Shown: positions 1-64,000 of the stretch, piece after piece
How the letters are laid out: each line of letters begins with the position of its first letter
Numbering within the stretch: the stretch's first letter is position 1
The notes under the pieces: generated by a model
The model's input: only the letters and a program-made list of their open reading frames with translations
What the model was told of the DNA's origin: nothing
Databases searched by the model: none
From: Methanothermobacter tenebrarum
GTDB lineage: Archaea; Methanobacteriota; Methanobacteria; Methanobacteriales; DSM-23052
Direction of reading: 5' to 3'
Length of the DNA stretch: 64,000 nt
Assembly (NCBI RefSeq): GCF_003264935.1
Contig: NZ_QLOE01000002.1
Coordinates: forward strand, 62,001 to 126,000
Made by a program: the position numbers and the translations under genes

Positions 1-315
1 GGTCATCTTGCAGGCAGAGTTCCAGAGGTTAAAGGGCATTTAGAATGTCATGGTCTTGTATTATCTGATGATTCCATGATATATGCCGTCCCTGAACTCG
101 TGGGTAGTGCAACAGACCTTGAAATGTCCCATGAGGCGGCTGTTGGGAAAATCGCCGAAGAGGAAATATTATATTTAACATCTAGGGGTTTGACAGAGGA
201 AGAAGCAGCGTCTATGATAGTTAGGGGTTTCCTTAGCATGGATATAAAAGGTTTACCACCAGAACTTGCGGAAGAGACGAAGAGGATGCTTGATATGAGC
301 TTGAAGGGGATGTAG
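1..315 (+). CDS. SufB/SufD family Fe-S assembly protein, C-terminal part
   Basis: Open from the first base of the window, so the N-terminus lies outside; 104 residues are visible. The end of the protein has the SufB/SufD signature region: the segment [17 protein letters not shown], then a stretch rich in acidic residues and 'ASMIVRGF', which is typical of the C-terminal helix of these scaffold subunits. In the SUF system these proteins form, with the SufC ATPase, the scaffold on which Fe-S clusters are built in the cytoplasm. SufC is not visible here and presumably lies upstream. The gene converges on the PRC-barrel gene with a gap of only 5 bases. Confidence 0.88.
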
Positions 316-320
316 AATTG

Positions 321-596
321 TTATTCCGCTATTATTATGAACTCTCCAACTTTCTCCACCTTCCCAAATGGTACGAATAGGCGGTCACCCTTTTTCTTCG
401 CCCCTTTTACTGTGACATTCCTCCCTTTTTCTACTTTTATGACTATGTCTGTTATTTTACCGGTTTTATCGTTGATTATGAGTTCTTCGAGTTCGCCGAG
501 TATCCTAGCATTGTTCGTAGCGACCTGATAACCTTTAATGTCGCTCCAATATTTTTCTTCTCCCTTTATTAGACTTTTATCTTCCAATATCATCAC
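321..596 (-). CDS. PRC-barrel domain protein
   Basis: A small protein of about 90 residues whose body fits the PRC-barrel fold: 'YQVATNNARILGELEEL' followed by 'KTGKITDIVIKV' and a closing beta strand 'VGEFIIIAE'. In archaea such single-domain proteins are common and mostly uncharacterised; related barrels occur in RimM and photosynthetic reaction-centre H subunits. The 5' end overlaps the 3' end of cobY by about 20 bases. Three in-frame starts are possible (GTG 596, ATG 593, TTG 587). The motif AGGTGAT sits at the usual distance from the TTG at 587, so the true protein may be about 88 residues. Function unknown. Confidence 0.75.
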   Translation of the reverse strand: MMILEDKSLIKGEEKYWSDIKGYQVATNNARILGELEELIINDKTGKITDIVIKVEKGRNVTVKGAKKKGDRLFVPFGKVEKVGEFIIIAE

Positions 597-1185
597 CTAG
601 TATCCTTTTGAATGCTATAAGATCCCTGGGGGTGTTTATGTTTATTGCAAGTTCCAATCTTGGGATCTTCAAAATTTCTTGTTTTTGTATCTTATTTTTA
701 CTCCTTAATATATTTACCCCGCTTGGCACCATACCCTTCCATGAAATAGGTGGTATGAGACCATGATCCTTGTAAACTTTAACTGGTACAAAAACAGTGA
801 GAGCCTCAAACTTAGAAGCTTTATAATGTTCTATTATTTCATCAATGATGGAAGAGCTTGCCAATGGCAGGTCCGCGTTTATAATGAATAGGATATAATC
901 GCCTTTTTTTTCGAAATAGGATAATATCTCCCCTAAATCTTCTATGTAGCCTTGGCCACTGGTGCGGATTATATTATATCCTAACCTTTTCACATGTTTT
1001 TCCGTCTTTGGAGTGTTTGGACTTGTTGCAACTGTTATACTTTGGATGTTCTCTGATCCCTCAAGGTTTTCTAGTACATGGTCTATGAGGGGTTTTCCCC
1101 CTGCTGGGGTGAGTGGTTTTTCATGTTCTGGGTTGAGGCGTGTGCCTCTTCCACCTGCCATTACAACAGCTTCTATTCGATCCAT
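577..1185 (-). CDS. cobY: Adenosylcobinamide-phosphate guanylyltransferase (CobY)
   Basis: Nucleotidyltransferase of about 202 residues that activates adenosylcobinamide phosphate with GTP during cobamide synthesis, replacing bacterial CobU in archaea. Visible signatures are the N-terminal MAGGRGTRL loop (residues 9-17), a following EKPL, and an acidic metal-binding 'INADLPL' in the middle. I start at ATG 1185, because a longer open frame upstream (to 1290) has low-complexity, non-homologous sequence overlapping the preceding gene. It overlaps the marker 14 gene by 13 bases, so the two are probably translationally coupled. The cobamide made is needed by MtrA and by the B12-dependent radical SAM proteins nearby. 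Confidence 0.85.
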   Translation of the reverse strand: MDRIEAVVMAGGRGTRLNPEHEKPLTPAGGKPLIDHVLENLEGSENIQSITVATSPNTPKTEKHVKRLGYNIIRTSGQGYIEDLGEILSYFEKKGDYILFIINADLPLASSSIIDEIIEHYKASKFEALTVFVPVKVYKDHGLIPPISWKGMVPSGVNILRSKNKIQKQEILKIPRLELAININTPRDLIAFKRILGDDIGR

Positions 1186-2672
1186 TTTTCCTCTTTTTTC
1201 TGTTGTATTTTCCTCCTCATCCCAAGTATGCATGGTCCTCCTTGTCTGCCACCTATTGGTGTGTGTGGAGTGCCCATGGAATTCATGCACCGGGCCATTA
1301 CAGCAGCTCCCAAGGCAAGGGCATCTGATACAAACACGACATCCTTAAACCTTTTATTAACATATTCTAGTATTAGTCTTGGTTTTTCACCTGTTATGCC
1401 TGCTCTTCCCGTCACCCCCAAGACTGAACCTTCTTCTATAACTCCTTCTTCGAAGGCCTCGTCTATGAGCCTTTTTGCTATAAGTGCGCTCACATAATCT
1501 AGGGTCGCGAATAATGTGTGTATACCATCTTCTTGGTATATTTCATGGCCGATCTCTGTAAGTTCTGGAAGTTTGTCACCATTCTTTCCAGCGTCGCAGC
1601 CTATGAGTGTTGTACCGGCCTCATAGGCAGCCTCGGGATCTACAGGGACTGTGCCGAATCTTCTACGGTTTTCAGGTACCTTTCTTATATCTATTACCTT
1701 CTCGTGGACCATCTCGGCGTTTTCGCGCGCTTTTTTCCAATTAGCACCTTTTAGGATGGATTTCTTATAAAGGTCTATGGCTGCTCCGCCTTCCTTGTCA
1801 ACCATTTCGGTTCCCCTTATGAGGGCGTCAGGTATGGCCCCTGCAAGCCCGCAGAAATTTCCGATGGTTCTCGCGTAGGGTTCTGCGCTGTTTACTATAC
1901 GTCCTGCGAGTGTTGTGCCAAAATCTAAGGAGACGCAAGGGTTCCTGTAATCTATTTTTGTCCATTTAGCCCCTATTTTTATCCCTGCTGTAACTAATTC
2001 GCCCTCCATTTCATTAGCAACCACTTGCCTGCCAGTGGGTGGTATCACACTTGCCACAGCACCATCAAATATCACTTTATCTAGTAGTGAGAATTTTCTT
2101 AAACGTGGGGGTAGATTATCAACTGAAAGAGCTGGTGCCATCTTCCTTGGTGGTATACCAGCCTTTAGACATCCTTCCGCAAGTGCTATGATGAGTTGGC
2201 CAACATCTTTGGGTGATGCGAACCCTGCTGTAACACCAGTAGATCTTACCACGAAATCAAGATCCTTTTCTATGTCTATTCGGGCCCTCTTGGCCGATTC
2301 TAAGATCGTGTCCCTTACGAGTTCGGCTACTGACTCTTTTGTTAGTTCAACGCCCCATACTGTTTTTCCGAAGACTTCTTCTCCGGGTTTTGGGGGTCTT
2401 ATGTCCCTTGTCATGTTCACTGTTTTATCTAGTAGGTAGCTTCGACTTGTATTAAGGTTGGTTGCGGTTAATATACATTTAGTGGTGGTGTTACCTAGTT
2501 CTACTGATGCTACTATGTAATATACGTCTGGGTTTAGCGCGTAGCCGGAGCCCACGGTCTTTTTTGTGAATGGTGATGCCTTTATTTCTTCTATGGTCTT
2601 ATATTTACTTTTGGCTATTATTGGTTTAGGACCGAATAATCTTTTCAGCAATGACAAATTGGATACCCCCAA
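1173..2672 (-). CDS. Methanogenesis marker protein 14
   Basis: A 499-residue cytosolic protein that I recognise as methanogenesis marker 14, a family found essentially only in methanogens and related to hydantoinase/oxoprolinase-type ASKHA proteins. Visible ASKHA-like segments are 'VASVELGNTTTKC' near residue 55 (phosphate 1 loop), 'VSLDFGTTLAGRI' near residue 250 (phosphate 2 loop) and 'VLGVTGRAGITGEKP' near residue 430. This predicts an ATP-dependent enzyme, but its substrate is not established. The C-terminal tail (about 30 residues, Lys/Gln/Glu-rich) overlaps the start of cobY. It stands about 1.6 kb downstream of the mtr operon in the same orientation, consistent with a methanogenesis-related role. 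Confidence 0.88.
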   Translation of the reverse strand: MGVSNLSLLKRLFGPKPIIAKSKYKTIEEIKASPFTKKTVGSGYALNPDVYYIVASVELGNTTTKCILTATNLNTSRSYLLDKTVNMTRDIRPPKPGEEVFGKTVWGVELTKESVAELVRDTILESAKRARIDIEKDLDFVVRSTGVTAGFASPKDVGQLIIALAEGCLKAGIPPRKMAPALSVDNLPPRLRKFSLLDKVIFDGAVASVIPPTGRQVVANEMEGELVTAGIKIGAKWTKIDYRNPCVSLDFGTTLAGRIVNSAEPYARTIGNFCGLAGAIPDALIRGTEMVDKEGGAAIDLYKKSILKGANWKKARENAEMVHEKVIDIRKVPENRRRFGTVPVDPEAAYEAGTTLIGCDAGKNGDKLPELTEIGHEIYQEDGIHTLFATLDYVSALIAKRLIDEAFEEGVIEEGSVLGVTGRAGITGEKPRLILEYVNKRFKDVVFVSDALALGAAVMARCMNSMGTPHTPIGGRQGGPCILGMRRKIQQKKEEKWIE

Positions 2673-2761
2673 ATCTAAACATTTAGTGGATTTAATAGCA
2701 TTAGATATAAATTTTTTGGAGAAAACAATTTGAAGGGTCCTATAATAATAAAATGGGTGGC

Positions 2762-3193
2762 CTATACTGTTCTTACGAGGTGTATAGTGCAGGGAGCGTA
2801 ATGTACAACTTTTTCGGACACGCTTCCAAGTAAATGTTTGTCAACGAGACTTTTACCGGTTCCCAACACGATAACATCGACTTTTTCTTCTTCTGCAAAT
2901 TTAACGATTTCATCAGCAGGGTCTCCTTCTTTTATCACGCCCTTAAATTTTACGTTTGGGTTCTGGGGGCCGTCAATGCCCTTTTTCATATCTTCTATTA
3001 TTTCTTTTCCTCTTTGGCGCAATTCTTTTACCATCATTTCTTTGATTTTCCTTGGCGTTAGGAATGGTACTGATGTGTCAACAACATATAAGCATATGAC
3101 TTCTGCTTCCCTACCATGGAGTAGGTCGAGGGTATGCTCTATTAATTCATCCATGTATTCTCCCATTGTAGCAACAAGAATCTTCCTATACAT
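2762..3193 (-). CDS. Universal stress protein UspA family
   Basis: Single-domain Usp of about 143 residues. The start 'MYRKILVAT' and the C-terminal '[22 protein letters not shown]' match the Usp fold; the latter is the ATP-binding GxxG-x9-GS(S/V) motif. I chose ATG 3193 over the longer frame to 3223, because GGTG lies seven bases upstream and this start does not overlap the exchanger stop at 3195. Usp proteins bind ATP or adenine nucleotides and modulate stress or transport functions. Lying directly behind a cation exchanger gene it may be co-transcribed and could sense energy state for that transporter, which is inference. Confidence 0.9.
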
Positions 3194-3194
3194 A

Positions 3195-4145
3195 TCAAAC
3201 ACCATATAATCTGATAAATGCATATAGTATGTATACTGCGAATAATATTATGCCCCCGCTCCTTTTAAGTTTCATGTTTCCCTGTTTGATTAATAATACA
3301 AGGAGTATTGTTACAATTATCATGACTGGAGCATCTAATCTCAAGGATAGTGGATCAACTGGGATCGTTTTTATAAGTGCGGGGACTCCTATACCTATAA
3401 GGATATTAAATGTGTTACTTCCGAGCACGGTTCCAAGTGATAGATGATGGAGTCCTTTAATTGCAGATGATAGTGTCACAACAAGTTCAGGTATGCTTGT
3501 CCCGATGGCGAGTGTGAATAAGCCCATTATCATTTCAGGGACGCCCATTATCCTCGCAAGTTCGACAGCAGTATAAACTAGGACCCTGCATCCTACTACA
3601 AGCCCTGCGAATCCAAGAACTGCTAAAAGGACAATTTTAGGGTTTAATTTTCTTCTTTTCCCATCCCTTTCATGTTCCATGTTATAATCTTTCTGGGCTT
3701 TTATAAGACGCCAGAAATAAATCAAATATACCAGTATCATGAAAAAGGCAGCGACCCTACCAATATCACCCAATAACATGAATAATACTAATATAACGGC
3801 TGTTAAAAGCGTGACTGTGAAATCCCTTTTAAGGCCAGCTGCCTCAGTGCCTATCTTCCCTGCTACTATAGCCGAAATACCTAGTATGCCCGCGATATTC
3901 CAAATGTTAGATCCTATAACACAACCCACCCCAATCGCTGTGCTCTCAGAAAGGGATGCTATGACCGCCGAACCAAATTCTGGCAGAGAAGTTCCAATTG
4001 CAGATGCCGTAACCCCAAGTATAATCTCTGATATCCCGAGTACGCCCCCAATTTCGACAAGGTTATCTACGAAGACATTAGCAGATTTTATAACTATAAT
4101 CAATGATATGACCAACGCAACAACTAGGATAACTTCCACTATCAA
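3195..4145 (-). CDS. Na+/Ca2+ antiporter, CaCA family
   Basis: A 316-residue integral membrane protein with about ten hydrophobic segments and the two inverted alpha-repeats of the Ca2+:cation antiporter family. Repeat 1 has '[17 protein letters not shown]' (near residue 45) with '[12 protein letters not shown]'; repeat 2 has '[16 protein letters not shown]' (near residue 210) with '[12 protein letters not shown]'. The conserved Glu in each SxPE motif is the ion-coordinating residue in this family. A hydrophilic Lys/Arg-rich loop separates the halves. The likely start is TTG 4145, preceded by GGTGAT at normal spacing. It follows the mtr terminator, so it has its own promoter. Since Mtr is a sodium pump, the exchanger could use the gradient that Mtr makes. 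Confidence 0.92.
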
Positions 4146-4204
4146 AAGATATCACCACAAAAAAACCGTTACAACTAATCAAATTTAAACGTTACGATTT
4201 ATTC

Positions 4205-4260
4205 AAAAAAAAAATATTAAAAGTAAAATAAAGGGAAAGCTACCAAAATTTTAAAGTAGC
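4205..4260 (-). terminator. mtr operon terminator
   Basis: On the mtr (minus) strand GCTAC (4260-4256) pairs with GTAGC (4243-4239) and is followed about 25 bases later by ten consecutive T (4214-4205). The stem begins inside the last codons of mtrH. A weak stem with a strong T tract is a normal archaeal terminator arrangement; the T tract is the main signal. Confidence 0.6.
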
Positions 4261-5186
4261 TTATAGAATGGGTGGTCCTCTGTTTGGGGTTCTGTGCCTA
4301 AGTCCATGGCTGCTTCGCATATGAAGATATCAGTCATGGCACAACCCGCGAAAGCCATCCTCACATTCTCTATTGGACCATAAAATATCCAATCTGAGCC
4401 TGTCATCTGCTGTATGAAATTGGAGCCCACATCACAGACAGGCCAAACCTCTCTGTGCTCTTTTCTAAAGTCTCGCACCCAATTCCAAGCAGATGGTACA
4501 TTGTGGATAGCGCTGCCAACAGGATAACCCCATTTGCTCTTCACAGCAAAGGCTGTTCTTACTGCATGTCCTGCACCTGCACCCAATGGTGTTACTGCAA
4601 CGTCCATAAGTGGCTTGTCAATACCACATTCTGCTGCAATTTCTAACAATCCTTTATGGATCATGCCCCCACCATCTTCCCATATGGCGATTCTGCCTTT
4701 AACACTGGGGTCCTGGGCATTGAAACCTAAAACTACAGCAGATGACACACCAGTATCCTTTAACCCTGCAATTTCATCATCATCAATTGACATGTTTATA
4801 GAATTGTATATGGCCCTGTCAGCTACTCCTATTTCATCGGCGTGGGCAGCCCCTGCAAGTCTTGCATCAGCAACTGTTGAGTCTATGAGGAATGGCGCAT
4901 CTGTAACTTCAACGACGAAGTCTATATGGTTAGCCATTGCCTCGCCATCTTCAGCTTGTATACCTACGAAACAAGGATTACCAGTCGTGTCGGACATTTC
5001 TTCCTGAAGTTTTATCAGGGCCTCTGCCTTCTCCTTATTGAAAATATCCTTCTTTTCATCTTCAAAAATGTCCTGCCCAGGATAGAATATTGTTCCAGCT
5101 AGGACTGTTGGATATTCTCCAGGTTGACCTCCAACTTTAACACCTGCTATGTCAAATACTTCTTGTTCCTTATCAAACCTAAACAT
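4251..5186 (-). CDS. mtrH: Tetrahydromethanopterin S-methyltransferase subunit H
   Basis: 311 residues, soluble, full length. MtrH transfers the methyl group from methyl-tetrahydromethanopterin to the corrinoid of MtrA. The sequence from 'FRFDKEQEVFDIAGVKVGG' through 'VTPLGAGAGHAVRTAF' to the C-terminal 'ENVRMAFAGCAMTDIFICEA' is a TIM-barrel methyltransferase typical of the family. It is the last gene of the mtrEDCBAFGH operon and is followed directly by a hairpin and T tract. A 24-base gap separates it from mtrG. Confidence 0.98.
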   Translation of the reverse strand: MFRFDKEQEVFDIAGVKVGGQPGEYPTVLAGTIFYPGQDIFEDEKKDIFNKEKAEALIKLQEEMSDTTGNPCFVGIQAEDGEAMANHIDFVVEVTDAPFLIDSTVADARLAGAAHADEIGVADRAIYNSINMSIDDDEIAGLKDTGVSSAVVLGFNAQDPSVKGRIAIWEDGGGMIHKGLLEIAAECGIDKPLMDVAVTPLGAGAGHAVRTAFAVKSKWGYPVGSAIHNVPSAWNWVRDFRKEHREVWPVCDVGSNFIQQMTGSDWIFYGPIENVRMAFAGCAMTDIFICEAAMDLGTEPQTEDHPFYKLL

Positions 5187-5210
5187 GTTATACCTCCCAA
5201 ATAATTAATT

Positions 5211-5456
5211 TTAGAATCCCAGTAGGGATTTTATCAATCCTGCAAATAAAAGTCTTGTAGCTAAAAGGATTAAAAGGCCTATGATTATACCATATAGGAT
5301 TCCAACATCCCTACCTATCTGCTGGCCTAGTCTCTGGGAATACTCCCCGACTACGAATTCAACTTTCTCTTCGACATCGTCTAGGCGTTCATTAGCTTTG
5401 TTGAACTCCTCAGCAGATACCATCACGCGAGGTATTATAGTTTCTTCCTCTGCCAA
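5211..5456 (-). CDS. mtrG: Tetrahydromethanopterin S-methyltransferase subunit G
   Basis: 81 residues. The N-terminal half is hydrophilic with a heptad-like '[16 protein letters not shown]', and the C-terminal half has one membrane span (about residues 55-75) ending '[13 protein letters not shown]'. This is the usual layout of MtrG, a stalk-type subunit of the membrane complex. It starts on the base next to the mtrF stop codon. Confidence 0.97.
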
Positions 5457-5678
5457 TTAGATCACCCCACGTACCTTTAAGTACGACATTAGTAGAGGTA
5501 TTATCAGCCCTAGGATAAATGCTATGATGAGACCATAGCTGATTCCGCTTATCCTAGTGGCTATTAGGCCCGCGAATAATCGGCCATCTCTACCGATTAA
5601 TTGAGTTCTGTACTTTATGTCCTCTGTGACATTTTTTATACCCCGGACATTTGGTTTACTTGATAATTTGATCACCAT
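5457..5678 (-). CDS. mtrF: Tetrahydromethanopterin S-methyltransferase subunit F
   Basis: 73 residues with the conserved 'NVRGIKNVTEDIKYRTQLI' and 'GRDGRLFAGLIATRISGI' region followed by a single C-terminal membrane span. The 'RLFAGLIA' motif is also seen in the C-terminal anchor of MtrA ('[10 protein letters not shown]'), reflecting the known relation of MtrF to the MtrA tail. A strong GGAGGT lies upstream of the start. It sits between mtrA and mtrG in the standard order. Confidence 0.97.
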   Translation of the reverse strand: MVIKLSSKPNVRGIKNVTEDIKYRTQLIGRDGRLFAGLIATRISGISYGLIIAFILGLIIPLLMSYLKVRGVI

Positions 5679-5692
5679 TCCTATTACCTCCG

Positions 5693-6412
5693 TTATATCA
5701 TTAATAGCAATCCTAGGATTAATGTGAAGGCCAAGCCTATCATTATGCCCTGGACTTTCCCTGAGTACATGCCTGCGAACATCCGATTGGTGGAACCTAT
5801 CATTTTAACCTGTGTTTGTATGTTCCTCATCCTAGCTTCTATGAGTGCTGTTTCCGCTGCCACGGGCCTGACTTCTTCACCAACCTCCTCCTCAGCTTCT
5901 TCTTCCACTTCTATTACCATTGCCTCTTCTTCGAATGCTCCTGGGTCTTTTTCTATGCACTCTTTGACTTTCGCCTTGATCTGCTCGGGGTCTTCAACGT
6001 CTATCATATTGACGAGTTCTACTTGCTTCTGGAATCTCTCTATGCCCTCATCTGGTATGTTTTCAATGTAGGGTATTGCACCATCAGCTCCTATGATTTT
6101 TCTGTTCTGTTCTGGGTCCACTCCATTCTCGTAAAGGGCTGCAAGACTCTGACCCACAATATGGCCCTGAACCTCTGAACCACAAAGTACAAGGAACCTG
6201 ATATTAGGATTGGAGATCACATTAGCAATAACCTTCTCAATACCGATGTTCTCTGTCTTACAAGGTCCGGCGATAGCGGCACCAGCTTCATGAGGGACAT
6301 CCTCAATATGGCTGGCGAGAGTCACCGCGGCCACAGGACTCTCAGGGTCACCCACAACATAATCACCATTCACAACAGGCCAACCCTCAGCAGGAGCCTT
6401 TTTCTCAACCAC
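5693..6412 (-). CDS. mtrA: Tetrahydromethanopterin S-methyltransferase subunit A, corrinoid-binding
   Basis: About 239 residues. MtrA carries the 5-hydroxybenzimidazolyl-cobamide that shuttles the methyl group from MtrH to coenzyme M. I place the start at GTG 6412, because AGGAGG lies at normal distance and this puts the cobalt-ligand His of '[11 protein letters not shown]' at residue 84, the known position; the frame stays open to another GTG at 6421. An acidic linker ([11 protein letters not shown]) joins the corrinoid domain to a C-terminal span, about residues 215-237, that anchors the protein in the cytoplasmic membrane. Confidence 0.97.
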
Positions 6413-6424
6413 AAAAAACACCTC

Positions 6425-6733
6425 CTATAAGAATATCAAGGCGCACAGCAGGATCATGCCAAGGATGAAACCATAGACTATGTTGGTTAGTTTACCCGCG
6501 GTGAGGTATACACCCTCCCTGCCAGGATATGATCCTTCTGGTACTGTGCTCGGATCCAATGAATTAACAAGATCATCTGCCGTGGCCTCTAAAGCAGCTA
6601 TCTGTTCATTTATCTCATCCATGGATAATATTAGGAGTTCTCTTCCGACGGCCGCCCCTATCACACCAGTGGAAGGATCCAGGCTATAATTAAATTCAGG
6701 GACAACCTTAATCAAGGGTAACATGTCCACCAT
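6425..6733 (-). CDS. mtrB: Tetrahydromethanopterin S-methyltransferase subunit B
   Basis: About 102 residues. Contains the family region '[20 protein letters not shown]' followed by a polar linker and one C-terminal span ('[18 protein letters not shown]'). Two Met codons are possible, at 6739 and 6733; AGGAGG is eight bases from the second and only two from the first, so I prefer 6733. MtrB is a small single-span subunit of the sodium-translocating complex. Confidence 0.96.
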
Positions 6734-6748
6734 TTCCATATCCTCCTT

Positions 6749-7558
6749 TTATTCGAATTCTTCCTCCTTAGGCCATAATCCAGTCCACTTAACAGAAGCT
6801 GCGTCTTCAAAGGTTGCGCTGATAAATGCTCTGAAAGCTATTAACCATCCTATGGCGCCGATGAGTAATACGAGCCACCAGCTGGGATTAGTTGAAATTG
6901 ATAGTAATCCTACCACGGCCATTGAAAGGAATCCGCATGCTGCTGCTAGCTTAAGGGTTCTTCTCTGGTTTTCGTTCGGTCCGAGGCATGCGTTAAATGG
7001 ATGCTGGATAGCCATGGTATCTAATATGAACAGCAAAGCGATGAATCCCGTAGCCATAACTGAAGTTACCATTGGTTTCATGATGTAATTACCAGATAGG
7101 GCTATTATAAACCCTAAGAGAGATAATGCAGCGGCTCCTGAAATCTCTGCAGTGCATCTTGTAAGTATGGGGATCTTCATCTTCAAGACCTTCCGGCCTA
7201 AAAATCCTACCACAGCTCCGAGTATCATTGCAAGTATCAAACCTATAATAGGTATTGCCATCTCGGGAACGGCTACTACCATAGGAGCGGCTACACCAGC
7301 AACTACTCCTACTATACCAATGGCCACTGACATGTACCCTATAGATGGTACCCCTGTACCAAGACCATAACTTGCAACTCTTCTAATAGCATCAGCACCC
7401 CATACTATGGCACAAACTGCACCAAGACATGCGAGTAACGCTCCAATAATAGGAACACTAGATAAGTATATCCCCACAAGGCCGCCTACAATCCCAAGGA
7501 CTAACAATCTGCTCTCCGGGATCGCCGCGGCTGTAGGGCCTCCAGCTGCTACTGTCAT
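6749..7558 (-). CDS. mtrC: Tetrahydromethanopterin S-methyltransferase subunit C
   Basis: 269 residues with several hydrophobic segments rich in Gly and Ala, starting 'MTVAAGGPTAAAIPESRLL'. MtrC, MtrD and MtrE are the polytopic subunits that form the sodium-conducting part of the complex. The segment 'CLGPNENQRRTLKLAAACG' in the C-terminal half is a conserved cytoplasmic loop. The gene begins one base after the mtrD stop, as expected for coupled translation of a stoichiometric complex. Confidence 0.97.
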   Translation of the reverse strand: MTVAAGGPTAAAIPESRLLVLGIVGGLVGIYLSSVPIIGALLACLGAVCAIVWGADAIRRVASYGLGTGVPSIGYMSVAIGIVGVVAGVAAPMVVAVPEMAIPIIGLILAMILGAVVGFLGRKVLKMKIPILTRCTAEISGAAALSLLGFIIALSGNYIMKPMVTSVMATGFIALLFILDTMAIQHPFNACLGPNENQRRTLKLAAACGFLSMAVVGLLSISTNPSWWLVLLIGAIGWLIAFRAFISATFEDAASVKWTGLWPKEEEFE

Positions 7559-8254
7559 TTAGAATACACCTCCAATCAATAATGTTGAGAATATTCCGGC
7601 TACTAGGGAGGCGACTAGACAGGCTAATATGCCTCTACCAATTCTCTTAAACTTGGGATCATGGAATCCTTCGATTGTACCACCAATATTGTAGGATGCG
7701 ATCACAGCATTAATAAAGAACACGCCCACAGCGAATATCCCTGCGATTGTAGCTGCTCCTAACATCCCATAGGATGCGAGTAGTGCCTGTTGTAGCGCCC
7801 AGTATACTAGGCCCCCTCCTATTCCACCGAGAGCTGCTCCTATAAGACCACTCACAAAGCAGACTGTTGGGAGGCCATGACCTTCTGTACCTGGGGTTAC
7901 ATAGTCTTTCTGTTCAAGCCTTGTTATAGGGTCTCTGTCGACCTTTGCTGATACTGGGATTGTACCTACACCAAATACGTAAATTAGGTTACCAAAAAGC
8001 ATAGTTATACCTAGCATTAACATGGCACCAACTGCCCCCGCAGCCAGTATCAATATTGGGTTCTGGCCTGTCATTGCCGCTGCTGTTATCAGTCCAGTCA
8101 TACCTGCACCGGCTGCTAGCATAGCAGTACCTGTACCCACACCAGTTGCTGTTGCCATGGCAGCTGGGGCTCCTCCTACAGGCACGAAATGAACGCCTCC
8201 ACCTACAAGTATTCCTCCAACTGTAATTGCTCCTATTAATGTTAATGGATCCAT
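7559..8254 (-). CDS. mtrD: Tetrahydromethanopterin S-methyltransferase subunit D
   Basis: 231 residues, polytopic, with an N-terminal Gly/Ala-rich region ([20 protein letters not shown]) and a polar loop '[20 protein letters not shown]' around residue 105-125. Standard MtrD. It lies between mtrE (3-base gap) and mtrC with no room for independent signals. Confidence 0.97.
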
Positions 8255-8257
8255 TAT

Positions 8258-9139
8258 CTATTCCTCCCTCTCCTTGTAGGGTCCGTAATTCTTTCTTGCG
8301 AACATTTCTATCTTATTGTTTAGGATTATCAACAACAGGACTATTATAAGGCCTGCGATTATCCCACCCTGTAGACCAAATACTATTGTGGTCCAGAAGC
8401 TGAAGAATACTATGAGTCCGAAGCAGAAGCCTGTGACTGGTCCTCCATATTTAGCGCAGAAGTTGACTACATCCATTGAATTCCTGGCTCCAAGCTCCGC
8501 CTTGGTTGTTATGTCACCATGGTTTGCTACTGGCACGCCACCACCGAATGGGTAATGCTGGTATTCTCTTTCGGCACCATAGTGGACGTCTCCAGTTGAT
8601 GAACCAATGGCCCCTATTGTGATACCCCATAACACTGCAAGTAATGGCAATGGGAATGGGTGGCCAAGTCCTTTAAGTGGTAATGTCATGAGATATGATA
8701 ATCCTACAATACCAAATGTCACGATAAATCCATGGCCTGCAATGGGGCCTATATGCTCGACGAGTATGTCGAGGAATAAAGGCTGATTAAATTGAGATTG
8801 GCTTGCAATCCTACCCATGTGGGAGGTTACAGCATATATTGAGTGAACCATTGCAGCTACAACCGCTCCAAGGGCTATTGAGATGATCACAGGGATATGA
8901 GCGCCTATGAACACGTATGCTACCGAACCTGCGATACCAGCCCATAAACCATAAGCTACTGGTTCCCCAGATACTGCCTTATTGAATATACGGTGTAAGT
9001 GTCCTACTTGGGGTGCTAACTGGACTTGTGAGTTTGGGTTACTCTGGGATCCTACATCAGATTCTAGGTCTTCAGCAGCGCCTGCTATGGTTGCAGCTGC
9101 GCTCATCAAAGCCAGTACACCTAAACTAATAAAGTCCAT
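8258..9139 (-). CDS. mtrE: Tetrahydromethanopterin S-methyltransferase subunit E
   Basis: 293 residues, polytopic, first gene of the mtr operon. Family segments are 'VGSQSNPNSQVQLAPQVGHL' near residue 30 and 'GDVHYGAEREYQHYPFGGG' near residue 185; these polar loops contain Asp and Glu residues candidate for sodium handling. A strong GAGGAGG lies upstream of ATG 9139. The gene is preceded by the mcr terminator hairpin, so its transcription comes either from read-through out of mcr or from a promoter I cannot clearly see in the 113-base gap. Confidence 0.97.
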   Translation of the reverse strand: MDFISLGVLALMSAAATIAGAAEDLESDVGSQSNPNSQVQLAPQVGHLHRIFNKAVSGEPVAYGLWAGIAGSVAYVFIGAHIPVIISIALGAVVAAMVHSIYAVTSHMGRIASQSQFNQPLFLDILVEHIGPIAGHGFIVTFGIVGLSYLMTLPLKGLGHPFPLPLLAVLWGITIGAIGSSTGDVHYGAEREYQHYPFGGGVPVANHGDITTKAELGARNSMDVVNFCAKYGGPVTGFCFGLIVFFSFWTTIVFGLQGGIIAGLIIVLLLIILNNKIEMFARKNYGPYKEREE

Positions 9140-9169
9140 ACTTTTGTTCCTCCTCTTTCCTTTAGTAAT

Positions 9170-9229
9170 AAAAAAATAGGTGTATTACACGCGGGGGGAC
9201 ATGGGGGCCCTCCTACGTGTAATACACCT
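9170..9229 (-). terminator. mcr/mtr intergenic hairpin terminator
   Basis: A perfect 14-base inverted repeat: AGGTGTATTACACG on minus (9229-9216) pairs with CGTGTAATACACCT (9191-9178), enclosing a GC-rich stretch (GGAGGG facing CCCCCC). Right after the distal arm comes A and then seven T (9176-9170). This looks like an efficient factor-independent terminator between mcrA and mtrE. Its place inside a functional gene set suggests partial termination that sets the mcr:mtr ratio. Confidence 0.85.
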
Positions 9230-9252
9230 CTACACTCTTCTTTTGGGTGTGA

Positions 9253-10908
<1,656 letters not shown>

Positions 10909-10925
10909 GTTTCACACCTCCCCTC

Positions 10926-11684
10926 CTATTTTATTTCTTCCGGTAGGAAGCCTGCTTGGCTTCTTAGGACGTGGATTCTTTGGGTTACTTCTACTACGGG
11001 TTCATCGTCACGATATGCTATGTTGTCTCCACGGTATATTGTGGTTTTCTCTTTTAGGGTCTCCTCATCTAGTGGTTCTCCTAGGTCTACTGGTTCGTCT
11101 AGTTCGTCTCCGATCTGGTTTTTAACTGCTTCTACTCTGCCTGTGTCTGGGTTGTAGACTTGTCTTCGTAGCATGTCGAACATCATACCGTTTTCGTCTA
11201 ATCTTAGTGAGTGTCCGTGTACTGTTTTACCCCTTATACCGCTTCTTGCGGGGTCGAAGAATTCTGTTTCGATAAGTTCCTTGGAGAGTTTTTCAAGGTC
11301 TCTTTCTCTTGTTTCGATAATTTGTCGTCCTGATAGTGTACCTGCATCAGCCCCTCTGTATCTCCAGAGGTATGCTCTGGATCTTACATATGGTTGGGCT
11401 GGTGCATTGTACATTGAGTCTGTGAATTGGATGTATCTGACCCTGTCACCTGCCTTGGCACCGTCTAGTGGTTCTACAAGTTCCCTTATTGGGTCTTCTG
11501 GTTCATCTAATTCTTCGAGTGGTGGGTGTACGCTTGGGTATTCTTCTCCAGGTGCTCGGTGTCCTAGGATCCATACCACGTCCTCATCTGAGACTTCTCT
11601 CAATTTTTCTAATTCGGCTTCAGGGTTCATGAATTTTCTTCTGTTTTCGGCAATCTTGGTTTTGCCGGGATAGAATTGTGCCAT
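10926..11684 (-). CDS. mcrG: Methyl-coenzyme M reductase subunit gamma
   Basis: 252 residues. Highly conserved McrG features are 'HRAPGEEYPSVHPPLEE', 'YIQFTDSMYNAPAQPYVRSR', 'SGRQIIETRERDLEKL' and 'SLRLDENGMMFDMLRRQ'. The start at ATG 11684 follows AGGAGGTG at good spacing and gives the known N-terminus 'AQFYPGKTKIAENRR'; a GTG at 11693 is in frame but would bury the ribosome site. The gene starts one base after the mcrC stop. Confidence 0.98.
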   Translation of the reverse strand: MAQFYPGKTKIAENRRKFMNPEAELEKLREVSDEDVVWILGHRAPGEEYPSVHPPLEELDEPEDPIRELVEPLDGAKAGDRVRYIQFTDSMYNAPAQPYVRSRAYLWRYRGADAGTLSGRQIIETRERDLEKLSKELIETEFFDPARSGIRGKTVHGHSLRLDENGMMFDMLRRQVYNPDTGRVEAVKNQIGDELDEPVDLGEPLDEETLKEKTTIYRGDNIAYRDDEPVVEVTQRIHVLRSQAGFLPEEIK

Positions 11685-11685
11685 A

Positions 11686-12282
11686 TCATGCACCTCCTAA
11701 TGCTAACTTAACCTTTCTAATGATCTCATCCAACTTTTCTTGGGGGCATGTTTCTCCTCTAATAACCCCACTGATTATATCAACTATTGTACCCTTTGTT
11801 TTGGGTTCTTCTGGCATGACAACCCTCGTTTTAACACCTATCTTCGCGAAGTCCTCGAAGTCGACGGGATATTCGCATATTACTATGCAAGGACGATCTA
11901 CATTCCTTAGTATGAGCCTAGCCTTGTAGATTATGTGATGTTTCACTCCTCCTAGGTGTACTACTAGGAGTTTGTGTCTTTTCATTTGTTCAATTTCTTG
12001 ATCTGTGAGTCCGAATAAGCTTCCTGCACCTGCTGTCGGAGCATCTTGGGGCACTCCCGCCCCTGCGTTTAATACTAGTGTGCTTGTCATTATATTAGCT
12101 TCACGGAGTGCGAATGTTATCTCACAGACTGGCTTTGTTATGTGGCGTCTGCCAGGGGACATTGCAACTGCAAGGACTTCACTTCCACATTGGGCGAAGG
12201 TTCCTCTCTGGGCTATGCCACCTCCTTCACCCATACCCATTGTTTCTCGGCAGTCAACAACATGTGTGCACTTTCCGATCAT
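11686..12282 (-). CDS. mcrC: Methyl-coenzyme M reductase operon protein C (McrC)
   Basis: 198 residues. Starts '[20 protein letters not shown]' and contains '[20 protein letters not shown]', typical of McrC. McrC is not a subunit of the purified reductase; work in Methanothermobacter placed it in the ATP-dependent activation complex that reduces F430 nickel to Ni(I), together with Mmp7, Mmp17 and the A2 protein. Several Cys (residues 5, 11, 32, 53) are candidates for redox function. Confidence 0.96.
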
Positions 12283-12735
12283 CTACTGCTCCCTTTTCTC
12301 CTTTTTCTTCTTTATTATTGTGGCCCTTTCAGTTAACCTGGCGTTTGGGTCTGTTAAACCGATGAGTTCATCTGGGATCTCATCAAGGAGTTCTCCATAC
12401 TTTAGTTCATCGGTTACTGTTTTCTGGGTTCTTATGAATTTTCCTATGTGAACTTCGAATCCGAATGGTAAATGTTCTTCACAGACTTTCTTTATATCAT
12501 CGATTGCGCTTTCATCCTCGACTTCTAATAGTACTCGACCAGGTTTCACTTGTAGTTCGACTTCCTGGCCGCTGATTTTGATCATTCGACGGTCAGGGTG
12601 CCCCTCCTCTGCTGGGGGGAGTCTCTGACCTTGTATGACCATCCTCTTTATACTTTCGATTTCTTCAAGGTCGTTAAGGAGTTTCTCGGTTGTGTCGGCC
12701 CCGAGGAGTCTGTGTGGGAATATTTCAATGTCCAT
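12283..12735 (-). CDS. mcrD: Methyl-coenzyme M reductase operon protein D (McrD)
   Basis: About 150 residues beginning '[19 protein letters not shown]', which matches McrD proteins. A longer frame to TTG 12753 adds six residues; I prefer ATG 12735 for agreement with the family. McrD binds unmodified or apo McrA and is thought to be a chaperone-like factor in holoenzyme assembly rather than a catalytic subunit. The C-terminal '[11 protein letters not shown]' is a basic tail. It ends directly at the mcrC start. Confidence 0.95.
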
Positions 12736-12769
12736 TAGTTTCTTTGCCCCCAATCTTGGGTGAGATCAT

Positions 12770-14101
12770 CTAGATTTCATCTTTTATTTCGGCGGCAGCC
12801 TCCACTACGAATTTGAGTGGTTCTCGGAACTCGTCTACTTGGCTGAACACGTCTTTAATTAGTCCGGATGTTGCTTCTGGGGAGAACATCTGGGTTCCTG
12901 AGTCTAGTGCCATTGCAGCGGCGACGCATGGTATGGCGAACCCTTTACTGTGTCTTGTGACGATGTGGTTTCCGTTGAAGATACCTGGACCACCACCACC
13001 GTAGATGGAGTGGCTGAAGAAGGAGAATCCTACTGCTGTACCTTCTACTCTTCCGAAGTCTACGCTTGGTAGTCCTGTTTCGAATTCGATTAGGTCGTTG
13101 TAGTATAGTAGTGTTGATGATACACCTTGTGCTGCCCTTGCTGCGCCTTGGTTGACCATTGTAGCGGCCATTTGACCGGCTGCAGCATAGGCGTTCCATA
13201 GTGGTATGTCATCTGTTCCATATACTTTGAAGCCATCTAATTCTTTCTCGACTTTTATCACACCATCTTCGAGTGCTCTTTCAACAACAGAGGCTACTAC
13301 GGTACCTACTGTTCCTTCTTTTCCGTTTTCTTTAACTAGGTCGTATACGAGATTGTCTGCGTTCATTCCCTGGTATGCAAGTCCAAGGAGGTGCAATCTT
13401 TCAAATGCTCCTACTGCGTCACCCATTTCGAACATTGCTGTCTGTTCTAGGATTGATGATAGTGCTGCTGCTTGCATTGTGTTCTTGAGTGTGGCTGCTA
13501 CGATGTGGTTGACTAGAATGTTCCTTAGGGCATATCCTGGGCCTTCGAGTTTCTGTGGTATGTCTAGCATTGTGGCTATGTTACCTCCTAGGTATTCGAC
13601 TGATTGTGGGTATCTTCCGAGTACTGCTGCTTTGACCATGTTGGCGTCGTACATGCTAACATCTAATTCTTTGATTATGGCTTGTACGAATGCGCTAGCT
13701 GTTACTAATGGTGCTACGGAGTATTCTGCAGCAGCTTCGAATCTTGTGCTTGGTACTTGTACGAGCGCTCTCTTTCCGCCATGTAATAGTTCTACTGTTG
13801 TGTCGTCGTCTTCGGAGACTTGTATCATCTCCTTTGCGGATTCTGCTATGGCCTCAGCATTTCCTAGGATGTCAAGGTCCATTTCTCTTCCTGGTATTCT
13901 GCATCCAGGTCCTGCTACCTTTGCTGTTTTCAGCGCGTTTTCGATTCCTTCCAAGTTGACGGCTACTGTTCTTTTAATGCCTTGTACGATTCTTCGAATT
14001 GCTGGGTTCCAGAGAGGACTTAAGGCCTCTACCGGCACGTCCTCTTCGACGAGGTTGCCTCTGTCGTCGTACAAGTCGACCTTATCCTCAAACTTCGCCA
14101 T
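12770..14101 (-). CDS. mcrB: Methyl-coenzyme M reductase subunit beta
   Basis: 443 residues, full length, first gene of mcrBDCGA. The active-site segment '[20 protein letters not shown]' carries Tyr367, which with McrA Tyr334 positions the substrate. '[20 protein letters not shown]' and '[13 protein letters not shown]' are also family hallmarks. GGAGGG precedes ATG 14101. A 343-codon antisense frame within this gene is a composition artefact. Confidence 0.99.
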
Positions 14102-14126
14102 TTTTTCCCTCCTAACAATTAGTTTT

Positions 14127-14192
14127 GTATACTATGCAAGTTGGACATCCGGGGATGTCCAAGATCGTTCATCTAAACCTTGCATAGTATAC
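14127..14192 (-). promoter_or_regulatory. Structured 5' leader of the mcr transcript (nested hairpin)
   Basis: In the mcr leader the 14-base arm GTATACTATGCAAG (reading 14192-14179) pairs perfectly with CTTGCATAGTATAC (14140-14127). Nested inside and directly stacked on it is a 10-base perfect stem TTGGACATCC / GGATGTCCAA (14162-14153 with 14150-14141) closed by a two-base gap. About 16 unpaired bases (14178-14163) remain on one side. No T tract follows, so it is not a terminator. It ends 18 bases or so from the mcrB ribosome site. Confidence 0.75.
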
Positions 14193-14251
14193 GGTGTATA
14201 TCTCTTATTAACATGTTTAATTAAGGTTTCTTTTTAATTCAAGTCGAAAAA

Positions 14252-14260
14252 TTTATAAAT
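14252..14260 (-). promoter_or_regulatory. Probable TATA box of the mcr operon
   Basis: The minus strand reads ATTTATAAAT here, a good archaeal TATA element, with an AT-rich flank. Transcription would begin near 14228, giving a leader of about 125 bases that contains the nested hairpin at 14127-14192. Position is inferred from sequence only. Confidence 0.5.
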
Positions 14261-14330
14261 AAGAAAATAGGGCTATGTATAGAATTATTAACATTTTCAA
14301 TATTTTTCACAGTTTTTCCATCCTTAGATA

Positions 14331-14340
14331 AATTATTTAT
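14331..14340 (+). promoter_or_regulatory. Probable TATA box for mmp10, leaderless start
   Basis: AATTATTTAT ends 25 bases before ATG 14365, and no Shine-Dalgarno-like sequence lies between. That spacing predicts transcription starting at or next to the start codon. Confidence 0.45.
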
Positions 14341-14364
14341 CACTAAAATGATAAGATAATAATC

Positions 14365-15615
14365 ATGCAAATCATGGCTGACGTCGGTGGCAGACCAGGA
14401 ATAGACTGCAGAGGATTTTGCAAATACTGCTATTTTAAAGGTGTTAAAGACTTCCCACCATTAGGTTGCAAGAATTGCCCGCCAAACAGGGTCGGATGTG
14501 AAACATGCACCTTGGAAGTTGCCGAACGCAAAAACGAATTCTTACCACCATTCTTCGTCCTAAGTAATGTTCAAACAACCCTCATGATGACACAACCCCA
14601 AGACAAGAACCTAAAAATTAACATAAGTGGTGGCGGGGACGTGAGCTGTTACCCACACCTCCAAGAACTGACAGAGGGGCTTAAAAACCTTGGAATACCA
14701 ATACACTTAGGTTATACAAGTGGAAAGGGCATAGACGACCCAAAAATCGCCACGAGACTAATCAACAACGGAGTAGATGAGGTCACGTTCACCGTATTTT
14801 CCTGCAACCCAAAACTTAGAAGAGAATGGATGAGAGACAAAAAACCAGAAGCATCCCTAGAAGCCTTGAAAATATTCTGCGAAACAATAGAAGTCCATGC
14901 AGCAGCAGTCATAATCCCAGGTATAAATGATGGAAATGAGCTGCTAGAAACATGCGCCAAATTAGAAGAATGGGGGGCTAAAGCCCTAATCATGATGAGA
15001 TTCGCCAACTACGGAAACCAAGGGATCATACTAGGTAACGATCCAATACTCGAAGGAATAGAACCACACCCCATAGATGAATTCGAAAAACTGGTAAGAA
15101 AAATCGACAAAGAATTCAACCTAAGAGTCACAGGCACGCCAGTCTGCGACCCCAAAAACAAGACACCATTCGCCCTTGCAGATGACAAAAACAAAAAATA
15201 CCTTGAAATACTCCCAAAGATAAAAGCAGAGGCCACAATACTCACAGGAAAAGTAGCAGCACCATACATAGAGAAAATAATAAAAAATCTTGGAGCCCAG
15301 GACCTCGTCAATGTTTACCCGACAGAAAAGGACATAGGATGCCTAATAACAAGAAAAGACCTGGAAAAAGTAGACCTCTCACAAATCAAAGAAACCGTCA
15401 TAATACCCGGAAGAGCATTCGTACACGAAAAAGAAGCCGAAAAAATCCTAACACGTGACGGAACAGACAGAATAATAGCAAGAGGCCCTGACAAATTAAC
15501 AGTAGATGGTGAAATGAGCGGAACCCTAACAAAATACGATGTCATCGAAAGGGAAATGGAAGGATTCTACGAGCTCATACAAGCCATAAATTTCTTCGGG
15601 GTAAGACGAGGATGA
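14365..15615 (+). CDS. mmp10: Mmp10, McrA arginine C5-methyltransferase (B12-dependent radical SAM)
   Basis: 416 residues. The N-terminus has the radical SAM cluster motif in 'DCRGFCKYCYF' (C-x3-C-x2-C, residues about 20-28), followed by a second Cys group in 'GCKNCPPNRVGCETCT'. Both are hallmarks of methanogenesis marker 10, which C5-methylates one arginine of McrA; the target (Arg272 in this McrA) is present. The C-terminal third ends 'INFFGVRRG'. It is divergent from mcr across 263 bases and overlaps the next gene by 4 bases (ATGA). The first ATG appears leaderless. Confidence 0.93.
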   Translation: MQIMADVGGRPGIDCRGFCKYCYFKGVKDFPPLGCKNCPPNRVGCETCTLEVAERKNEFLPPFFVLSNVQTTLMMTQPQDKNLKINISGGGDVSCYPHLQELTEGLKNLGIPIHLGYTSGKGIDDPKIATRLINNGVDEVTFTVFSCNPKLRREWMRDKKPEASLEALKIFCETIEVHAAAVIIPGINDGNELLETCAKLEEWGAKALIMMRFANYGNQGIILGNDPILEGIEPHPIDEFEKLVRKIDKEFNLRVTGTPVCDPKNKTPFALADDKNKKYLEILPKIKAEATILTGKVAAPYIEKIIKNLGAQDLVNVYPTEKDIGCLITRKDLEKVDLSQIKETVIIPGRAFVHEKEAEKILTRDGTDRIIARGPDKLTVDGEMSGTLTKYDVIEREMEGFYELIQAINFFGVRRG

Positions 15616-16904
15616 AAATAGTGGTTATAACACCCGAATTCTACAATTACGGTTCAATGATAGTCGCGGGAATCTTAAAAGATCTGGGACATGATGTAAC
15701 ACTACAGAAAGACTTTAAAGATCCCAGGGCGGATATTGTCTTTATAAGTTTGCATTCAACGATCCACCTTATCAAGTATAGAAGAGAGATCAACCAGATA
15801 AAAGCCTTCAAAGTGCTCGGAGGCCCAGTAAGCACAAATCCACAACTAATATTCAGGTACCTTGACATAGACCTTGTGGTCAGAGGGGAGGCAGAAGACA
15901 AAATAGACAAGATAATAGAATACTTAGAGGGTAAGCGGGAGAAAACATCCATCCCAGGTGTAGCGTTCAAAGAAGACGATGAAATAATAGCCACGCCCTC
16001 CACACAAGAAGATTCTATTGAACATCCATTACCCTTGATACCATCTGACATATCAAAGGAGAATATAAGAGGGGCTAACGTCTACATTGAAACCCACCGA
16101 GGATGCGTGGGTAACTGCACATTCTGCCAAGTACCTTGCTTCTTCGGCAGAAAAGTCAGGAGTAGGAGCCTGAAAAGCATAATAGAAGAAGTCAAGGAGT
16201 TCATGAGGAAAGGTGCGAGGAGAATAGCCATAAGTGGGGGTACAGGGACGCTTTATGGTAGCAGAAAATTTAAAAACATAAATGAAGATGCGTTCATAGA
16301 ACTCCTAAAAAAAGTTAGTGAACTCACAAGACCCATAAACTTGACAATCCCTGATATAAGAGTAGATCTCGTAACCGATGACATCCTAGAGACCATAGCA
16401 CGTTACACCAACGGCTGGATATACTATGGAATCGAATCAGGAAGCCCTAAAATCCTGAAGAAGATGAAAAAGGGTATAAGCGTTGATGACGTATCAGAGG
16501 CTGTTGAAATGGCGAGAAAGCATGGAGTGAAAGTCGCCGGATCTTTTATAGTGGGCTATCCAGGAGAAGAAGAGGAGGACTTCCAGGCCACACTCGAACT
16601 TGCAGATGAACTCATGCTAGACGATTATTTTGTGAGTATAGCCGAGCCAATACCAGGAACGGCCCTTGCAGAGGAAGTGAAAAAGCTTCCATTCCATGAG
16701 AATCCAGTTTACATGGACTCTATTGATGGTAGATTTAAGAGTCTCGCGGCAGAGAGAGCCTTCAAATTCCTTTTAGACTCCTATGTATTTAGGAGTATTC
16801 CAGTCCCAGTAACAGATAAGCTATTTAAATCCATCATCGACGAGGTTAAATCCCAAGAAGAGCATATTAGAACCGTAACGGCCATGATAAAAGGTCTTAT
16901 CTAA
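15612..16904 (+). CDS. B12-binding radical SAM protein, candidate McrA glutamine C-methyltransferase
   Basis: 430 residues. The N-terminal about 140 residues form a Rossmann-type cobalamin-binding domain ('MKIVVITPEFYNYGSMIVAG') and the central domain has the radical SAM motif 'GCVGNCTFCQVPC' (C-x3-C-x2-C). It overlaps mmp10 by 4 bases, so the two are co-translated. A family of this architecture (MgmA) C-methylates the McrA active-site Gln; that residue, Gln401, is present in this McrA and is methylated in Methanothermobacter. Neighbourhood and architecture support this role but I cannot separate it by sequence alone from related B12-radical SAM families. Its 3' end overlaps the convergent cation-efflux gene by 8 bases. 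Confidence 0.72.
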   Translation: MKIVVITPEFYNYGSMIVAGILKDLGHDVTLQKDFKDPRADIVFISLHSTIHLIKYRREINQIKAFKVLGGPVSTNPQLIFRYLDIDLVVRGEAEDKIDKIIEYLEGKREKTSIPGVAFKEDDEIIATPSTQEDSIEHPLPLIPSDISKENIRGANVYIETHRGCVGNCTFCQVPCFFGRKVRSRSLKSIIEEVKEFMRKGARRIAISGGTGTLYGSRKFKNINEDAFIELLKKVSELTRPINLTIPDIRVDLVTDDILETIARYTNGWIYYGIESGSPKILKKMKKGISVDDVSEAVEMARKHGVKVAGSFIVGYPGEEEEDFQATLELADELMLDDYFVSIAEPIPGTALAEEVKKLPFHENPVYMDSIDGRFKSLAAERAFKFLLDSYVFRSIPVPVTDKLFKSIIDEVKSQEEHIRTVTAMIKGLI

Positions 16905-18099
16905 ACTTTTTATAGGCGTTTAATATTATTTCTCCTAATGATGTTCCTTCTGGTTTTGTCGTGCCAAGTATATGCTGTGATAAAACATATGCCGGACCCT
17001 CTGACAAATGATCGATTATGAGCACATCGATCTCCTCATCTTTTAGCAACTCCGCAGCTTTTATGCCCCTCTTTTTTTCCAAGTCCTTTCCAGGATTTTC
17101 TATTATTTTAAAATCTTGGACTTTATCATCTTTTACTGATGCTATGATGAAATAATTCGCCCTCCCAAAATGTGAGCTGATAGTCGACTCTAAGCCTCTA
17201 TTATCTTCCAAAGGTGCTGCGATCAACATATAATCCTTAGGTAAGGTTTCTGGTTGTATTATAAGATGATCCATCGCTGGAATTTTCTCCTTGACCCTAT
17301 CATTTACTTGTGAGATTATCTCCTCTATCTTTTTAAGAGGCATCCCCCTCTCAAGTTCAAGGTGGAGTTCCGCGAACAAATAAGGCCCCGATCGTCTGAC
17401 CTTAACATCATGGATGCCCTTCACGCCTTTGACTCCAAGTACAGTCTCTTCTAAGATTTGAAGCGATTTCTGGTCAATACAAGCATCAAGTAAGACTAGT
17501 ATGTCATATCTGGCAAGTTTTAATCCTAGATAGATGATCAGAATCGCTATTAGGATCCCTGCAAAACCTTGAAATCCTCTCAAACCAAGATATTCAAGGA
17601 GTATACCAAAGAACACAACCATAGATGATATTACATCCAAGAAGCTGTGCCTCCCATCATTTATAAGTGCCTGTGAGCCTATCTTCTTTCCTATCCTCTT
17701 CTTGTAAACAGCGAAAAAATAGGAGACAAAAACTGATACCATACTTACAAATAAAGCCAGAAATGGTAACATAAGCCTTGATGGGTTTAATATGTATGAA
17801 AATGATTCCATACCAATTTCAAAGCCGGTTATTATAATCGTTATGGAAACGATTAATGACGCGAAGGTTTCAATCCTATAATACCCATAAGGGAACATTT
17901 CATCCGGTTTTCTCTGCGAAAGCCTCAATCCTATGAAAACAGAAGCAGAAGCAAAAATATCCACAAGTGAATGAAGAGCATCAGCTACTAACGCCAAACT
18001 ACCCGATAAGAGGCCTACAACACCCTTTATTAGCATTAGGAATATGTTCGCATAGGTAGAATATTTGGCAGCCTTCTCACCCTCCTTGAGGAATTTCAT
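16897..18099 (-). CDS. Cation diffusion facilitator fused to a NifX-like domain
   Basis: 400 residues in two parts. Residues 1 to about 290 are a CDF metal transporter: six membrane spans, metal-site motifs 'DALHSLVD' in span 2 and 'HSFLD' in span 5, and a C-terminal cytoplasmic metal-sensing domain. Residues about 291 to 400 ('MLIAAPLEDNRGLESTISSHFGRANYF') form a dinitrogenase iron-molybdenum-cofactor (NifX/NifB-type) domain. CDF proteins export Fe2+, Zn2+ or Mn2+. The gene starts in an ATGA overlap with the preceding MinD fragment, so it is the last gene of the operon 21967-16897. The fused domain resembles the two free NifX-like proteins of the same operon. Confidence 0.9.
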   Translation of the reverse strand: MKFLKEGEKAAKYSTYANIFLMLIKGVVGLLSGSLALVADALHSLVDIFASASVFIGLRLSQRKPDEMFPYGYYRIETFASLIVSITIIITGFEIGMESFSYILNPSRLMLPFLALFVSMVSVFVSYFFAVYKKRIGKKIGSQALINDGRHSFLDVISSMVVFFGILLEYLGLRGFQGFAGILIAILIIYLGLKLARYDILVLLDACIDQKSLQILEETVLGVKGVKGIHDVKVRRSGPYLFAELHLELERGMPLKKIEEIISQVNDRVKEKIPAMDHLIIQPETLPKDYMLIAAPLEDNRGLESTISSHFGRANYFIIASVKDDKVQDFKIIENPGKDLEKKRGIKAAELLKDEEIDVLIIDHLSEGPAYVLSQHILGTTKPEGTSLGEIILNAYKKFR

Positions 18100-18981
18100 A
18101 TTATCCCCATGAGATTATCAATTATATCATTAAATGATTTTTCCAATTCATAGTCATATAATACTGCTGGTATTAAATTAACCAGCGCCTCTATAAAGCT
18201 GACAGTGTAGGGTATTCTCCCAAGCACTGGGATATCCATTGTTTCAGCAAAATCTTCAATCTCTCTAGTAATATCCTCGTTTATATCCCATTTATTGATC
18301 ACTAAACTGTGTGAAATTTCAAAGTGTCTGACAAGCTGAAGCGCCCTTCTAAAATCATTTAATGCAACTATACTAGGTTCAACTACTATAATGACATGAT
18401 CTGTTCCTTTTACTGATGATATTACTGGACATCCGATGCCTGCAGCAGAATCTAAAAGTATTAACTCCATATCTTCTGATTCACAGATTTCGGAGGCTTT
18501 TCTCCTCACAGCATCCACGATTTTCCCGGATCCTGCCTCACCAAGCTTTAATTGGCCAGTTACAATACTGAAGCCATAATTTGTCTCTGATAAACATACT
18601 TCACCCGTATCTACTGGACGGATTTTTATGGCATTAGAAGGGCATGTATATGTGCATGCTCCACATCCTTCACAGAGGAACTTGTTAATTTTTTGGTTTT
18701 GATGTCTTATCATCCCAGTTGATGGCTTTAAACCTACAAGCGCTTAAACATTTTTTATGAGATTTGCAACGCTCTGATAAAATGAATGCCTTTTCGGAGG
18801 CGCTTATCTTTTCACAGTAAAGTTTCTTGTGGTTGCCGAGAAGAAGTGCGAGGTTTGGCGCATCCACGTCACAATCACAAACGATAATATTTTTCCTCTT
18901 GGCGAGTAAAATAGCGATTGAAGCTGTTATACTGGTTTTTCCCGCGCCGCCTTTCCCTGAGAGGATGCATATCTCCTTCAC
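18096..18981 (-). pseudogene. MinD/ferredoxin P-loop ATPase interrupted by a one-base frameshift
   Basis: Two overlapping frames together give one normal MinD-family ATPase with an inserted ferredoxin domain. Part one (18981-18685) has Walker A 'GKGGAGKTS' and the switch 'CDCDVDAPN' and stops after 'CRFKAINWDD'. Part two (18713-18096) has the second cluster 'CEGCGACTYTCPSNAI' and the C-terminal ATPase half with 'LLDSAAGIGCP'. Removing one A from the run AAAAAA near 18690-18696 joins them in frame ('TSKPK' to 'INKFLCEGC'). The first ferredoxin motif reads C-x2-H-x2-C-x3-C, so one cluster ligand is His. Start is GTG 18981 in a GTGA overlap with the preceding gene. A sequencing error, a true mutation or programmed frameshifting are all possible. 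Confidence 0.78.
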
Positions 18982-19856
18982 GTTAACACCATTAGTGATT
19001 CAACCACTTTCATGATATCAGTTATCCCTTGGATTTTAAATGGTTTTCCCTTCGAATAGGCTCGGAGAATAGTTTCAGAATAAGGTATTTCAGCCGCTAC
19101 AGGTATCCCAGATTCCTTGGAGACATTGTATATGATGTTATCATCACCTATCCCTGCACGATTAAGAACGATATTCGAGTCTATGCCAAGTTTTTTCAAC
19201 AATTTAAGGATTAATTTTAGGTCATGGACCCCTAATGGTGTTGGTTCTGTAATTGCGAAGGCGATATGACTTTTTATAAGGGCGTGTATCACGTTACAGT
19301 GCACACCGGCTGCTGTGTCAATGATAATAATGTCCACATCATGAGAATTTTTTATTGTCGCGTCAACTATAGCGGCAGTAGATGCAAGATTAACCTCTGC
19401 TTCTCCAGATATAAGTGTGAAATTTTCTCGAAGTCTTTTTGGATATTTTTCATTTAAAAAGCCCTCATATACTGAACCGATGACTTTTTCAGAGGTTCCT
19501 ATGGCGTTATTTGGACACGTTAGGATGCAAGCACCGCACCCATTACACCTGTCCTCGATAAAAATAGGATAATGACCATGAACATGGACTATTGCATGTT
19601 CTCGGCATGCTTCAGAACATTTACCGCACATGAGACATCTTGTATGATCAAATGATGGTACTGGAATCGTGACTTCCTTTATTTTTTCCCGTTTTACTGA
19701 TAAGATTATATGGTCATCTGGACATTCAACATCAGCGTCTACAAGTAAAACTTTGAATTTTTCTGCGAGGGAAAGTGCAAGGGAACATGCTATAGTTGAT
19801 TTCCCAGTACCGCCTTTTCCACCGGTTATAGCCACCCTCAATGGTTTTATGCCCAT
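18978..19856 (-). CDS. MinD/ParA-family ATPase with inserted ferredoxin domain
   Basis: About 292 residues. Walker A 'GGKGGTGKST' (residues 12-21), switch region 'DADVECPD', then a two-cluster ferredoxin insert with 'CLMCGKCSEAC' and 'CNGCGACILTCP' (residues about 75-125), and Walker B 'IIIIDTAAGVHC'. This family is widespread in anaerobes and probably couples ATP hydrolysis to Fe-S transfer or redox maturation; no exact substrate is known. I use ATG 19856; an upstream GTG at 19892 overlaps the preceding gene. Both clusters have all eight Cys, unlike the frameshifted paralogue next to it. Confidence 0.88.
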   Translation of the reverse strand: MGIKPLRVAITGGKGGTGKSTIACSLALSLAEKFKVLLVDADVECPDDHIILSVKREKIKEVTIPVPSFDHTRCLMCGKCSEACREHAIVHVHGHYPIFIEDRCNGCGACILTCPNNAIGTSEKVIGSVYEGFLNEKYPKRLRENFTLISGEAEVNLASTAAIVDATIKNSHDVDIIIIDTAAGVHCNVIHALIKSHIAFAITEPTPLGVHDLKLILKLLKKLGIDSNIVLNRAGIGDDNIIYNVSKESGIPVAAEIPYSETILRAYSKGKPFKIQGITDIMKVVESLMVLT

Positions 19857-19863
19857 CACCCTT

Positions 19864-20247
19864 TTAGAGGATTCTACCACCTCTTCTTCCACGTGTGGTG
19901 GCTGGAGATGTCACTTCTTGGAGTTTTCCCTGGTTGAAGAGTTTTAGGTTTTCTTCGACAGATCCTTGGGTTGATTTGTAAATTTTTATATTTAGATTAT
20001 TCAAAAGTTCAAATGCGTTTGGACCGATAGCAGTGGATATTATAGCATCCACACCTTCATTTGCGATTAGCTGAGCGGCTTTTATACCGGCCCCGCTAGA
20101 TTCCGAAGTCGCTGAATTCGCCACACTCTTAAAAAATTCTATTTTCCCGTTTTTTATTTCAGCTATGATGAAAAATTGTGCACGCCCAAAAAAGCGGCTG
20201 GCTTCTGATTTAATATCATCTCCAGAAGATGCTACAGCTATTTTCAT
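19864..20247 (-). CDS. NifX/NifB-type cofactor-binding domain protein
   Basis: 127 residues. Begins 'MKIAVASSGDDIKSEASRFFGRAQFFII' in spirit (first part shown: MKIAVASSGDD), has 'GAGIKAAQLIANEGVDAIIS' and 'IGPNAFELL', the pattern of the dinitrogenase iron-molybdenum cofactor family. Such proteins bind metal-sulfur clusters. The C-terminus adds a basic 'TTRGRRGGRIL' tail. The start overlaps the Mrp stop by 4 bases (ATGA). No nif structural genes are in the window, so a role in general Fe-S or other metal handling is more likely than nitrogen fixation. Confidence 0.87.
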   Translation of the reverse strand: MKIAVASSGDDIKSEASRFFGRAQFFIIAEIKNGKIEFFKSVANSATSESSGAGIKAAQLIANEGVDAIISTAIGPNAFELLNNLNIKIYKSTQGSVEENLKLFNQGKLQEVTSPATTRGRRGGRIL

Positions 20248-21047
20248 TTAAACCCTCCTATTCCTATGTTTTTTATTATATTTTCAGATATCCTGGATGA
20301 GTCTATTGTGGGAGTTTCCTTGGATTTTCCCATGCTTGTGTCTAATGGTATTCTGCCTAGGAGTGAGAGGCCGAATTCTTCAGCTAAGAGTCTTCCACCA
20401 TTTTTGCCGAAAACAAAGAGTTTTTCGCCACATTTAGGGCATTGGATATATGACATGTTCTCGATTATCCCTATGATAGGGATTTTTAATTCTTTAACCA
20501 TGTTGATACATTTTTTCACATCATGGAGTGAAACATCATGGGGTGTTGTGATGATAATCACGCCATCAATATTTGGAATTGATTGTAGAACTGTGAGTGG
20601 TTCGTCACCTGTTCCTGGTGGGTTATCAACGAGTAAAATGTCGATATTATCCCAGTTAACATCTGCAAGTAATTGTCTTATGGCGCCTGTTTTTCTCGGC
20701 CCCCTCCATATTATGGGACTATCTTCTGATGGTAGGAAGAATTCTATTGACACGACGCCGATACCTGCCTTAGTTACGGGGTTTATCTTGTTTTCTGTTA
20801 ATGTGATATCTGCTTTTTTAATATTCATCATCTTTGGAACATTGGGGCCGTGGAGATCTGCATCTAGAATGCATACTTTGTAATCTTCTTGTTTGAAAGC
20901 TTCTGCAAGTTTTATCGTGACTGTGGTTTTACCTACTCCGCCTTTTCCGCTCATCACCACAATTTTATGCTTTATATTGGACATTGCATTTGCTATTTCC
21001 ATATCCTGTTTCATGATAGCTAATTTTTGAGCATGTTCCTCATCCAT
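20244..21047 (-). CDS. Mrp/NBP35-type Fe-S carrier ATPase
   Basis: 267 residues. Walker A 'SGKGGVGKTT' (residues 33-42), switch I 'DADLHGPNVP', Walker B 'ILLVDNPPGTGDEP' and the C-terminal cluster-ligand pair in 'YIQCPKCGEK'. These are the marks of the ApbC/Mrp/Nbp35 family, which binds a bridging 4Fe-4S cluster as a dimer and hands it to target enzymes. It is flanked on both sides by NifX-like genes in the same operon, a pairing often seen in methanogens and sulfate reducers. Confidence 0.92.
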   Translation of the reverse strand: MDEEHAQKLAIMKQDMEIANAMSNIKHKIVVMSGKGGVGKTTVTIKLAEAFKQEDYKVCILDADLHGPNVPKMMNIKKADITLTENKINPVTKAGIGVVSIEFFLPSEDSPIIWRGPRKTGAIRQLLADVNWDNIDILLVDNPPGTGDEPLTVLQSIPNIDGVIIITTPHDVSLHDVKKCINMVKELKIPIIGIIENMSYIQCPKCGEKLFVFGKNGGRLLAEEFGLSLLGRIPLDTSMGKSKETPTIDSSRISENIIKNIGIGGFK

Positions 21048-21067
21048 TAAAACACTCTTCTACAAAT

Positions 21068-21391
21068 TCATTGGCTGCGGAGATTTTTCATCTTAAATGT
21101 TTGGAGCACCTGTCTTAGATTGCCAGCAGCTCCTGTTAAAATGTATATATTTCCTTTGAGTAAATCTATGGCTTTGGGTCCTATGTTTGAGCATATGAGG
21201 ATGTCTGCGTCTGAATTTAGGACTATTTCTGCTATTGTCTGTTGGCCGCCGGCATGTTTCCCGGCTATTTTAATTATTTCAAGTTTTGATGTTTTATCAT
21301 CATAAAATGATAGGAATGGACTCTTCCCAAAATGATCTGAGATCCTTGAGTCCATTCCATTATCTTCTAGGAGTGGTATACATATCTTCAT
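21068..21391 (-). CDS. NifX/NifB-type cofactor-binding domain protein
   Basis: 107 residues, single domain: 'MKICIPLLEDNGMDSRISDH' start, 'HAGGQQTIAEIVLNSDADIL' and 'IGPKAIDLL'. Same family as the 127-residue protein two genes downstream and the C-terminal domain of the CDF fusion, so this operon encodes three versions. It is the second gene, 15 bases after the DUF134 regulator. Confidence 0.87.
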   Translation of the reverse strand: MKICIPLLEDNGMDSRISDHFGKSPFLSFYDDKTSKLEIIKIAGKHAGGQQTIAEIVLNSDADILICSNIGPKAIDLLKGNIYILTGAAGNLRQVLQTFKMKNLRSQ

Positions 21392-21406
21392 CTTTACGCC
21401 TCTTGT

Positions 21407-21967
21407 TCAGTCAGCGGCACACATTATTCCGCCACATTTTGGACATTTTTCGCTTCTGCATGGCACTCCTGGGGTTTTTGGTATTTCGTATCCGCATTCG
21501 ATGCATTTGCAGGCTCTGGGTGGCCCGGCTCTCATACCTCTTCCTCTTTGCATACCGATTCTTCCGGGCATTATATCTTCTCCTATTATGGTTATGTTTT
21601 CTGATCCACAGTCTGGACACTTTTTGTATTCTTTTTTGGGGGATATCCATTCGAATTGGCAGTCTAGGCACTTGTATCTTTTTTTGTCTGTTATATAATC
21701 ACCTCCTTTTAGGATTATTGTTTTGCCTTCAACCAAGGCTTTTGCTATCTTTGAGCGTGCTGATGTTATTATGCGGTGGAATGTGGGCTGTGATATTCCC
21801 ATTATTTCAGCGGATTTTTTCTGTTTTATACCATGGTAGTCTCTGAGTCTTATGGCTTCGAATTCATCTAATGTTACTTCTATTAGTTCATCTGAAGTTG
21901 TATCTGGTTTGAAACATTTTATTGGTGGTTTTCCTAGGATTCTTCTGTGTCTTTTTGGCCTCGGCAT
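21407..21967 (-). CDS. DUF134 helix-turn-helix regulator with zinc ribbons
   Basis: 186 residues. The N-terminal 'MPRPKRHRRI' and the helix-turn-helix 'IKQKKSAEIMGISQPTFHRI' (about residues 46-65) are diagnostic of the DUF134 family. The C-terminal half has three CxxC pairs in succession: 'CLDCQFEW', 'CPDCGSEN', 'CKCIECGYEIP', ending 'CPKCGGIMC', so it should bind zinc or Fe-S and could sense metal or redox state. It is the first gene of the operon. A TATA-like TTTAAATACT (22000-21991) and a 20-base palindrome abutting the ATG suggest a leaderless, autoregulated transcript. Confidence 0.88.
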   Translation of the reverse strand: MPRPKRHRRILGKPPIKCFKPDTTSDELIEVTLDEFEAIRLRDYHGIKQKKSAEIMGISQPTFHRIITSARSKIAKALVEGKTIILKGGDYITDKKRYKCLDCQFEWISPKKEYKKCPDCGSENITIIGEDIMPGRIGMQRGRGMRAGPPRACKCIECGYEIPKTPGVPCRSEKCPKCGGIMCAAD

Positions 21968-21968
21968 A

Positions 21969-21988
21969 TTTTGAATATATATTCAAAA
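21969..21988. promoter_or_regulatory. 20-base perfect palindrome, candidate operator of the DUF134 operon
   Basis: TTTTGAATATATATTCAAAA is a perfect palindrome, one base upstream of the DUF134 ATG and downstream of its TATA-like element. It covers the expected transcription start. Binding there would block the operon, so autorepression by the DUF134 protein is the simplest reading. Confidence 0.7.
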
Positions 21989-22002
21989 CTAGTATTTAAA
22001 GA

Positions 22003-23043
22003 TTATGATTTAAATTTAAACATGACAATCTCATTAGAGGATCCAAGGCGCATAGGAGGCCCCCAAGTACCTGTACCCTCTGATACATAAAGATAACTAC
22101 CTGAATTTTCATAAAGGCCTGAAAAGTATGGGAACATCCACCTAACAATAAGGTTGAAGGGATAAAATTGTCCACCATGTGTGTGACCAGACAATTGAAG
22201 ATCAACACCCCATTCACGTGCAGTATCCCACTCCGTGGGGAGATGATGGAGTAAGATAGTTGGAAGATCCTTTCTAAACTCGATTTGATCCAATAGAACC
22301 CCTAGGATCCCGCGTTGCATATAATATCCAACACCCACAAATTGTAAACCCATAAAATCTATGCTTCTATTATCTAATATTGTCACGCCCATGGACTCTA
22401 ATAGATGGTAAACTTTTTTTCTGTCGGCATATGTGTCATGATTCCCCGAAACGAAGAATATCGGCGCTTTTATTCCTTTAAGGGGCTTTAAGGTGGAATC
22501 ATCAATGGGTGAACTCCCATCAGCAAGGTCTCCAGTGATAAGAACAGCATCAGCTCCTAAGCTGTTTACTATATCCTTCACACTCTCTAGGAAACTTTCA
22601 CCTCTTATAGATCCAATATGGAGATCTGAAAGTTGTACTAGTTTAACTTCACATGGAACCTCTAGAGGTATTTCCACTTGTTTTACCTTGACTCTTGTAC
22701 CTTTAAAAATCGAAAAAAGGCCTATAAAAAGGGCTAAGAGGTAAGCTGTCCCTTCTATCCATGGGGGAATATAAATGAAGATTTTAAGCAGATCAACAAT
22801 TAAGGTTGTCCAGAACAAGAATAGGATGACTCCGAGCCATGTCATGGAAAAAACATATAACACCCTTGTAAAGATGGATGGGAATTTCTGTTCACCTATA
22901 ATGGCCAATGGTAAAGCCATAGATACCAATGTCGCTAACCATATATTCCCAGCACCTATTGAAACTAACACATGGAAATTCAGTAAAGTATAAGCCAATG
23001 TTAATATTAGTATGAGGAATAGGGTTCCTATGAGCTTTTTCAA
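22003..23043 (-). CDS. Membrane-anchored metallophosphoesterase
   Basis: 346 residues. The first about 110 residues hold four hydrophobic spans; the rest is a calcineurin-type phosphoesterase with 'LSDLHIGS', 'LITGDLADG', 'FVSGNHDTY', and 'LSGHTHGGQ', all metal-ligand motifs intact. Architecture matches the YaeI/YkuE group, which act on membrane-linked phospho substrates such as UDP-diacylglucosamine in bacteria; the archaeal substrate is unknown. It lies 8 bases after mmp7 and is probably in that operon. Confidence 0.9.
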   Translation of the reverse strand: MKKLIGTLFLILILTLAYTLLNFHVLVSIGAGNIWLATLVSMALPLAIIGEQKFPSIFTRVLYVFSMTWLGVILFLFWTTLIVDLLKIFIYIPPWIEGTAYLLALFIGLFSIFKGTRVKVKQVEIPLEVPCEVKLVQLSDLHIGSIRGESFLESVKDIVNSLGADAVLITGDLADGSSPIDDSTLKPLKGIKAPIFFVSGNHDTYADRKKVYHLLESMGVTILDNRSIDFMGLQFVGVGYYMQRGILGVLLDQIEFRKDLPTILLHHLPTEWDTAREWGVDLQLSGHTHGGQFYPFNLIVRWMFPYFSGLYENSGSYLYVSEGTGTWGPPMRLGSSNEIVMFKFKS

Positions 23044-23051
23044 TTATATCA

Positions 23052-23963
23052 CTAGACTAGGGAGGTCTCTGGTAGGAGTTTTACGAGAATATAATCATAC
23101 ATGATTGAAGGTTTTATCTCTGCAATATCCCCCAGTTTATAATCGTATACCTTAACTTTTTCAATATCCTTATGGTAGCGTTCATAATTTAATTTGACGC
23201 GGACGCCATCAAGTTGACTTGTAACAGGTGTTGGAGAATATATGTTCTTTATGGCATGGACTTGATGTTCAATTTCGCTTTTAACAACTATTGGGGGGAC
23301 CAATGGAGGATCCTCAGCTATCTCCCTCCTCCTATTATCAAGGATCTCCTCAACAACTCTAACTAGTTTTTTCAAGGCTCTTATGTTTTCGCCTCTTTTA
23401 AGGCGTCTTGGTATCCTCCCGAAGCCGCTGACATATGCCGTTGCACCTGGAAGCTCTTCCACCTTGATCTTGGGGGCGCCTGTAACAACCACTGGCACAT
23501 TTATATCCTCAAATAGGTGTGTTTTCTCTTTTATGCAATGTTTGAAGCTTCCGAGGGCGAAGATTGCAAGGTCGTGTTCATTTATAAGCTGCTTCTCCTC
23601 CTCTGATATTCTTGATATTCCCTTGCCAGCGCCTCTAGCCAATCCTATCATGTTATCCTTGGCACCATACCTTCTAAGATACTCTGCAATGTCACAAGCT
23701 GCATGTGGCAGATGATGCCTTGCAAGTGTGGGTGATACAACAGCAATCTCTGTACCAGCCATTGGAGCTATCTTAACCTTCCCCAGGAGTTCTCTGGCCT
23801 TCTCTTTAACCTTTTCAACATCATCTATCGGAACCGCAAGTGTTAATATAAGATCCATCTGTAACATATTCTCTTGGAGTACAAAACCTCCAAGGTCTTC
23901 GATGAGTTCCTCCATTTCCTCGTGGCGGTGCACACCACCAACATAAGTTAATGTTTCATACAT
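23052..23963 (-). CDS. Methanogenesis marker protein 7
   Basis: 303 residues. Recognised as marker 7 from the '[20 protein letters not shown]' start, '[17 protein letters not shown]', and '[19 protein letters not shown]'. Proteomic work on Methanothermobacter found Mmp7 with McrC, Mmp17 and Mmp3 in the component A3a that activates methyl-CoM reductase. Soluble, no clear cofactor motif, with scattered Cys and His. Its start overlaps the end of the upstream gene by 16 bases, so the two are coupled. Confidence 0.88.
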
Positions 23964-24490
23964 ATTCTATTCTCCAATATCTTGTATCTTAGCAGGGCCC
24001 TTTTAACAGGATCCAATGGCAGATTATAATGTGATGGGACCTCTACTTTTTCCCCTTCTTCTTCTATTTTCATGTAATCTGGATAGACTATATAATCTGG
24101 GTTATCTTCAACTATACTATAACCCATATGTTCAATAATATCTTTGAGGAAATTTGAATAAACTTTTATTTTTATTTTTTTGTTCCTCTCTTGTAGTGGC
24201 CGTGGATCATCCCACCATGGAGAGCATACCCTAAATTTTATCTCAGAAAAGGACCCATATTCTAGATCATATGATAATCTTTTAAGGGTTTCAAAGACTA
24301 TACGCATGCTTTCCCTGATCTGTGGAAATGTGTTCAATTTTAATCTGAGGGCCTTTGAACGTGTTCTAGTCTCTGAAAGTACTATTGCAAGGTCCGGATT
24401 CTTAGTATCAGGGTCTCTAGCTACAATATACTCATCTGCTCCTATAATATCTAGTATGCCTTTACACATGGGTGTGGTGACAATCCTCAT
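23948..24490 (-). CDS. Probable methanogenesis marker protein 17
   Basis: 180 residues, soluble. Contains '[20 protein letters not shown]' and '[20 protein letters not shown]' (both shown in part). I identify it as marker 17 mainly because it is coupled to and directly upstream of mmp7, a pairing I recall for mmp17-mmp7, and because its length fits. If right, it belongs with McrC and Mmp7 in the reductase-activating complex. No motif by itself proves function. Confidence 0.65.
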
Positions 24491-24556
24491 ATCATGGCCC
24501 CCAGGATTCTAGTTATTGAATCCTTTTAATCTAGGTTACACATATATTTTCTTAAG

Positions 24557-25234
24557 GTGAATACTATGAGGATCAGTTTAACCCATCAGAGATCAAGTAC
24601 AGAGGACCTTAGTATCATGGTAGATCTACTAAGGGCTAGTACAACGATAACAGTAGCATTAGATAAATTCAAGAAGGTAATACCAGCCGAAAGCGTGAGT
24701 GAAGCTCTTGAAATTTCAAAGGAAACCGGCGGATTGCTTGCAGGTGAACGTGGTGGTGAAACCATCAAAGGCTTCATAGGGAATTCACCACTCCAAATAC
24801 AAGATTACAATGGTGAAACTTTGATCCTCACAACAACTAATGGTACGAGGATACTTAAAAGTTTAAAATCCAAGGCCTTGATAGGATCCCTCATAAATGC
24901 AAGGGCCGTGGCCCGTGCAGCTGTTGAACTTGCAAATAATGAAATAGAAATAATAATGGCTGGTGTGAATGGTAGATTCGCTATCGAGGATTTCCTTACA
25001 GCAGGAGAGATAATATATTATTTAAGAGATTATGAACTTGATGAGTTTGCAAAGGCTGCGATGATAGCAGCCCATGATAAAAGGATAGTGGATGATATGA
25101 TACTTAATTCCAGTTCTGCTTTGAAGTTGAAAAAACTTGGATTTTTCGAGGATGTGAAATTTTCCATCCAAAGAAACATCTCAAAGAATGTTCCCATCTA
25201 TAATGGGAAATTAATAAAAAAATATAAGATATAA
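24557..25234 (+). CDS. comB: 2-phosphosulfolactate phosphatase
   Basis: 225 residues. ComB removes phosphate from 2-phospho-3-sulfolactate in coenzyme M synthesis. Family segments are 'VDLLRASTTITVAL' (residues about 22-35), 'LLAGERGGETIKGF' and 'NSPLQI', 'TTTNGTRIL', which form the Mg-dependent active site of this fold. AAGGTG stands upstream of ATG 24557 and a TATA-like ACATATAT at about 24540. It is divergent from the mmp17-mmp7 operon. The remaining coenzyme M genes comC, comD and comE lie near 47 kb; comA is not in the window. Confidence 0.94.
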   Translation: MNTMRISLTHQRSSTEDLSIMVDLLRASTTITVALDKFKKVIPAESVSEALEISKETGGLLAGERGGETIKGFIGNSPLQIQDYNGETLILTTTNGTRILKSLKSKALIGSLINARAVARAAVELANNEIEIIMAGVNGRFAIEDFLTAGEIIYYLRDYELDEFAKAAMIAAHDKRIVDDMILNSSSALKLKKLGFFEDVKFSIQRNISKNVPIYNGKLIKKYKI

Positions 25235-25249
25235 TATTAGTGATGTTCC

Positions 25250-26407
25250 ATGGAAATAGAACAACTTAAGATAATAGGGACAGCCCATGTATCAAAAAAG
25301 AGCATAGAAGAAGTGAAGGAGATTATACGCGCTGAAAAGCCGGATGTTGTGGCTGTTGAATTGGATATTGGAAGATACCAGAAACTCATAAAGGAAAAGT
25401 TAGGCTTAAAAGATGACCAACAATTCTCAGTTAAAGATTTGATCAGGGGAGAGAACATCGGCCTCTTTCTTATAACCGGCCTTTTAACCTACCTGCAGAA
25501 TAGGATAGGTGACGATCTAGGTGTGAAGCCAGGCTCCGAGATGTTAGCGGCTATAGAAGCCGCTGAGGAGATAGGTGCAAGGATAGCTCTCATAGACCGG
25601 GACATACGCATAACTATGCAGAGAATAATAGATTCTATGAGTTTACGTGAAAAATTAAAATTCTCTTTTAATATCCTCGCATCATTCTTTAAAAAGGATG
25701 AAATAGAAGATGTGGAAAGCCTAAAAAGTGAAAAAACCTTAGAGGAAGTCATGGAATACTTCAAGGACATTTCACCCCAAGCATACCACGTACTAGTAGA
25801 TGAAAGAGACGCCTACATGGCCAAGAAATTACTAGAAATCCCAGAGGATAAAGTGATCGCAGTTGTGGGAGCAGGGCACAAAAAGGGTATAGAATATTAC
25901 CTTCAAAATCCAGAGAAGATACCTCCATTCAGTGAACTTTTATCCTTCAAGCAGCAGAATTCCACTCTAAGGAAATTATTAGTCATCGTCCCAATATTAT
26001 TAATTGTGCCTTTTGTCCTAGCATTCATTTCAGGGGTCAACATACAAGGTGATATTTTTAAATTCATATTCTTGACAGGAGGTTTCGCGTTTATTGGCTC
26101 ATTGGCGGCTGGTTCAAAGCTCAAATCTGCTTTAGTAGCATTCCTTGTAGCTCCGATGACTGTACTCCATCCACTCTTGGCCGCGGGATGGTTTGCAGGG
26201 TTAATGGAGGCTAAAATGCGAAATGTAAGCTTCCATGACCTTGAAAATTTGAATAAGTGTGGTAGTTTTCATGAACTTTGGTGTAACAATCTTTTCAGGG
26301 TCATGCTTGTTGTTGCAGGTGCGAATCTTGGCTGTAGCATAGGAACTTTCCTCACAATACCCCAGATCATACTCCCTATGATCGGTAAAATAATGGGAGC
26401 TGGTTAG
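25250..26407 (+). CDS. TraB/PrgY family membrane protein
   Basis: 385 residues. The N-terminal about 230 residues carry the TraB domain ('IGTAHVSKKSIEEVKE', 'RIALIDRDIRITMQRI', 'VGAGHKKGI'), related to ChaN/Tiki-type proteins with conserved His and Glu residues. After that come about four membrane spans (residues 245-385). Relatives in Enterococcus shut down pheromone export, and the archaeal role is unknown; proteolytic activity has been proposed for the superfamily. It starts 15 bases after comB and is followed within 4 bases by the DUF1922 gene. Confidence 0.88.
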   Translation: MEIEQLKIIGTAHVSKKSIEEVKEIIRAEKPDVVAVELDIGRYQKLIKEKLGLKDDQQFSVKDLIRGENIGLFLITGLLTYLQNRIGDDLGVKPGSEMLAAIEAAEEIGARIALIDRDIRITMQRIIDSMSLREKLKFSFNILASFFKKDEIEDVESLKSEKTLEEVMEYFKDISPQAYHVLVDERDAYMAKKLLEIPEDKVIAVVGAGHKKGIEYYLQNPEKIPPFSELLSFKQQNSTLRKLLVIVPILLIVPFVLAFISGVNIQGDIFKFIFLTGGFAFIGSLAAGSKLKSALVAFLVAPMTVLHPLLAAGWFAGLMEAKMRNVSFHDLENLNKCGSFHELWCNNLFRVMLVVAGANLGCSIGTFLTIPQIILPMIGKIMGAG

Positions 26408-26410
26408 AAA

Positions 26411-26623
26411 ATGTACTTAATATTCAGATGCGATTGTGGAAGAGCACTATACGCGCGTGAAGGTGTTAAAACTCGTAGGTGCGTCTGTGGGAAGACGATA
26501 AGGGTTAAAAGTCGTCGGATACTTGGGAAAGTTGAAAGTTTCCAAGATGCGGCTTATATGGTCCGAAAATTACAAGAAGAAAAGTATGGACTTGGCGGAT
26601 TCTTAAAAAAGGAAATAAAATGA
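26411..26623 (+). CDS. DUF1922 zinc-ribbon protein
   Basis: 70 residues. Two Cys pairs, 'RCDCGRALY' and '[10 protein letters not shown]', form a rubredoxin-like zinc site, followed by a helical tail. It is the counterpart of M. thermautotrophicus MTH1184, a structurally solved protein of unknown function. It sits directly between the TraB-like gene and the GTPase gene in the same orientation. Confidence 0.88.
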
Positions 26624-26629
26624 TTAGAC

Positions 26630-28225
26630 ATGATCAAGGATTTGAAATCCTTCACCAAAAAGGGTGAAAGAAGGAACATAGAATTTAAAAAGGCCCTCAA
26701 AATCTCATATCATCTTAACGAAGACAGAAAAAAGCAATTAATCTCTCAGATGAAATATAGGATGGAAAAGGGAAAGGGCAAAGCGATCTACCTTCTAGGT
26801 GTTGAAGATGATGGGAGCCTAACAGGCCTCCCAATGGAAGAACTCCAAGAATCTATCCACGTCCTCAAGGTTTTAAGTCAAGAGATAGGAGCATGTATAG
26901 AAGAAGTGAATGAATATCCACTAGATGATGGTAAAGTAGCTGAAGTTACAATAGGATGGAAAAATTCATTCAAAAAAGAACATATTGTCATAGGAGTTGC
27001 AGGTCATGTTGACCATGGTAAAAGCACGCTCCTAGGGAGTCTAACAACTGGAATACTTGATGATGGAACTGGAAAAACTCGCATATTCCTCGATGTTCAG
27101 AAACATGAAATAGAAAGAGGACTTTCAGCAGACCTTTCATTTGCAATCTACGGTTTCCTAGACGGTCAGCCGATCCGCTTAGACAATCCACTTGATAAAA
27201 AAGAAAAATCCGAGCTCATGGAAAAATGTGAAAGGATAATATCCTTTGTCGACACAGTAGGCCACGAACCATGGCTTAGAACAACAATAAGGGGTATAGT
27301 AGGCCAAAAGTTAGATTATGGTCTTTTAACAGTCGCCGCAGACCAGGGACCTACACATATCACAAGGGAACACCTGGGGATAATCCTAGCAATGGAATTA
27401 CCCGTAATAGTAGTTATAACAAAAAAAGACCTAGTAGGAGAAGATGGAATCCAAAAAGTCCATGATAAAATATCAGAATTGCTCAAACTCGTGGGTAGGA
27501 TCCCCTACAAGGTCAAAGGCAGGTCAGACGCCCTGCTAGTATCAGAGAAGATGAACCAACACATCGTCCCCATAATAGAAACATCGTCAGTAACAGGAGA
27601 GGGACTAGAATTACTAGATGAATTATTCCTAAATTTAAAAATCCCAGAAAACGCATCAGAGGACAAAAAACCATTCATGATGTACATAGATAAGGTTTAT
27701 TCCGTGAAGGGCGTGGGAACAGTGGTCAGCGGCACCATAAGACAAGGAAGGGTTAAAAAAGGCGAAAAATTACTCCTCGGACCATTCCACACAGGAGAAT
27801 TCAAAGAAGTGAAAGTTAAATCCATTGAAATGCACCACTACCAGATTGGATGCGCGGAACCAGGCCACATCGTTGGAATATCAATTGCAGGAGCATCACC
27901 ACAAGAAATCGAAAGAGGCATGATACTAGCCCACCCAGAATACAATCCCAAAGCCGTGAGAGAATTCGAAGCAGAAGTAGCAATCCTAGTACACCCAACA
28001 ACAATAAAAGCCGGATATGAGAGCGTTACACACATAGAAACCATCGCAGAGACAACAATACTAGAACCCCTCGACCAGGAATTCATGTCCGCCGGGGACA
28101 AAGGAAAAGTCAGAATGCGATTCAAATACAGGCCACACCATGTAAAAGAGGGACAAAAACTAATATTCAGAGAAGGAAGAAGTAAAGGTATAGGTTCTAT
28201 AACAAAGATCATAGAGAACCTCTAA
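26630..28225 (+). CDS. GTPBP1-like translational GTPase (EF-Tu superfamily)
   Basis: 531 residues. After an about 120-residue N-terminal domain come the G motifs: G1 '[10 protein letters not shown]' (near residue 124), G3 'FVDTVGHE', G4 'VITKKDLVG' and G5 'ETSSVTGEG'. Two beta-barrel domains follow, as in EF-Tu and Hbs1/GTPBP1. Eukaryotic GTPBP1 delivers aminoacyl-tRNA and stimulates RNA decay by the exosome; the archaeal protein is uncharacterised. G4 has TKKD instead of NKxD, which is common in this subfamily. Its 3' end overlaps the convergent tRNA thiolation gene by 17 bases. Confidence 0.88.
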
Positions 28226-29051
28226 TCACAGATAACAGTTCACAGGCTTTACAAGTCCCCATAGAAGCCGGCTCCCCACAAACTTCACATTCAAAAAGTT
28301 CAACATCCTCCTGTTCAATTTTAAAAGTTTTAATGAAGGATTTCATGATTAAGTCCTTGGTTCCAGGCCTCTTCAACTCTATCCTGTTAAGAAATTTCTT
28401 AACCCTTGATCTGAGGGATAAACTAGAATAGGGACAATCCTCCAAATGAACCCTAATATTATTGAGGATGGCCCATTTTTTGGTTTCTTTTTCACTTGTA
28501 TTCCATAAGGGTTTTATCCTAGGTATAAGCTTGGGATGGATCACCTCCAATTTAGGGCCGAACTTGGAAAATTTGCGCGTATCACCCCTAACTAGGCTCA
28601 TCATAAATGATTGTATCTCGTCATCCATGTTATGTCCAGTGGCTATCTTATCAGCTCCTAGACTGCGGGCGGTCCTATTCAGTATATGCCTTCGGAAAAC
28701 CCCACAGGGGATACATGGACTCTTAAAAATCCCATAAACTTCATCCAATGAAAAATCGAATTCTTCCTTGAAGGATTTTTCAACCAATTCAACGCCTAAA
28801 AGTTTTGTATTGTAACGTGCAGCATCTAAGCCCTTCTCTCTATAATCTCTTATACCCTCGTCAACGGTTATGGCGACAATATCAAAACCAAAATCATCTC
28901 TAAGGGCAGTTAGGACGTGTAATACGAGTAGACTATCTTTTCCACCTGAGAGTGCCACAGCTACTAATTCACCCTCTTCTATGAGCCTATAATCCCTTAT
29001 AAGTTCCCTGATTCTCTCTTCTAATTTCATGTTAAAGTCTACTTCTCCCAT
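28209..29051 (-). CDS. tRNA 2-thiolation protein, TtuA/Ncs6 family
   Basis: 280 residues. PP-loop ATP pyrophosphatase with '[15 protein letters not shown]' near residue 35, catalytic-type '[14 protein letters not shown]' near residue 105 and '[13 protein letters not shown]' near residue 140. The C-terminal '[16 protein letters not shown]' is a zinc finger. The family activates uridine (or other tRNA positions) with ATP and inserts sulfur, using an Fe-S cluster bound by the central Cys residues. The N-terminal zinc finger of bacterial TtuA is absent. ATG 29051 lies 20-27 bases after TATAATAA, consistent with a leaderless start; ATG 29030 is an alternative. Confidence 0.88.
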
Positions 29052-29102
29052 AATAGTAAATATTATATAGTTATTATACCATTAAGGTAGGGGGGATCGT
29101 GA

Positions 29103-29402
29103 TTGATAACAGCAGAATTAACCATAATCCCCATAGGAACTGGGGATACAAGTTTAAGTGATTATATAGCTGCTGCGATAAAAGCAATAGAGAAAAAGAA
29201 TATCAAATATGAAATATCTGGTATGGGGACGCAGATAGAAGCCAAGGACCTTGAGGACATCCTAGACGCCATAAAAGCGGCTCACGAAGCCGTATTCAAA
29301 TTAGATTGTGATAGGGTGTACACCACAGTCAAAATAGATGATAGAAGAGATGTTGAAAAAACTCTAAAAGATAAAATAACCTCTGTGAAGAGCAAACTCT
29401 AA
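29103..29402 (+). CDS. MTH1187-family thiamine-binding protein
   Basis: 99 residues. Closely follows the MTH1187/YkoF-like family: '[20 protein letters not shown]', '[12 protein letters not shown]' and '[14 protein letters not shown]'. The family forms ferredoxin-like tetramers that bind thiamine or related ligands. The only start in frame at the conserved N-terminus is TTG 29103. The stop overlaps the convergent aminotransferase by 4 bases. Confidence 0.88.
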
Positions 29403-30478
29403 ATTTGGAAATTCTCAACCGCATCGATTATCCTATCAAGCTCCTCAACGCCTAAGCTAGGATGCACTGGTAATGACAATACCTCCCCAGAGGCCTTCTC
29501 AGCCTCTGGACAACTAACCCCTAAACCAAGATCCTCATATAACGGTTGACGATAGATCGGCTTCGGATAATACACTCCAGTCCCTATACCCTCTCTTTTA
29601 AAATGTTCTATCCATTTTTCCCTGTTCTCAACCCTTACAGTATACTGGTGGAAGACATGCTTAACATCATCCATGACATATGGGGTTGTGATATGCTCAA
29701 AGTCCTTAAGATTCTCTGTTAAATATTTTGCATTTTCTATCCTTTTACTATTGAACTTGTCAAGCTTTTTAAGTTGAACAATCCCAATGGCAGCTGCTAT
29801 ATCAGTCATCCTAAAATTGTATCCTAGGATCACGTGTTCATAACGTTCACTTTCACCATGAGACCTTATCATCCTAGCAAGGTGGGCTATATCCTCATCA
29901 TCAGTTGTTATCATCCCCCCTTCACCTGTGGTGATATTCTTCGTAGGATAAAAACTGAAACATCCAATATCACCCAATGAACCCACCTTCTTCTTATGAT
30001 ATAATGCTCCATGTGCCTGGGCAGCATCCTCAATAACTATGAGTCCATGATCTTCACCTATATCTATGATATGGTTCATTTCAGCCGGCTGCCCATAAAG
30101 GTGAACAACTATTATAGCCTTTGTATCCTCTGTTATAGCATCTTCTATCCTCTCAGGGTCTATATTGTAGGTTAGGGGGTCTATATCAACAAAAACTGGC
30201 CGGGCCCCCACATATAAGGCTGCATTTGCTGTTGCCGCGAAACTAAAAGGCGTGGTTATAACCTCATCGCCTTTACCCACACCAGCCGCGGATAATGCAA
30301 CGTGTAATGCGGTTGTACCAGAACTTGTAGCCACGGCATATTCACTGTTGGTGTAATCGGCAAATGCTTTTTCAAATTCCTCGACCTTGGGGCCTTGGGC
30401 GAGGAAACCTGAACGTAATACTTTTACTACTTCTCGGATTTCATCATCTTCTATTATCGGACTCGCGATTGGTATCAT
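29399..30478 (-). CDS. DegT/DnrJ/EryC1 family aminotransferase
   Basis: About 359 residues. PLP-dependent sugar aminotransferase: '[13 protein letters not shown]' binds PLP phosphate, '[11 protein letters not shown]' holds the ring-contacting Asp, and '[16 protein letters not shown]' has the catalytic Lys. Such enzymes aminate nucleotide-linked keto-sugars for surface glycans. I start at ATG 30478 with GAGGT eight bases upstream; the frame also opens at GTG 30493, overlapping the protease gene. No sugar dehydratase or glycosyltransferase is adjacent, so the sugar is not identifiable. Confidence 0.88.
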
Positions 30479-30489
30479 AATCGGAAACC

Positions 30490-31509
30490 TCACTTAAATA
30501 CTTTGAGAATATCTTCTCTCCTATTTCTAAATAGTATGAATATTGCAGTTAGGACAGCGGCTATGAGTATGATAGGTGAAAGGTAGGGGTCCTGGGGGGT
30601 TACCACTAGGGATGGCAAGTTGCCTATTCCACTATCAGGGGAATTATGGATTAAACTCACATAAAGGTTATTGATTATATGGATACCCACAGCCAATTCT
30701 ATACCATCATCTGCGAGTGTGATTAAACCTAACATTAAACCTATTATAAACGCGCTTGTCACAATAGATAAGCTCATTGTCAGATTGCTCCCATTCCACC
30801 AGTGAAATCCAGCGAATATCAATGAATTCACGACCAAGACCAAAAATGGACTCTTTAATATTAAACCAAAAGCTTGTAGGAGGTATCCTCTGAAAAAAAC
30901 CTCCTCGAAGGATGCTTGTATTGGGAATACAATAAGGGCTATAAAAGATAATATGAAGAAGCTGTGCGGTTCGAATGAAAATCTAAATGATCCCGGGCTT
31001 ACTATAAAATATATGATATCAAAGATTGAGAGTATCGAAAACCATACAACAGCCCCTCTCATTATCCTTTTCCAGTCAATTTCCCGACCAGTATTTATGA
31101 GGGATTTGAAGCTTCTATTATGCAAGAACCTTACAGATAGATAAAGGAAAATATAGGCCACAAAGAACACCATACCAGCGATTATAAGCAGATAAAATGG
31201 ATTAGATAACATGTTAAAAATATCAGATGTCCTATGGGATAAAAGAAGAATAATCCCAAGGAATATGCCTAATATTATCCCTGTAAGGATGCTGGAAACT
31301 CCAAGGGTTAATATTATGGTTAGAATATACCTCCATAGACTATTATTACCCTCCCTAGCATTAAATAAAAACCTTGGCCCATTATATGCCTGGTCCCCTA
31401 ATCTTCTGCCGCAAAAAATGCAAAATCTAGCAGTTCCCCGATTTAAAGTACCACACCATGGACAATTTACCTTCCCAGGATCCTCTTTTATTCCTCTACC
31501 TGACTCCAT
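30490..31509 (-). CDS. CPBP/CAAX-type intramembrane protease with N-terminal zinc ribbon
   Basis: About 339 residues. Residues 10-40 form a zinc ribbon ('[19 protein letters not shown]'), followed by about eight spans. Protease motifs are '[11 protein letters not shown]' (EExxxR), 'FAGFHWWNG' (FxxxH) and '[10 protein letters not shown]' (HxxxN), all conserved, so it should be an active glutamic-type intramembrane peptidase. Substrates are unknown; the family includes Rce1 and archaeal or bacterial immunity proteins. The start is ATG 31509 (an ATG at 31521 is also in frame). Confidence 0.85.
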
Positions 31510-31587
31510 GATATACCCCAAGATTGTTCTCTTTAAAATTTTACTATTAACCCTAGTTAAAAGTATAAGATTTTCCTATAGGGTAAT

Positions 31588-32736
31588 ATGATGATGACAA
31601 TAAATGAGGGTATAGTAACAGTCAAAATTCCCAGTTTCCATAAGATTTCCTCAAAAGCTCCCGTATTCTATAATCCCAATATGGAGCTTAACAGGGATAT
31701 ATCAGTCTTGGCAATTCAACAATTCCAAAAAGAGAAAAAATCCAAGATAAAAATAGCCGATCTCTTTGCCGGTAGCGGTATAAGGGGTATAAGATACCGT
31801 CTCGAAATAGAAGGAGTTGAAAGCGTCCTGGCCAATGATATAAACCCAGTTGCAGTGGAATTCATAGAAGAAAATAGTAAACTCAACAATGCCCCTGTTG
31901 ATATAACAATGGAGGACGCTAACATCCTACTCCGAAGGAATAGGGGCATTTTTGATGTTGTTGATATAGACCCCTTCGGCACACCATCCCCTTTTATAGA
32001 ATCGGCTGGTTATTCCCTCAAAAAAGACTCATTATTATGTGTCACTGCAACAGACACTTCTAGTCTCTGCGGCACATACAAAAACCCTTGTATAAGGAAA
32101 TATAATGCAGTGCCTTTAAAGACAGAATACTGCCATGAAAATGGTCTGAGAATACTGGTAGGTTTCACAAGTTTAACCCTTGCAAAGTATAAAAAATATA
32201 TCAAAAGCAGGTTAGCTTATAGTAGCCAACATTATATGCGCATTTACCTGGAAATTGGCAAAGGAGCGGCTAAGGCAGATAAATCCCTCAAAGAAAACAT
32301 TGGATTCATATACCATTGCCACAATTGCCTATACCGGAACCTAGAACATGGTATGCTCCCAATTTTGCCAAAAAAATGCCCTAAATGTGGTGGAAGATTG
32401 GATTTTAGCGGCCCTCTTTGGATAGGGGAATTGGAGGATGAAAGTTTCATCAAGGGAATGATAAGATCGCTGCCCGAAAAGACTTTGAACAAGAAAAAAG
32501 AAGCCCTAAAATTATTAAAACTTTTAGAAGAGGAGGCTGGGATGCCTCCAACATTCTATGATATCCATAAAATCTGCAGCAAAATGAGGATAAGCGCCCC
32601 ACCCCTCAAAAAAGTCATGGAGAACCTACAAGAAAAAGGTTTTAAAGTGGTTCGAAGCCACTGCAGAGCCACTGGTATAAAAACCAACGCCTCGATAATG
32701 GAATTAAAAAAATCAATCAAAGAAGTCTATTCATAA
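31588..32736 (+). CDS. trm1: tRNA (guanine26-N2) dimethyltransferase
   Basis: 382 residues. SAM-binding motif 'ADLFAGSGIRGIRYR' (residue about 56), post-motif 'NDINPVAVEFI', and the N2-guanine catalytic 'DVVDIDPFGTPSPFIE'. The C-terminal domain carries a zinc ribbon 'CHNCLYR' ... 'CPKCGGRL'. This is the Trm1 family, which methylates G26 of many tRNAs. It is divergent from the protease gene and converges on the secreted orphan, overlapping it by 10 bases. Confidence 0.93.
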   Translation: MMMTINEGIVTVKIPSFHKISSKAPVFYNPNMELNRDISVLAIQQFQKEKKSKIKIADLFAGSGIRGIRYRLEIEGVESVLANDINPVAVEFIEENSKLNNAPVDITMEDANILLRRNRGIFDVVDIDPFGTPSPFIESAGYSLKKDSLLCVTATDTSSLCGTYKNPCIRKYNAVPLKTEYCHENGLRILVGFTSLTLAKYKKYIKSRLAYSSQHYMRIYLEIGKGAAKADKSLKENIGFIYHCHNCLYRNLEHGMLPILPKKCPKCGGRLDFSGPLWIGELEDESFIKGMIRSLPEKTLNKKKEALKLLKLLEEEAGMPPTFYDIHKICSKMRISAPPLKKVMENLQEKGFKVVRSHCRATGIKTNASIMELKKSIKEVYS

Positions 32737-33413
32737 TTTAACATGTTATGGGTGTAATAATACTGTAGGGCTTCTGCATTTTTAATCTCAAAATTACGAT
32801 AAGGATTATAAATGTACGGATAAAAGAAACCTTTAATTACATAATAGTATGCCACCAATGGCCCGTATTGGCTCCGTATTATATGATAATATAATGGAAA
32901 GCCACAACCTTGGTTTATTACAATATCACCTTCCCTTACCGTGCCATGGTAGACGAGCGGTATGGGCCCATCCTGGCCATTCTCCCTTGCACGTTCCCTG
33001 ATATAGGCCAAAGCCTCATCTAACGTTTGAAATTCTATCCCATCACTCCTGTAGGTCCATTTGTCGGCTGGAACCCCATTAATACCCTCCTCCCATACTT
33101 CACTCCAGTTTATCCCTGGGGTGTATGGTTTTTTCTCTACATATGCTAGTTGTAGTATTAGGATGTCCCCTTCCATGTAGCTGCGATAATTGGAGCTTCC
33201 ACCATAATGTACTACAAGGGCGCATTTGGACCCATGAGACCTCGCATACTCAGCAAGCAACCTAGAATGCGGATGACCAGGATACATGTCAGGATTAGCC
33301 AACTTAACAAAAGCTAACCTGCCCAGAGGCTCAAACTCCCCATTAGCTGTTGTGAAATGCACATATCCCACAAAGATTATAACTAAGATGATGAAAATCA
33401 CAGTTTTCTTCAT
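32727..33413 (-). CDS. Secreted protein of unknown function
   Basis: 228 residues. An N-terminal signal peptide or signal anchor ('KKTVIFIILVIIFVGYVHF') is followed by a soluble domain rich in Tyr, His and Gly with 'HPHSRLLAEYARSHGSK', 'VVHYGGSSNYRSY' and a single-cysteine segment 'INQGCGFPLYYHII'. I do not recognise a family. A decayed copy of its 5' part lies at about 34381-34524, after the paralogous membrane gene. That shows this gene and the DUF4013 gene moved as a unit. Confidence 0.7.
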   Translation of the reverse strand: MKKTVIFIILVIIFVGYVHFTTANGEFEPLGRLAFVKLANPDMYPGHPHSRLLAEYARSHGSKCALVVHYGGSSNYRSYMEGDILILQLAYVEKKPYTPGINWSEVWEEGINGVPADKWTYRSDGIEFQTLDEALAYIRERARENGQDGPIPLVYHGTVREGDIVINQGCGFPLYYHIIRSQYGPLVAYYYVIKGFFYPYIYNPYRNFEIKNAEALQYYYTHNMLNYE

Positions 33414-33613
33414 GAGGCCACCAATAATAAGCTTTGATGTATCTTCTGATATACCTTGATAAACTTATTCTTTATAAATTTTTTGTGAAGATAAAAAAAG
33501 GTCTTTATACACCTTTTTACGAGATTTTCATTTAAAATTGCAATTTTTTATATCAAAAAGTATATAATATTTGAAAAATCATGTATTAATATGGCTTTTT
33601 AGGGGTGTGAAAA

Positions 33614-34315
33614 GTGGATATTGGCGAAATTATAAGTGATGCCATCAAGTACCCGGCATCTGATTGGAAGAAACTCATAATATTAGGAGTGTTCTACCTA
33701 CTAGGTTTCCTAATAATACCCACATTCTTTGCTATTGGGTATGTTTTCCGGGCTCTTAAGGCTACAATAGCCGGGTTTGATGAGCTTCCAGAATTTGATG
33801 AATGGGGTGGAATGTTCGTTGATGGGCTTAAAGTGTTCGTTGTCGGTCTAGTCTATATGATAATACCACTGATAATTATAGGTGTTGGTGTTTTCACAAG
33901 CTTAGAAAAGTTATTATCAAGTCCTGGTGCTTTCACACCCTATGGAAATGTTATAGTCACGGATTTAACACTATTGCAGGCTGGTTTAGGCATTATTATA
34001 ATAGGGATTATCGTAGCAATCATATTTGGACTATTATTGACCATAGCAATAGCCCACATGGCATATAATGACAGTGAATTTGGAGCAGCATTCCGATTCA
34101 GAGAAATATTAGATGTCATATCAGAGATCGGATGGGGAAAATATATCCTATGGTACCTTGCAGTTATAATCGTATCCTGTGTGATACTCTTCATTGGATC
34201 TTTAATACTTGGCAGTATTCCAGTTCTCGGCCAAATATTAGTACAGTTATTGGTGACACCTTATGTCACTCTCTTTCTGTACAGGGCCATTGGACTCAGG
34301 TACGCCTATGAATGA
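33614..34315 (+). CDS. DUF4013 family membrane protein, copy 1
   Basis: 233 residues with about five hydrophobic segments and the DUF4013 features 'AIKYPASDWKKLIILG' at the start, 'IAGFDELPEFDEWGGMF', and 'AFRFREILDVISEIGWGKYI'. The initiator is GTG 33614 with AGGGGTGTG upstream. Function unknown; these proteins are expanded in methanogens. It shares a 66-base identical stretch (34084-34149) with copy 2 (35182-35247) and a 38-base one around 33762-33799. Confidence 0.85.
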   Translation: MDIGEIISDAIKYPASDWKKLIILGVFYLLGFLIIPTFFAIGYVFRALKATIAGFDELPEFDEWGGMFVDGLKVFVVGLVYMIIPLIIIGVGVFTSLEKLLSSPGAFTPYGNVIVTDLTLLQAGLGIIIIGIIVAIIFGLLLTIAIAHMAYNDSEFGAAFRFREILDVISEIGWGKYILWYLAVIIVSCVILFIGSLILGSIPVLGQILVQLLVTPYVTLFLYRAIGLRYAYE

Positions 34316-34380
34316 TATCCACCTCCATTTTTCTATTTTTTGGTGATGTATCAGACTTTACATCCTTGGGGGTGTATGTC

Positions 34381-34524
34381 TCCTTCCATGTAGTTGCGAT
34401 AATTGGAGGTTCCACCATAATGTACTACGAAGGGCGCATTTGGACCCATGAGACCTCCCATACTCAGCAAGCTAGAATGCGGATGCCCTAGAGTACATGT
34501 AATTAAGCTACCGAGAGGCTCAAA
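34381..34524 (-). pseudogene. Decayed fragment of the secreted orphan gene
   Basis: This stretch is nearly identical to part of the gene at 32727-33413 (positions about 33167-33346): the shared run ATAATGTACTAC, 'GGGCGCATTTGGACCCATGA' and others line up with small deletions and substitutions that break the frame. A further short match (GTATTAGGATGTC, 34566-34578) corresponds to 33154-33166 but is out of order, and no start or stop fits. It lies in the 393-base gap 34316-34708; the rest of that gap is AT-rich with no other gene that I can see. Confidence 0.85.
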
Positions 34525-34708
34525 AAAAAGTTACACTCTTAAAGTCGCTTAAAGGAATCCTCGAAGTATTAGGATGTCTATACTTTCATTTTTTTGATAC
34601 TGTTTTTTATTTATTCTAAAAATTTTTTTGAAATTTTAAAAAATATCAAGTAGTTATATATATGAAACTGACAAATTTAATTATTAGATATTCTTGGGGG
34701 CATAAATT

Positions 34709-35449
34709 GTGAATATCCAAGAGATTATAGGTGACGCCATTAAGTACCCAGCGTCGAATTGGAGGAAATTAATCACATTAGGTATATTATTTCTACTCGT
34801 AAACTCACTTCCCCTATTAGGGGGACTTTTACCAGCACCCCTACCAGTCCTAATTGGAGTTTCCCTGATTCTAATGTTAATCCCATTATTTTTCGTTATT
34901 GGATACGCTTTCAGAGTTCTTAGAACTACAATAGCCGGGTTTGATGAGCTTCCAGAATTTGATAAGATATGGGGGATGTTCATTGATGGGCTTAAAGTTT
35001 CGAGTGTAGCCATAGTCTATATGATAATACCATGGCTAATCATGAATATCGGCCCCTTCATAGCCCATTCAAACCCAACCGCCAGTAGTATCACAAGATT
35101 ATTGGGGATTATCATAGCCATAATATTTGGACTATTATTGACCATCGCAATAGCCCACATGGCGGCTAACGACCGATTTAAAGCAGCATTCCGATTCAGA
35201 GAAATATTAGATGTCATATCAGAGATCGGATGGGGAAAATATATCCTCTGGTATATTATAGTTGCAATTATAGTATGGATAATCAGCTTCATATTAAATT
35301 TCATCATAACGTTAGGTTACATTGGCCTTAACATAGCTACTGGGCCACTACTCGCTTACATAATCGCAAATCTACTCTACGCGATCTTCATAAGATCTTA
35401 TCTTTCCCTATTCTACCTTAGGGCGCTTGGACTACTATACCCCAAATAA
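34709..35449 (+). CDS. DUF4013 family membrane protein, copy 2
   Basis: 246 residues, paralogue of the gene at 33614: 'AIKYPASNWRKLITLG', 'IAGFDELPEFDKIWGMF', and 'AFRFREILDVISEIGWGKYI'. It has an extra hydrophobic segment after the first span ('LPLLGGLLPAPLPVLIGVS'). The C-terminal parts differ much more than the middle, where nucleotide identity is complete over 66 bases, hinting at gene conversion. Start is GTG 34709. Function unknown. Confidence 0.85.
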   Translation: MNIQEIIGDAIKYPASNWRKLITLGILFLLVNSLPLLGGLLPAPLPVLIGVSLILMLIPLFFVIGYAFRVLRTTIAGFDELPEFDKIWGMFIDGLKVSSVAIVYMIIPWLIMNIGPFIAHSNPTASSITRLLGIIIAIIFGLLLTIAIAHMAANDRFKAAFRFREILDVISEIGWGKYILWYIIVAIIVWIISFILNFIITLGYIGLNIATGPLLAYIIANLLYAIFIRSYLSLFYLRALGLLYPK

Positions 35450-35490
35450 TAATTTTCCCCGTCCTATAAGATGAAATAGAAGGTGGTAAT

Positions 35491-35955
35491 ATGGAGGATA
35501 TTGTTAAAATAGATGATATAGACAAGAAAATACTCCATCTCCTTAACGAGGATGGGCGGATGTCCTATAGGGAGATTTCCAGGAAACTTGGAGTATCAGT
35601 AGGCACCGTCCACAATAGGGTTGAGAAGCTCATGAAAAATGGTGTTATAAAAAAATTCGTCCCTGTGATAGACCATTCAAAACTTGGCTACAAACTAACG
35701 GCTATTATAGGTGTTAGAATAAAAGGTGGGGTTCTGAAAAACTGGGAGGAGAAAACAGCATATCATAAGAATGTTTTAGCAATCTATGATGTTACAGGAG
35801 AATTCGACGCCATACTAATAGGGAAATTCAGGGACACCAGCGAACTTGACAAGTTTATAAAAGGCCTACTCAAGGAAAATGACGTTCAAAGAACATACAC
35901 CCAGACTGTTTTAAATATTGTTAAGGAGGATATGACATCCTCACAGATGCTATAG
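35491..35955 (+). CDS. Lrp/AsnC family transcriptional regulator
   Basis: 154 residues. N-terminal winged helix 'IDKKILHLLNEDGRMSYREI' followed by 'LGVSVGTVHNRVEKLMKNGV', and a C-terminal RAM domain with 'VLAIYDVTGEFDAILIGKF'. Lrp proteins are octameric regulators that bind amino acids. AAGGTGGT precedes ATG 35491. The next gene begins within 25 bases, so a link with the deacetylase is possible. Target genes cannot be inferred. Confidence 0.92.
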   Translation: MEDIVKIDDIDKKILHLLNEDGRMSYREISRKLGVSVGTVHNRVEKLMKNGVIKKFVPVIDHSKLGYKLTAIIGVRIKGGVLKNWEEKTAYHKNVLAIYDVTGEFDAILIGKFRDTSELDKFIKGLLKENDVQRTYTQTVLNIVKEDMTSSQML

Positions 35956-35976
35956 TCGGCCATGAAGGTGCGGATT

Positions 35977-36966
35977 ATGACAATCGTCTATTCTTCATCC
36001 TATGATCTCCATAATATGGAGTTCCATGTGGAAAATAAGAAAAGAACAGATGCAATCATGGAAACACTCCGCATTCTAGATCTTAAAATAGTGGAACCCA
36101 AGAGTGCGAGTCCAGATGATATCCTGAGGGTCCATAGCCAATCCCATCTCGATTATGTGAAAGGATTCGCAGAAAGGGGTGGGGGTTATCTCGATTATGA
36201 CACTTATATGACAAGTGAAAGTTACAATGTGGCGCTTTTGGCCGCTGGGGGTGCTATAATGGCATCGAAGGTGGTCTTGGAGGATGGTGGGTGGGCTTAT
36301 TCTGTTGCAAGGCCGCCTGGGCATCATGCCACTAGGGACAGGGCTATGGGCTTTTGCATATTTAACAATATGGCTATAGCTATCGAAAATCTCAGAAAAA
36401 GGGGATCGGATCATTTCCTTATAGTAGATTTTGATGTGCATTATGGTAACGGGACAGCTGACATATTCTATGATGACCCTAATGTAATGTATATTTCAAT
36501 ACACCAGGATCCCAAGACATTATACCCTGGCACAGGATTCATAGATGAAATGGGTGCTGGTGAGGGCATGGGTTATACTATGAATATTCCCATGCCACCA
36601 GGTTCAAATAGCCAAGATTACATATGGATACTATCAAGGATACTGGAGCCTGTGAAGGACGAATTCAAGCCAAGTATGGTCTTCCTAGAAGCTGGTTTCG
36701 ACGCCCACAAAGATGACCCCCTAGCTAATATTAAGGTTGATGAAGAATTTTATACATGGATAGGATCATACTTTAAAAATGAAAGGGTGGTTGCAGTCCT
36801 TGAAGGAGGATACAACCTAGAAGCCCTTGCAAATTCAAATTTAAAATTTGTTAAATCACTAATGGGCCTTGAGAGTCCAATAGAAGATGAAGTAAAAGCT
36901 TCCAATCCTGTGAAGGATGTATTCGCGAGGATAAAGGATAAATTTTCAGAATACTTCAGAATATAG
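35977..36966 (+). CDS. Histone deacetylase/acetylpolyamine amidohydrolase family protein
   Basis: About 329 residues. Active-site segments: 'ARPPGHHATRDRAMGFCIFN' (tandem His), 'IVDFDVHYGNGTADIFY' (zinc Asp/His), 'EAGFDAHKDDPL' (zinc Asp) and 'LEGGYN'. These give an intact Zn-dependent deacetylase. Archaeal members may act on acetyl-lysine of chromatin proteins or on acetylpolyamines. AAGGTG is seven bases before ATG 35977, which I prefer; an ATG at 35962 adds five residues. Confidence 0.92.
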   Translation: MTIVYSSSYDLHNMEFHVENKKRTDAIMETLRILDLKIVEPKSASPDDILRVHSQSHLDYVKGFAERGGGYLDYDTYMTSESYNVALLAAGGAIMASKVVLEDGGWAYSVARPPGHHATRDRAMGFCIFNNMAIAIENLRKRGSDHFLIVDFDVHYGNGTADIFYDDPNVMYISIHQDPKTLYPGTGFIDEMGAGEGMGYTMNIPMPPGSNSQDYIWILSRILEPVKDEFKPSMVFLEAGFDAHKDDPLANIKVDEEFYTWIGSYFKNERVVAVLEGGYNLEALANSNLKFVKSLMGLESPIEDEVKASNPVKDVFARIKDKFSEYFRI

Positions 36967-36982
36967 ATGAGAGGATCACATC

Positions 36983-37657
36983 ATGGAAAGGATGCGGATA
37001 AAACAAGCAGAAGAACTCATAAAAAAAGCATGCGTTAAACAAAAAAAGACAATGATAAAAGAACCAGAAGAGGGTATAATCAACGTCAAACTCTTTGAAA
37101 ACGCCATAAAGGAGCTGATAAGGGCTGAAGAATACATTTATAAAAGCTTACCTTATCATAGGCTCTCAAAGAAGGATGCATCTGGATTCTGCCAACACAT
37201 CCTCAAAGCCCGGGAGAAAATCGATAAAATACTCTCAGACTTTAAAGTATTAGAAATGGAAGACCTAGAAGATAAAATAAGAGAATTATCCCTAAACACT
37301 CTTATAATAACCACAAAAAGTGACGTGAAAAAAGCATTGATTAAAAGGGGGATTGAAGCCCCCCAGATTATTGTCACCGGCGCCCCGCTCTCAATCGAAG
37401 ACATGAAAAAGATAAACCCCAAAATCCCAGAAAAAACCCTAGAGAATATAAAAAAGAAAATAGAACACACAAAGGATAACATAGAGCGTAAAATCAAAAA
37501 AATGAATATAAAAAGGGTCATAGTATTGGCAGAACCCAATCCAACATCAAAACTCATCGGAGAAAGAGCCAAAAAACTCTACAATGCAAAAATCATCCTA
37601 GATAAAAACCCAAAGGAGATAACATATAATAAACTCATCAAAATACTCTCAAAATGA
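36983..37657 (+). CDS. DUF2100 family protein
   Basis: 224 residues, soluble, very rich in Lys and Glu. The protein contains 'EEYIYKSLPYHRLSKKDASG', 'IVTGAPLSIEDMKKINP' and a final toprim-like 'RVIVLAEPNPTSKLIGE' region. I match it to the methanogen-specific DUF2100 family, whose function is unknown. GAGGATC precedes ATG 36983, 17 bases after the deacetylase stop. Confidence 0.75.
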   Translation: MERMRIKQAEELIKKACVKQKKTMIKEPEEGIINVKLFENAIKELIRAEEYIYKSLPYHRLSKKDASGFCQHILKAREKIDKILSDFKVLEMEDLEDKIRELSLNTLIITTKSDVKKALIKRGIEAPQIIVTGAPLSIEDMKKINPKIPEKTLENIKKKIEHTKDNIERKIKKMNIKRVIVLAEPNPTSKLIGERAKKLYNAKIILDKNPKEITYNKLIKILSK

Positions 37658-37734
37658 ACACCATGAATCATAATATAGACGAACTTATATATTGGATTTC
37701 CTCTTATTATACTCTAAAAACTGAGGTGTAAAAT

Positions 37735-38712
37735 TTGGGCATGATCTGCTTCCCAGATACACAAGAAAAAATACCCTCAATCCCCGTACATCTTACAAGA
37801 GTCGGGGTCACAGGGGTTAAGAAACTTCTCAAAATCGAAAGAGAAAACAAAAGACCAATAATACTCCTACCAACCTTTGACGCCTTCGTAGACTTGCCAA
37901 GCAAACAAAGAGGAATTCACATGTCAAGGAATCCAGAGGCCATCACTGAAGTATTAGAAGAAGTGGTTGAAGGGAACATACTCGAACTAGAATCACTATG
38001 CGCAGAAATAGTTAATTTACTACTTAAAAAGCACAAATATGCTCGGAGAGCCGAAGTTAGCATGGAAAGCGACTTCATGTTCAGAAAAATGTCTCCAATC
38101 ACTCATAAGAGAAGCCAGGAAATGACAAAGATAATGGCTGATGCAGTTGGATACAGAGACCGAGACGAAGTAGTAATAAGGAAGATGATAGGCGCTGAAG
38201 TAGTGGGCATGACAGTCTGCCCTTGTGCACAAGAAACAATAAAAGAAGCAGCGAGACAAGAACTAATAAAATTCCTCGACGAAAAAACGACAGAAAAAGT
38301 CCTTGAAACGGTTCCCATAGCTTCGCACAACCAGAGAGGAAAAGGCATGATCATGATAGAAGTCCCAGAGGGTCACACAATCCGAGGCGAAGACTTAATA
38401 AAGATAATAGAAGAATCAATGAGTTCTCCAGTCTATGAACTGCTCAAAAGACCGGATGAAAACGCCGTGGTAATAGAAGCCCACAAGAATCCAATGTTCG
38501 TAGAAGACTGCGTCAGGAACATGATACATCGCATAGTTCAAGAATTCCCAAACCTACCAGATGATACGCTCGTAACAGTAAGACAAACCAACGAGGAAAG
38601 TATACACCGCCATAATGCCTTCGCGGAAAAAGTTGCCACCATGGGAGAATTAAAATACGAAATAGAAGAATTAAACAACCAAATAGGTGGTCAACTTGAT
38701 AAAACTGCATAG
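37735..38712 (+). CDS. mptA: GTP cyclohydrolase MptA (methanopterin synthesis)
   Basis: About 325 residues, FolE2-type. Makes 7,8-dihydro-D-neopterin 2',3'-cyclic phosphate from GTP, the first step to tetrahydromethanopterin. Family segments are 'PSIPVHLTRVGVTGVKKLL', 'DLPSKQRGIHMSRN', the metal-binding 'GMTVCPCAQE' and 'SHNQRGKGMIMIE'. GAGGTG is six bases before TTG 37735; ATG 37741 would give 323 residues. A TATA-like TTATATATT lies at about 37685. Confidence 0.94.
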   Translation: MGMICFPDTQEKIPSIPVHLTRVGVTGVKKLLKIERENKRPIILLPTFDAFVDLPSKQRGIHMSRNPEAITEVLEEVVEGNILELESLCAEIVNLLLKKHKYARRAEVSMESDFMFRKMSPITHKRSQEMTKIMADAVGYRDRDEVVIRKMIGAEVVGMTVCPCAQETIKEAARQELIKFLDEKTTEKVLETVPIASHNQRGKGMIMIEVPEGHTIRGEDLIKIIEESMSSPVYELLKRPDENAVVIEAHKNPMFVEDCVRNMIHRIVQEFPNLPDDTLVTVRQTNEESIHRHNAFAEKVATMGELKYEIEELNNQIGGQLDKTA

Positions 38713-38728
38713 ATTAGCAGGCGAAATA

Positions 38729-39136
38729 ATGACATACCTAGACGCCTATGAAGGTTCCAGACCAGCCTTAGACGCCGCCCAGATACTAATAGTAAGAGGA
38801 CATTCCAAAAAGAGGATAAAAGCAGATAACATGAAAAATATCCTTGACAACCTCATGGAACACCTCCAAGCAAAAGAAATAGACCTACTATCAGATGCTG
38901 GAACAGACCTCATAAGTATAATGGATGAAAACATAAGAAAAAACGTTGAAGTCGGAGCAGACCCAGACATAGCAGGAGTACAGCGCCTAAAAGAATCCCT
39001 TGAAAACATGAACTTCACAGTAGAATACCGCCTAGGAATTGCCGAGAAAACAGGATTCTTCATAGTATTATACAAGGACAAAAGTGACATGGGCCCCTGT
39101 TTTGTTGAAATCGTCGTCTCAGACCTTGGTGAATAA
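38729..39136 (+). CDS. Conserved methanogen protein of unknown function (possibly DUF2120)
   Basis: About 135 residues from ATG 38729; the frame is open from 38687 inside mptA but the first 14 residues are unlikely to be translated. Soluble alpha/beta sequence with 'GSRPALDAAQILIVRGHSKK' and 'KTGFFIVLYKDKSDMGPCFV'. I tentatively place it in DUF2120. It is sandwiched between mptA (16-base gap) and cofG (adjacent TAA-ATG), two cofactor genes, so a role in pterin or F420 synthesis is possible. Confidence 0.65.
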   Translation: MTYLDAYEGSRPALDAAQILIVRGHSKKRIKADNMKNILDNLMEHLQAKEIDLLSDAGTDLISIMDENIRKNVEVGADPDIAGVQRLKESLENMNFTVEYRLGIAEKTGFFIVLYKDKSDMGPCFVEIVVSDLGE

Positions 39137-40216
39137 ATGAGACCCTCAAAGGACGACCTCAAAAAATACCTAGAATATGAAGGCATCCAAATACTGGATT
39201 TAATGAGAAAAGCTCTAAAGCAACAAAAGGAAAAAACCATAACATATTCCCGGAACATTTTCATACCAGTGACAAGACTTTGCAGAAACAGATGCGGCTA
39301 CTGCACATTCCGAAGAGACAGAACAAGACAGCCCATATTAACACCTGAGGATATAATGAGACGATTAAAAAAGGCAGAATCATATGGTTGCAAAGAGGCC
39401 CTATTCACATTTGGAGAAGCCGCAGACAAACTAGAACCTGTGAAGGATCAGTTGGAAAAACTAGGCTATGATACCATGGTAGATTATATCTACCATCTCT
39501 GCCACGAAACCCTCAAAAATACACTACTTTTACCCCATACCAACATGGGAATATTAAAATTTAAAGACCTTAAAATGCTAAAAGAAGTTAACGCATCCAT
39601 GGGCCTTATGCTGGAAACATCAAGTCCGCGACTCATGAAAACAATAGCCCATAAAGAGAGCCCAGGGAAAGATCCCAAGCTTAGGATCAAGACCATCGAA
39701 GACGCTGGCAAACTCAGAATACCATTCACAACCGGGCTCCTAATAGGCATAGGTGAGACAATAGAAGAAAGAGCGGAATCCCTTTTAGAGTTAAGGAGGA
39801 TACAGGACAAATATGGGCACATCCAAGAGATCATAATCCAAAATTTCAGGTCAAAACCTGGAATCCCCATGGAAGACCATCCAGAGCCCACACTACTTGA
39901 AATGATAAAGACGGTAGCCACTACGAAGATACTTTTCCCTGATGTGAGCATACAAGTACCCCCAAACCTTAACAAGGAAACCAGTGAACTGTTCCTTCTT
40001 GCAGGTGCAGATGACTGGGGTGGCATATCACCCTTAAGTAAAGATTATGTTAACCCGGAGGCTCCATGGCCTGAGATAGGAGAACTTGAGAGGATAACAA
40101 GGAATGCCGGGTTTAAATTAAAAGAGAGACTTCCAGTGTATCCAAAGTTCATATCGGAATATTATCTTAGTGAAAGAGTACTTGAAAGGGTGAAAGTTCA
40201 CCTAGACATGCTATAA
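39137..40216 (+). CDS. cofG: FO synthase subunit CofG (radical SAM)
   Basis: 359 residues. Radical SAM motif in 'VTRLCRNRCGYCTFRRD' (C-x3-C-x2-C, about residues 51-58). CofG with CofH makes 7,8-didemethyl-8-hydroxy-5-deazariboflavin, the chromophore of F420. 'ALFTFGEAADKLEPVKDQL' and 'NFRSKPGIPMEDHPEP' are CofG hallmarks, and 'DDWGGISPLSKDYVNPEAPW' is the C-terminal signature. CofH is not in the window. GGTGA in the end of the preceding gene serves as ribosome site. Confidence 0.95.
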   Translation: MRPSKDDLKKYLEYEGIQILDLMRKALKQQKEKTITYSRNIFIPVTRLCRNRCGYCTFRRDRTRQPILTPEDIMRRLKKAESYGCKEALFTFGEAADKLEPVKDQLEKLGYDTMVDYIYHLCHETLKNTLLLPHTNMGILKFKDLKMLKEVNASMGLMLETSSPRLMKTIAHKESPGKDPKLRIKTIEDAGKLRIPFTTGLLIGIGETIEERAESLLELRRIQDKYGHIQEIIIQNFRSKPGIPMEDHPEPTLLEMIKTVATTKILFPDVSIQVPPNLNKETSELFLLAGADDWGGISPLSKDYVNPEAPWPEIGELERITRNAGFKLKERLPVYPKFISEYYLSERVLERVKVHLDML

Positions 40217-40765
40217 AGGTTTTGGGAGTACAATAGTGCCCTCAGACGCGTCTCCTAGGATTATACATTCCCCTTTAAGGTAAAAATAGCCCGTGACAGC
40301 GGCTATGATAGCATCGGATTCGTGGGGGCTTAGCTCATCCCATTCTATCTTGAAAATGGAAGATATCCTGGATAAGTTTATTAATTTTCGTGCTGTGCTT
40401 GGATGAGTTTCTATTATAAGTGAATTAGGGTTCAATGATTCTAGAATGTTCTTTAACCGGATCCCCCTGTAGGTTAACATTTTGATATGGGGGAATGTTA
40501 AGGGGAGTACTTTTCCATATTTTCTGATCTTCAAATCGGATTTTCTGAAATGTCCAAACTTGCTGCATTCGCATTCCCTTTCAAGGCAACATCTGCCCGC
40601 GGGGAGTGAAAGAGGAGCATCGAACACAAGAAGGTCAGCGTCCACGATCACGTCTAATATCTCATCATCAGATGATACTTCAAAGGCTTCAACCTCTTTA
40701 TTGGATATTATGGCGATACCTGTCCTATTTTTTTCCTTTGCCGCGAGATCAACACCAACAATCAA
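40211..40765 (-). CDS. DUF429 RNase H-like protein
   Basis: 184 residues. Begins 'IVGVDLAAKEKNRTGIAII', and has 'LLVFDAPLSLPAG' and the C-terminal 'ELSPHESDAIIAAVTGYFY', placing acidic residues where RNase H-fold nucleases have them. A Cys-rich segment 'CCLERECECSKFGHF' is characteristic of archaeal members. Enzymatic activity not shown. Start probably TTG 40765. It overlaps cofG by 6 bases at the 3' end. Confidence 0.8.
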   Translation of the reverse strand: MIVGVDLAAKEKNRTGIAIISNKEVEAFEVSSDDEILDVIVDADLLVFDAPLSLPAGRCCLERECECSKFGHFRKSDLKIRKYGKVLPLTFPHIKMLTYRGIRLKNILESLNPNSLIIETHPSTARKLINLSRISSIFKIEWDELSPHESDAIIAAVTGYFYLKGECIILGDASEGTIVLPKPL

Positions 40766-40778
40766 ATTATTACAACCC

Positions 40779-41504
40779 TTAGTCTATTTTGGCATCTATT
40801 ACAACATGCCAGACGCCTGGGGAATATTTTTTTATAATCCTTTTATTTAATATTCTAACTTCGCGAGGCTTTGCGGCCTTTTTTATCCTTTTTATTGGTC
40901 TTTTGAATTTTATCTTGTCAGGTGCGGTTTCATGGTAGTGTAATATTCCACCTTTTTTTAAGCATTTAAGTGCAGCGTCAAGGTAATGGTGTGTATTCAC
41001 AACATATCCCATTAGGACCCTATCAGCGGAGAGTGTAGGTGCTATGATCCTTGAATCTCCTAGTAGGGGTTTTACCTTGTCTTGGACTTTGTTTAATTTT
41101 ATGTTTTCTTTAAGGTAGTAGTGTGCTTTCGGATTTATTTCAATTGCATAGACTTTTTTCGGGTTTGCGTGGACTGCTATTGGTATTGAGAAGTATCCTA
41201 TCCCGGCGAACATGTCGACTATGGTCTCACCATCTTGTATGAGTCTTGGTATTCTTATCCTCTCATAGGTGTTGCCCTTTGACCACATGATATTGGCAAC
41301 ATCTAATTTAAACAAGCACTTGTTTTCTTTGTGTATTGTCTCGGTCTCTGTCCCTGCGAGGATTTTAACCTCTGGTTTCCTCATTCTACCCCGGATTCTC
41401 CCGATTTTGATCACGGTCTTCACGCCTTTCATTTTGAGGAATTTTTCCGGGTTTTCCACGTTCCTGTTTAGTATTATTATGTCACCTATCTGTTTCCATT
41501 TCAT
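40779..41504 (-). CDS. taw2: Wyosine aminocarboxypropyltransferase Taw2 (Trm5/TYW2 superfamily)
   Basis: About 241 residues. Class I SAM fold with 'IVDMFAGIGYFSIPIAV' (residue about 115), 'AIEINPKAHYYLKENI' and 'RVLMGYVVNTHHYLDAALK', 'GGILHYHETAP'. Taw2 transfers the aminocarboxypropyl group from SAM to 4-demethylwyosine at position 37 of tRNA-Phe. The alternative, Trm5 m1G37 methyltransferase, usually has a longer N-terminal region and NPP motif, which I do not see. I start at ATG 41504 (GGAG six bases upstream) rather than TTG 41558. Confidence 0.78.
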   Translation of the reverse strand: MKWKQIGDIIILNRNVENPEKFLKMKGVKTVIKIGRIRGRMRKPEVKILAGTETETIHKENKCLFKLDVANIMWSKGNTYERIRIPRLIQDGETIVDMFAGIGYFSIPIAVHANPKKVYAIEINPKAHYYLKENIKLNKVQDKVKPLLGDSRIIAPTLSADRVLMGYVVNTHHYLDAALKCLKKGGILHYHETAPDKIKFKRPIKRIKKAAKPREVRILNKRIIKKYSPGVWHVVIDAKID

Positions 41505-41616
41505 TTTCTTCTCCACTGTTTTTGCCCTTTTAATATTAATGTTTTGGTTTAAAGACAAAAATGATAATTAAGATGAAATTTTAATAGTCTATAAAAGAGT
41601 TTGAAGGGGGATTTTA

Positions 41617-42708
41617 ATGGGTAAAATAGACAGAGATGAAATATTAGAGATACTTGAGGGATACGATAAGGAAGATTTGACCATAGCAACTCTTGGCAGC
41701 CACACATCCCTCCACATACTCCACGGTGCCAAGATGGAAGGCTTCAAAACCACTGTAGTATGTGAAAAGGGGCGTGAAGTCCCATATCAACGTTTTAGGG
41801 TGGCTGATGAATTCATAATAGTTGACGAGTTCAAGGAGATTGCTGATGATGATGTCCAGGAAAAACTAAGGGAGATGAATAGTATAATCATCCCCCACGG
41901 ATCATTTGTAGCCTACGCCGGACTTGACAGGATCGAAAACGACTTTTACGTGCCAATGTATGGAAACAGGAACATTCTAAGATGGGAATCTGAAAGAGAA
42001 CTTGAAAGGCGCCTTATGAAAAAAGCTGGTATAAGGATACCCTACAGATATGATGACCCCGAGAAGATAGACCGTCCAGTTATGGTGAAATTCCCAGGGG
42101 CCAGGGGCGGTAGAGGATACTTCGTAGCCGCCACCCCCGAAGAATTCCATGAAAAGATTGACCTAATGATAGAACGTGAATGGATAACCGAGGATGAAAT
42201 ATCAGATGCCCACATAGAAGAATATGTTGCAGGTACAAACTTCTGCATACAATACTTTTATTCACCCTTGAAAGATGAGGTTGAAATCCTTGGAATGGAC
42301 AGCCGCTATGAATCAAATATTGACGGCCTAGTAAGAATACCTGCTAAGGATCAATTAGATATAAACTTACAACCTTCATATGTCATCACAGGCAACCATC
42401 AAGTAGCTATGAGAGAATCTCTCCTCCCGCAAGCCTTTGAGATAGGTGATAGGATGGCGGATGCTGCCAAGGAACTTGTACCCCCAGGATTGAATGGGCC
42501 CTTCTGTCTACAGACAATGTGCACAGACAATCTAGAGCTTGTAACATTTGAGATGAGCGCACGCTCAGATGGTGGTACAAACACGTTCATGGACGGATCA
42601 ACCTACAGTTACCTCCTCTATGGTGAAGGTATGAGCATGGGGAGAAGAGCTGCCCTTGAAATAAAAAACGCGAAAAATAAGGGCCTCCTAGAAGAGATAA
42701 TAACCTAG
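41617..42708 (+). CDS. purP: FAICAR synthetase PurP (formate-AICAR ligase)
   Basis: 363 residues, ATP-grasp. Archaeal PurP makes FAICAR from AICAR, formate and ATP in purine synthesis. Family segments: '[19 protein letters not shown]', '[13 protein letters not shown]', '[17 protein letters not shown]' (nucleotide loop) and '[14 protein letters not shown]'. AGGGGG precedes ATG 41617. PurM, another purine enzyme, is encoded 3 kb downstream. Confidence 0.95.
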
Positions 42709-42710
42709 CG

Positions 42711-42832
42711 AAAAATATTTATACAAGAGGGGACTATCCTCCAGATAAGGTGGGGTGAAAAAGCCCCCCACCATGATGAACCACCACCTCATATATTTTT
42801 TTGGGGTGGGAGTTGAAGAACATATACAGTAA
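42711..42832 (+). ncRNA. Structured intergenic element between purP and psmB
   Basis: After a TATA-like AAATATTTATAC (42712-42723) come a perfect stem GGTGGGG/CCCCACC (42749-42755 with 42766-42772), a CCACC that can instead pair with GGTGG at 42805-42809, and a T7 tract (42796-42802). Either a purP terminator, a small RNA or a psmB leader could explain it; I cannot decide. No convincing gene is seen here. Confidence 0.35.
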
Positions 42833-42909
42833 ACGTTTATATAAGATAAAAGGTAAAAACTAAGATTAGAAGCTAGTTCTTATTACTATTTTTATTTTGA
42901 GGTGTATCT

Positions 42910-43539
42910 ATGGAAGACGAAAGAAGATTAAAAGGCACTACAACTGTGGGTATAACCTGCAAAGATGGGGTTGTTTTTGCAACAGAAAGAAGAGCTACAA
43001 TGGGGAACCTGATAGCGCACAAAGTCGCTGATAAGATATTCAAAGTCGATGAACACATAGCAGCAACAGTCGCAGGATCCGTGGCCGATGCTCAGACTCT
43101 AATGAAATATTTAAAAGCTGAAGCAGCATTATATAAGATGAGAAACTCCGAGAGGATAAGTATAGAGGCGGTCGCGGCCCTAGCGTCAAACATACTCCAC
43201 TCAAACCGCTTCTATCCACTCATAGTACAAGCACTACTAGGAGGAGTGGATGACACAGGAGCAAAAATATACTCCTTAGACCCTACAGGGGGGATGATAC
43301 TAGACAAATTCATATCAACAGGCTCAGGTTCACCTATAGCCTATGGTGTGCTCGAAGACAGATACACCGAAGACTTATATGTAGAAGAAGCAATCGACAT
43401 TGCAATAAAAGCCCTAAAATCTGCAATAGAAAGGGACACATTCTCAGGGAATGGTATAAGAGTAGCTGTAGTCACAGAAGAAGGTTTCAAAATGTTAAGT
43501 GAAGAAGAAGTTGAAAAAAGAATTAAAGAACTTAACTAA
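42910..43539 (+). CDS. psmB: Proteasome subunit beta
   Basis: 209 residues. The mature N-terminus follows a nine-residue propeptide: cleavage after Gly9 leaves Thr10 as nucleophile ('LKGTTTVGITCKDGVVFA'). 'AATVAGSVADAQTLMKYL' and 'YGVLEDRYTEDLY' are typical. Beta subunits form the inner catalytic rings of the 20S proteasome. TATA-like TTTATATAAG at about 42836-42845 and GAGGTG just before ATG 42910 give it its own promoter. Confidence 0.97.
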   Translation: MEDERRLKGTTTVGITCKDGVVFATERRATMGNLIAHKVADKIFKVDEHIAATVAGSVADAQTLMKYLKAEAALYKMRNSERISIEAVAALASNILHSNRFYPLIVQALLGGVDDTGAKIYSLDPTGGMILDKFISTGSGSPIAYGVLEDRYTEDLYVEEAIDIAIKALKSAIERDTFSGNGIRVAVVTEEGFKMLSEEEVEKRIKELN

Positions 43540-43616
43540 TTTTAACCCTTCGCACACGATTATAATTATTTTTTAAAATATACACCATCCTATTCTGTTT
43601 TTCAAGAAGTGATCAT

Positions 43617-45524
43617 ATGGTTTCAAGGGTCCTTGAAGAAATCAAGAAGACTATAATGCAAAGATTACCAGCAAGGGTCCAAGTAGCCAAAGTAGAATTC
43701 GAAGGACCAGAACTTGTAATCTATACAAAAAACCCGGAGATCATAAGCGAAAACGGTGACCTAATCAGGGAACTGGCCAAGGATCTTCGCAAGCGTATTA
43801 TAATACGCTCAGACCGCTCAGTACTCATGGAACCAGAAAAGGCCATAGAAAAGATCCATGAGATAGTCCCAAAAGAGGCCGAGATAACCAATATCTCTTT
43901 TGATGATGTAACTTGTGAAGTTATCATAGAAGCTAAAAAACCAGGACTTGTAATAGGCAAATACGGTTCAACATCAAGAGAAATAGTGAAAAATATAGGA
44001 TGGGCCCCTAAGATATTGAGAACACCACCCATATCATCAGAGATCATCCAAAGAATACGAAGAACCCTTAGAAAGAACAGCAAAGAACGTAAGAAGATAC
44101 TGCACCAACTAGGGAATCGCATACACCAGGAGACAAAATACGAGAACGACTGGGCGAGACTAACAGCCATAGGCGGGTTCAGAGAAGTTGGAAGATCTTG
44201 CCTTTACCTTCAAACTCCCAACAGTAGAATACTACTAGACTGCGGAGTAAATGTAGCAGGAACAGATGAAAAAACATCCTACCCATTCTTAAACGTTCCA
44301 GAATTCGCACCAGACAACCTAGACGCTGTAATAATAACACACGCCCACCTAGACCATTCAGGCTTCGTACCATACCTCTACCATTATGGCTACGACGGGC
44401 CAGTATACTGCACAACACCCACAAGAGACCTAATGACATTACTCCAACTAGACCACATAGACATAGCCTACCGAGAAGAACAACCACTCCCATTCAATGT
44501 CAAACACGTGAAAAAATGCATAAAACATACAATCACACTCGACTACGGAGAAGTAACCGATATAGCACCAGATATAAGACTAACATTACACAACGCTGGC
44601 CACATACTAGGATCAGCCATGGCCCACCTCCACATCGGAGACGGCCAACACAACATGGTATACACTGGAGACTTCAAATACGAACAAAGCAGACTACTAG
44701 AACCAGCCGTCACAAGATTCCCCAGACTGGAAACCCTAGTCATGGAAAGCACCTATGGTGGAAAAGAAGATGTACAACCATCAAGAAACCATGCAGAAAA
44801 AGAACTGATAAAAACAATCTACACCACCCTCAGAAGAGGGGGTAAAATATTAATACCAGTATTCGCAGTTGGAAGGGCCCAGGAACTCATGGTAGTACTA
44901 GAAGAATATATAAGAACCGGGATCATCCATGAAGTCCCGGTATATATCGATGGGATGATATGGGAAGCCACAGCCATCCACACAGCCCGCCCAGAATACT
45001 TAAGCAAAGACTTGAGAGACCAAATATTCCATATGGGCCACAACCCATTCATATCAGATATATTCCATAAGGTTAATGGAATGGACGAGAGAATGGACAT
45101 AATCGAAGGAGAACCATCAATTATCCTCTCAACCTCAGGGATGCTAACCGGTGGAAATTCTCTAGAATACTTCAAATGGTTATGTGAAAATGAAAAGAAT
45201 TCCCTGGTCTTCGTAGGTTACCAAGCCGAAGGTTCGCTTGGCAGAAGACTCCAGAAAGGCTGGAAGGAAATACCACTCAAAGAAGAGGGTAAAACAAGAG
45301 TATACAAGGTTAAAATGGATATAAAGACTATAGAGGGTTTCAGCGGACACTCAGATCGCAGACAGCTCATGGAATATGTGAAAAGAGTGAGCCCCAGACC
45401 AGAGAAGATACTTGTATGCCATGGTGACAATTACAAAACCCTAGATCTCGCATCAAGCATCTACAGAACCTACAAGATAGAAACAAAAACGCCACTAAAC
45501 CTAGAAACCGTGCGAATACAATAA
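43617..45524 (+). CDS. Transcription termination ribonuclease aCPSF1 (FttA)
   Basis: 635 residues. Two KH-type RNA-binding regions (about residues 1-150), then a metallo-beta-lactamase core with '[19 protein letters not shown]' (HxHxDH) and a beta-CASP domain, closing with '[17 protein letters not shown]' and 'VCHGD'. This is the archaeal CPSF73-like factor that cleaves RNA after U-rich tracts to end transcription. It would act on T-tract terminators such as those after mcrA and mtrH. Confidence 0.96.
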
Positions 45525-45537
45525 AAAGGTGATTAGA

Positions 45538-46563
45538 TTGGTAACATACGCCGATTCTGGAGTAGATATAAACCTTGAAGCATTAACCATATCAAAACTA
45601 GCCTCAAAACTCGAAAAAACCTTAAAATATGTTGATGTACTCACAAAAAAAGGCCACTTCGCCTCTATAATACGAGTAGGTGACATGGCAATAGCAATGA
45701 GTACAGATGGGGTTGGCAGTAAAATACTAGTAGCAGAGAAACTAGGAAAATATGACACCATCGGAATAGACTGTATAGCAATGGTGGTAAATGACATAAT
45801 ATGTGTAGGCGCCAAACCAATCGCAATAGTCGACTACCTTGCAATGGAAAAACCAAACCCTGAAATCGCATCAGAAATAGGTGAAGGATTAGCAAAGGGG
45901 GCTGAACTAGCAGAAACCGCTATAATAGGTGGGGAAACAGCAACACTACCAGAGATAGTGAACAATTTCGACCTAGCAGCCACGGGCATAGGGATAACAG
46001 ACCCTGAAAATATAATAACCGGAGAAAAGATAAAAGCCGGTGACAAGCTAATAGGAGTCGAAAGTAGTGGGATACACAGCAACGGATTAACCCTCGCAAG
46101 GAAAATATTCTTCGAAAAACTGAAACTAGATGCCAGTGACCCCCTACCAGGTTCAAAGGATAAAATAGGGGAAGAACTCCTAAAACCCACAAGAATTTAT
46201 GTCAAACCCATACTAGAACTTCTCAGATCAGGAGTAGACATCCATGGACTCGCACATATAACAGGAGGCGGTTACACAAACATACGCCGCCTTAACGATA
46301 AAGTAGCCTATAATATAGATAAACTGCCAGAACCACAACCCCTATTCAAGACAATCCACGAAAACGGAGTACCAATAAATGAAATGTACAAAGTCTTCAA
46401 CATGGGCATAGGCCTCGTAATAATAGTGGACAAAGAAGATGCAAAAAAAACAATAAAAATAACCAAGAAGGCCTACAATGCAAAGGAGATAGGAACTGTC
46501 GAAGAAGACCCCAAAGGGGCTGTGAAAATCAAAACATACACAAAAGAGGATATCACACTCTAA
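45538..46563 (+). CDS. purM: Phosphoribosylformylglycinamidine cyclo-ligase
   Basis: About 341 residues. AIR synthase: 'YADSGVDINLEA' N-terminus, 'GVGSKILVAEKLGKYDTIG' nucleotide segment, 'DCIAMVVNDI', 'GGETATLPEI' and 'HITGGGYTNI'. Closes the imidazole ring in purine synthesis. The start is TTG 45538 with AGGTGAT at proper spacing; GTG 45529 sits inside that site. It lies 13 bases after aCPSF1. Confidence 0.95.
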   Translation: MVTYADSGVDINLEALTISKLASKLEKTLKYVDVLTKKGHFASIIRVGDMAIAMSTDGVGSKILVAEKLGKYDTIGIDCIAMVVNDIICVGAKPIAIVDYLAMEKPNPEIASEIGEGLAKGAELAETAIIGGETATLPEIVNNFDLAATGIGITDPENIITGEKIKAGDKLIGVESSGIHSNGLTLARKIFFEKLKLDASDPLPGSKDKIGEELLKPTRIYVKPILELLRSGVDIHGLAHITGGGYTNIRRLNDKVAYNIDKLPEPQPLFKTIHENGVPINEMYKVFNMGIGLVIIVDKEDAKKTIKITKKAYNAKEIGTVEEDPKGAVKIKTYTKEDITL

Positions 46564-46587
46564 AAAAACTAGGAAGGTGTACTTCTC

Positions 46588-47610
46588 ATGAGAATAACTA
46601 GTGAAGATGAAAAAAATATTATAACCTCAATCCTAAAGGCCCTAAACGTGCCAGAAGAGCATGCCAATATAGTTGCGGATGTAACAGTCAATGCCGACCT
46701 TAAGGGTTTCAGTTCACATGGAATCGGGAGATTCCCCCAGTATGTGAAAGGCATAGAACACGGAACCATAAAAACAGAAGGCAATATAGAAATCGAAAAG
46801 GAAACAGTATCAACAGCCCTAGTAGATGGTAACCACCTGCTCGGACATTTTGTAACCTATAAGGGGATGAAGATAGCTATCCAAAAAGCAAAAAAGACAG
46901 GAATAGGATTAGTAGGAATTCATGATTCTAACCATTTCGGTATTGCAGGATACTATTCTGACATGGCAATCAAAGAAGACATGATAGGTATAGTAATAGC
47001 AAACACGGAACCAGCCGTGGCACCACTAGGGGGAAAAGAACCAATACTCGGGACAAACCCCATAGCAATTGGAATACCATCCAACAAATACTATGTTTCA
47101 GTTGATATGGCAACATCAGCCTCCGCACGTGGAAAATTACTCGAAGCCGCCCGTAAAGGAGAAAACCTACCAGAAGGCATAGCATTAGACTCCAATGGCA
47201 GCCCCACCACAGACCCAGAAAAGGCCCTAAAGGGTTCAATATTACCATTCGGCGGGCACAAAGGCTACGCATTATCATTCATGATAGAAATATTAGCAGG
47301 GCCCCTTGTAAAAGCCGCCATCGGCAAGGAAGTGAAAGGCACCGTGAACCCCTATGATAAATGTACAAAGGGCGATCTTCTAATAGCCATTGACCCATCA
47401 AAGTTCGTTAACATCAAAGACTTCAAAGAAAAAGTTGACAAATTCGTGGAAGAAGTCAAATCCACAGGTAAAGTGCTCATACCAGGTGACATAGAAAAAA
47501 TGAACATGAAAAAGAACCTAGAGGAGGGCATATACATAGACCAGGAACTCCTAAAACAATTAAAAAAACTAGAAGAGAAACTAAACTTGGACCTGAAATT
47601 GGAGGGATAA
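46588..47610 (+). CDS. comC: L-sulfolactate dehydrogenase (ComC), malate/lactate DH family
   Basis: 340 residues, LDH2/MDH2 family: '[16 protein letters not shown]', '[18 protein letters not shown]' (catalytic His), '[11 protein letters not shown]' and '[17 protein letters not shown]'. In methanogens the enzyme oxidises sulfolactate to sulfopyruvate with NAD for coenzyme M, and also reduces oxaloacetate. Its placement immediately before comDE supports ComC. GGAAGGTG precedes ATG 46588. Confidence 0.92.
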
Positions 47611-47615
47611 AAGCA

Positions 47616-48107
47616 TTGGACAGTAGCAAGGCGATATACAAGGCCCTTAAAGACAACAACATAAATTTCATAGTAAGCGTCCCTTGCATAAACCTTGCAA
47701 GGGTGCTTGAAATGATAGACCAGGACAAAGAAATTAAACATGTACCGGTTACAAGAGAAGAAGAAGGCTTTGGCATAGCAGCGGGCGCATACATGGCCGG
47801 AGAGGACACAGCTATCCTCATGCAAAATTCGGGTCTTGGAAATTCTATAAATGTCATAGCATCCCTCTACAAGTTATATAAGATCCCCATACTCATGATA
47901 ATAAGCCACAGGGGCACCCGCGGGGAATTCATGAAAGCCCAGATCCCAATGGGTGAAGCAACACCACTCCTACTAGAAGCACTCAAAATACCATACCATG
48001 TCCCATCCACCCCAGAAGAAGCATACAATGATATAAAATCTGCTTGGAAACTTGCAAAAGCGAAAAAATATCCCACAGCCATACTCCTAGAAGTTAGTTT
48101 TTGGTGA
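47616..48107 (+). CDS. comD: Sulfopyruvate decarboxylase subunit alpha
   Basis: 163 residues, the pyrimidine-binding half of a thiamine-diphosphate enzyme: '[16 protein letters not shown]', '[20 protein letters not shown]' with the cofactor-activating Glu, and '[15 protein letters not shown]'. ComDE decarboxylates sulfopyruvate to sulfoacetaldehyde. TTG 47616 with GGAGGG upstream is the start. Confidence 0.95.
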
Positions 48108-48114
48108 ACCTAAA

Positions 48115-48669
48115 ATGGAACGTATAGAAGCCATAAAAACCATCGTAGAACAATTAGATGATGAACTAATCATATGCAATCTTGGATTCCCATCAAGGGA
48201 ACTTTACAGTATAAAAGATTCCCCAAGACACTTCTATATGCTAGGATCAATGGGGATGGCATCATCAATCGGACTGGGACTCGCATTAACACAAAAACGT
48301 AAAGTAATAGTATTTGAAGGTGATGGTTCACTCCTCATGAACCTCGGAAGCCTCGTCACAATCTATAGCCAATCCCCCAAAAATTTCATACTCATAATAT
48401 TAGATAATGGATGCTACGCGACCACCGGTTCACAGTGCACCTACGCCCTCCAAGTCGATCTAAGCAAGCTTGCTAAGGGTATAGGATTCAAAAAAGTATT
48501 CAAATTCGAAAAACCTCATGAGATAAACATGAGACCAATACTAGAAAAGGATGGGCCAATCATAGTCCATGTGAAAGTAGAACCTGGAAACGCGGATGTC
48601 CCAGTCATAGACATGAACCCAGAGGAGATAATATCAAGGTTCATGAAGATTATTTCTTCTGATAAGTAG
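48115..48669 (+). CDS. comE: Sulfopyruvate decarboxylase subunit beta
   Basis: 184 residues, the diphosphate-binding half: '[20 protein letters not shown]' and the ThDP motif '[15 protein letters not shown]' (GDG ... N), '[11 protein letters not shown]'. It pairs with ComD, 7 bases upstream. Its 3' end overlaps the convergent polB1 by 20 bases. Confidence 0.95.
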
Positions 48670-50386
48670 CATAGAAGCCATCAGTATCAGCATATACTGT
48701 ATGGAATCCAAACTTTTCGGCCTCTTTTATCGTCTTCTTAATATAATTCCGACCCCATGCGGTTATAGCCTCAGCACACTCCAAACAATACCATCTGAAA
48801 CGCGTGTAACCATAAACCCCATACATTGTATTAGCAAGCCTTTTAAGAGCCTCCTGTTGCACGTCAAGTATCCTTTTTTCCATCGGATCCTCAGCCGCGT
48901 TCATCTGATTCTTTATCTTCATCCTCTCATCCAATATTTGCCCTATAATCGAAGGTACAAAACCTCTAGGTTTCTTCCTAAACCTATAACCAGTCTCAGG
49001 GGCCACATAACAATCTTCTCTCGGATCCTCACTGAAGGTGTCGGGTGAAATATTCTTAGAAATTATAATACTAGGATATAGGCTCCTGAAATCAAATTGT
49101 ACAATGTTTTCATGAAGACCCTTCTCTGGTTCCTTCACATAACCTCCAACGACTTTTTGTGTTCTTCTTCTTTGCAACTCTGAGGGTGATGGTTTGTTAG
49201 GTACTAATTCACCATACTCAAATGCTTTCCTTATAAGGAACCATTCAACTTGTTGTCCAGTGGCCATCCTGCTTATGTCGAATAGTGGTTGTCCCACAAT
49301 CCTTGTGATCTCCATATTTAATGGGAGTATTTTTTCAGCGATCCTATAGGTTGCCATGACATCCTCAAGTGAATATTTGAAAAGCTGGTCCCTCAAGTTT
49401 TCATTGTCCCAGTATTCCCATAATTGGTCGCCTGGTAATTCAACCTTTTTTTCACCGAATAATTCAAAGTATACTCTCTCAAGGGTGTAGGTGTCAAGGT
49501 TTATGTAGCGTCGCATCACCGGGTAAAGGTCTACATGTACTGTCCCCTTTATTGCCGTGGCGGTTGCCAAACCCCTTCTGAGGGATTTTATAGTTGATCC
49601 GTCCCATCCTATGTCGAGTTTAACGCCTAAAAGATCAGCTCTCCTTCTTATATATGGGAAGTCGAAATTGTCAGAATTATATCCTACAATTAAATCGGGT
49701 TTAGAATCTTTTATTATTTGAGTGAATCTTTCTAGGATCGCCTTCTCATCTTCTACAACTTCAACAAAGTTGAGATGCTCTCCCTTGGTTGATATTATCC
49801 TCTTTTTTTCGCCATCATAGAAGCTTATCATTAGTATTTGATCCTCTTCAGGGTTGGGCATACCATGGGGGTTATAAACTTCAATATCGAAAGCTAAGAT
49901 TTCAAGGTGGGGGAATCTTGACTTGAGGGTTCTTGGAGGCTCATCCAATTCAATAATCTCAACATCAGAAGATATTATATGACCCTTTAATTCTATATTT
50001 GACATTGGAAACAAACTATTATCGATGAGATACCTCCTATAAAATGGTATGTCATGTTCACGGATTTCTTGGACGTGCTCAAGATCTTTCACCTTCTTCC
50101 TGATCTTGGGAACTTCCTGGGGATGTCTCAAAATGATTTTGATCACATCAACCGGTCTTCCGAGATCTTTCTTTTTCACGACCTCTAATTCTTCAAAACC
50201 GGCTTCTGATAATTCATCCAAACATGAATCAGTATCTGAAGGTATTGCATAAATATATGGCCTGAATGACTTGTCCAAGGCTATTATAGGCTTCCCATCC
50301 TCGTCTTTCCCAAACAATCTTATAACTGGTATATCATCCTCTGTAACATAATCAATGTCGAGAAGAATCATTGCTCTTTTCTCCAT
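48650..50386 (-). CDS. polB1: Family B DNA polymerase, large subunit of a split enzyme (PolB1)
   Basis: 578 residues. Exonuclease motifs '[10 protein letters not shown]' (Exo I), '[10 protein letters not shown]' (Exo II) and '[10 protein letters not shown]' (Exo III), then polymerase motif A '[11 protein letters not shown]', motif B '[11 protein letters not shown]' and motif C '[11 protein letters not shown]'. It ends five residues after motif C, so the thumb and C-terminal part are absent. In M. thermautotrophicus that part is a separate gene (polB2) far away and the two chains make one replicative enzyme. The stop is clean with no sign of decay. The start is ATG 50386. Confidence 0.95.
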
Positions 50387-50482
50387 ACTTTTTATGTTTC
50401 TATGAGGAACTACTTATTTATTCCCATGCTAGTAAAATAATACTGCGGATAAAAAAAATAGTAAAAAGGATGGAAAGTAGTC

Positions 50483-53400
50483 TTAGACGACCTTACGCCC
50501 TGCAAGGAGATATCCTGCCCCTACTAGTGCTACTAGGATTATAACACCAACAACTGCATATACTGGGAGTCCTCCTGCAGCAGTTGATGTTCCTCCGGGT
50601 TTGCTGACCTCATAAACCTTCCCAGTTCCTGGACCTGTACCTCCCGCAGCTCCTGCAGCTGCTCCTACTGCTCCTGTTACTCCAGCCATTGCACCCATAG
50701 AACCTGCACTTGTCCCCTGCGTTCCTGTACCTGGAGTTCCTGTGTAACCCGGTGTCGGCCCTGGCTGTCCCGGGACACTTGGAGCCCCCGGAGTTCCTGG
50801 CTGTCCAGGTACTCCTGGTGTCCCCGCTGGTGCGAATGCGCTGTTTTTTGTGGCTCCGTAAATTTTTGCTTTAATCGCGTTCACAAGGTTCGGGTTTATG
50901 TATTGCATGGTCCACTGCATCATTGCTATGTTTCCACAGCTGCAGTCACAACATGAGACACCATAATTTGATATTAGAGAGGCCCATGTATTTGCAACGA
51001 GACTTAATGTTCCAGTGTCGGGCTTCCAGTAGCCACTGTGGGCCATTGTAAGAAGCTTGCCTGTAATGTCTATCATTGAGTAGGCATTACTGCCTGTTGA
51101 AAGCCAAGTACTCACGCCAATATTGTATTTGTCCTTTATGTAGATGTCCGTGATTTCATTCCAGACTTGATTGCCGACCAAGTGTGGTGCTGTGACTTGC
51201 CATCCTACCAAGTAGTCTATAAATTTTGAGGATATTTGCCTTGCACCAGAGTATCCTTCTTTCATCATCCCTTTGATCCATTCTGGGTTGAAATAGCGTG
51301 TTCTCATCTCTTTTCCCATGAATTTTGATAGCGTCATCACTTCTGGGTTGGCTGGGTTTGCATAGTAGACAACATTCAAGCTTGGAGCCTTGCCATTTAG
51401 TTTTTCTATTGCCAATGATAGTCCACCATAGTAGTCATAGTAGTCGTCATTGTCTATTACACCATAGAGGTTTGTGCTCCTGCTATGGTATGTGACTGTA
51501 ACACCCTTTAAGAGGTCTTCGAATAGCTTTTGTTGGGATATGCCCCATTGAGTGTTTGAGTAAGCGTGGCTCATCCTGCGCAAGTATATGTCTGCGAGTT
51601 GTGAACGGTCATCCCAAGTCCATATTTGTTCAACTGCCTTGTTGACTCCTGCTCCATAATCGCCTACTGGAGGTGCGAATATCCTTGTTATGGCCGTGTC
51701 GCCATCATATCCTCCTTTCACGAGTTCTATCCAATGCTTTGCTATATAATTTAATTCTATTGGGTCCTTGAGGTCTATTGCTTTAATGAGAGCATCCAAT
51801 GTTTTTGCCTGTGGGAATTTTCCAGTTATTAAGGGGTCAAGGGTCTTGTCGAGTTCTGGTTTAAGTTCTGGATAGGCCTCTATTATCTTTGAGTAGGAAG
51901 CTGCCAAGGCTACTCTGTTTGCTATGTCCATTTTAGCGAGCAAGTTTGGATAAAGATCCCTGAACAATCCAGTAGTGGTAACTATAACATCTATTCTTGG
52001 CCTTGATGTGACGTTTGCTAATCCTAGGCTGTTTCTCACCTTGTTGAGGTCAGTTAGGAGCTCGTTGAGTGGTGTTGGTATTATGTATGAGAGTTTTCCT
52101 CCATTGAGCCATGTTTTGTCGTCAAGTTTTGGCTGTACTCCTAGGAGGCGGAGTACGAATGATACCATTGTCCCGTCGTCACGTGCTGTTTCAACGCACC
52201 ATACAACCGCCGCTATCTTCTCTGGGATGGTGTCCAATTGCGCAAGTGCCATGTCCGCAAGTCTTTTACCAAGGTCCCATGCAACTTTTGTAGGTAATGT
52301 GTTATCGTCTTGTGCATAGAAGTTTCTACCTGTTGGGAGTGCATATGGTGCCCTTACTGGGTCTCCACCCTTAGCCGGTGTGATGTAATGGCCAGATAGC
52401 GCTTCTATTAGGGCGTCCATTTCATTGGTTGGACTTTCCTTTAAGAGTTGGATGTACTCTAGTGCCAATTGGAGTTTTTCTTGTAATCTTTCACGTAATT
52501 TTGCGTCTGTGATATTCTCTGTTATCTCTTGGATTGTCTTGCCTCTGAGAAGTTCTTTAATTACTTGTATGGCCATTTCATTGACTCTCTCAGCCTCTTC
52601 TAATGTTAGTTTGTCCCAATTGTATCCTAGCATTGTGCTTATGATTCTTTGGAGTGATGGATCATTTTCGGAATCGGGTGAGAGCATTGTCGCGACCATG
52701 AGTGCTATTTCATCATCTGTCCAATTTTCGCCGAAAGTGTGCAAGCCGTATGGCATGAGTGTCCCTTGTAGATCTAATAGGTAATCATGGACTTTGTCTA
52801 TGTCCTCATCTGTTATGTTATTTGGGTCTAGGCCTAACTCGGCTGTTAGGTTTAATTTTATGATGGTCTCTTTGATTTTGTTTGCATATTCTTCACGCAT
52901 TGGGTTGCCTTCCGGTGTTTTCTCATAGTTTGTTATGAGGCCTGCAAGTTCCTGTAAATCCCCATAGAGTTTTGTCTGGGTCAATGGGGGCGTCAAATGG
53001 TCTATGATAACTGCCAGTCCTCTTCTTTTTGCTTGCATCCCTTCACCGACACCATCCATGATATAGATGTAGATGGATGGTTTGTCTGCTATGCAAATGT
53101 CTGGGTAGTCGAAGCGGCTGAGTGCATATTGTTTTCTTGGCAGCCATTCATAAGTTGCATGTCTACCTACATGGATTTGAGCATTAGCATTGAATACTGT
53201 GTTAACCCATGCGTACCATGCAAGGTAACAATGTGGCGGTGGCACAATTGTACTATGGTAGAACGCTGCTGCTTCGGCTTCCCATCCACGTTGTGGTTCT
53301 GGGCCTATGAAGATATTACCAAATAATAGGCCAGGGATTACAATGTATTTTTTACCATTTTTTTCTATTGTCATGATGTTTCCTGGTGGTTCACCCCAGC

Positions 53401-55594
53401 CTGTCATCCCTGAAAGGTTGAGTGCAAGGAATTGTCCCTTGTAATTGTAGAATAGGTTCCATAGACTGTCATTTAATGGATCGTCGAGTATCTTTTGGAG
53501 TGTATTGCTCATTTCTTGTATTAGTTCCTTTGCCCTGTCTGCCACTGTTGGGTAAGTGTTTGCATTTGATATCATTTCTTGGGTCCATCGGGTTAGTGTT
53601 TTGAGCATTTCATCTTTTACGCGTGGATCGCCCTTTTTAATGTATTCTATTGCAGCCTTTGTCAATTCTTCGATGTAGCCTACTGGCCCTTCTATCACTT
53701 CTTTTTTGGCTATTGGATCTAGGTTGTTGAACCATGCAATGTACTCTTCGACCGGCCATAGGATAACATTTGTGTTGTTAACGAGTTTTTCTAGTTCTCC
53801 AGGGGCCCAGTTTGCCACGTTTATGCCCCTTTCGATCATGAGTTGGATTAATGTAGTATTTGTTGGGATTTCACCGACATTATAGCCTTCAGTTTTGAGT
53901 CTCTTGAGTATTTCTAGTATGGTTTCCGGGACATTCAAGTAGCTTGCTCCTATGTTTTGTTTACCTGGTGGATAATTGTAGTATACTATGGCTATTTTTT
54001 TGTCCCTGTTTTGGAGTGTTTGGAGTTGAGCCCAATTGTGTGCGCGATCTGCAAGCCTTTGGATCCTGTCCGGTAATGTCACTGTTGTATCCCATTGCGC
54101 CCCTGTTTCTGGGTCATATCCGATGTCCCCGACACCTACTGCTATAGGTTCTATTTGGCCTTGCATTTCTGGTTGTGCGCACTGCCAGTAGACTGCCATC
54201 CAACTGAATCCTTCCTCTGACACTAGCCATTGGCCTGGCGTTCTATAAGTGGAGCTTGTTATCATCGCCCTTAAAACTGGGACATTAGCTTGGTCGAAGA
54301 ATCTGTTAACTTGTGCACCTGAAACTGTTGAACCTGTGGTGAATGTTAGAAGGTCTATTATAACATTAACTTTACATGGATACCTTTGAGGGTCTGCCTC
54401 GTATTGTACTATGTTTTTTGCGTCTGTAAAGAATTTTACCATGGCAGAGTAGACATTAGCTGGTTGTGACGAGCTTATATTGACAGTCTTTATGGTTTTC
54501 CCGTTTTCGATGATTGCAATCTCATATACTAGAGCTTTTGAATTGCTTGTGACGCCGAGTATAGAACTCGTGTCTGTGTAGTTGCCTATGCCCTTAATTG
54601 ATAGTATTTGGATTGCTTGGTTTGGTTGGCATAATGTCATGGCAAGTTCAATTACTTGATCCTTTTTTAGGTCGATATAATTTGACCATGTGCCCACTGC
54701 TGGTATGACGTTCATCCCTTTTGCTACCAGTGCATCGATAATTTCCTGAAAAGCGTCAGCATAGGATACTTCACCAGTACTTCCTACATAGGTGAGCACG
54801 CCAACTGTTGGTTTCGCCGGGTCGAGAGGATATTTTTCAAAGTATTGCTCCTTTGTGAATCTTTGACCGTCACGGTACAAGAATTCCATTGATAATGGCG
54901 ATGCGGGTTCTGGAGGCGCTGGATCCCATTGGCTTGGCCATGTTTTCCCTGTGAGTTCCGCATATTTTTTAAGGGCCCATTTGAATTGGTTTTTGAGGTT
55001 GGTTTTTCCACCAGCTGCATAATAGATTGCACAGTCTATCCAGTCGTGTAATGCCTTGTTACTGGGATATTTTTGTTTGTATGATAGTAGTGTGTTTATG
55101 TCCCCGTCATGGCAGGCCCCTATGATTGTCCCTGGTCTGTCCCATGTACCTATGTCATTTTCATCCACGCCATCGAATACGTTCCTGTTGCCTATTTTGC
55201 TCAATTTTACGAGTGTTGGCCCACTTTCGAAGACGAAAAATATCTTGTTTTCGATAATTGATGGGTTTGCCTTTATTACTCCTTCGAGTGAACCATTACC
55301 TGCAAGTTGCGTCCCCCATTCTGCCAGTATTATATCGGAGCTATTCACAAGACTTTTTATCTCGTCACTGGTCATGTTTCCGATCTGGCTCGTTGACCTT
55401 ATCTGAAATTTAACTACTGTATCTTGGTTGTTCAATTCATCCATCACTTCATGTGCAACCTTGTTGTAATCTTTGACAGCAGCAGACGACCCAATAACCA
55501 ATATGGAAGTCGAATTCGTTTCGGCAGCTGATACTGTTCCTGTGATCATCAGCAAGAGGAGAACCAATAGAACACCGAAAATTTTTTTAATCAA
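50483..55594 (-). CDS. Secreted, membrane-anchored CobN/ChlH-like chelatase protein
   Basis: 1703 residues, the largest gene here. A signal peptide (about residues 1-23, ending 'ITGTVSAA') is followed by a full CobN-type magnesium/cobalt chelatase large subunit, whose signature 'HVGRHATYEWLPRKQYALS' and 'GVGEGMQAKRRGLAVII' lie near residue 860-920. Residues about 1591-1660 are Gly/Pro/Thr-rich with collagen-like GxP triplets, then a span at about 1676-1700 ('VYAVVGVIILVALVGAGYLL') and a short basic tail. Chelation at the outer face is unusual for a B12 enzyme, and no partner (ChlD/I, CobS/T) is in the window. TTG 55594 with GGGGGG upstream is the start. Function: metal or tetrapyrrole binding at the cell surface is inferred. 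Confidence 0.85.
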   Translation of the reverse strand: MIKKIFGVLLVLLLLMITGTVSAAETNSTSILVIGSSAAVKDYNKVAHEVMDELNNQDTVVKFQIRSTSQIGNMTSDEIKSLVNSSDIILAEWGTQLAGNGSLEGVIKANPSIIENKIFFVFESGPTLVKLSKIGNRNVFDGVDENDIGTWDRPGTIIGACHDGDINTLLSYKQKYPSNKALHDWIDCAIYYAAGGKTNLKNQFKWALKKYAELTGKTWPSQWDPAPPEPASPLSMEFLYRDGQRFTKEQYFEKYPLDPAKPTVGVLTYVGSTGEVSYADAFQEIIDALVAKGMNVIPAVGTWSNYIDLKKDQVIELAMTLCQPNQAIQILSIKGIGNYTDTSSILGVTSNSKALVYEIAIIENGKTIKTVNISSSQPANVYSAMVKFFTDAKNIVQYEADPQRYPCKVNVIIDLLTFTTGSTVSGAQVNRFFDQANVPVLRAMITSSTYRTPGQWLVSEEGFSWMAVYWQCAQPEMQGQIEPIAVGVGDIGYDPETGAQWDTTVTLPDRIQRLADRAHNWAQLQTLQNRDKKIAIVYYNYPPGKQNIGASYLNVPETILEILKRLKTEGYNVGEIPTNTTLIQLMIERGINVANWAPGELEKLVNNTNVILWPVEEYIAWFNNLDPIAKKEVIEGPVGYIEELTKAAIEYIKKGDPRVKDEMLKTLTRWTQEMISNANTYPTVADRAKELIQEMSNTLQKILDDPLNDSLWNLFYNYKGQFLALNLSGMTGWGEPPGNIMTIEKNGKKYIVIPGLLFGNIFIGPEPQRGWEAEAAAFYHSTIVPPPHCYLAWYAWVNTVFNANAQIHVGRHATYEWLPRKQYALSRFDYPDICIADKPSIYIYIMDGVGEGMQAKRRGLAVIIDHLTPPLTQTKLYGDLQELAGLITNYEKTPEGNPMREEYANKIKETIIKLNLTAELGLDPNNITDEDIDKVHDYLLDLQGTLMPYGLHTFGENWTDDEIALMVATMLSPDSENDPSLQRIISTMLGYNWDKLTLEEAERVNEMAIQVIKELLRGKTIQEITENITDAKLRERLQEKLQLALEYIQLLKESPTNEMDALIEALSGHYITPAKGGDPVRAPYALPTGRNFYAQDDNTLPTKVAWDLGKRLADMALAQLDTIPEKIAAVVWCVETARDDGTMVSFVLRLLGVQPKLDDKTWLNGGKLSYIIPTPLNELLTDLNKVRNSLGLANVTSRPRIDVIVTTTGLFRDLYPNLLAKMDIANRVALAASYSKIIEAYPELKPELDKTLDPLITGKFPQAKTLDALIKAIDLKDPIELNYIAKHWIELVKGGYDGDTAITRIFAPPVGDYGAGVNKAVEQIWTWDDRSQLADIYLRRMSHAYSNTQWGISQQKLFEDLLKGVTVTYHSRSTNLYGVIDNDDYYDYYGGLSLAIEKLNGKAPSLNVVYYANPANPEVMTLSKFMGKEMRTRYFNPEWIKGMMKEGYSGARQISSKFIDYLVGWQVTAPHLVGNQVWNEITDIYIKDKYNIGVSTWLSTGSNAYSMIDITGKLLTMAHSGYWKPDTGTLSLVANTWASLISNYGVSCCDCSCGNIAMMQWTMQYINPNLVNAIKAKIYGATKNSAFAPAGTPGVPGQPGTPGAPSVPGQPGPTPGYTGTPGTGTQGTSAGSMGAMAGVTGAVGAAAGAAGGTGPGTGKVYEVSKPGGTSTAAGGLPVYAVVGVIILVALVGAGYLLAGRKVV

Positions 55595-55769
55595 TATTTC
55601 CCCCCTATTAACCTTTTTTTCTACAATTTAAGATCAATCAAAACTGTAATATAAAAGTAATTATTTTATTACTAATTCTTCGATAAGATAAGGTATGGTA
55701 ATAATATATTGTTATATGTTAAATTCATATAAAGGCAGATTCATTAAAAAATGATGGGATGGTAACCCT

Positions 55770-56606
55770 ATGAAGATTATCCCACTTGCATCTGAAAGTT
55801 TAGGCGTGAGAAGTTTAGCAGTATACATAAAAACCGAAGAAAATAATATACTAATAGATCCAGGAGCTGCCCTAGGCCCTAAAAGATATTCATTACCCCC
55901 GGCAAAGGTCGAAATAGAAAGATTAAAACATGCACGGAAAAAAATTTTAGAATTTTTAGCAATAACAGATACAATAATCATATCCCATTATCATTACGAC
56001 CATTATATTCCCGGGGCAAACTATGATGGGAAACATTTATTTCTAAAGGATCCTATCAAGAATATTAATAAAAGCCAAAAGAGTAGAGCATCAAAATTCC
56101 TAAAGGACAAAAGAGAGTATGAATATGCTGATGGGAAGATAATAACCAAAGATTTTAGGATGGAATTTTCACCAGCATTACCCCATGGAGAAAAAGGAAC
56201 CAAACTAGGATTTGTCATAATGACCTTGATAGACCACAAAAAGAGGATGATACATGCCAGCGACACCCAACTATTAAATAAAGAAAGCGTAAAATGGATA
56301 ATAGAGAAGATGCCAGATCTTATAATCACAAGCGGCCCCCCAACCTATATAGGATACATGAAAGACTCTTGGAAAACCGGGACAAAGAACATCAACCAGA
56401 TAATCAGAGAAACAGACGCGAAGATAATATTAGACCATCACATAATAAGGGATAAAAGATATCCTAGATTCTTCGAAGGATTAGAAAAAGAGCCACTAAC
56501 CTTCGCAGGATATCTAGGAGTGGATGAAACGCCACTTGAAGCCTACAGAAGAGAATTACATAAAATAGAAAATGGTGAGAGAATCAGACTACCATTCAAC
56601 ATATAA
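55770..56606 (+). CDS. MBL-fold metallo-hydrolase (UPF0282 family)
   Basis: 278 residues. Begins 'MKIIPLASESLGVRSLAVYI', and carries the metal-binding 'ISHYHYDHYIPG' (HxHxDH) with 'HASDTQLL', 'ITSGPPTYI' and 'ILDHHIIRD'. This pattern identifies archaeal UPF0282 proteins, probably hydrolases of unknown substrate. It is divergent from the CobN-like gene across 175 AT-rich bases that should hold both promoters. Confidence 0.85.
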   Translation: MKIIPLASESLGVRSLAVYIKTEENNILIDPGAALGPKRYSLPPAKVEIERLKHARKKILEFLAITDTIIISHYHYDHYIPGANYDGKHLFLKDPIKNINKSQKSRASKFLKDKREYEYADGKIITKDFRMEFSPALPHGEKGTKLGFVIMTLIDHKKRMIHASDTQLLNKESVKWIIEKMPDLIITSGPPTYIGYMKDSWKTGTKNINQIIRETDAKIILDHHIIRDKRYPRFFEGLEKEPLTFAGYLGVDETPLEAYRRELHKIENGERIRLPFNI

Positions 56607-56613
56607 TAATCTC

Positions 56614-57633
56614 TCAAGCCGCTTTTTCTTCCCTGTAAACATTTAAAGCCGCATATGCAACCCCCAAGATCAAGGGTCCTATTATGAAACCTGCCAATCC
56701 CCAGACTAAAGGCCCTCCCAGGAATCCCACTAGGAAAAGCAATGGGTGTATATCAGCATATTTACCCGACAATTTCGGGCGTAGATAAACATCAATACTA
56801 CTTAAGAAAGCGCCGAATATTAGGACTATCACACCCCGGACTATATTACCAGAGATGAAGTCATATATGGCAAGTATAGTATACGTGGGCCATGGTCCTA
56901 TCACTGGTATTAATTGGAAGAATCCGGCGAGCAAGCCTAAGAATATCGCATATGGGTATCCAAGGATTTGAAATCCTATTATCGCCATTAAACCTATTAT
57001 AAATGCTGTTAGAAAATGGCCATAGAATATGCCCTTTATAACCTTTTCTGTTTCAATGATCAGATGCCCCATAAAATCCTTTCTTTCTTCTGGTATAAAT
57101 GAAGACACATAGGATACTATCTGTTCACCATCCCTTGTAAAATAGAATGCTGAAGCGAACAATATGAATAATTGGAGGGCTATCATAGGCACGCTCTTGA
57201 TAAGATCCAAAAAATAATCTACTATCATCTTTAGAAGATTGTTGATAAGATCCTTTAAAGCATTGAATAGAATATCCGCCGATGGCATGAACTCAGACGG
57301 TACATAAGATCTTAATATTTTATCCATCGAATCCAAGTTTATCTTCTGGGCCGTGGAAAGTAATGCGGGAGCTGAATGGAATAAAGTGTCAACTAGCATG
57401 GCCAAGACCCCGATTAATGGTAGAAGAATTACTATCATTACAATGCATATGGAGACTGACTTATAAGGTACATATTTAGTGAGTTTATCTGCTATTGGAC
57501 GTATACCATAGGCAAATATAGCCCCAAGAAATAGCATAGTCCAAATGGGATAAAGTACTATAACTGATAATATCAAAAGGACAAGTATGATGAAAAATGA
57601 TGATGTTATAGTACCCTTTATCTTATATAACAA
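56614..57633 (-). CDS. AI-2E family transporter/permease
   Basis: 339 residues, about eight spans in the usual YdiK/TqsA arrangement: N-terminal three spans, a long amphipathic 'LLNNLLKMIVDYFLDLI'-like region, and 'GFFQLIPVIGPWPTYTILAI' near the C-terminus. Family members export small molecules or ions; the 'AI-2E' name does not establish quorum sensing here. It follows pyrK by 6 bases but may have separate function. Confidence 0.87.
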   Translation of the reverse strand: MLYKIKGTITSSFFIILVLLILSVIVLYPIWTMLFLGAIFAYGIRPIADKLTKYVPYKSVSICIVMIVILLPLIGVLAMLVDTLFHSAPALLSTAQKINLDSMDKILRSYVPSEFMPSADILFNALKDLINNLLKMIVDYFLDLIKSVPMIALQLFILFASAFYFTRDGEQIVSYVSSFIPEERKDFMGHLIIETEKVIKGIFYGHFLTAFIIGLMAIIGFQILGYPYAIFLGLLAGFFQLIPVIGPWPTYTILAIYDFISGNIVRGVIVLIFGAFLSSIDVYLRPKLSGKYADIHPLLFLVGFLGGPLVWGLAGFIIGPLILGVAYAALNVYREEKAA

Positions 57634-57639
57634 TGCATT

Positions 57640-58431
57640 TCACCCTAATGGTCTTATTGCACCTGTCGCATCCCTCTTGTATTCTCCAAATTCTTTCACC
57701 ATTTTAAGCTCATGACTCCAGAATACCGGCCCTTCTACACAGACTCTCCAACCAGTATCGTCAAGACAACAATGTCCACAGAGGCCCATGGCACATTTCA
57801 TATACCTCTCAAGAGAGAATTGGCCTGGTATACCCCTCTTTTCTAATTCTAGGAATATGCCCTTCATCATCGCCTCAGGACCGCAAACCATGGCCATATC
57901 ATATGATTCGTTGAGAGTTTTTAGACGGTCGATGGCCAATCCCTTGAATCCGCAACTTCCATCATCGGTACATGTGAATATCCTGGCACCAGTCTTTTTG
58001 AGACGATCCAAGAATAGTAGCTCATCATAGGTTCTGGCGGCGACTATAACATCGACTTCAAAATCCCTTGCCCTAGCTTCTTCTACCAGGGCTACTATTG
58101 GAGCCATGCCAACACCTCCACCTATGGCTAATATCCTATAACCTTCAATGCTGAATCCTCGCCCATATGGTCCCCTTACTCCGAGCTGATCCCCTTTTCC
58201 GAGTTTGTGGACTCTTGAAGTGAATGGACCGACTTTCCTTATTGAAATTCCAATTTCATTGTTTGTTTTGTCGATTAATGAAACTGACATGGGTTTTTCA
58301 TCCTTGAAGTCCCAGATCATCATGAATTGTCCAGGTACTGGGGATCTCCCATCCCATGGGAATATAAATGTCTTGACATCTGGCGATTCTTTGATGATCC
58401 TTTTGATTTTCAAAATTTTTGGAACATGCAA
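57640..58431 (-). CDS. pyrK: Dihydroorotate dehydrogenase electron transfer subunit
   Basis: 263 residues. Ferredoxin-reductase fold with FAD motif region 'PGQFMMIWDFKDEKPMSVSL', NAD(P) motif 'ILAIGGGVGMAPIVALVEEA' and a C-terminal 2Fe-2S site 'CAMGLCGHCCLDDTGWRVC'. Passes electrons from PyrD to NAD. It follows pyrD at a 15-base gap, and the pair forms the heteromeric type 1B dehydrogenase of pyrimidine synthesis. Confidence 0.94.
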   Translation of the reverse strand: MHVPKILKIKRIIKESPDVKTFIFPWDGRSPVPGQFMMIWDFKDEKPMSVSLIDKTNNEIGISIRKVGPFTSRVHKLGKGDQLGVRGPYGRGFSIEGYRILAIGGGVGMAPIVALVEEARARDFEVDVIVAARTYDELLFLDRLKKTGARIFTCTDDGSCGFKGLAIDRLKTLNESYDMAMVCGPEAMMKGIFLELEKRGIPGQFSLERYMKCAMGLCGHCCLDDTGWRVCVEGPVFWSHELKMVKEFGEYKRDATGAIRPLG

Positions 58432-58446
58432 TCTTATGCCCCCATA

Positions 58447-59349
58447 TTATTCGTGGGCTAATCCAACCATTTCATTTATACTTTTGAACCCTTCTCTTTT
58501 CATGAAAACTTTAAGATCATCACAGATTCTCTTGAATACTCCAAGGCCCTTGTAGAATATGGCGCTGCCTATTTGGGTTGCGCTGGCCCCTGCATATAAG
58601 AACTCCACAACATCCTTGTAATCTGTTATTCCACCAACACCGATCAAGGGAACCTCAACTACTTCATATACTTCATATACGCATCTGATGGCTATTGGTT
58701 TTATCGCGGGGCCTGAGAGTCCTCCGAATTTATTGGAGAGTATTGGTTTGCCTGTTTTCAAGTCTATTTTCATGGCGGGTCCTAGGGAATTTATGAGGGT
58801 TATGGCGTCGCATCCTGCTTCTTCAGCTTTTAAAGCTATCTCCTTGATATCTGTAACATTCGGTGTTAATTTAGCGGCTACAGGCACTTTACATGCTTTT
58901 TTAACGGCTTCAACCACTTTGAATGTTAATTGTGGGTCTTGTCCTATTGTCGCCCCATATCCCTCCATTGCATGGGGGCATGAAACGTTCAATTCGATCA
59001 TGTCCACTATGTCCTGGACTTCTAGTGCGACTTTCACAAATTCCTCAGGAGAAGAACCATAGATAGACGCAACTACAGGTATCCTATCCTCTATTTTATA
59101 TAATTCTTTTTTGAACGATTTAACACCCGGGTTGGATAGGCCCATAGCATTTATCAACCCATAGGGGGCCTCCACTATAGTTGGGTTTTTGTAGCCCATA
59201 TTGGGTTCAAGAGAGAAGGATTTTGTGACAACAGCCCCTGCTCCATGATGGTAAACGCGATTTAATGATGATGCTGTTATCCCGAGAACGCCTGCTGCAA
59301 GCATTGTAGGGTTTCGCATTTTAACCCCGCAGAGATTAACATCTAACAA
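58447..59349 (-). CDS. pyrD: Dihydroorotate dehydrogenase B, catalytic subunit
   Basis: About 300 residues, TIM barrel with FMN: 'NPTMLAAGVLG' start, 'NVSCPHAMEGYGATIGQDP' containing the catalytic Cys (SCPH), 'KLTPNVTDI', and 'LIGVGGITDYKDVVEFLYAG' phosphate site. I start at TTG 59349, with GGAGGG at good distance; upstream codons to 59391 lie in the divergent nop5 control region. Oxidises dihydroorotate to orotate. Confidence 0.95.
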   Translation of the reverse strand: MLDVNLCGVKMRNPTMLAAGVLGITASSLNRVYHHGAGAVVTKSFSLEPNMGYKNPTIVEAPYGLINAMGLSNPGVKSFKKELYKIEDRIPVVASIYGSSPEEFVKVALEVQDIVDMIELNVSCPHAMEGYGATIGQDPQLTFKVVEAVKKACKVPVAAKLTPNVTDIKEIALKAEEAGCDAITLINSLGPAMKIDLKTGKPILSNKFGGLSGPAIKPIAIRCVYEVYEVVEVPLIGVGGITDYKDVVEFLYAGASATQIGSAIFYKGLGVFKRICDDLKVFMKREGFKSINEMVGLAHE

Positions 59350-59370
59350 ATTGATTTCCCTCCATAAGAT

Positions 59371-59378
59371 TATAATAA
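59371..59378 (+). promoter_or_regulatory. Probable TATA box of nop5
   Basis: TATAATAA ends 24 bases before ATG 59402 with no ribosome-binding sequence between. This supports ATG 59402 and a leaderless nop5-flpA transcript. Confidence 0.45.
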
Positions 59379-59401
59379 TGGCCGAATACAAACCTACCCA
59401 T

Positions 59402-60496
59402 ATGAAGTGTTATCTCGTACCATGTGTTGCTGGTTTCATAGCATTTAATGAAAATTTGGATATTGTAGATTATGAACTTTTCCCCAGAAGATCTATAATT
59501 TCAAAATTGCTAGAATTCGAAAAAGGATTAACCGCTGAAGAGGAGAAGATCATAAAAAGACTCCTTAAAGATTATGGGAAGATCTCCATAGAATCAGTGC
59601 ATAGATGGAAGTATGGGAAATTTAAAGGAGTTATTTTAGAGTCTCCGAACATTGGGGGTGAATATCTCCGAGAAAATTTGAGGGAAATCCTTAAGGAGAT
59701 TGGATTCATCAAGGATGGTGAATTCCAGGAGATCATATATGAGATACACATGGGAATGACCATAAAAAGATTGGAAGAATCATTCAGAGAACAGGATAAA
59801 TTGATTATACAAGCTGTGAGTACATTAGATGATCTTGATGAAAGCATAGGCAAGTTTGTTGAAAGGATAAGGGAATGGTACTCTATATATTTCCCAGAAT
59901 TGGAGTCTGTAAAAGATCATGAACATTATGTTAAACTCATAACAGAACATCCAAGAAGAGAGGATATAATAAAATTGAAAAAATTGCCAAGAGAGAGTAT
60001 GGGGGCGGAACTCGAAGAAGAGGACATAGAGATTATAAGAGAATTTGCAAGGGCCATCAGATCATTACAGTTGCTGAGAAAATCCATAGAAGGGTATATA
60101 GAATCAAAAATGGGGTATTTAGCCCCTAATTTGCGGGATGTTGCCGGAACGACACTGGGGGCGAAATTAATAGCACATGCAGGAAGTATGAAAAAATTAG
60201 CACTTTTACCTTCTTCAACCATCCAAGTGATGGGAGCTGAAAAAGCCCTATTCAGACACCTTAGAAGGGGCTCTAAACCCCCAAAACATGGGCTAATATA
60301 TCAACACCCCCTTGTTAGAGGATCAAATTGGCGAGTTCGTGGCAAAATCGCGCGTGTACTAGCCTCAAAGATCTCCCTTGCAGTAAGGAAGGATGTATTC
60401 ACGGGAGAATATGATCCTAATATAAAGGAAGATTTATATAAACGTGTAAGTATCATAAGAGAAAAGCCAAAGAAAAAGGGAAAAAAGAGAAGATAA
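59402..60496 (+). CDS. nop5: Nop5/Nop56-like C/D box RNP core protein
   Basis: About 364 residues. Nop domain 'GTTLGAKLIAHAGSMKKLAL', 'PSSTIQVMGAEKALFRHL' and 'PKHGLIYQHPLV' follow a coiled-coil region; the C-terminal Lys/Arg tail 'EKPKKKGKKRR' is typical. Nop5 bridges L7Ae and fibrillarin in box C/D sRNPs that 2'-O-methylate rRNA and tRNA. I prefer ATG 59402 ('MKCYLVPCVAGFIAF') since it gives the family N-terminus and has a TATA box at leaderless spacing; ATG 59378 is alternative. Confidence 0.95.
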   Translation: MKCYLVPCVAGFIAFNENLDIVDYELFPRRSIISKLLEFEKGLTAEEEKIIKRLLKDYGKISIESVHRWKYGKFKGVILESPNIGGEYLRENLREILKEIGFIKDGEFQEIIYEIHMGMTIKRLEESFREQDKLIIQAVSTLDDLDESIGKFVERIREWYSIYFPELESVKDHEHYVKLITEHPRREDIIKLKKLPRESMGAELEEEDIEIIREFARAIRSLQLLRKSIEGYIESKMGYLAPNLRDVAGTTLGAKLIAHAGSMKKLALLPSSTIQVMGAEKALFRHLRRGSKPPKHGLIYQHPLVRGSNWRVRGKIARVLASKISLAVRKDVFTGEYDPNIKEDLYKRVSIIREKPKKKGKKRR

Positions 60497-60532
60497 TCCC
60501 CCCACAATATTGTATTTTGGAGAGTGTAATCC

Positions 60533-61198
60533 ATGAAGAAGATCAAAGGGATAGAAGGTGTATATCTCCATGAAAATTTTCTTTTAACAATTAACCTTAC
60601 AAAGCGCATGCAAGTTTATGGTGAAAAATTATTCAAGTGGGGTGGACGAGAATATCGTGTATGGGATCCTTATAGGTCTAAGCTAGCGGCTGCCATAGTT
60701 AACGGTCTTAAAAGCCTCAAGATTAAGAAAGATTCTAGAATATTATACTTGGGGGCATCAGCGGGTACTACTGCTTCGCATTTCTCTGATATGGTCCCTG
60801 ATGGTATCATATATTGTGTAGAATTTTCCCCAAGGATGATGAGGGAACTAGTAAAGGTGTGTGAAACCCGGAAAAATATGATACCATTGCTTAAGGATGC
60901 TACTCGTCCAAGGGATTACCTACATCTTATAGAAAAGGTGGATTTTCTCTATTGTGACGTGGCACAACCAATACAAAGTCAACTTTTCATAGAAAACATG
61001 AAATTATTCCTTAAGAAGGAGGGTCAGGGTTTGTTGATGATAAAAGCAAGAAGCATAGATGTTACAAGAAAACCTTCTATAATCTTTAAAGAGGAAGAAG
61101 AGAGGATAAAAGGTTCTGGTTTCAAGGTTAGAGAGAGGATTAGATTAGAACCTTATGAGAAGGATCATATGGCTTTACTTGTTGAATTTAGTGACTAG
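60533..61198 (+). CDS. flpA: Fibrillarin-like 2'-O-methyltransferase
   Basis: 221 residues. N-terminal '[15 protein letters not shown]' and '[16 protein letters not shown]', SAM motif '[19 protein letters not shown]', and '[16 protein letters not shown]' and '[11 protein letters not shown]' with catalytic Lys. Methylates ribose of guide-selected nucleotides. It is 36 bases downstream of nop5 in the standard pair. Confidence 0.96.
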
Positions 61199-61587
61199 GA
61201 ATGGCTTGCTATTCTACCTTTATCTGTTATTTTGATGAAGTCCTCGTCTAGTTTCCCTATTAATTTGTACAATTCTGTTGGTGGCATTTCTTTTATTTCA
61301 GAGGTTTTTATTCCCTTTTCTTTGGATAAGCCCCTGAGGAAGTATTTGAAATAATTGCCTAGGAAGTCTTTTATCCTGTAGCCTCTTCCAATGGCTTCAA
61401 GTTCTTTTTCGTCCAATCCCCTTGTAAGTCTTTTGATCTTTGAAAGCAGTGTAGGAGTGGGGTGTTTGATTTCACCACTTTCAAGACCCTCTACAACCGT
61501 CTTAGGTACTTCTAGTTCTTTTGCAAGTTCATCAAGGCTTTTTCCCGTGATTTTTCTATAACCTAGTATAAGGTTTTTTAATGCCAT
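61195..61587 (-). CDS. Small helix-turn-helix (XRE-type) protein
   Basis: About 130 residues. The helix-turn-helix '[20 protein letters not shown]' near the N-terminus is of the Cro/C1 type; the rest is a helical, charged domain ending '[14 protein letters not shown]'. ATG 61587 with AGGTGGT upstream is the true start; codons up to 61722 are hydrophobic, unusual sequence and not coding. It overlaps flpA by 4 bases at the 3' ends. Likely a DNA-binding regulator of unknown target. Confidence 0.8.
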
Positions 61588-61702
61588 TTTACCACCTGTA
61601 ATATTTTTGTGGGTAATATTATGTAGTAGGATATATAAATAATTTGTTATTAACATGTGGAAATAGTGTTTAAAAAATATAATACAAATTTTCCTAAGAT
61701 TA

Positions 61703-62839
61703 TTATAAACTTTGGGATACAATTTGTATTATTATCTTTGAAAGTTCCCTTTTATCCATACGAGGAAGTTTTTCAACCTTATCAGAAACTAATATTGGTT
61801 TTATTTTATCTGAGCCGAAACTTTCAACTGCAAGATCATTAGCAACAACCAAATCTGCACCTGACCTTTCTCTCTGTTCCCTAGCCAATTCTATAAGCTC
61901 ATCCTCACTAACATTATATTCAGCCTTAAAACCAACGAGATAAACATTAGGATTTAAAGTCTTCACAGTATCAATTATCTTAGGATTAGGCTCCAATTTT
62001 AAAGTATGCTCCCTAGAAGATGATATCTTATTTCTGGTATACTCTGGTCTGAAATCTGCCACAGCAGCAGCTGAAATAAAAACATCAAAATCTCCAATTA
62101 AATCCTGAACCTTATCAAACATTTCAGCAGCTGATACAACATTAACCATACCTATACATGAAGGCACATCCAAGGATAAATTAGCCCCAAGGAGTGTGAC
62201 ATCTGCCCCTTGTATAAAAGCTTCCTTGGCTAATTCCAAACCCATTTTACCAGAACTCAGATTACAAACACCCCTCACAGGATCTATAGCCTCATAGGTT
62301 CCACCAGCGCTTACAAGAACCCTCTTACCCTTCAGAGTGCCAAAAGATGTTCCTCTTAAAACCGTAAGCACTATATCATCAAGATGAGGGAACTTAGCTT
62401 TCCCCTCCTCCACCTTTGGGGGTACGAAGATCACTCCCTCCCGGGCAAGTTTTTCTATATTATCTTTTATCGCCCGATACATTGAAAAGTTCATCGAAGG
62501 TACCATTACAATAGGGGTTCCATAACCCATGGCTGCGATTAAAAGCGCGTTTATCGGATTATCAGCTATTTTACATGCAAACTTGCTTATAACGTTAGCC
62601 GTGGCCGGGGCAACAAGGATTAGATCGGCGTCGGCATATTTAACATGTTCTATTTCGCCTGTGAGCTCTAATATAACATCATTTCCTGTTGCAAATTCCA
62701 TGGCATAGGGATGGATAATATTACAAGCGCCATCACTCATGAAACACTTTATAGTCGCTCCGTGCCTTCTAAGCTCTCGCGCAAGTTTAACAGCTTCTAT
62801 AGCCGCGACACTACCAGTTACACATAATATAATATCCAT
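61703..62839 (-). CDS. coaBC: Bifunctional CoaBC (PPC synthetase/decarboxylase)
   Basis: About 378 residues. N-terminal FMN flavoprotein domain 'ILCVTGSVAAIEAVKLAREL', 'APATANVISKFACKIADN' and 'VMVPSMNFSMYR', and a C-terminal synthetase domain starting 'VLVSAGGTYEAIDPVRGVCN' with 'SSGKMG' and 'ISAAAVADFRP'. Converts 4-phosphopantothenate and cysteine to 4-phosphopantetheine for coenzyme A. I use ATG 62839; the frame also opens at 62863, overlapping the KH gene. Confidence 0.95.
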   Translation of the reverse strand: MDIILCVTGSVAAIEAVKLARELRRHGATIKCFMSDGACNIIHPYAMEFATGNDVILELTGEIEHVKYADADLILVAPATANVISKFACKIADNPINALLIAAMGYGTPIVMVPSMNFSMYRAIKDNIEKLAREGVIFVPPKVEEGKAKFPHLDDIVLTVLRGTSFGTLKGKRVLVSAGGTYEAIDPVRGVCNLSSGKMGLELAKEAFIQGADVTLLGANLSLDVPSCIGMVNVVSAAEMFDKVQDLIGDFDVFISAAAVADFRPEYTRNKISSSREHTLKLEPNPKIIDTVKTLNPNVYLVGFKAEYNVSEDELIELAREQRERSGADLVVANDLAVESFGSDKIKPILVSDKVEKLPRMDKRELSKIIIQIVSQSL

Positions 62840-62849
62840 GGAAACCCCA

Positions 62850-63350
62850 TTAATACTCATCAACTACTATAGTTGTATCCTCACCAGTTAATCGCTTTAT
62901 TATCTTATTAAGAACATCAAGGCTGGCTGGTATTCTTCTAGCATCCTCTTTGATAACCCTTATCTTGAACTTTTCTTTACCATCCTTACCATAAACAATA
63001 TTTATACCAGAAATCCTAGCAGGTGCAAGAACATCCTCTGCAACTGATTTAAGATCAGAATCCTCACCAACAACTCTTACACGTTTACCTATAGCCCTTG
63101 AAATGGTCCTCACAATCTTACCACCTTTACCTATAAGTTTACCCACCTGATCCCTATCGGTGATGATAATAACAACATCACCCATATCTATCGCCCTCTT
63201 GAACCCTAGCTTGCCCTCAGCTAACTTGTAGAGAACTTTTGAAATTTCCAATTCTAATTCCGTCACCTCACCACTTTTAAGTTTATCCTCACAACCTTGA
63301 CATAAAATTCCACTCTTTAAACAAACATCACATATCGGTAATCCCATCAT
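62850..63350 (-). CDS. KH-domain RNA-binding protein (NusA-like) with zinc finger
   Basis: 166 residues. N-terminal 'CDVCLKSGILCQGCEDKL' is a four-Cys zinc site, followed by two KH-type units with GxxG loops: 'LIGKGGKIVRTISRAIGKR' (residue about 90). The C-terminal 'ASLDVLNKIIKRLTGEDTTI' is conserved in archaea. Probably an RNA-binding factor of translation or transcription; the exact role is unknown. It ends 10 bases before the coaBC start. Confidence 0.85.
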   Translation of the reverse strand: MMGLPICDVCLKSGILCQGCEDKLKSGEVTELELEISKVLYKLAEGKLGFKRAIDMGDVVIIITDRDQVGKLIGKGGKIVRTISRAIGKRVRVVGEDSDLKSVAEDVLAPARISGINIVYGKDGKEKFKIRVIKEDARRIPASLDVLNKIIKRLTGEDTTIVVDEY

Positions 63351-63656
63351 TAACTCCTCCTCTCGTTATATGATAAACTGATAAGCATTATAGGCCACAA
63401 TAAGGAACAATTAGCACTTTTTACCAGCAAGTGCAAAAATAAAAAATCCCCTTTGATTACCGTGAACATATTCCTATTGTGACCCTTAATCATAGATTTT
63501 AATTATTATAATATAAATTTATAGCCTCTAAAACTTCAATAATCATATTCTAATAGAAATTATTATCAACAGGTTTACATGATAATTAGAAATCCCCACA
63601 TACCATATACATGATGGGGGGTTGTCTCCCATTTTTACAAGCTTAGGATGGATATA
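63351..63656. other. AT-rich intergenic region
   Basis: No gene, tRNA or convincing stem-loop is seen. TATA-like stretches occur near 63505 (TATAATATAAATTTATA), and a weak CCCC...GGGG inverted pair lies at about 63594-63620. The downstream gene remnant begins at the end of this stretch. Confidence 0.5.
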
Positions 63657-64000
63657 ATGGATCAGTCCATAGGAAGAGAAGCAAGGTGCAAAGTTTGTGG
63701 CGGAACTGCTGCTCGGATCTTAAACCATATTTGTGGAAATTGTCTGAAAAAGGGAACCTGAAAAGATAATCCAAGATATTATGAGAAAGGCTTATAGTGA
63801 AAGTCGCATTATACCACCAAGTCTACCCTCAAAGGATCCTAAAGGCGTCACTTGCCATGAATGCGCCAACCTATGCGGGATAAAAGAATGAGAATATGGT
63901 TTCTACCGCTTGCGCAAAGCGAAAAAAGATAAGATACACTCCAAGTTAGACACAAGTCAAGAAGCTGTCGGTATTTTCCATTTTGACCCCTTACCCACCA
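63657..64000 (+). pseudogene. Decayed radical SAM protein gene, N-terminal part, open at the window edge
   Basis: Three reading segments give one recognisable N-terminus. First, 'CKVCGG' and 'HICGNCL' (63657-63761). A one-base shift in AAAAA near 63747-63751 leads to 'RIIPPSLPSKDPKGVTCHEC' (63781-63891, then TGA). After TGA the same frame continues 'EYGFYRLRKAK' and ends 'FHFDPLPT' at 64000. In a family of archaeal radical SAM proteins I recall the order zinc ribbon, 'CxxCxxxC', 'GxxGFCGLR', 'YYDPLPTNC'. Here the TGA replaces a Gly-like codon (GGA) and the Cys of GFC is Tyr. Two disruptions plus a lost Cys point to a pseudogene; the catalytic domain is beyond the window. Confidence 0.65.

Follow-up and report, generated by a model that had tools for sequence, protein, structure and literature searches.

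The closest characterised relatives of the gene set analysed here are the ORP proteins of Desulfovibrio (Orp3, Orp4, Orp8 and Orp9/MrpORP), whose cluster is run by a sigma-54 system. In vitro, Orp3/Orp4 receive Fe-S clusters from MrpORP, which binds clusters with both of its domains; the complex has a putative part in cell division, and MrpORP has a polar location (PMC6345978). Single components of the set resemble two other groups, namely the IssA-type NifX proteins, to which Vaccaro et al. assigned MTH1175 (PMC5524996), and the FieF/YiiP-type CDF transporters. Related NifX-domain (IssA-like) proteins of Methanococcus voltae go up on FeS2 (PMC8516115, PMC9431491).

The window is a 64,000-nucleotide stretch of a contig of the thermophilic methanogen Methanothermobacter tenebrarum. 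The ORF list and profile searches place seven genes, read as eight ORFs, at 16897-21967 on its minus strand, preceded by a promoter and a palindrome. In the order of transcription the features are as follows.

21993-22000, minus strand: TATA-like box TTTAAATA of the operon promoter (sequence).
21968-21989, minus strand: predicted DUF134 operator, palindrome GTTTTGAATATATATTCAAAAT, with the 20-bp core TTnTGAATATATATTCAnAA at 21969-21988 (conservation and site searches).
21407-21967, minus strand: DUF134 regulator with a sigma-region-4-like HTH and zinc-ribbon-like segments formed by Cys pairs (PF02001, 121.6 bits; cut-off 27).
21068-21391, minus strand: NifX1, a free NifX-like domain with two invariant Cys (PF02579, 60.2 bits; alignment).
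20244-21047, minus strand: Mrp/NBP35-type P-loop ATPase with a CPxC motif (PF10609, 302.9 bits).
19864-20247, minus strand: NifX2, orthologue of MTH1175 (PDB 1EO1), with no Cys and a short Arg-rich tail (PF02579, structure match and alignment).
18978-19892, minus strand: MinD-Fd1, the first of the paired MinD-type ATPases, into which two ferredoxin motifs are inserted (CbiA, 68.1 bits, and Fer4).
18685-18981, minus strand: N-terminal part of MinD-Fd2, its frame broken by +1 in an A6 run (CbiA and Fer4 profiles).
18096-18713, minus strand: C-terminal part of MinD-Fd2, the downstream half of the split frame.
16897-18099, minus strand: CDF-NifX, a CDF transporter with a C-terminal NifX-like domain at about residues 304-392, in one ORF (PF01545, 166.7 bits; PF16916, 60.6 bits; PF02579).

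The earlier note had read this stretch as a DUF134 regulator, three NifX-like domains, three Mrp/MinD ATPases and a CDF-NifX fusion, and the Pfam scores, well over their cut-offs, bear out that content (the three NifX domains reach 60.2, 78.3 and 52.4 bits with PF02579 against a cut-off of 26.3). Its picture of genes running head to tail with overlaps is correct for order and for four of the six junctions (Mrp/NifX2, MinD1/MinD2 and MinD2/CDF by 4 bp each, NifX2/MinD1 by 29 bp), but not for the first two, where DUF134 and NifX1 are 15 bp apart and NifX1 and Mrp 20 bp apart. The frameshift it reported in the second MinD-ferredoxin gene was located as one extra A in the A6 run at about 18690-18695. 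MinD-Fd2 is a single frame in all relatives seen, the nearest included, so that a conserved programmed event is rejected; the break, private to the window's assembly, stems from a sequencing error or from a recent mutation and is no property of the system itself. Separately, NifX2 is split over two frames at 5500-5834 of the locus from the 41_258 MAG (L040), which is likely an assembly error or a recent event.

The resemblance to the Desulfovibrio cluster extends to a pair of MinD-type ATPases with ferredoxin motifs, a NifX-fold ORP protein and an Mrp domain. Mrp and NifX are fused as MrpORP in Desulfovibrio, whereas here Mrp and NifX2 are separate, adjacent and overlapping genes. The Mrp protein has the deviant Walker A motif SGKGGVGKTT and a C-terminal CPKC, both conserved in the alignment of its relatives, and scores 309 bits over positions 1-225 of the 365-position MrpORP model NF041136, whose cut-off of 450 it does not reach. 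NifX2 matches the ORP structure 2WFB (E 5.3e-10). The sigma-54 system is replaced by an archaeal TATA-type promoter and DUF134, counterparts of Orp5 and of the sigma-54 regulator are missing, and the CDF-NifX transporter is an addition. From the IssA of P. furiosus, which has a 70-residue tail, NifX2 differs in that its Arg-rich tail of about 15 residues is short and there is no long Gly/Arg/aromatic cationic tail.

Bacterial counterparts narrow the distance between the two arrangements. Peptoclostridium acidaminophilum (NZ_CP007453.1) has a DUF134-NifX-MinD-MinD-MrpORP cluster of the same families, again with DUF134 first and the MinD pair adjacent, although Mrp and NifX are fused as MrpORP, there is no CDF gene and the upstream inverted repeat has another sequence. 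With DUF134 first and MrpORP last, this cluster closes the gap between the archaeal operon and the ORP cluster. A Chloroflexota counterpart reads HTH-NifX-MinD-MinD-DUF59. Judged by sequence, the gene set of the window amounts to an archaeal version of the ORP/MrpORP cluster with split genes and an added CDF-NifX fusion.

The full seven-gene order recurs, beyond what chance would give, in six further genomes: Methanobacteriaceae archaeon 41_258 (G001, L040), four genomes of another family and one of a third (L041-L044 and L047). One of these loci, L043, belongs to M. thermautotrophicus, as shown by a NifX2 that matches MTH1175 (PDB 1EO1) at every residue. Reduced operons occur in three more genomes, as zinc-ribbon protein-NifX-CDF-NifX in G138 and G139 and as DUF134-Mrp-CDF-NifX in G151, which belongs to another order. 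The CDF gene adjoins the McrQ-methyltransferase gene (TIGR04014) in all full operons and in G151, and flanking genes are common to the operon-bearing loci. An adjacent MinD-Fd pair was found in seven of the 151 genomes, each time within a full operon with CDF-NifX, and the CDF-NifX fusion in nine of the 151 and in G151, that is, in nine genomes besides the window's own. The fusion of a transporter to a NifX-type domain, singled out in the earlier note, is a genuine architecture; the note's idea of a coherent module, for which it looked to gene order in other organisms, likewise holds, as the orthologues are clustered in the same seven-gene order in six other genomes and the objection that they might not be clustered elsewhere falls. 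A contig scan with two short patterns for the fusion matched only two known relatives, and a plasmid search with CDF-NifX gave no record covering 80% of the query and only plain CDFs among the matches listed.

Six close relatives (G002, G003, G143, G145, G146 and G147) have at this site DUF134 as the sole member of the set, with the remaining six genes missing. These genomes retain DUF134 together with its operator, so the protein has a role of its own. No operon remnants were found at the empty sites, and the site shared by relatives in the class favours loss of the block rather than insertion. The shared order and site across families, together with the absence from close relatives, indicate on comparative grounds that the module is old, coherent and dispensable, that is, accessory. 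At E ≤ 1e-20 the window's own genome has Mrp only as the operon copy, and the genus members G002 and G003, which lack the operon, have no Mrp anywhere in the genome; a role in core Fe-S assembly is therefore unlikely.

DUF134 itself has the form of a transcriptional regulator. Its N-terminal half gives a sigma70-ECF match of 27.5 bits with a sigma-region-4-like HTH; in the AlphaFold model, most confident in this half, the HTH fits SigmaE region 4 with an rmsd of 0.7 Å over 47 residues, at a weak Foldseek E-value. Conserved Cys pairs in the C-terminal half recall those of HypA/zinc-ribbon domains. In the open-access literature nothing functional was found for DUF134/UPF0251/COG1342 or for the operon's locus tags.

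Immediately ahead of the start codon of DUF134 lies a palindrome of 20-22 bp, and at the operon a TATA-like box stands 3-4 bp upstream of it. An archaeal repressor would be expected to block transcription from such a position between TATA box and start codon, and we infer repression rather than activation by DUF134. The palindrome is identical in two families and, at L047 of the third, is changed symmetrically on both arms (GTTATGAATATATATTCATAAC). It is unique in the window's own genome at up to three mismatches, so that DUF134 should control this operon alone there. Across the 151 genomes 66 exact copies were found in 51, and none when the same pattern was read backwards as a control in the same genomes; shared ancestry inflates such genome counts but bears less on the variety of adjacent genes and on the constant distance to the TATA box. 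DUF134 is encoded in 56 of the 151 genomes, 50 of which also have the operator, and a single genome (77% complete) has the operator only. Forty-seven of the 66 copies sit 2-91 bp upstream of a DUF134 domain. Four DUF134 loci with no exact copy were read (L116, L117, L118 and L075); these and L050 have the palindrome with one or two mismatches. Inspection of 41 sites showed, in every case, a TATA-like box whose end lies 3-7 nt upstream of the palindrome, compared with 7 of 41 on the opposite side and 3.7% at random positions.

Eighteen of the remaining 19 sites were read, and all precede other targets: Mrp (three), small Cys-rich zinc-ribbon proteins (nine, one of them followed by DUF134), ferredoxin (one), NifX-DUF134 (two), the CDF-NifX operon of G138 and G139 (two) and a small Cys-containing ORF (one). 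In G138 and G139 the operator stays with the CDF-NifX operon and DUF134 lies elsewhere with an operator copy of its own. The earlier note had guessed that the operon is self-regulated; the conserved operator before DUF134 is strong sequence evidence that DUF134 controls its own operon, and from the remaining sites we predict that DUF134 governs a regulon of iron-sulfur/metal genes. The search, which covered the open-access literature but not RegPrecise and similar regulatory databases, found no description of this operator or regulon.

Several observations were made around these sites. G001 has a second exact operator (L086 3036, G001:C153:12535), with a TATA box, before a 65-residue ORF beginning MCRRFRYVGPCKCGFGSHAYY. 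The small Cys/His-rich proteins of L088, L091, L104 and L106, which follow an operator or DUF134, have a DUF134-like zinc ribbon as well as the motif GGCCGSARGKGPLTCGK and are possibly metal carriers. At L101, L102 and L116 NifX-DUF134 is followed by an ABC-type ATPase gene in several genomes, with two ABC domains in L101 where scanned. In Peptoclostridium the archaeal operator was not seen before DUF134; a perfect 15-bp inverted repeat, TTATTGACATATGCC...GGCATATGTCAATAA, lies upstream of the operon (L123 4935-5175) and is possibly a different operator.

The transporter has the CDF membrane domain and ZT_dimer domain of FieF/YiiP-type proteins (TIGR01297, 259.4 bits; cut-off 82.35) and differs from them in its extra C-terminal NifX domain and in site A, which is Asp-Asp-His-Asp in FieF/YiiP but His-Asp-His-Asp here. 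The site A residues H43, D47, H151 and D155 align with D45, D49, H153 and D157 of YiiP and are invariant among the aligned fusions. His-Asp-His-Asp is the set found in zinc-selective CDFs; the site thus looks zinc-type, with Zn(II) the favoured substrate, and there is no support for export of iron in particular. In the fused NifX domain one His-x-Gly motif is the sole candidate ligand that is invariant. NifX2 and the window's fused domain contain no cysteines, and the fused domain is Cys-free in most members. The fused domains form a single old clade of their own (100/99), and an origin as a recent copy of the operon's free NifX is not supported. The structure prediction of the fusion has low confidence (pTM 0.47) and was left out of the interpretation. 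The fused domain may gate export, as the earlier note proposed; as sensor of the system, however, the Cys-rich part of DUF134 is a likelier candidate than the NifX domains.

We consider it fairly probable that this is an accessory operon for iron-sulfur or metal-sulfide handling, the archaeal counterpart of ORP/MrpORP, run by its own first gene. DUF134, probably as a dimer, would bind the palindrome overlapping the expected transcription start and repress its own operon, a step for which the sequence evidence is strong. The conserved Cys pairs suggest that the operator would be freed when the C-terminal half takes up or gives up zinc, iron or a cluster, or becomes oxidised. By homology with the transfer from MrpORP to Orp3/Orp4, Mrp would carry a [4Fe-4S] cluster to the MinD-Fd pair. 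The free NifX proteins may buffer or present clusters or metal sulfide. The cation exported by the CDF transporter would be divalent, with Zn(II) the likeliest and Fe(II)/Co(II) as possibilities; the transporter's cytosolic NifX domain might receive or sense metal and modulate export. The earlier interpretation is partly supported: an iron-sulfur or metal(-sulfide) role is backed by the domain content, the ORP/MrpORP parallel and the rise of the M. voltae NifX proteins on FeS2.

The zinc-type site A also suits a divalent-metal detoxification operon, in which the CDF would act as effector by export of Zn(II)/Co(II)/Cd(II), the NifX domains and ATPases would be chaperones that rid damaged Fe-S proteins of excess metal and repair these proteins, and the zinc ribbons of DUF134 would sense excess zinc. 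The reduced operon of G138 and G139, with zinc-ribbon protein, NifX and CDF-NifX alone, and a patchy accessory presence expected of a stress module agree with this reading. The bacterial counterparts that were read, however, have no CDF gene, the operon consists mostly of Fe-S ATPases, and other operators precede Mrp and ferredoxin without a transporter; we regard detoxification as rather unlikely.

A spatial or cell-division module, in which the MinD-type ATPases position and NifX/Mrp mature their clusters, would accord with the MinD-family P-loop domains and with the polar MrpORP of a complex putatively active in division (PMC6345978), but nearly all relatives lack the module (present in seven of 151 genomes), and the ATPases contain inserted ferredoxin motifs, score far under the MinD profile cut-offs and are linked to a transporter, so that this role is quite improbable. 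That the operon is a remnant of nitrogenase cofactor maturation is scarcely credible: the NifX-like domains point that way, yet the best NifX equivalog (TIGR02663) match, by NifX2, is 20.2 bits against a cut-off of 112, and the bacterial counterparts sit with MrpORP, not with nif genes. The profile search of the whole genome found no NifD above the curated cut-off, in agreement with the earlier statement that nif structural genes are absent, and a nitrogenase-related role is rejected. The same genome (G000) has a stand-alone NifB-like gene at C1:112604-113413 (295.8 bits, below the cut-off of 343.65) and a fourth NifX domain outside the operon at G000:C1:46421-46696. The search for a defence role gave no meaningful match.

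A bolder proposal, less likely than not, is that DUF134 represents a novel family of autoregulators that respond to metal or Fe-S, whose operator is strictly conserved and whose small regulon comprises Mrp, NifX, ferredoxin, Cys/His-rich proteins and CDF-NifX, and that the fused NifX domain makes the CDF transporter respond to Fe-S/metal-sulfide status. Of all the results, the operator and its predicted regulon are of most use; both seem to be undescribed in the sources covered. Methanogens have a large need for both iron and sulfide, and how they sense and traffic them is largely unexplained. The analysis names an operator, TTnTGAATATATATTCAnAA, and proposes a regulator family together with its target genes, those of M. 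thermautotrophicus included, and the close relatives with and without the operon offer a natural comparison.
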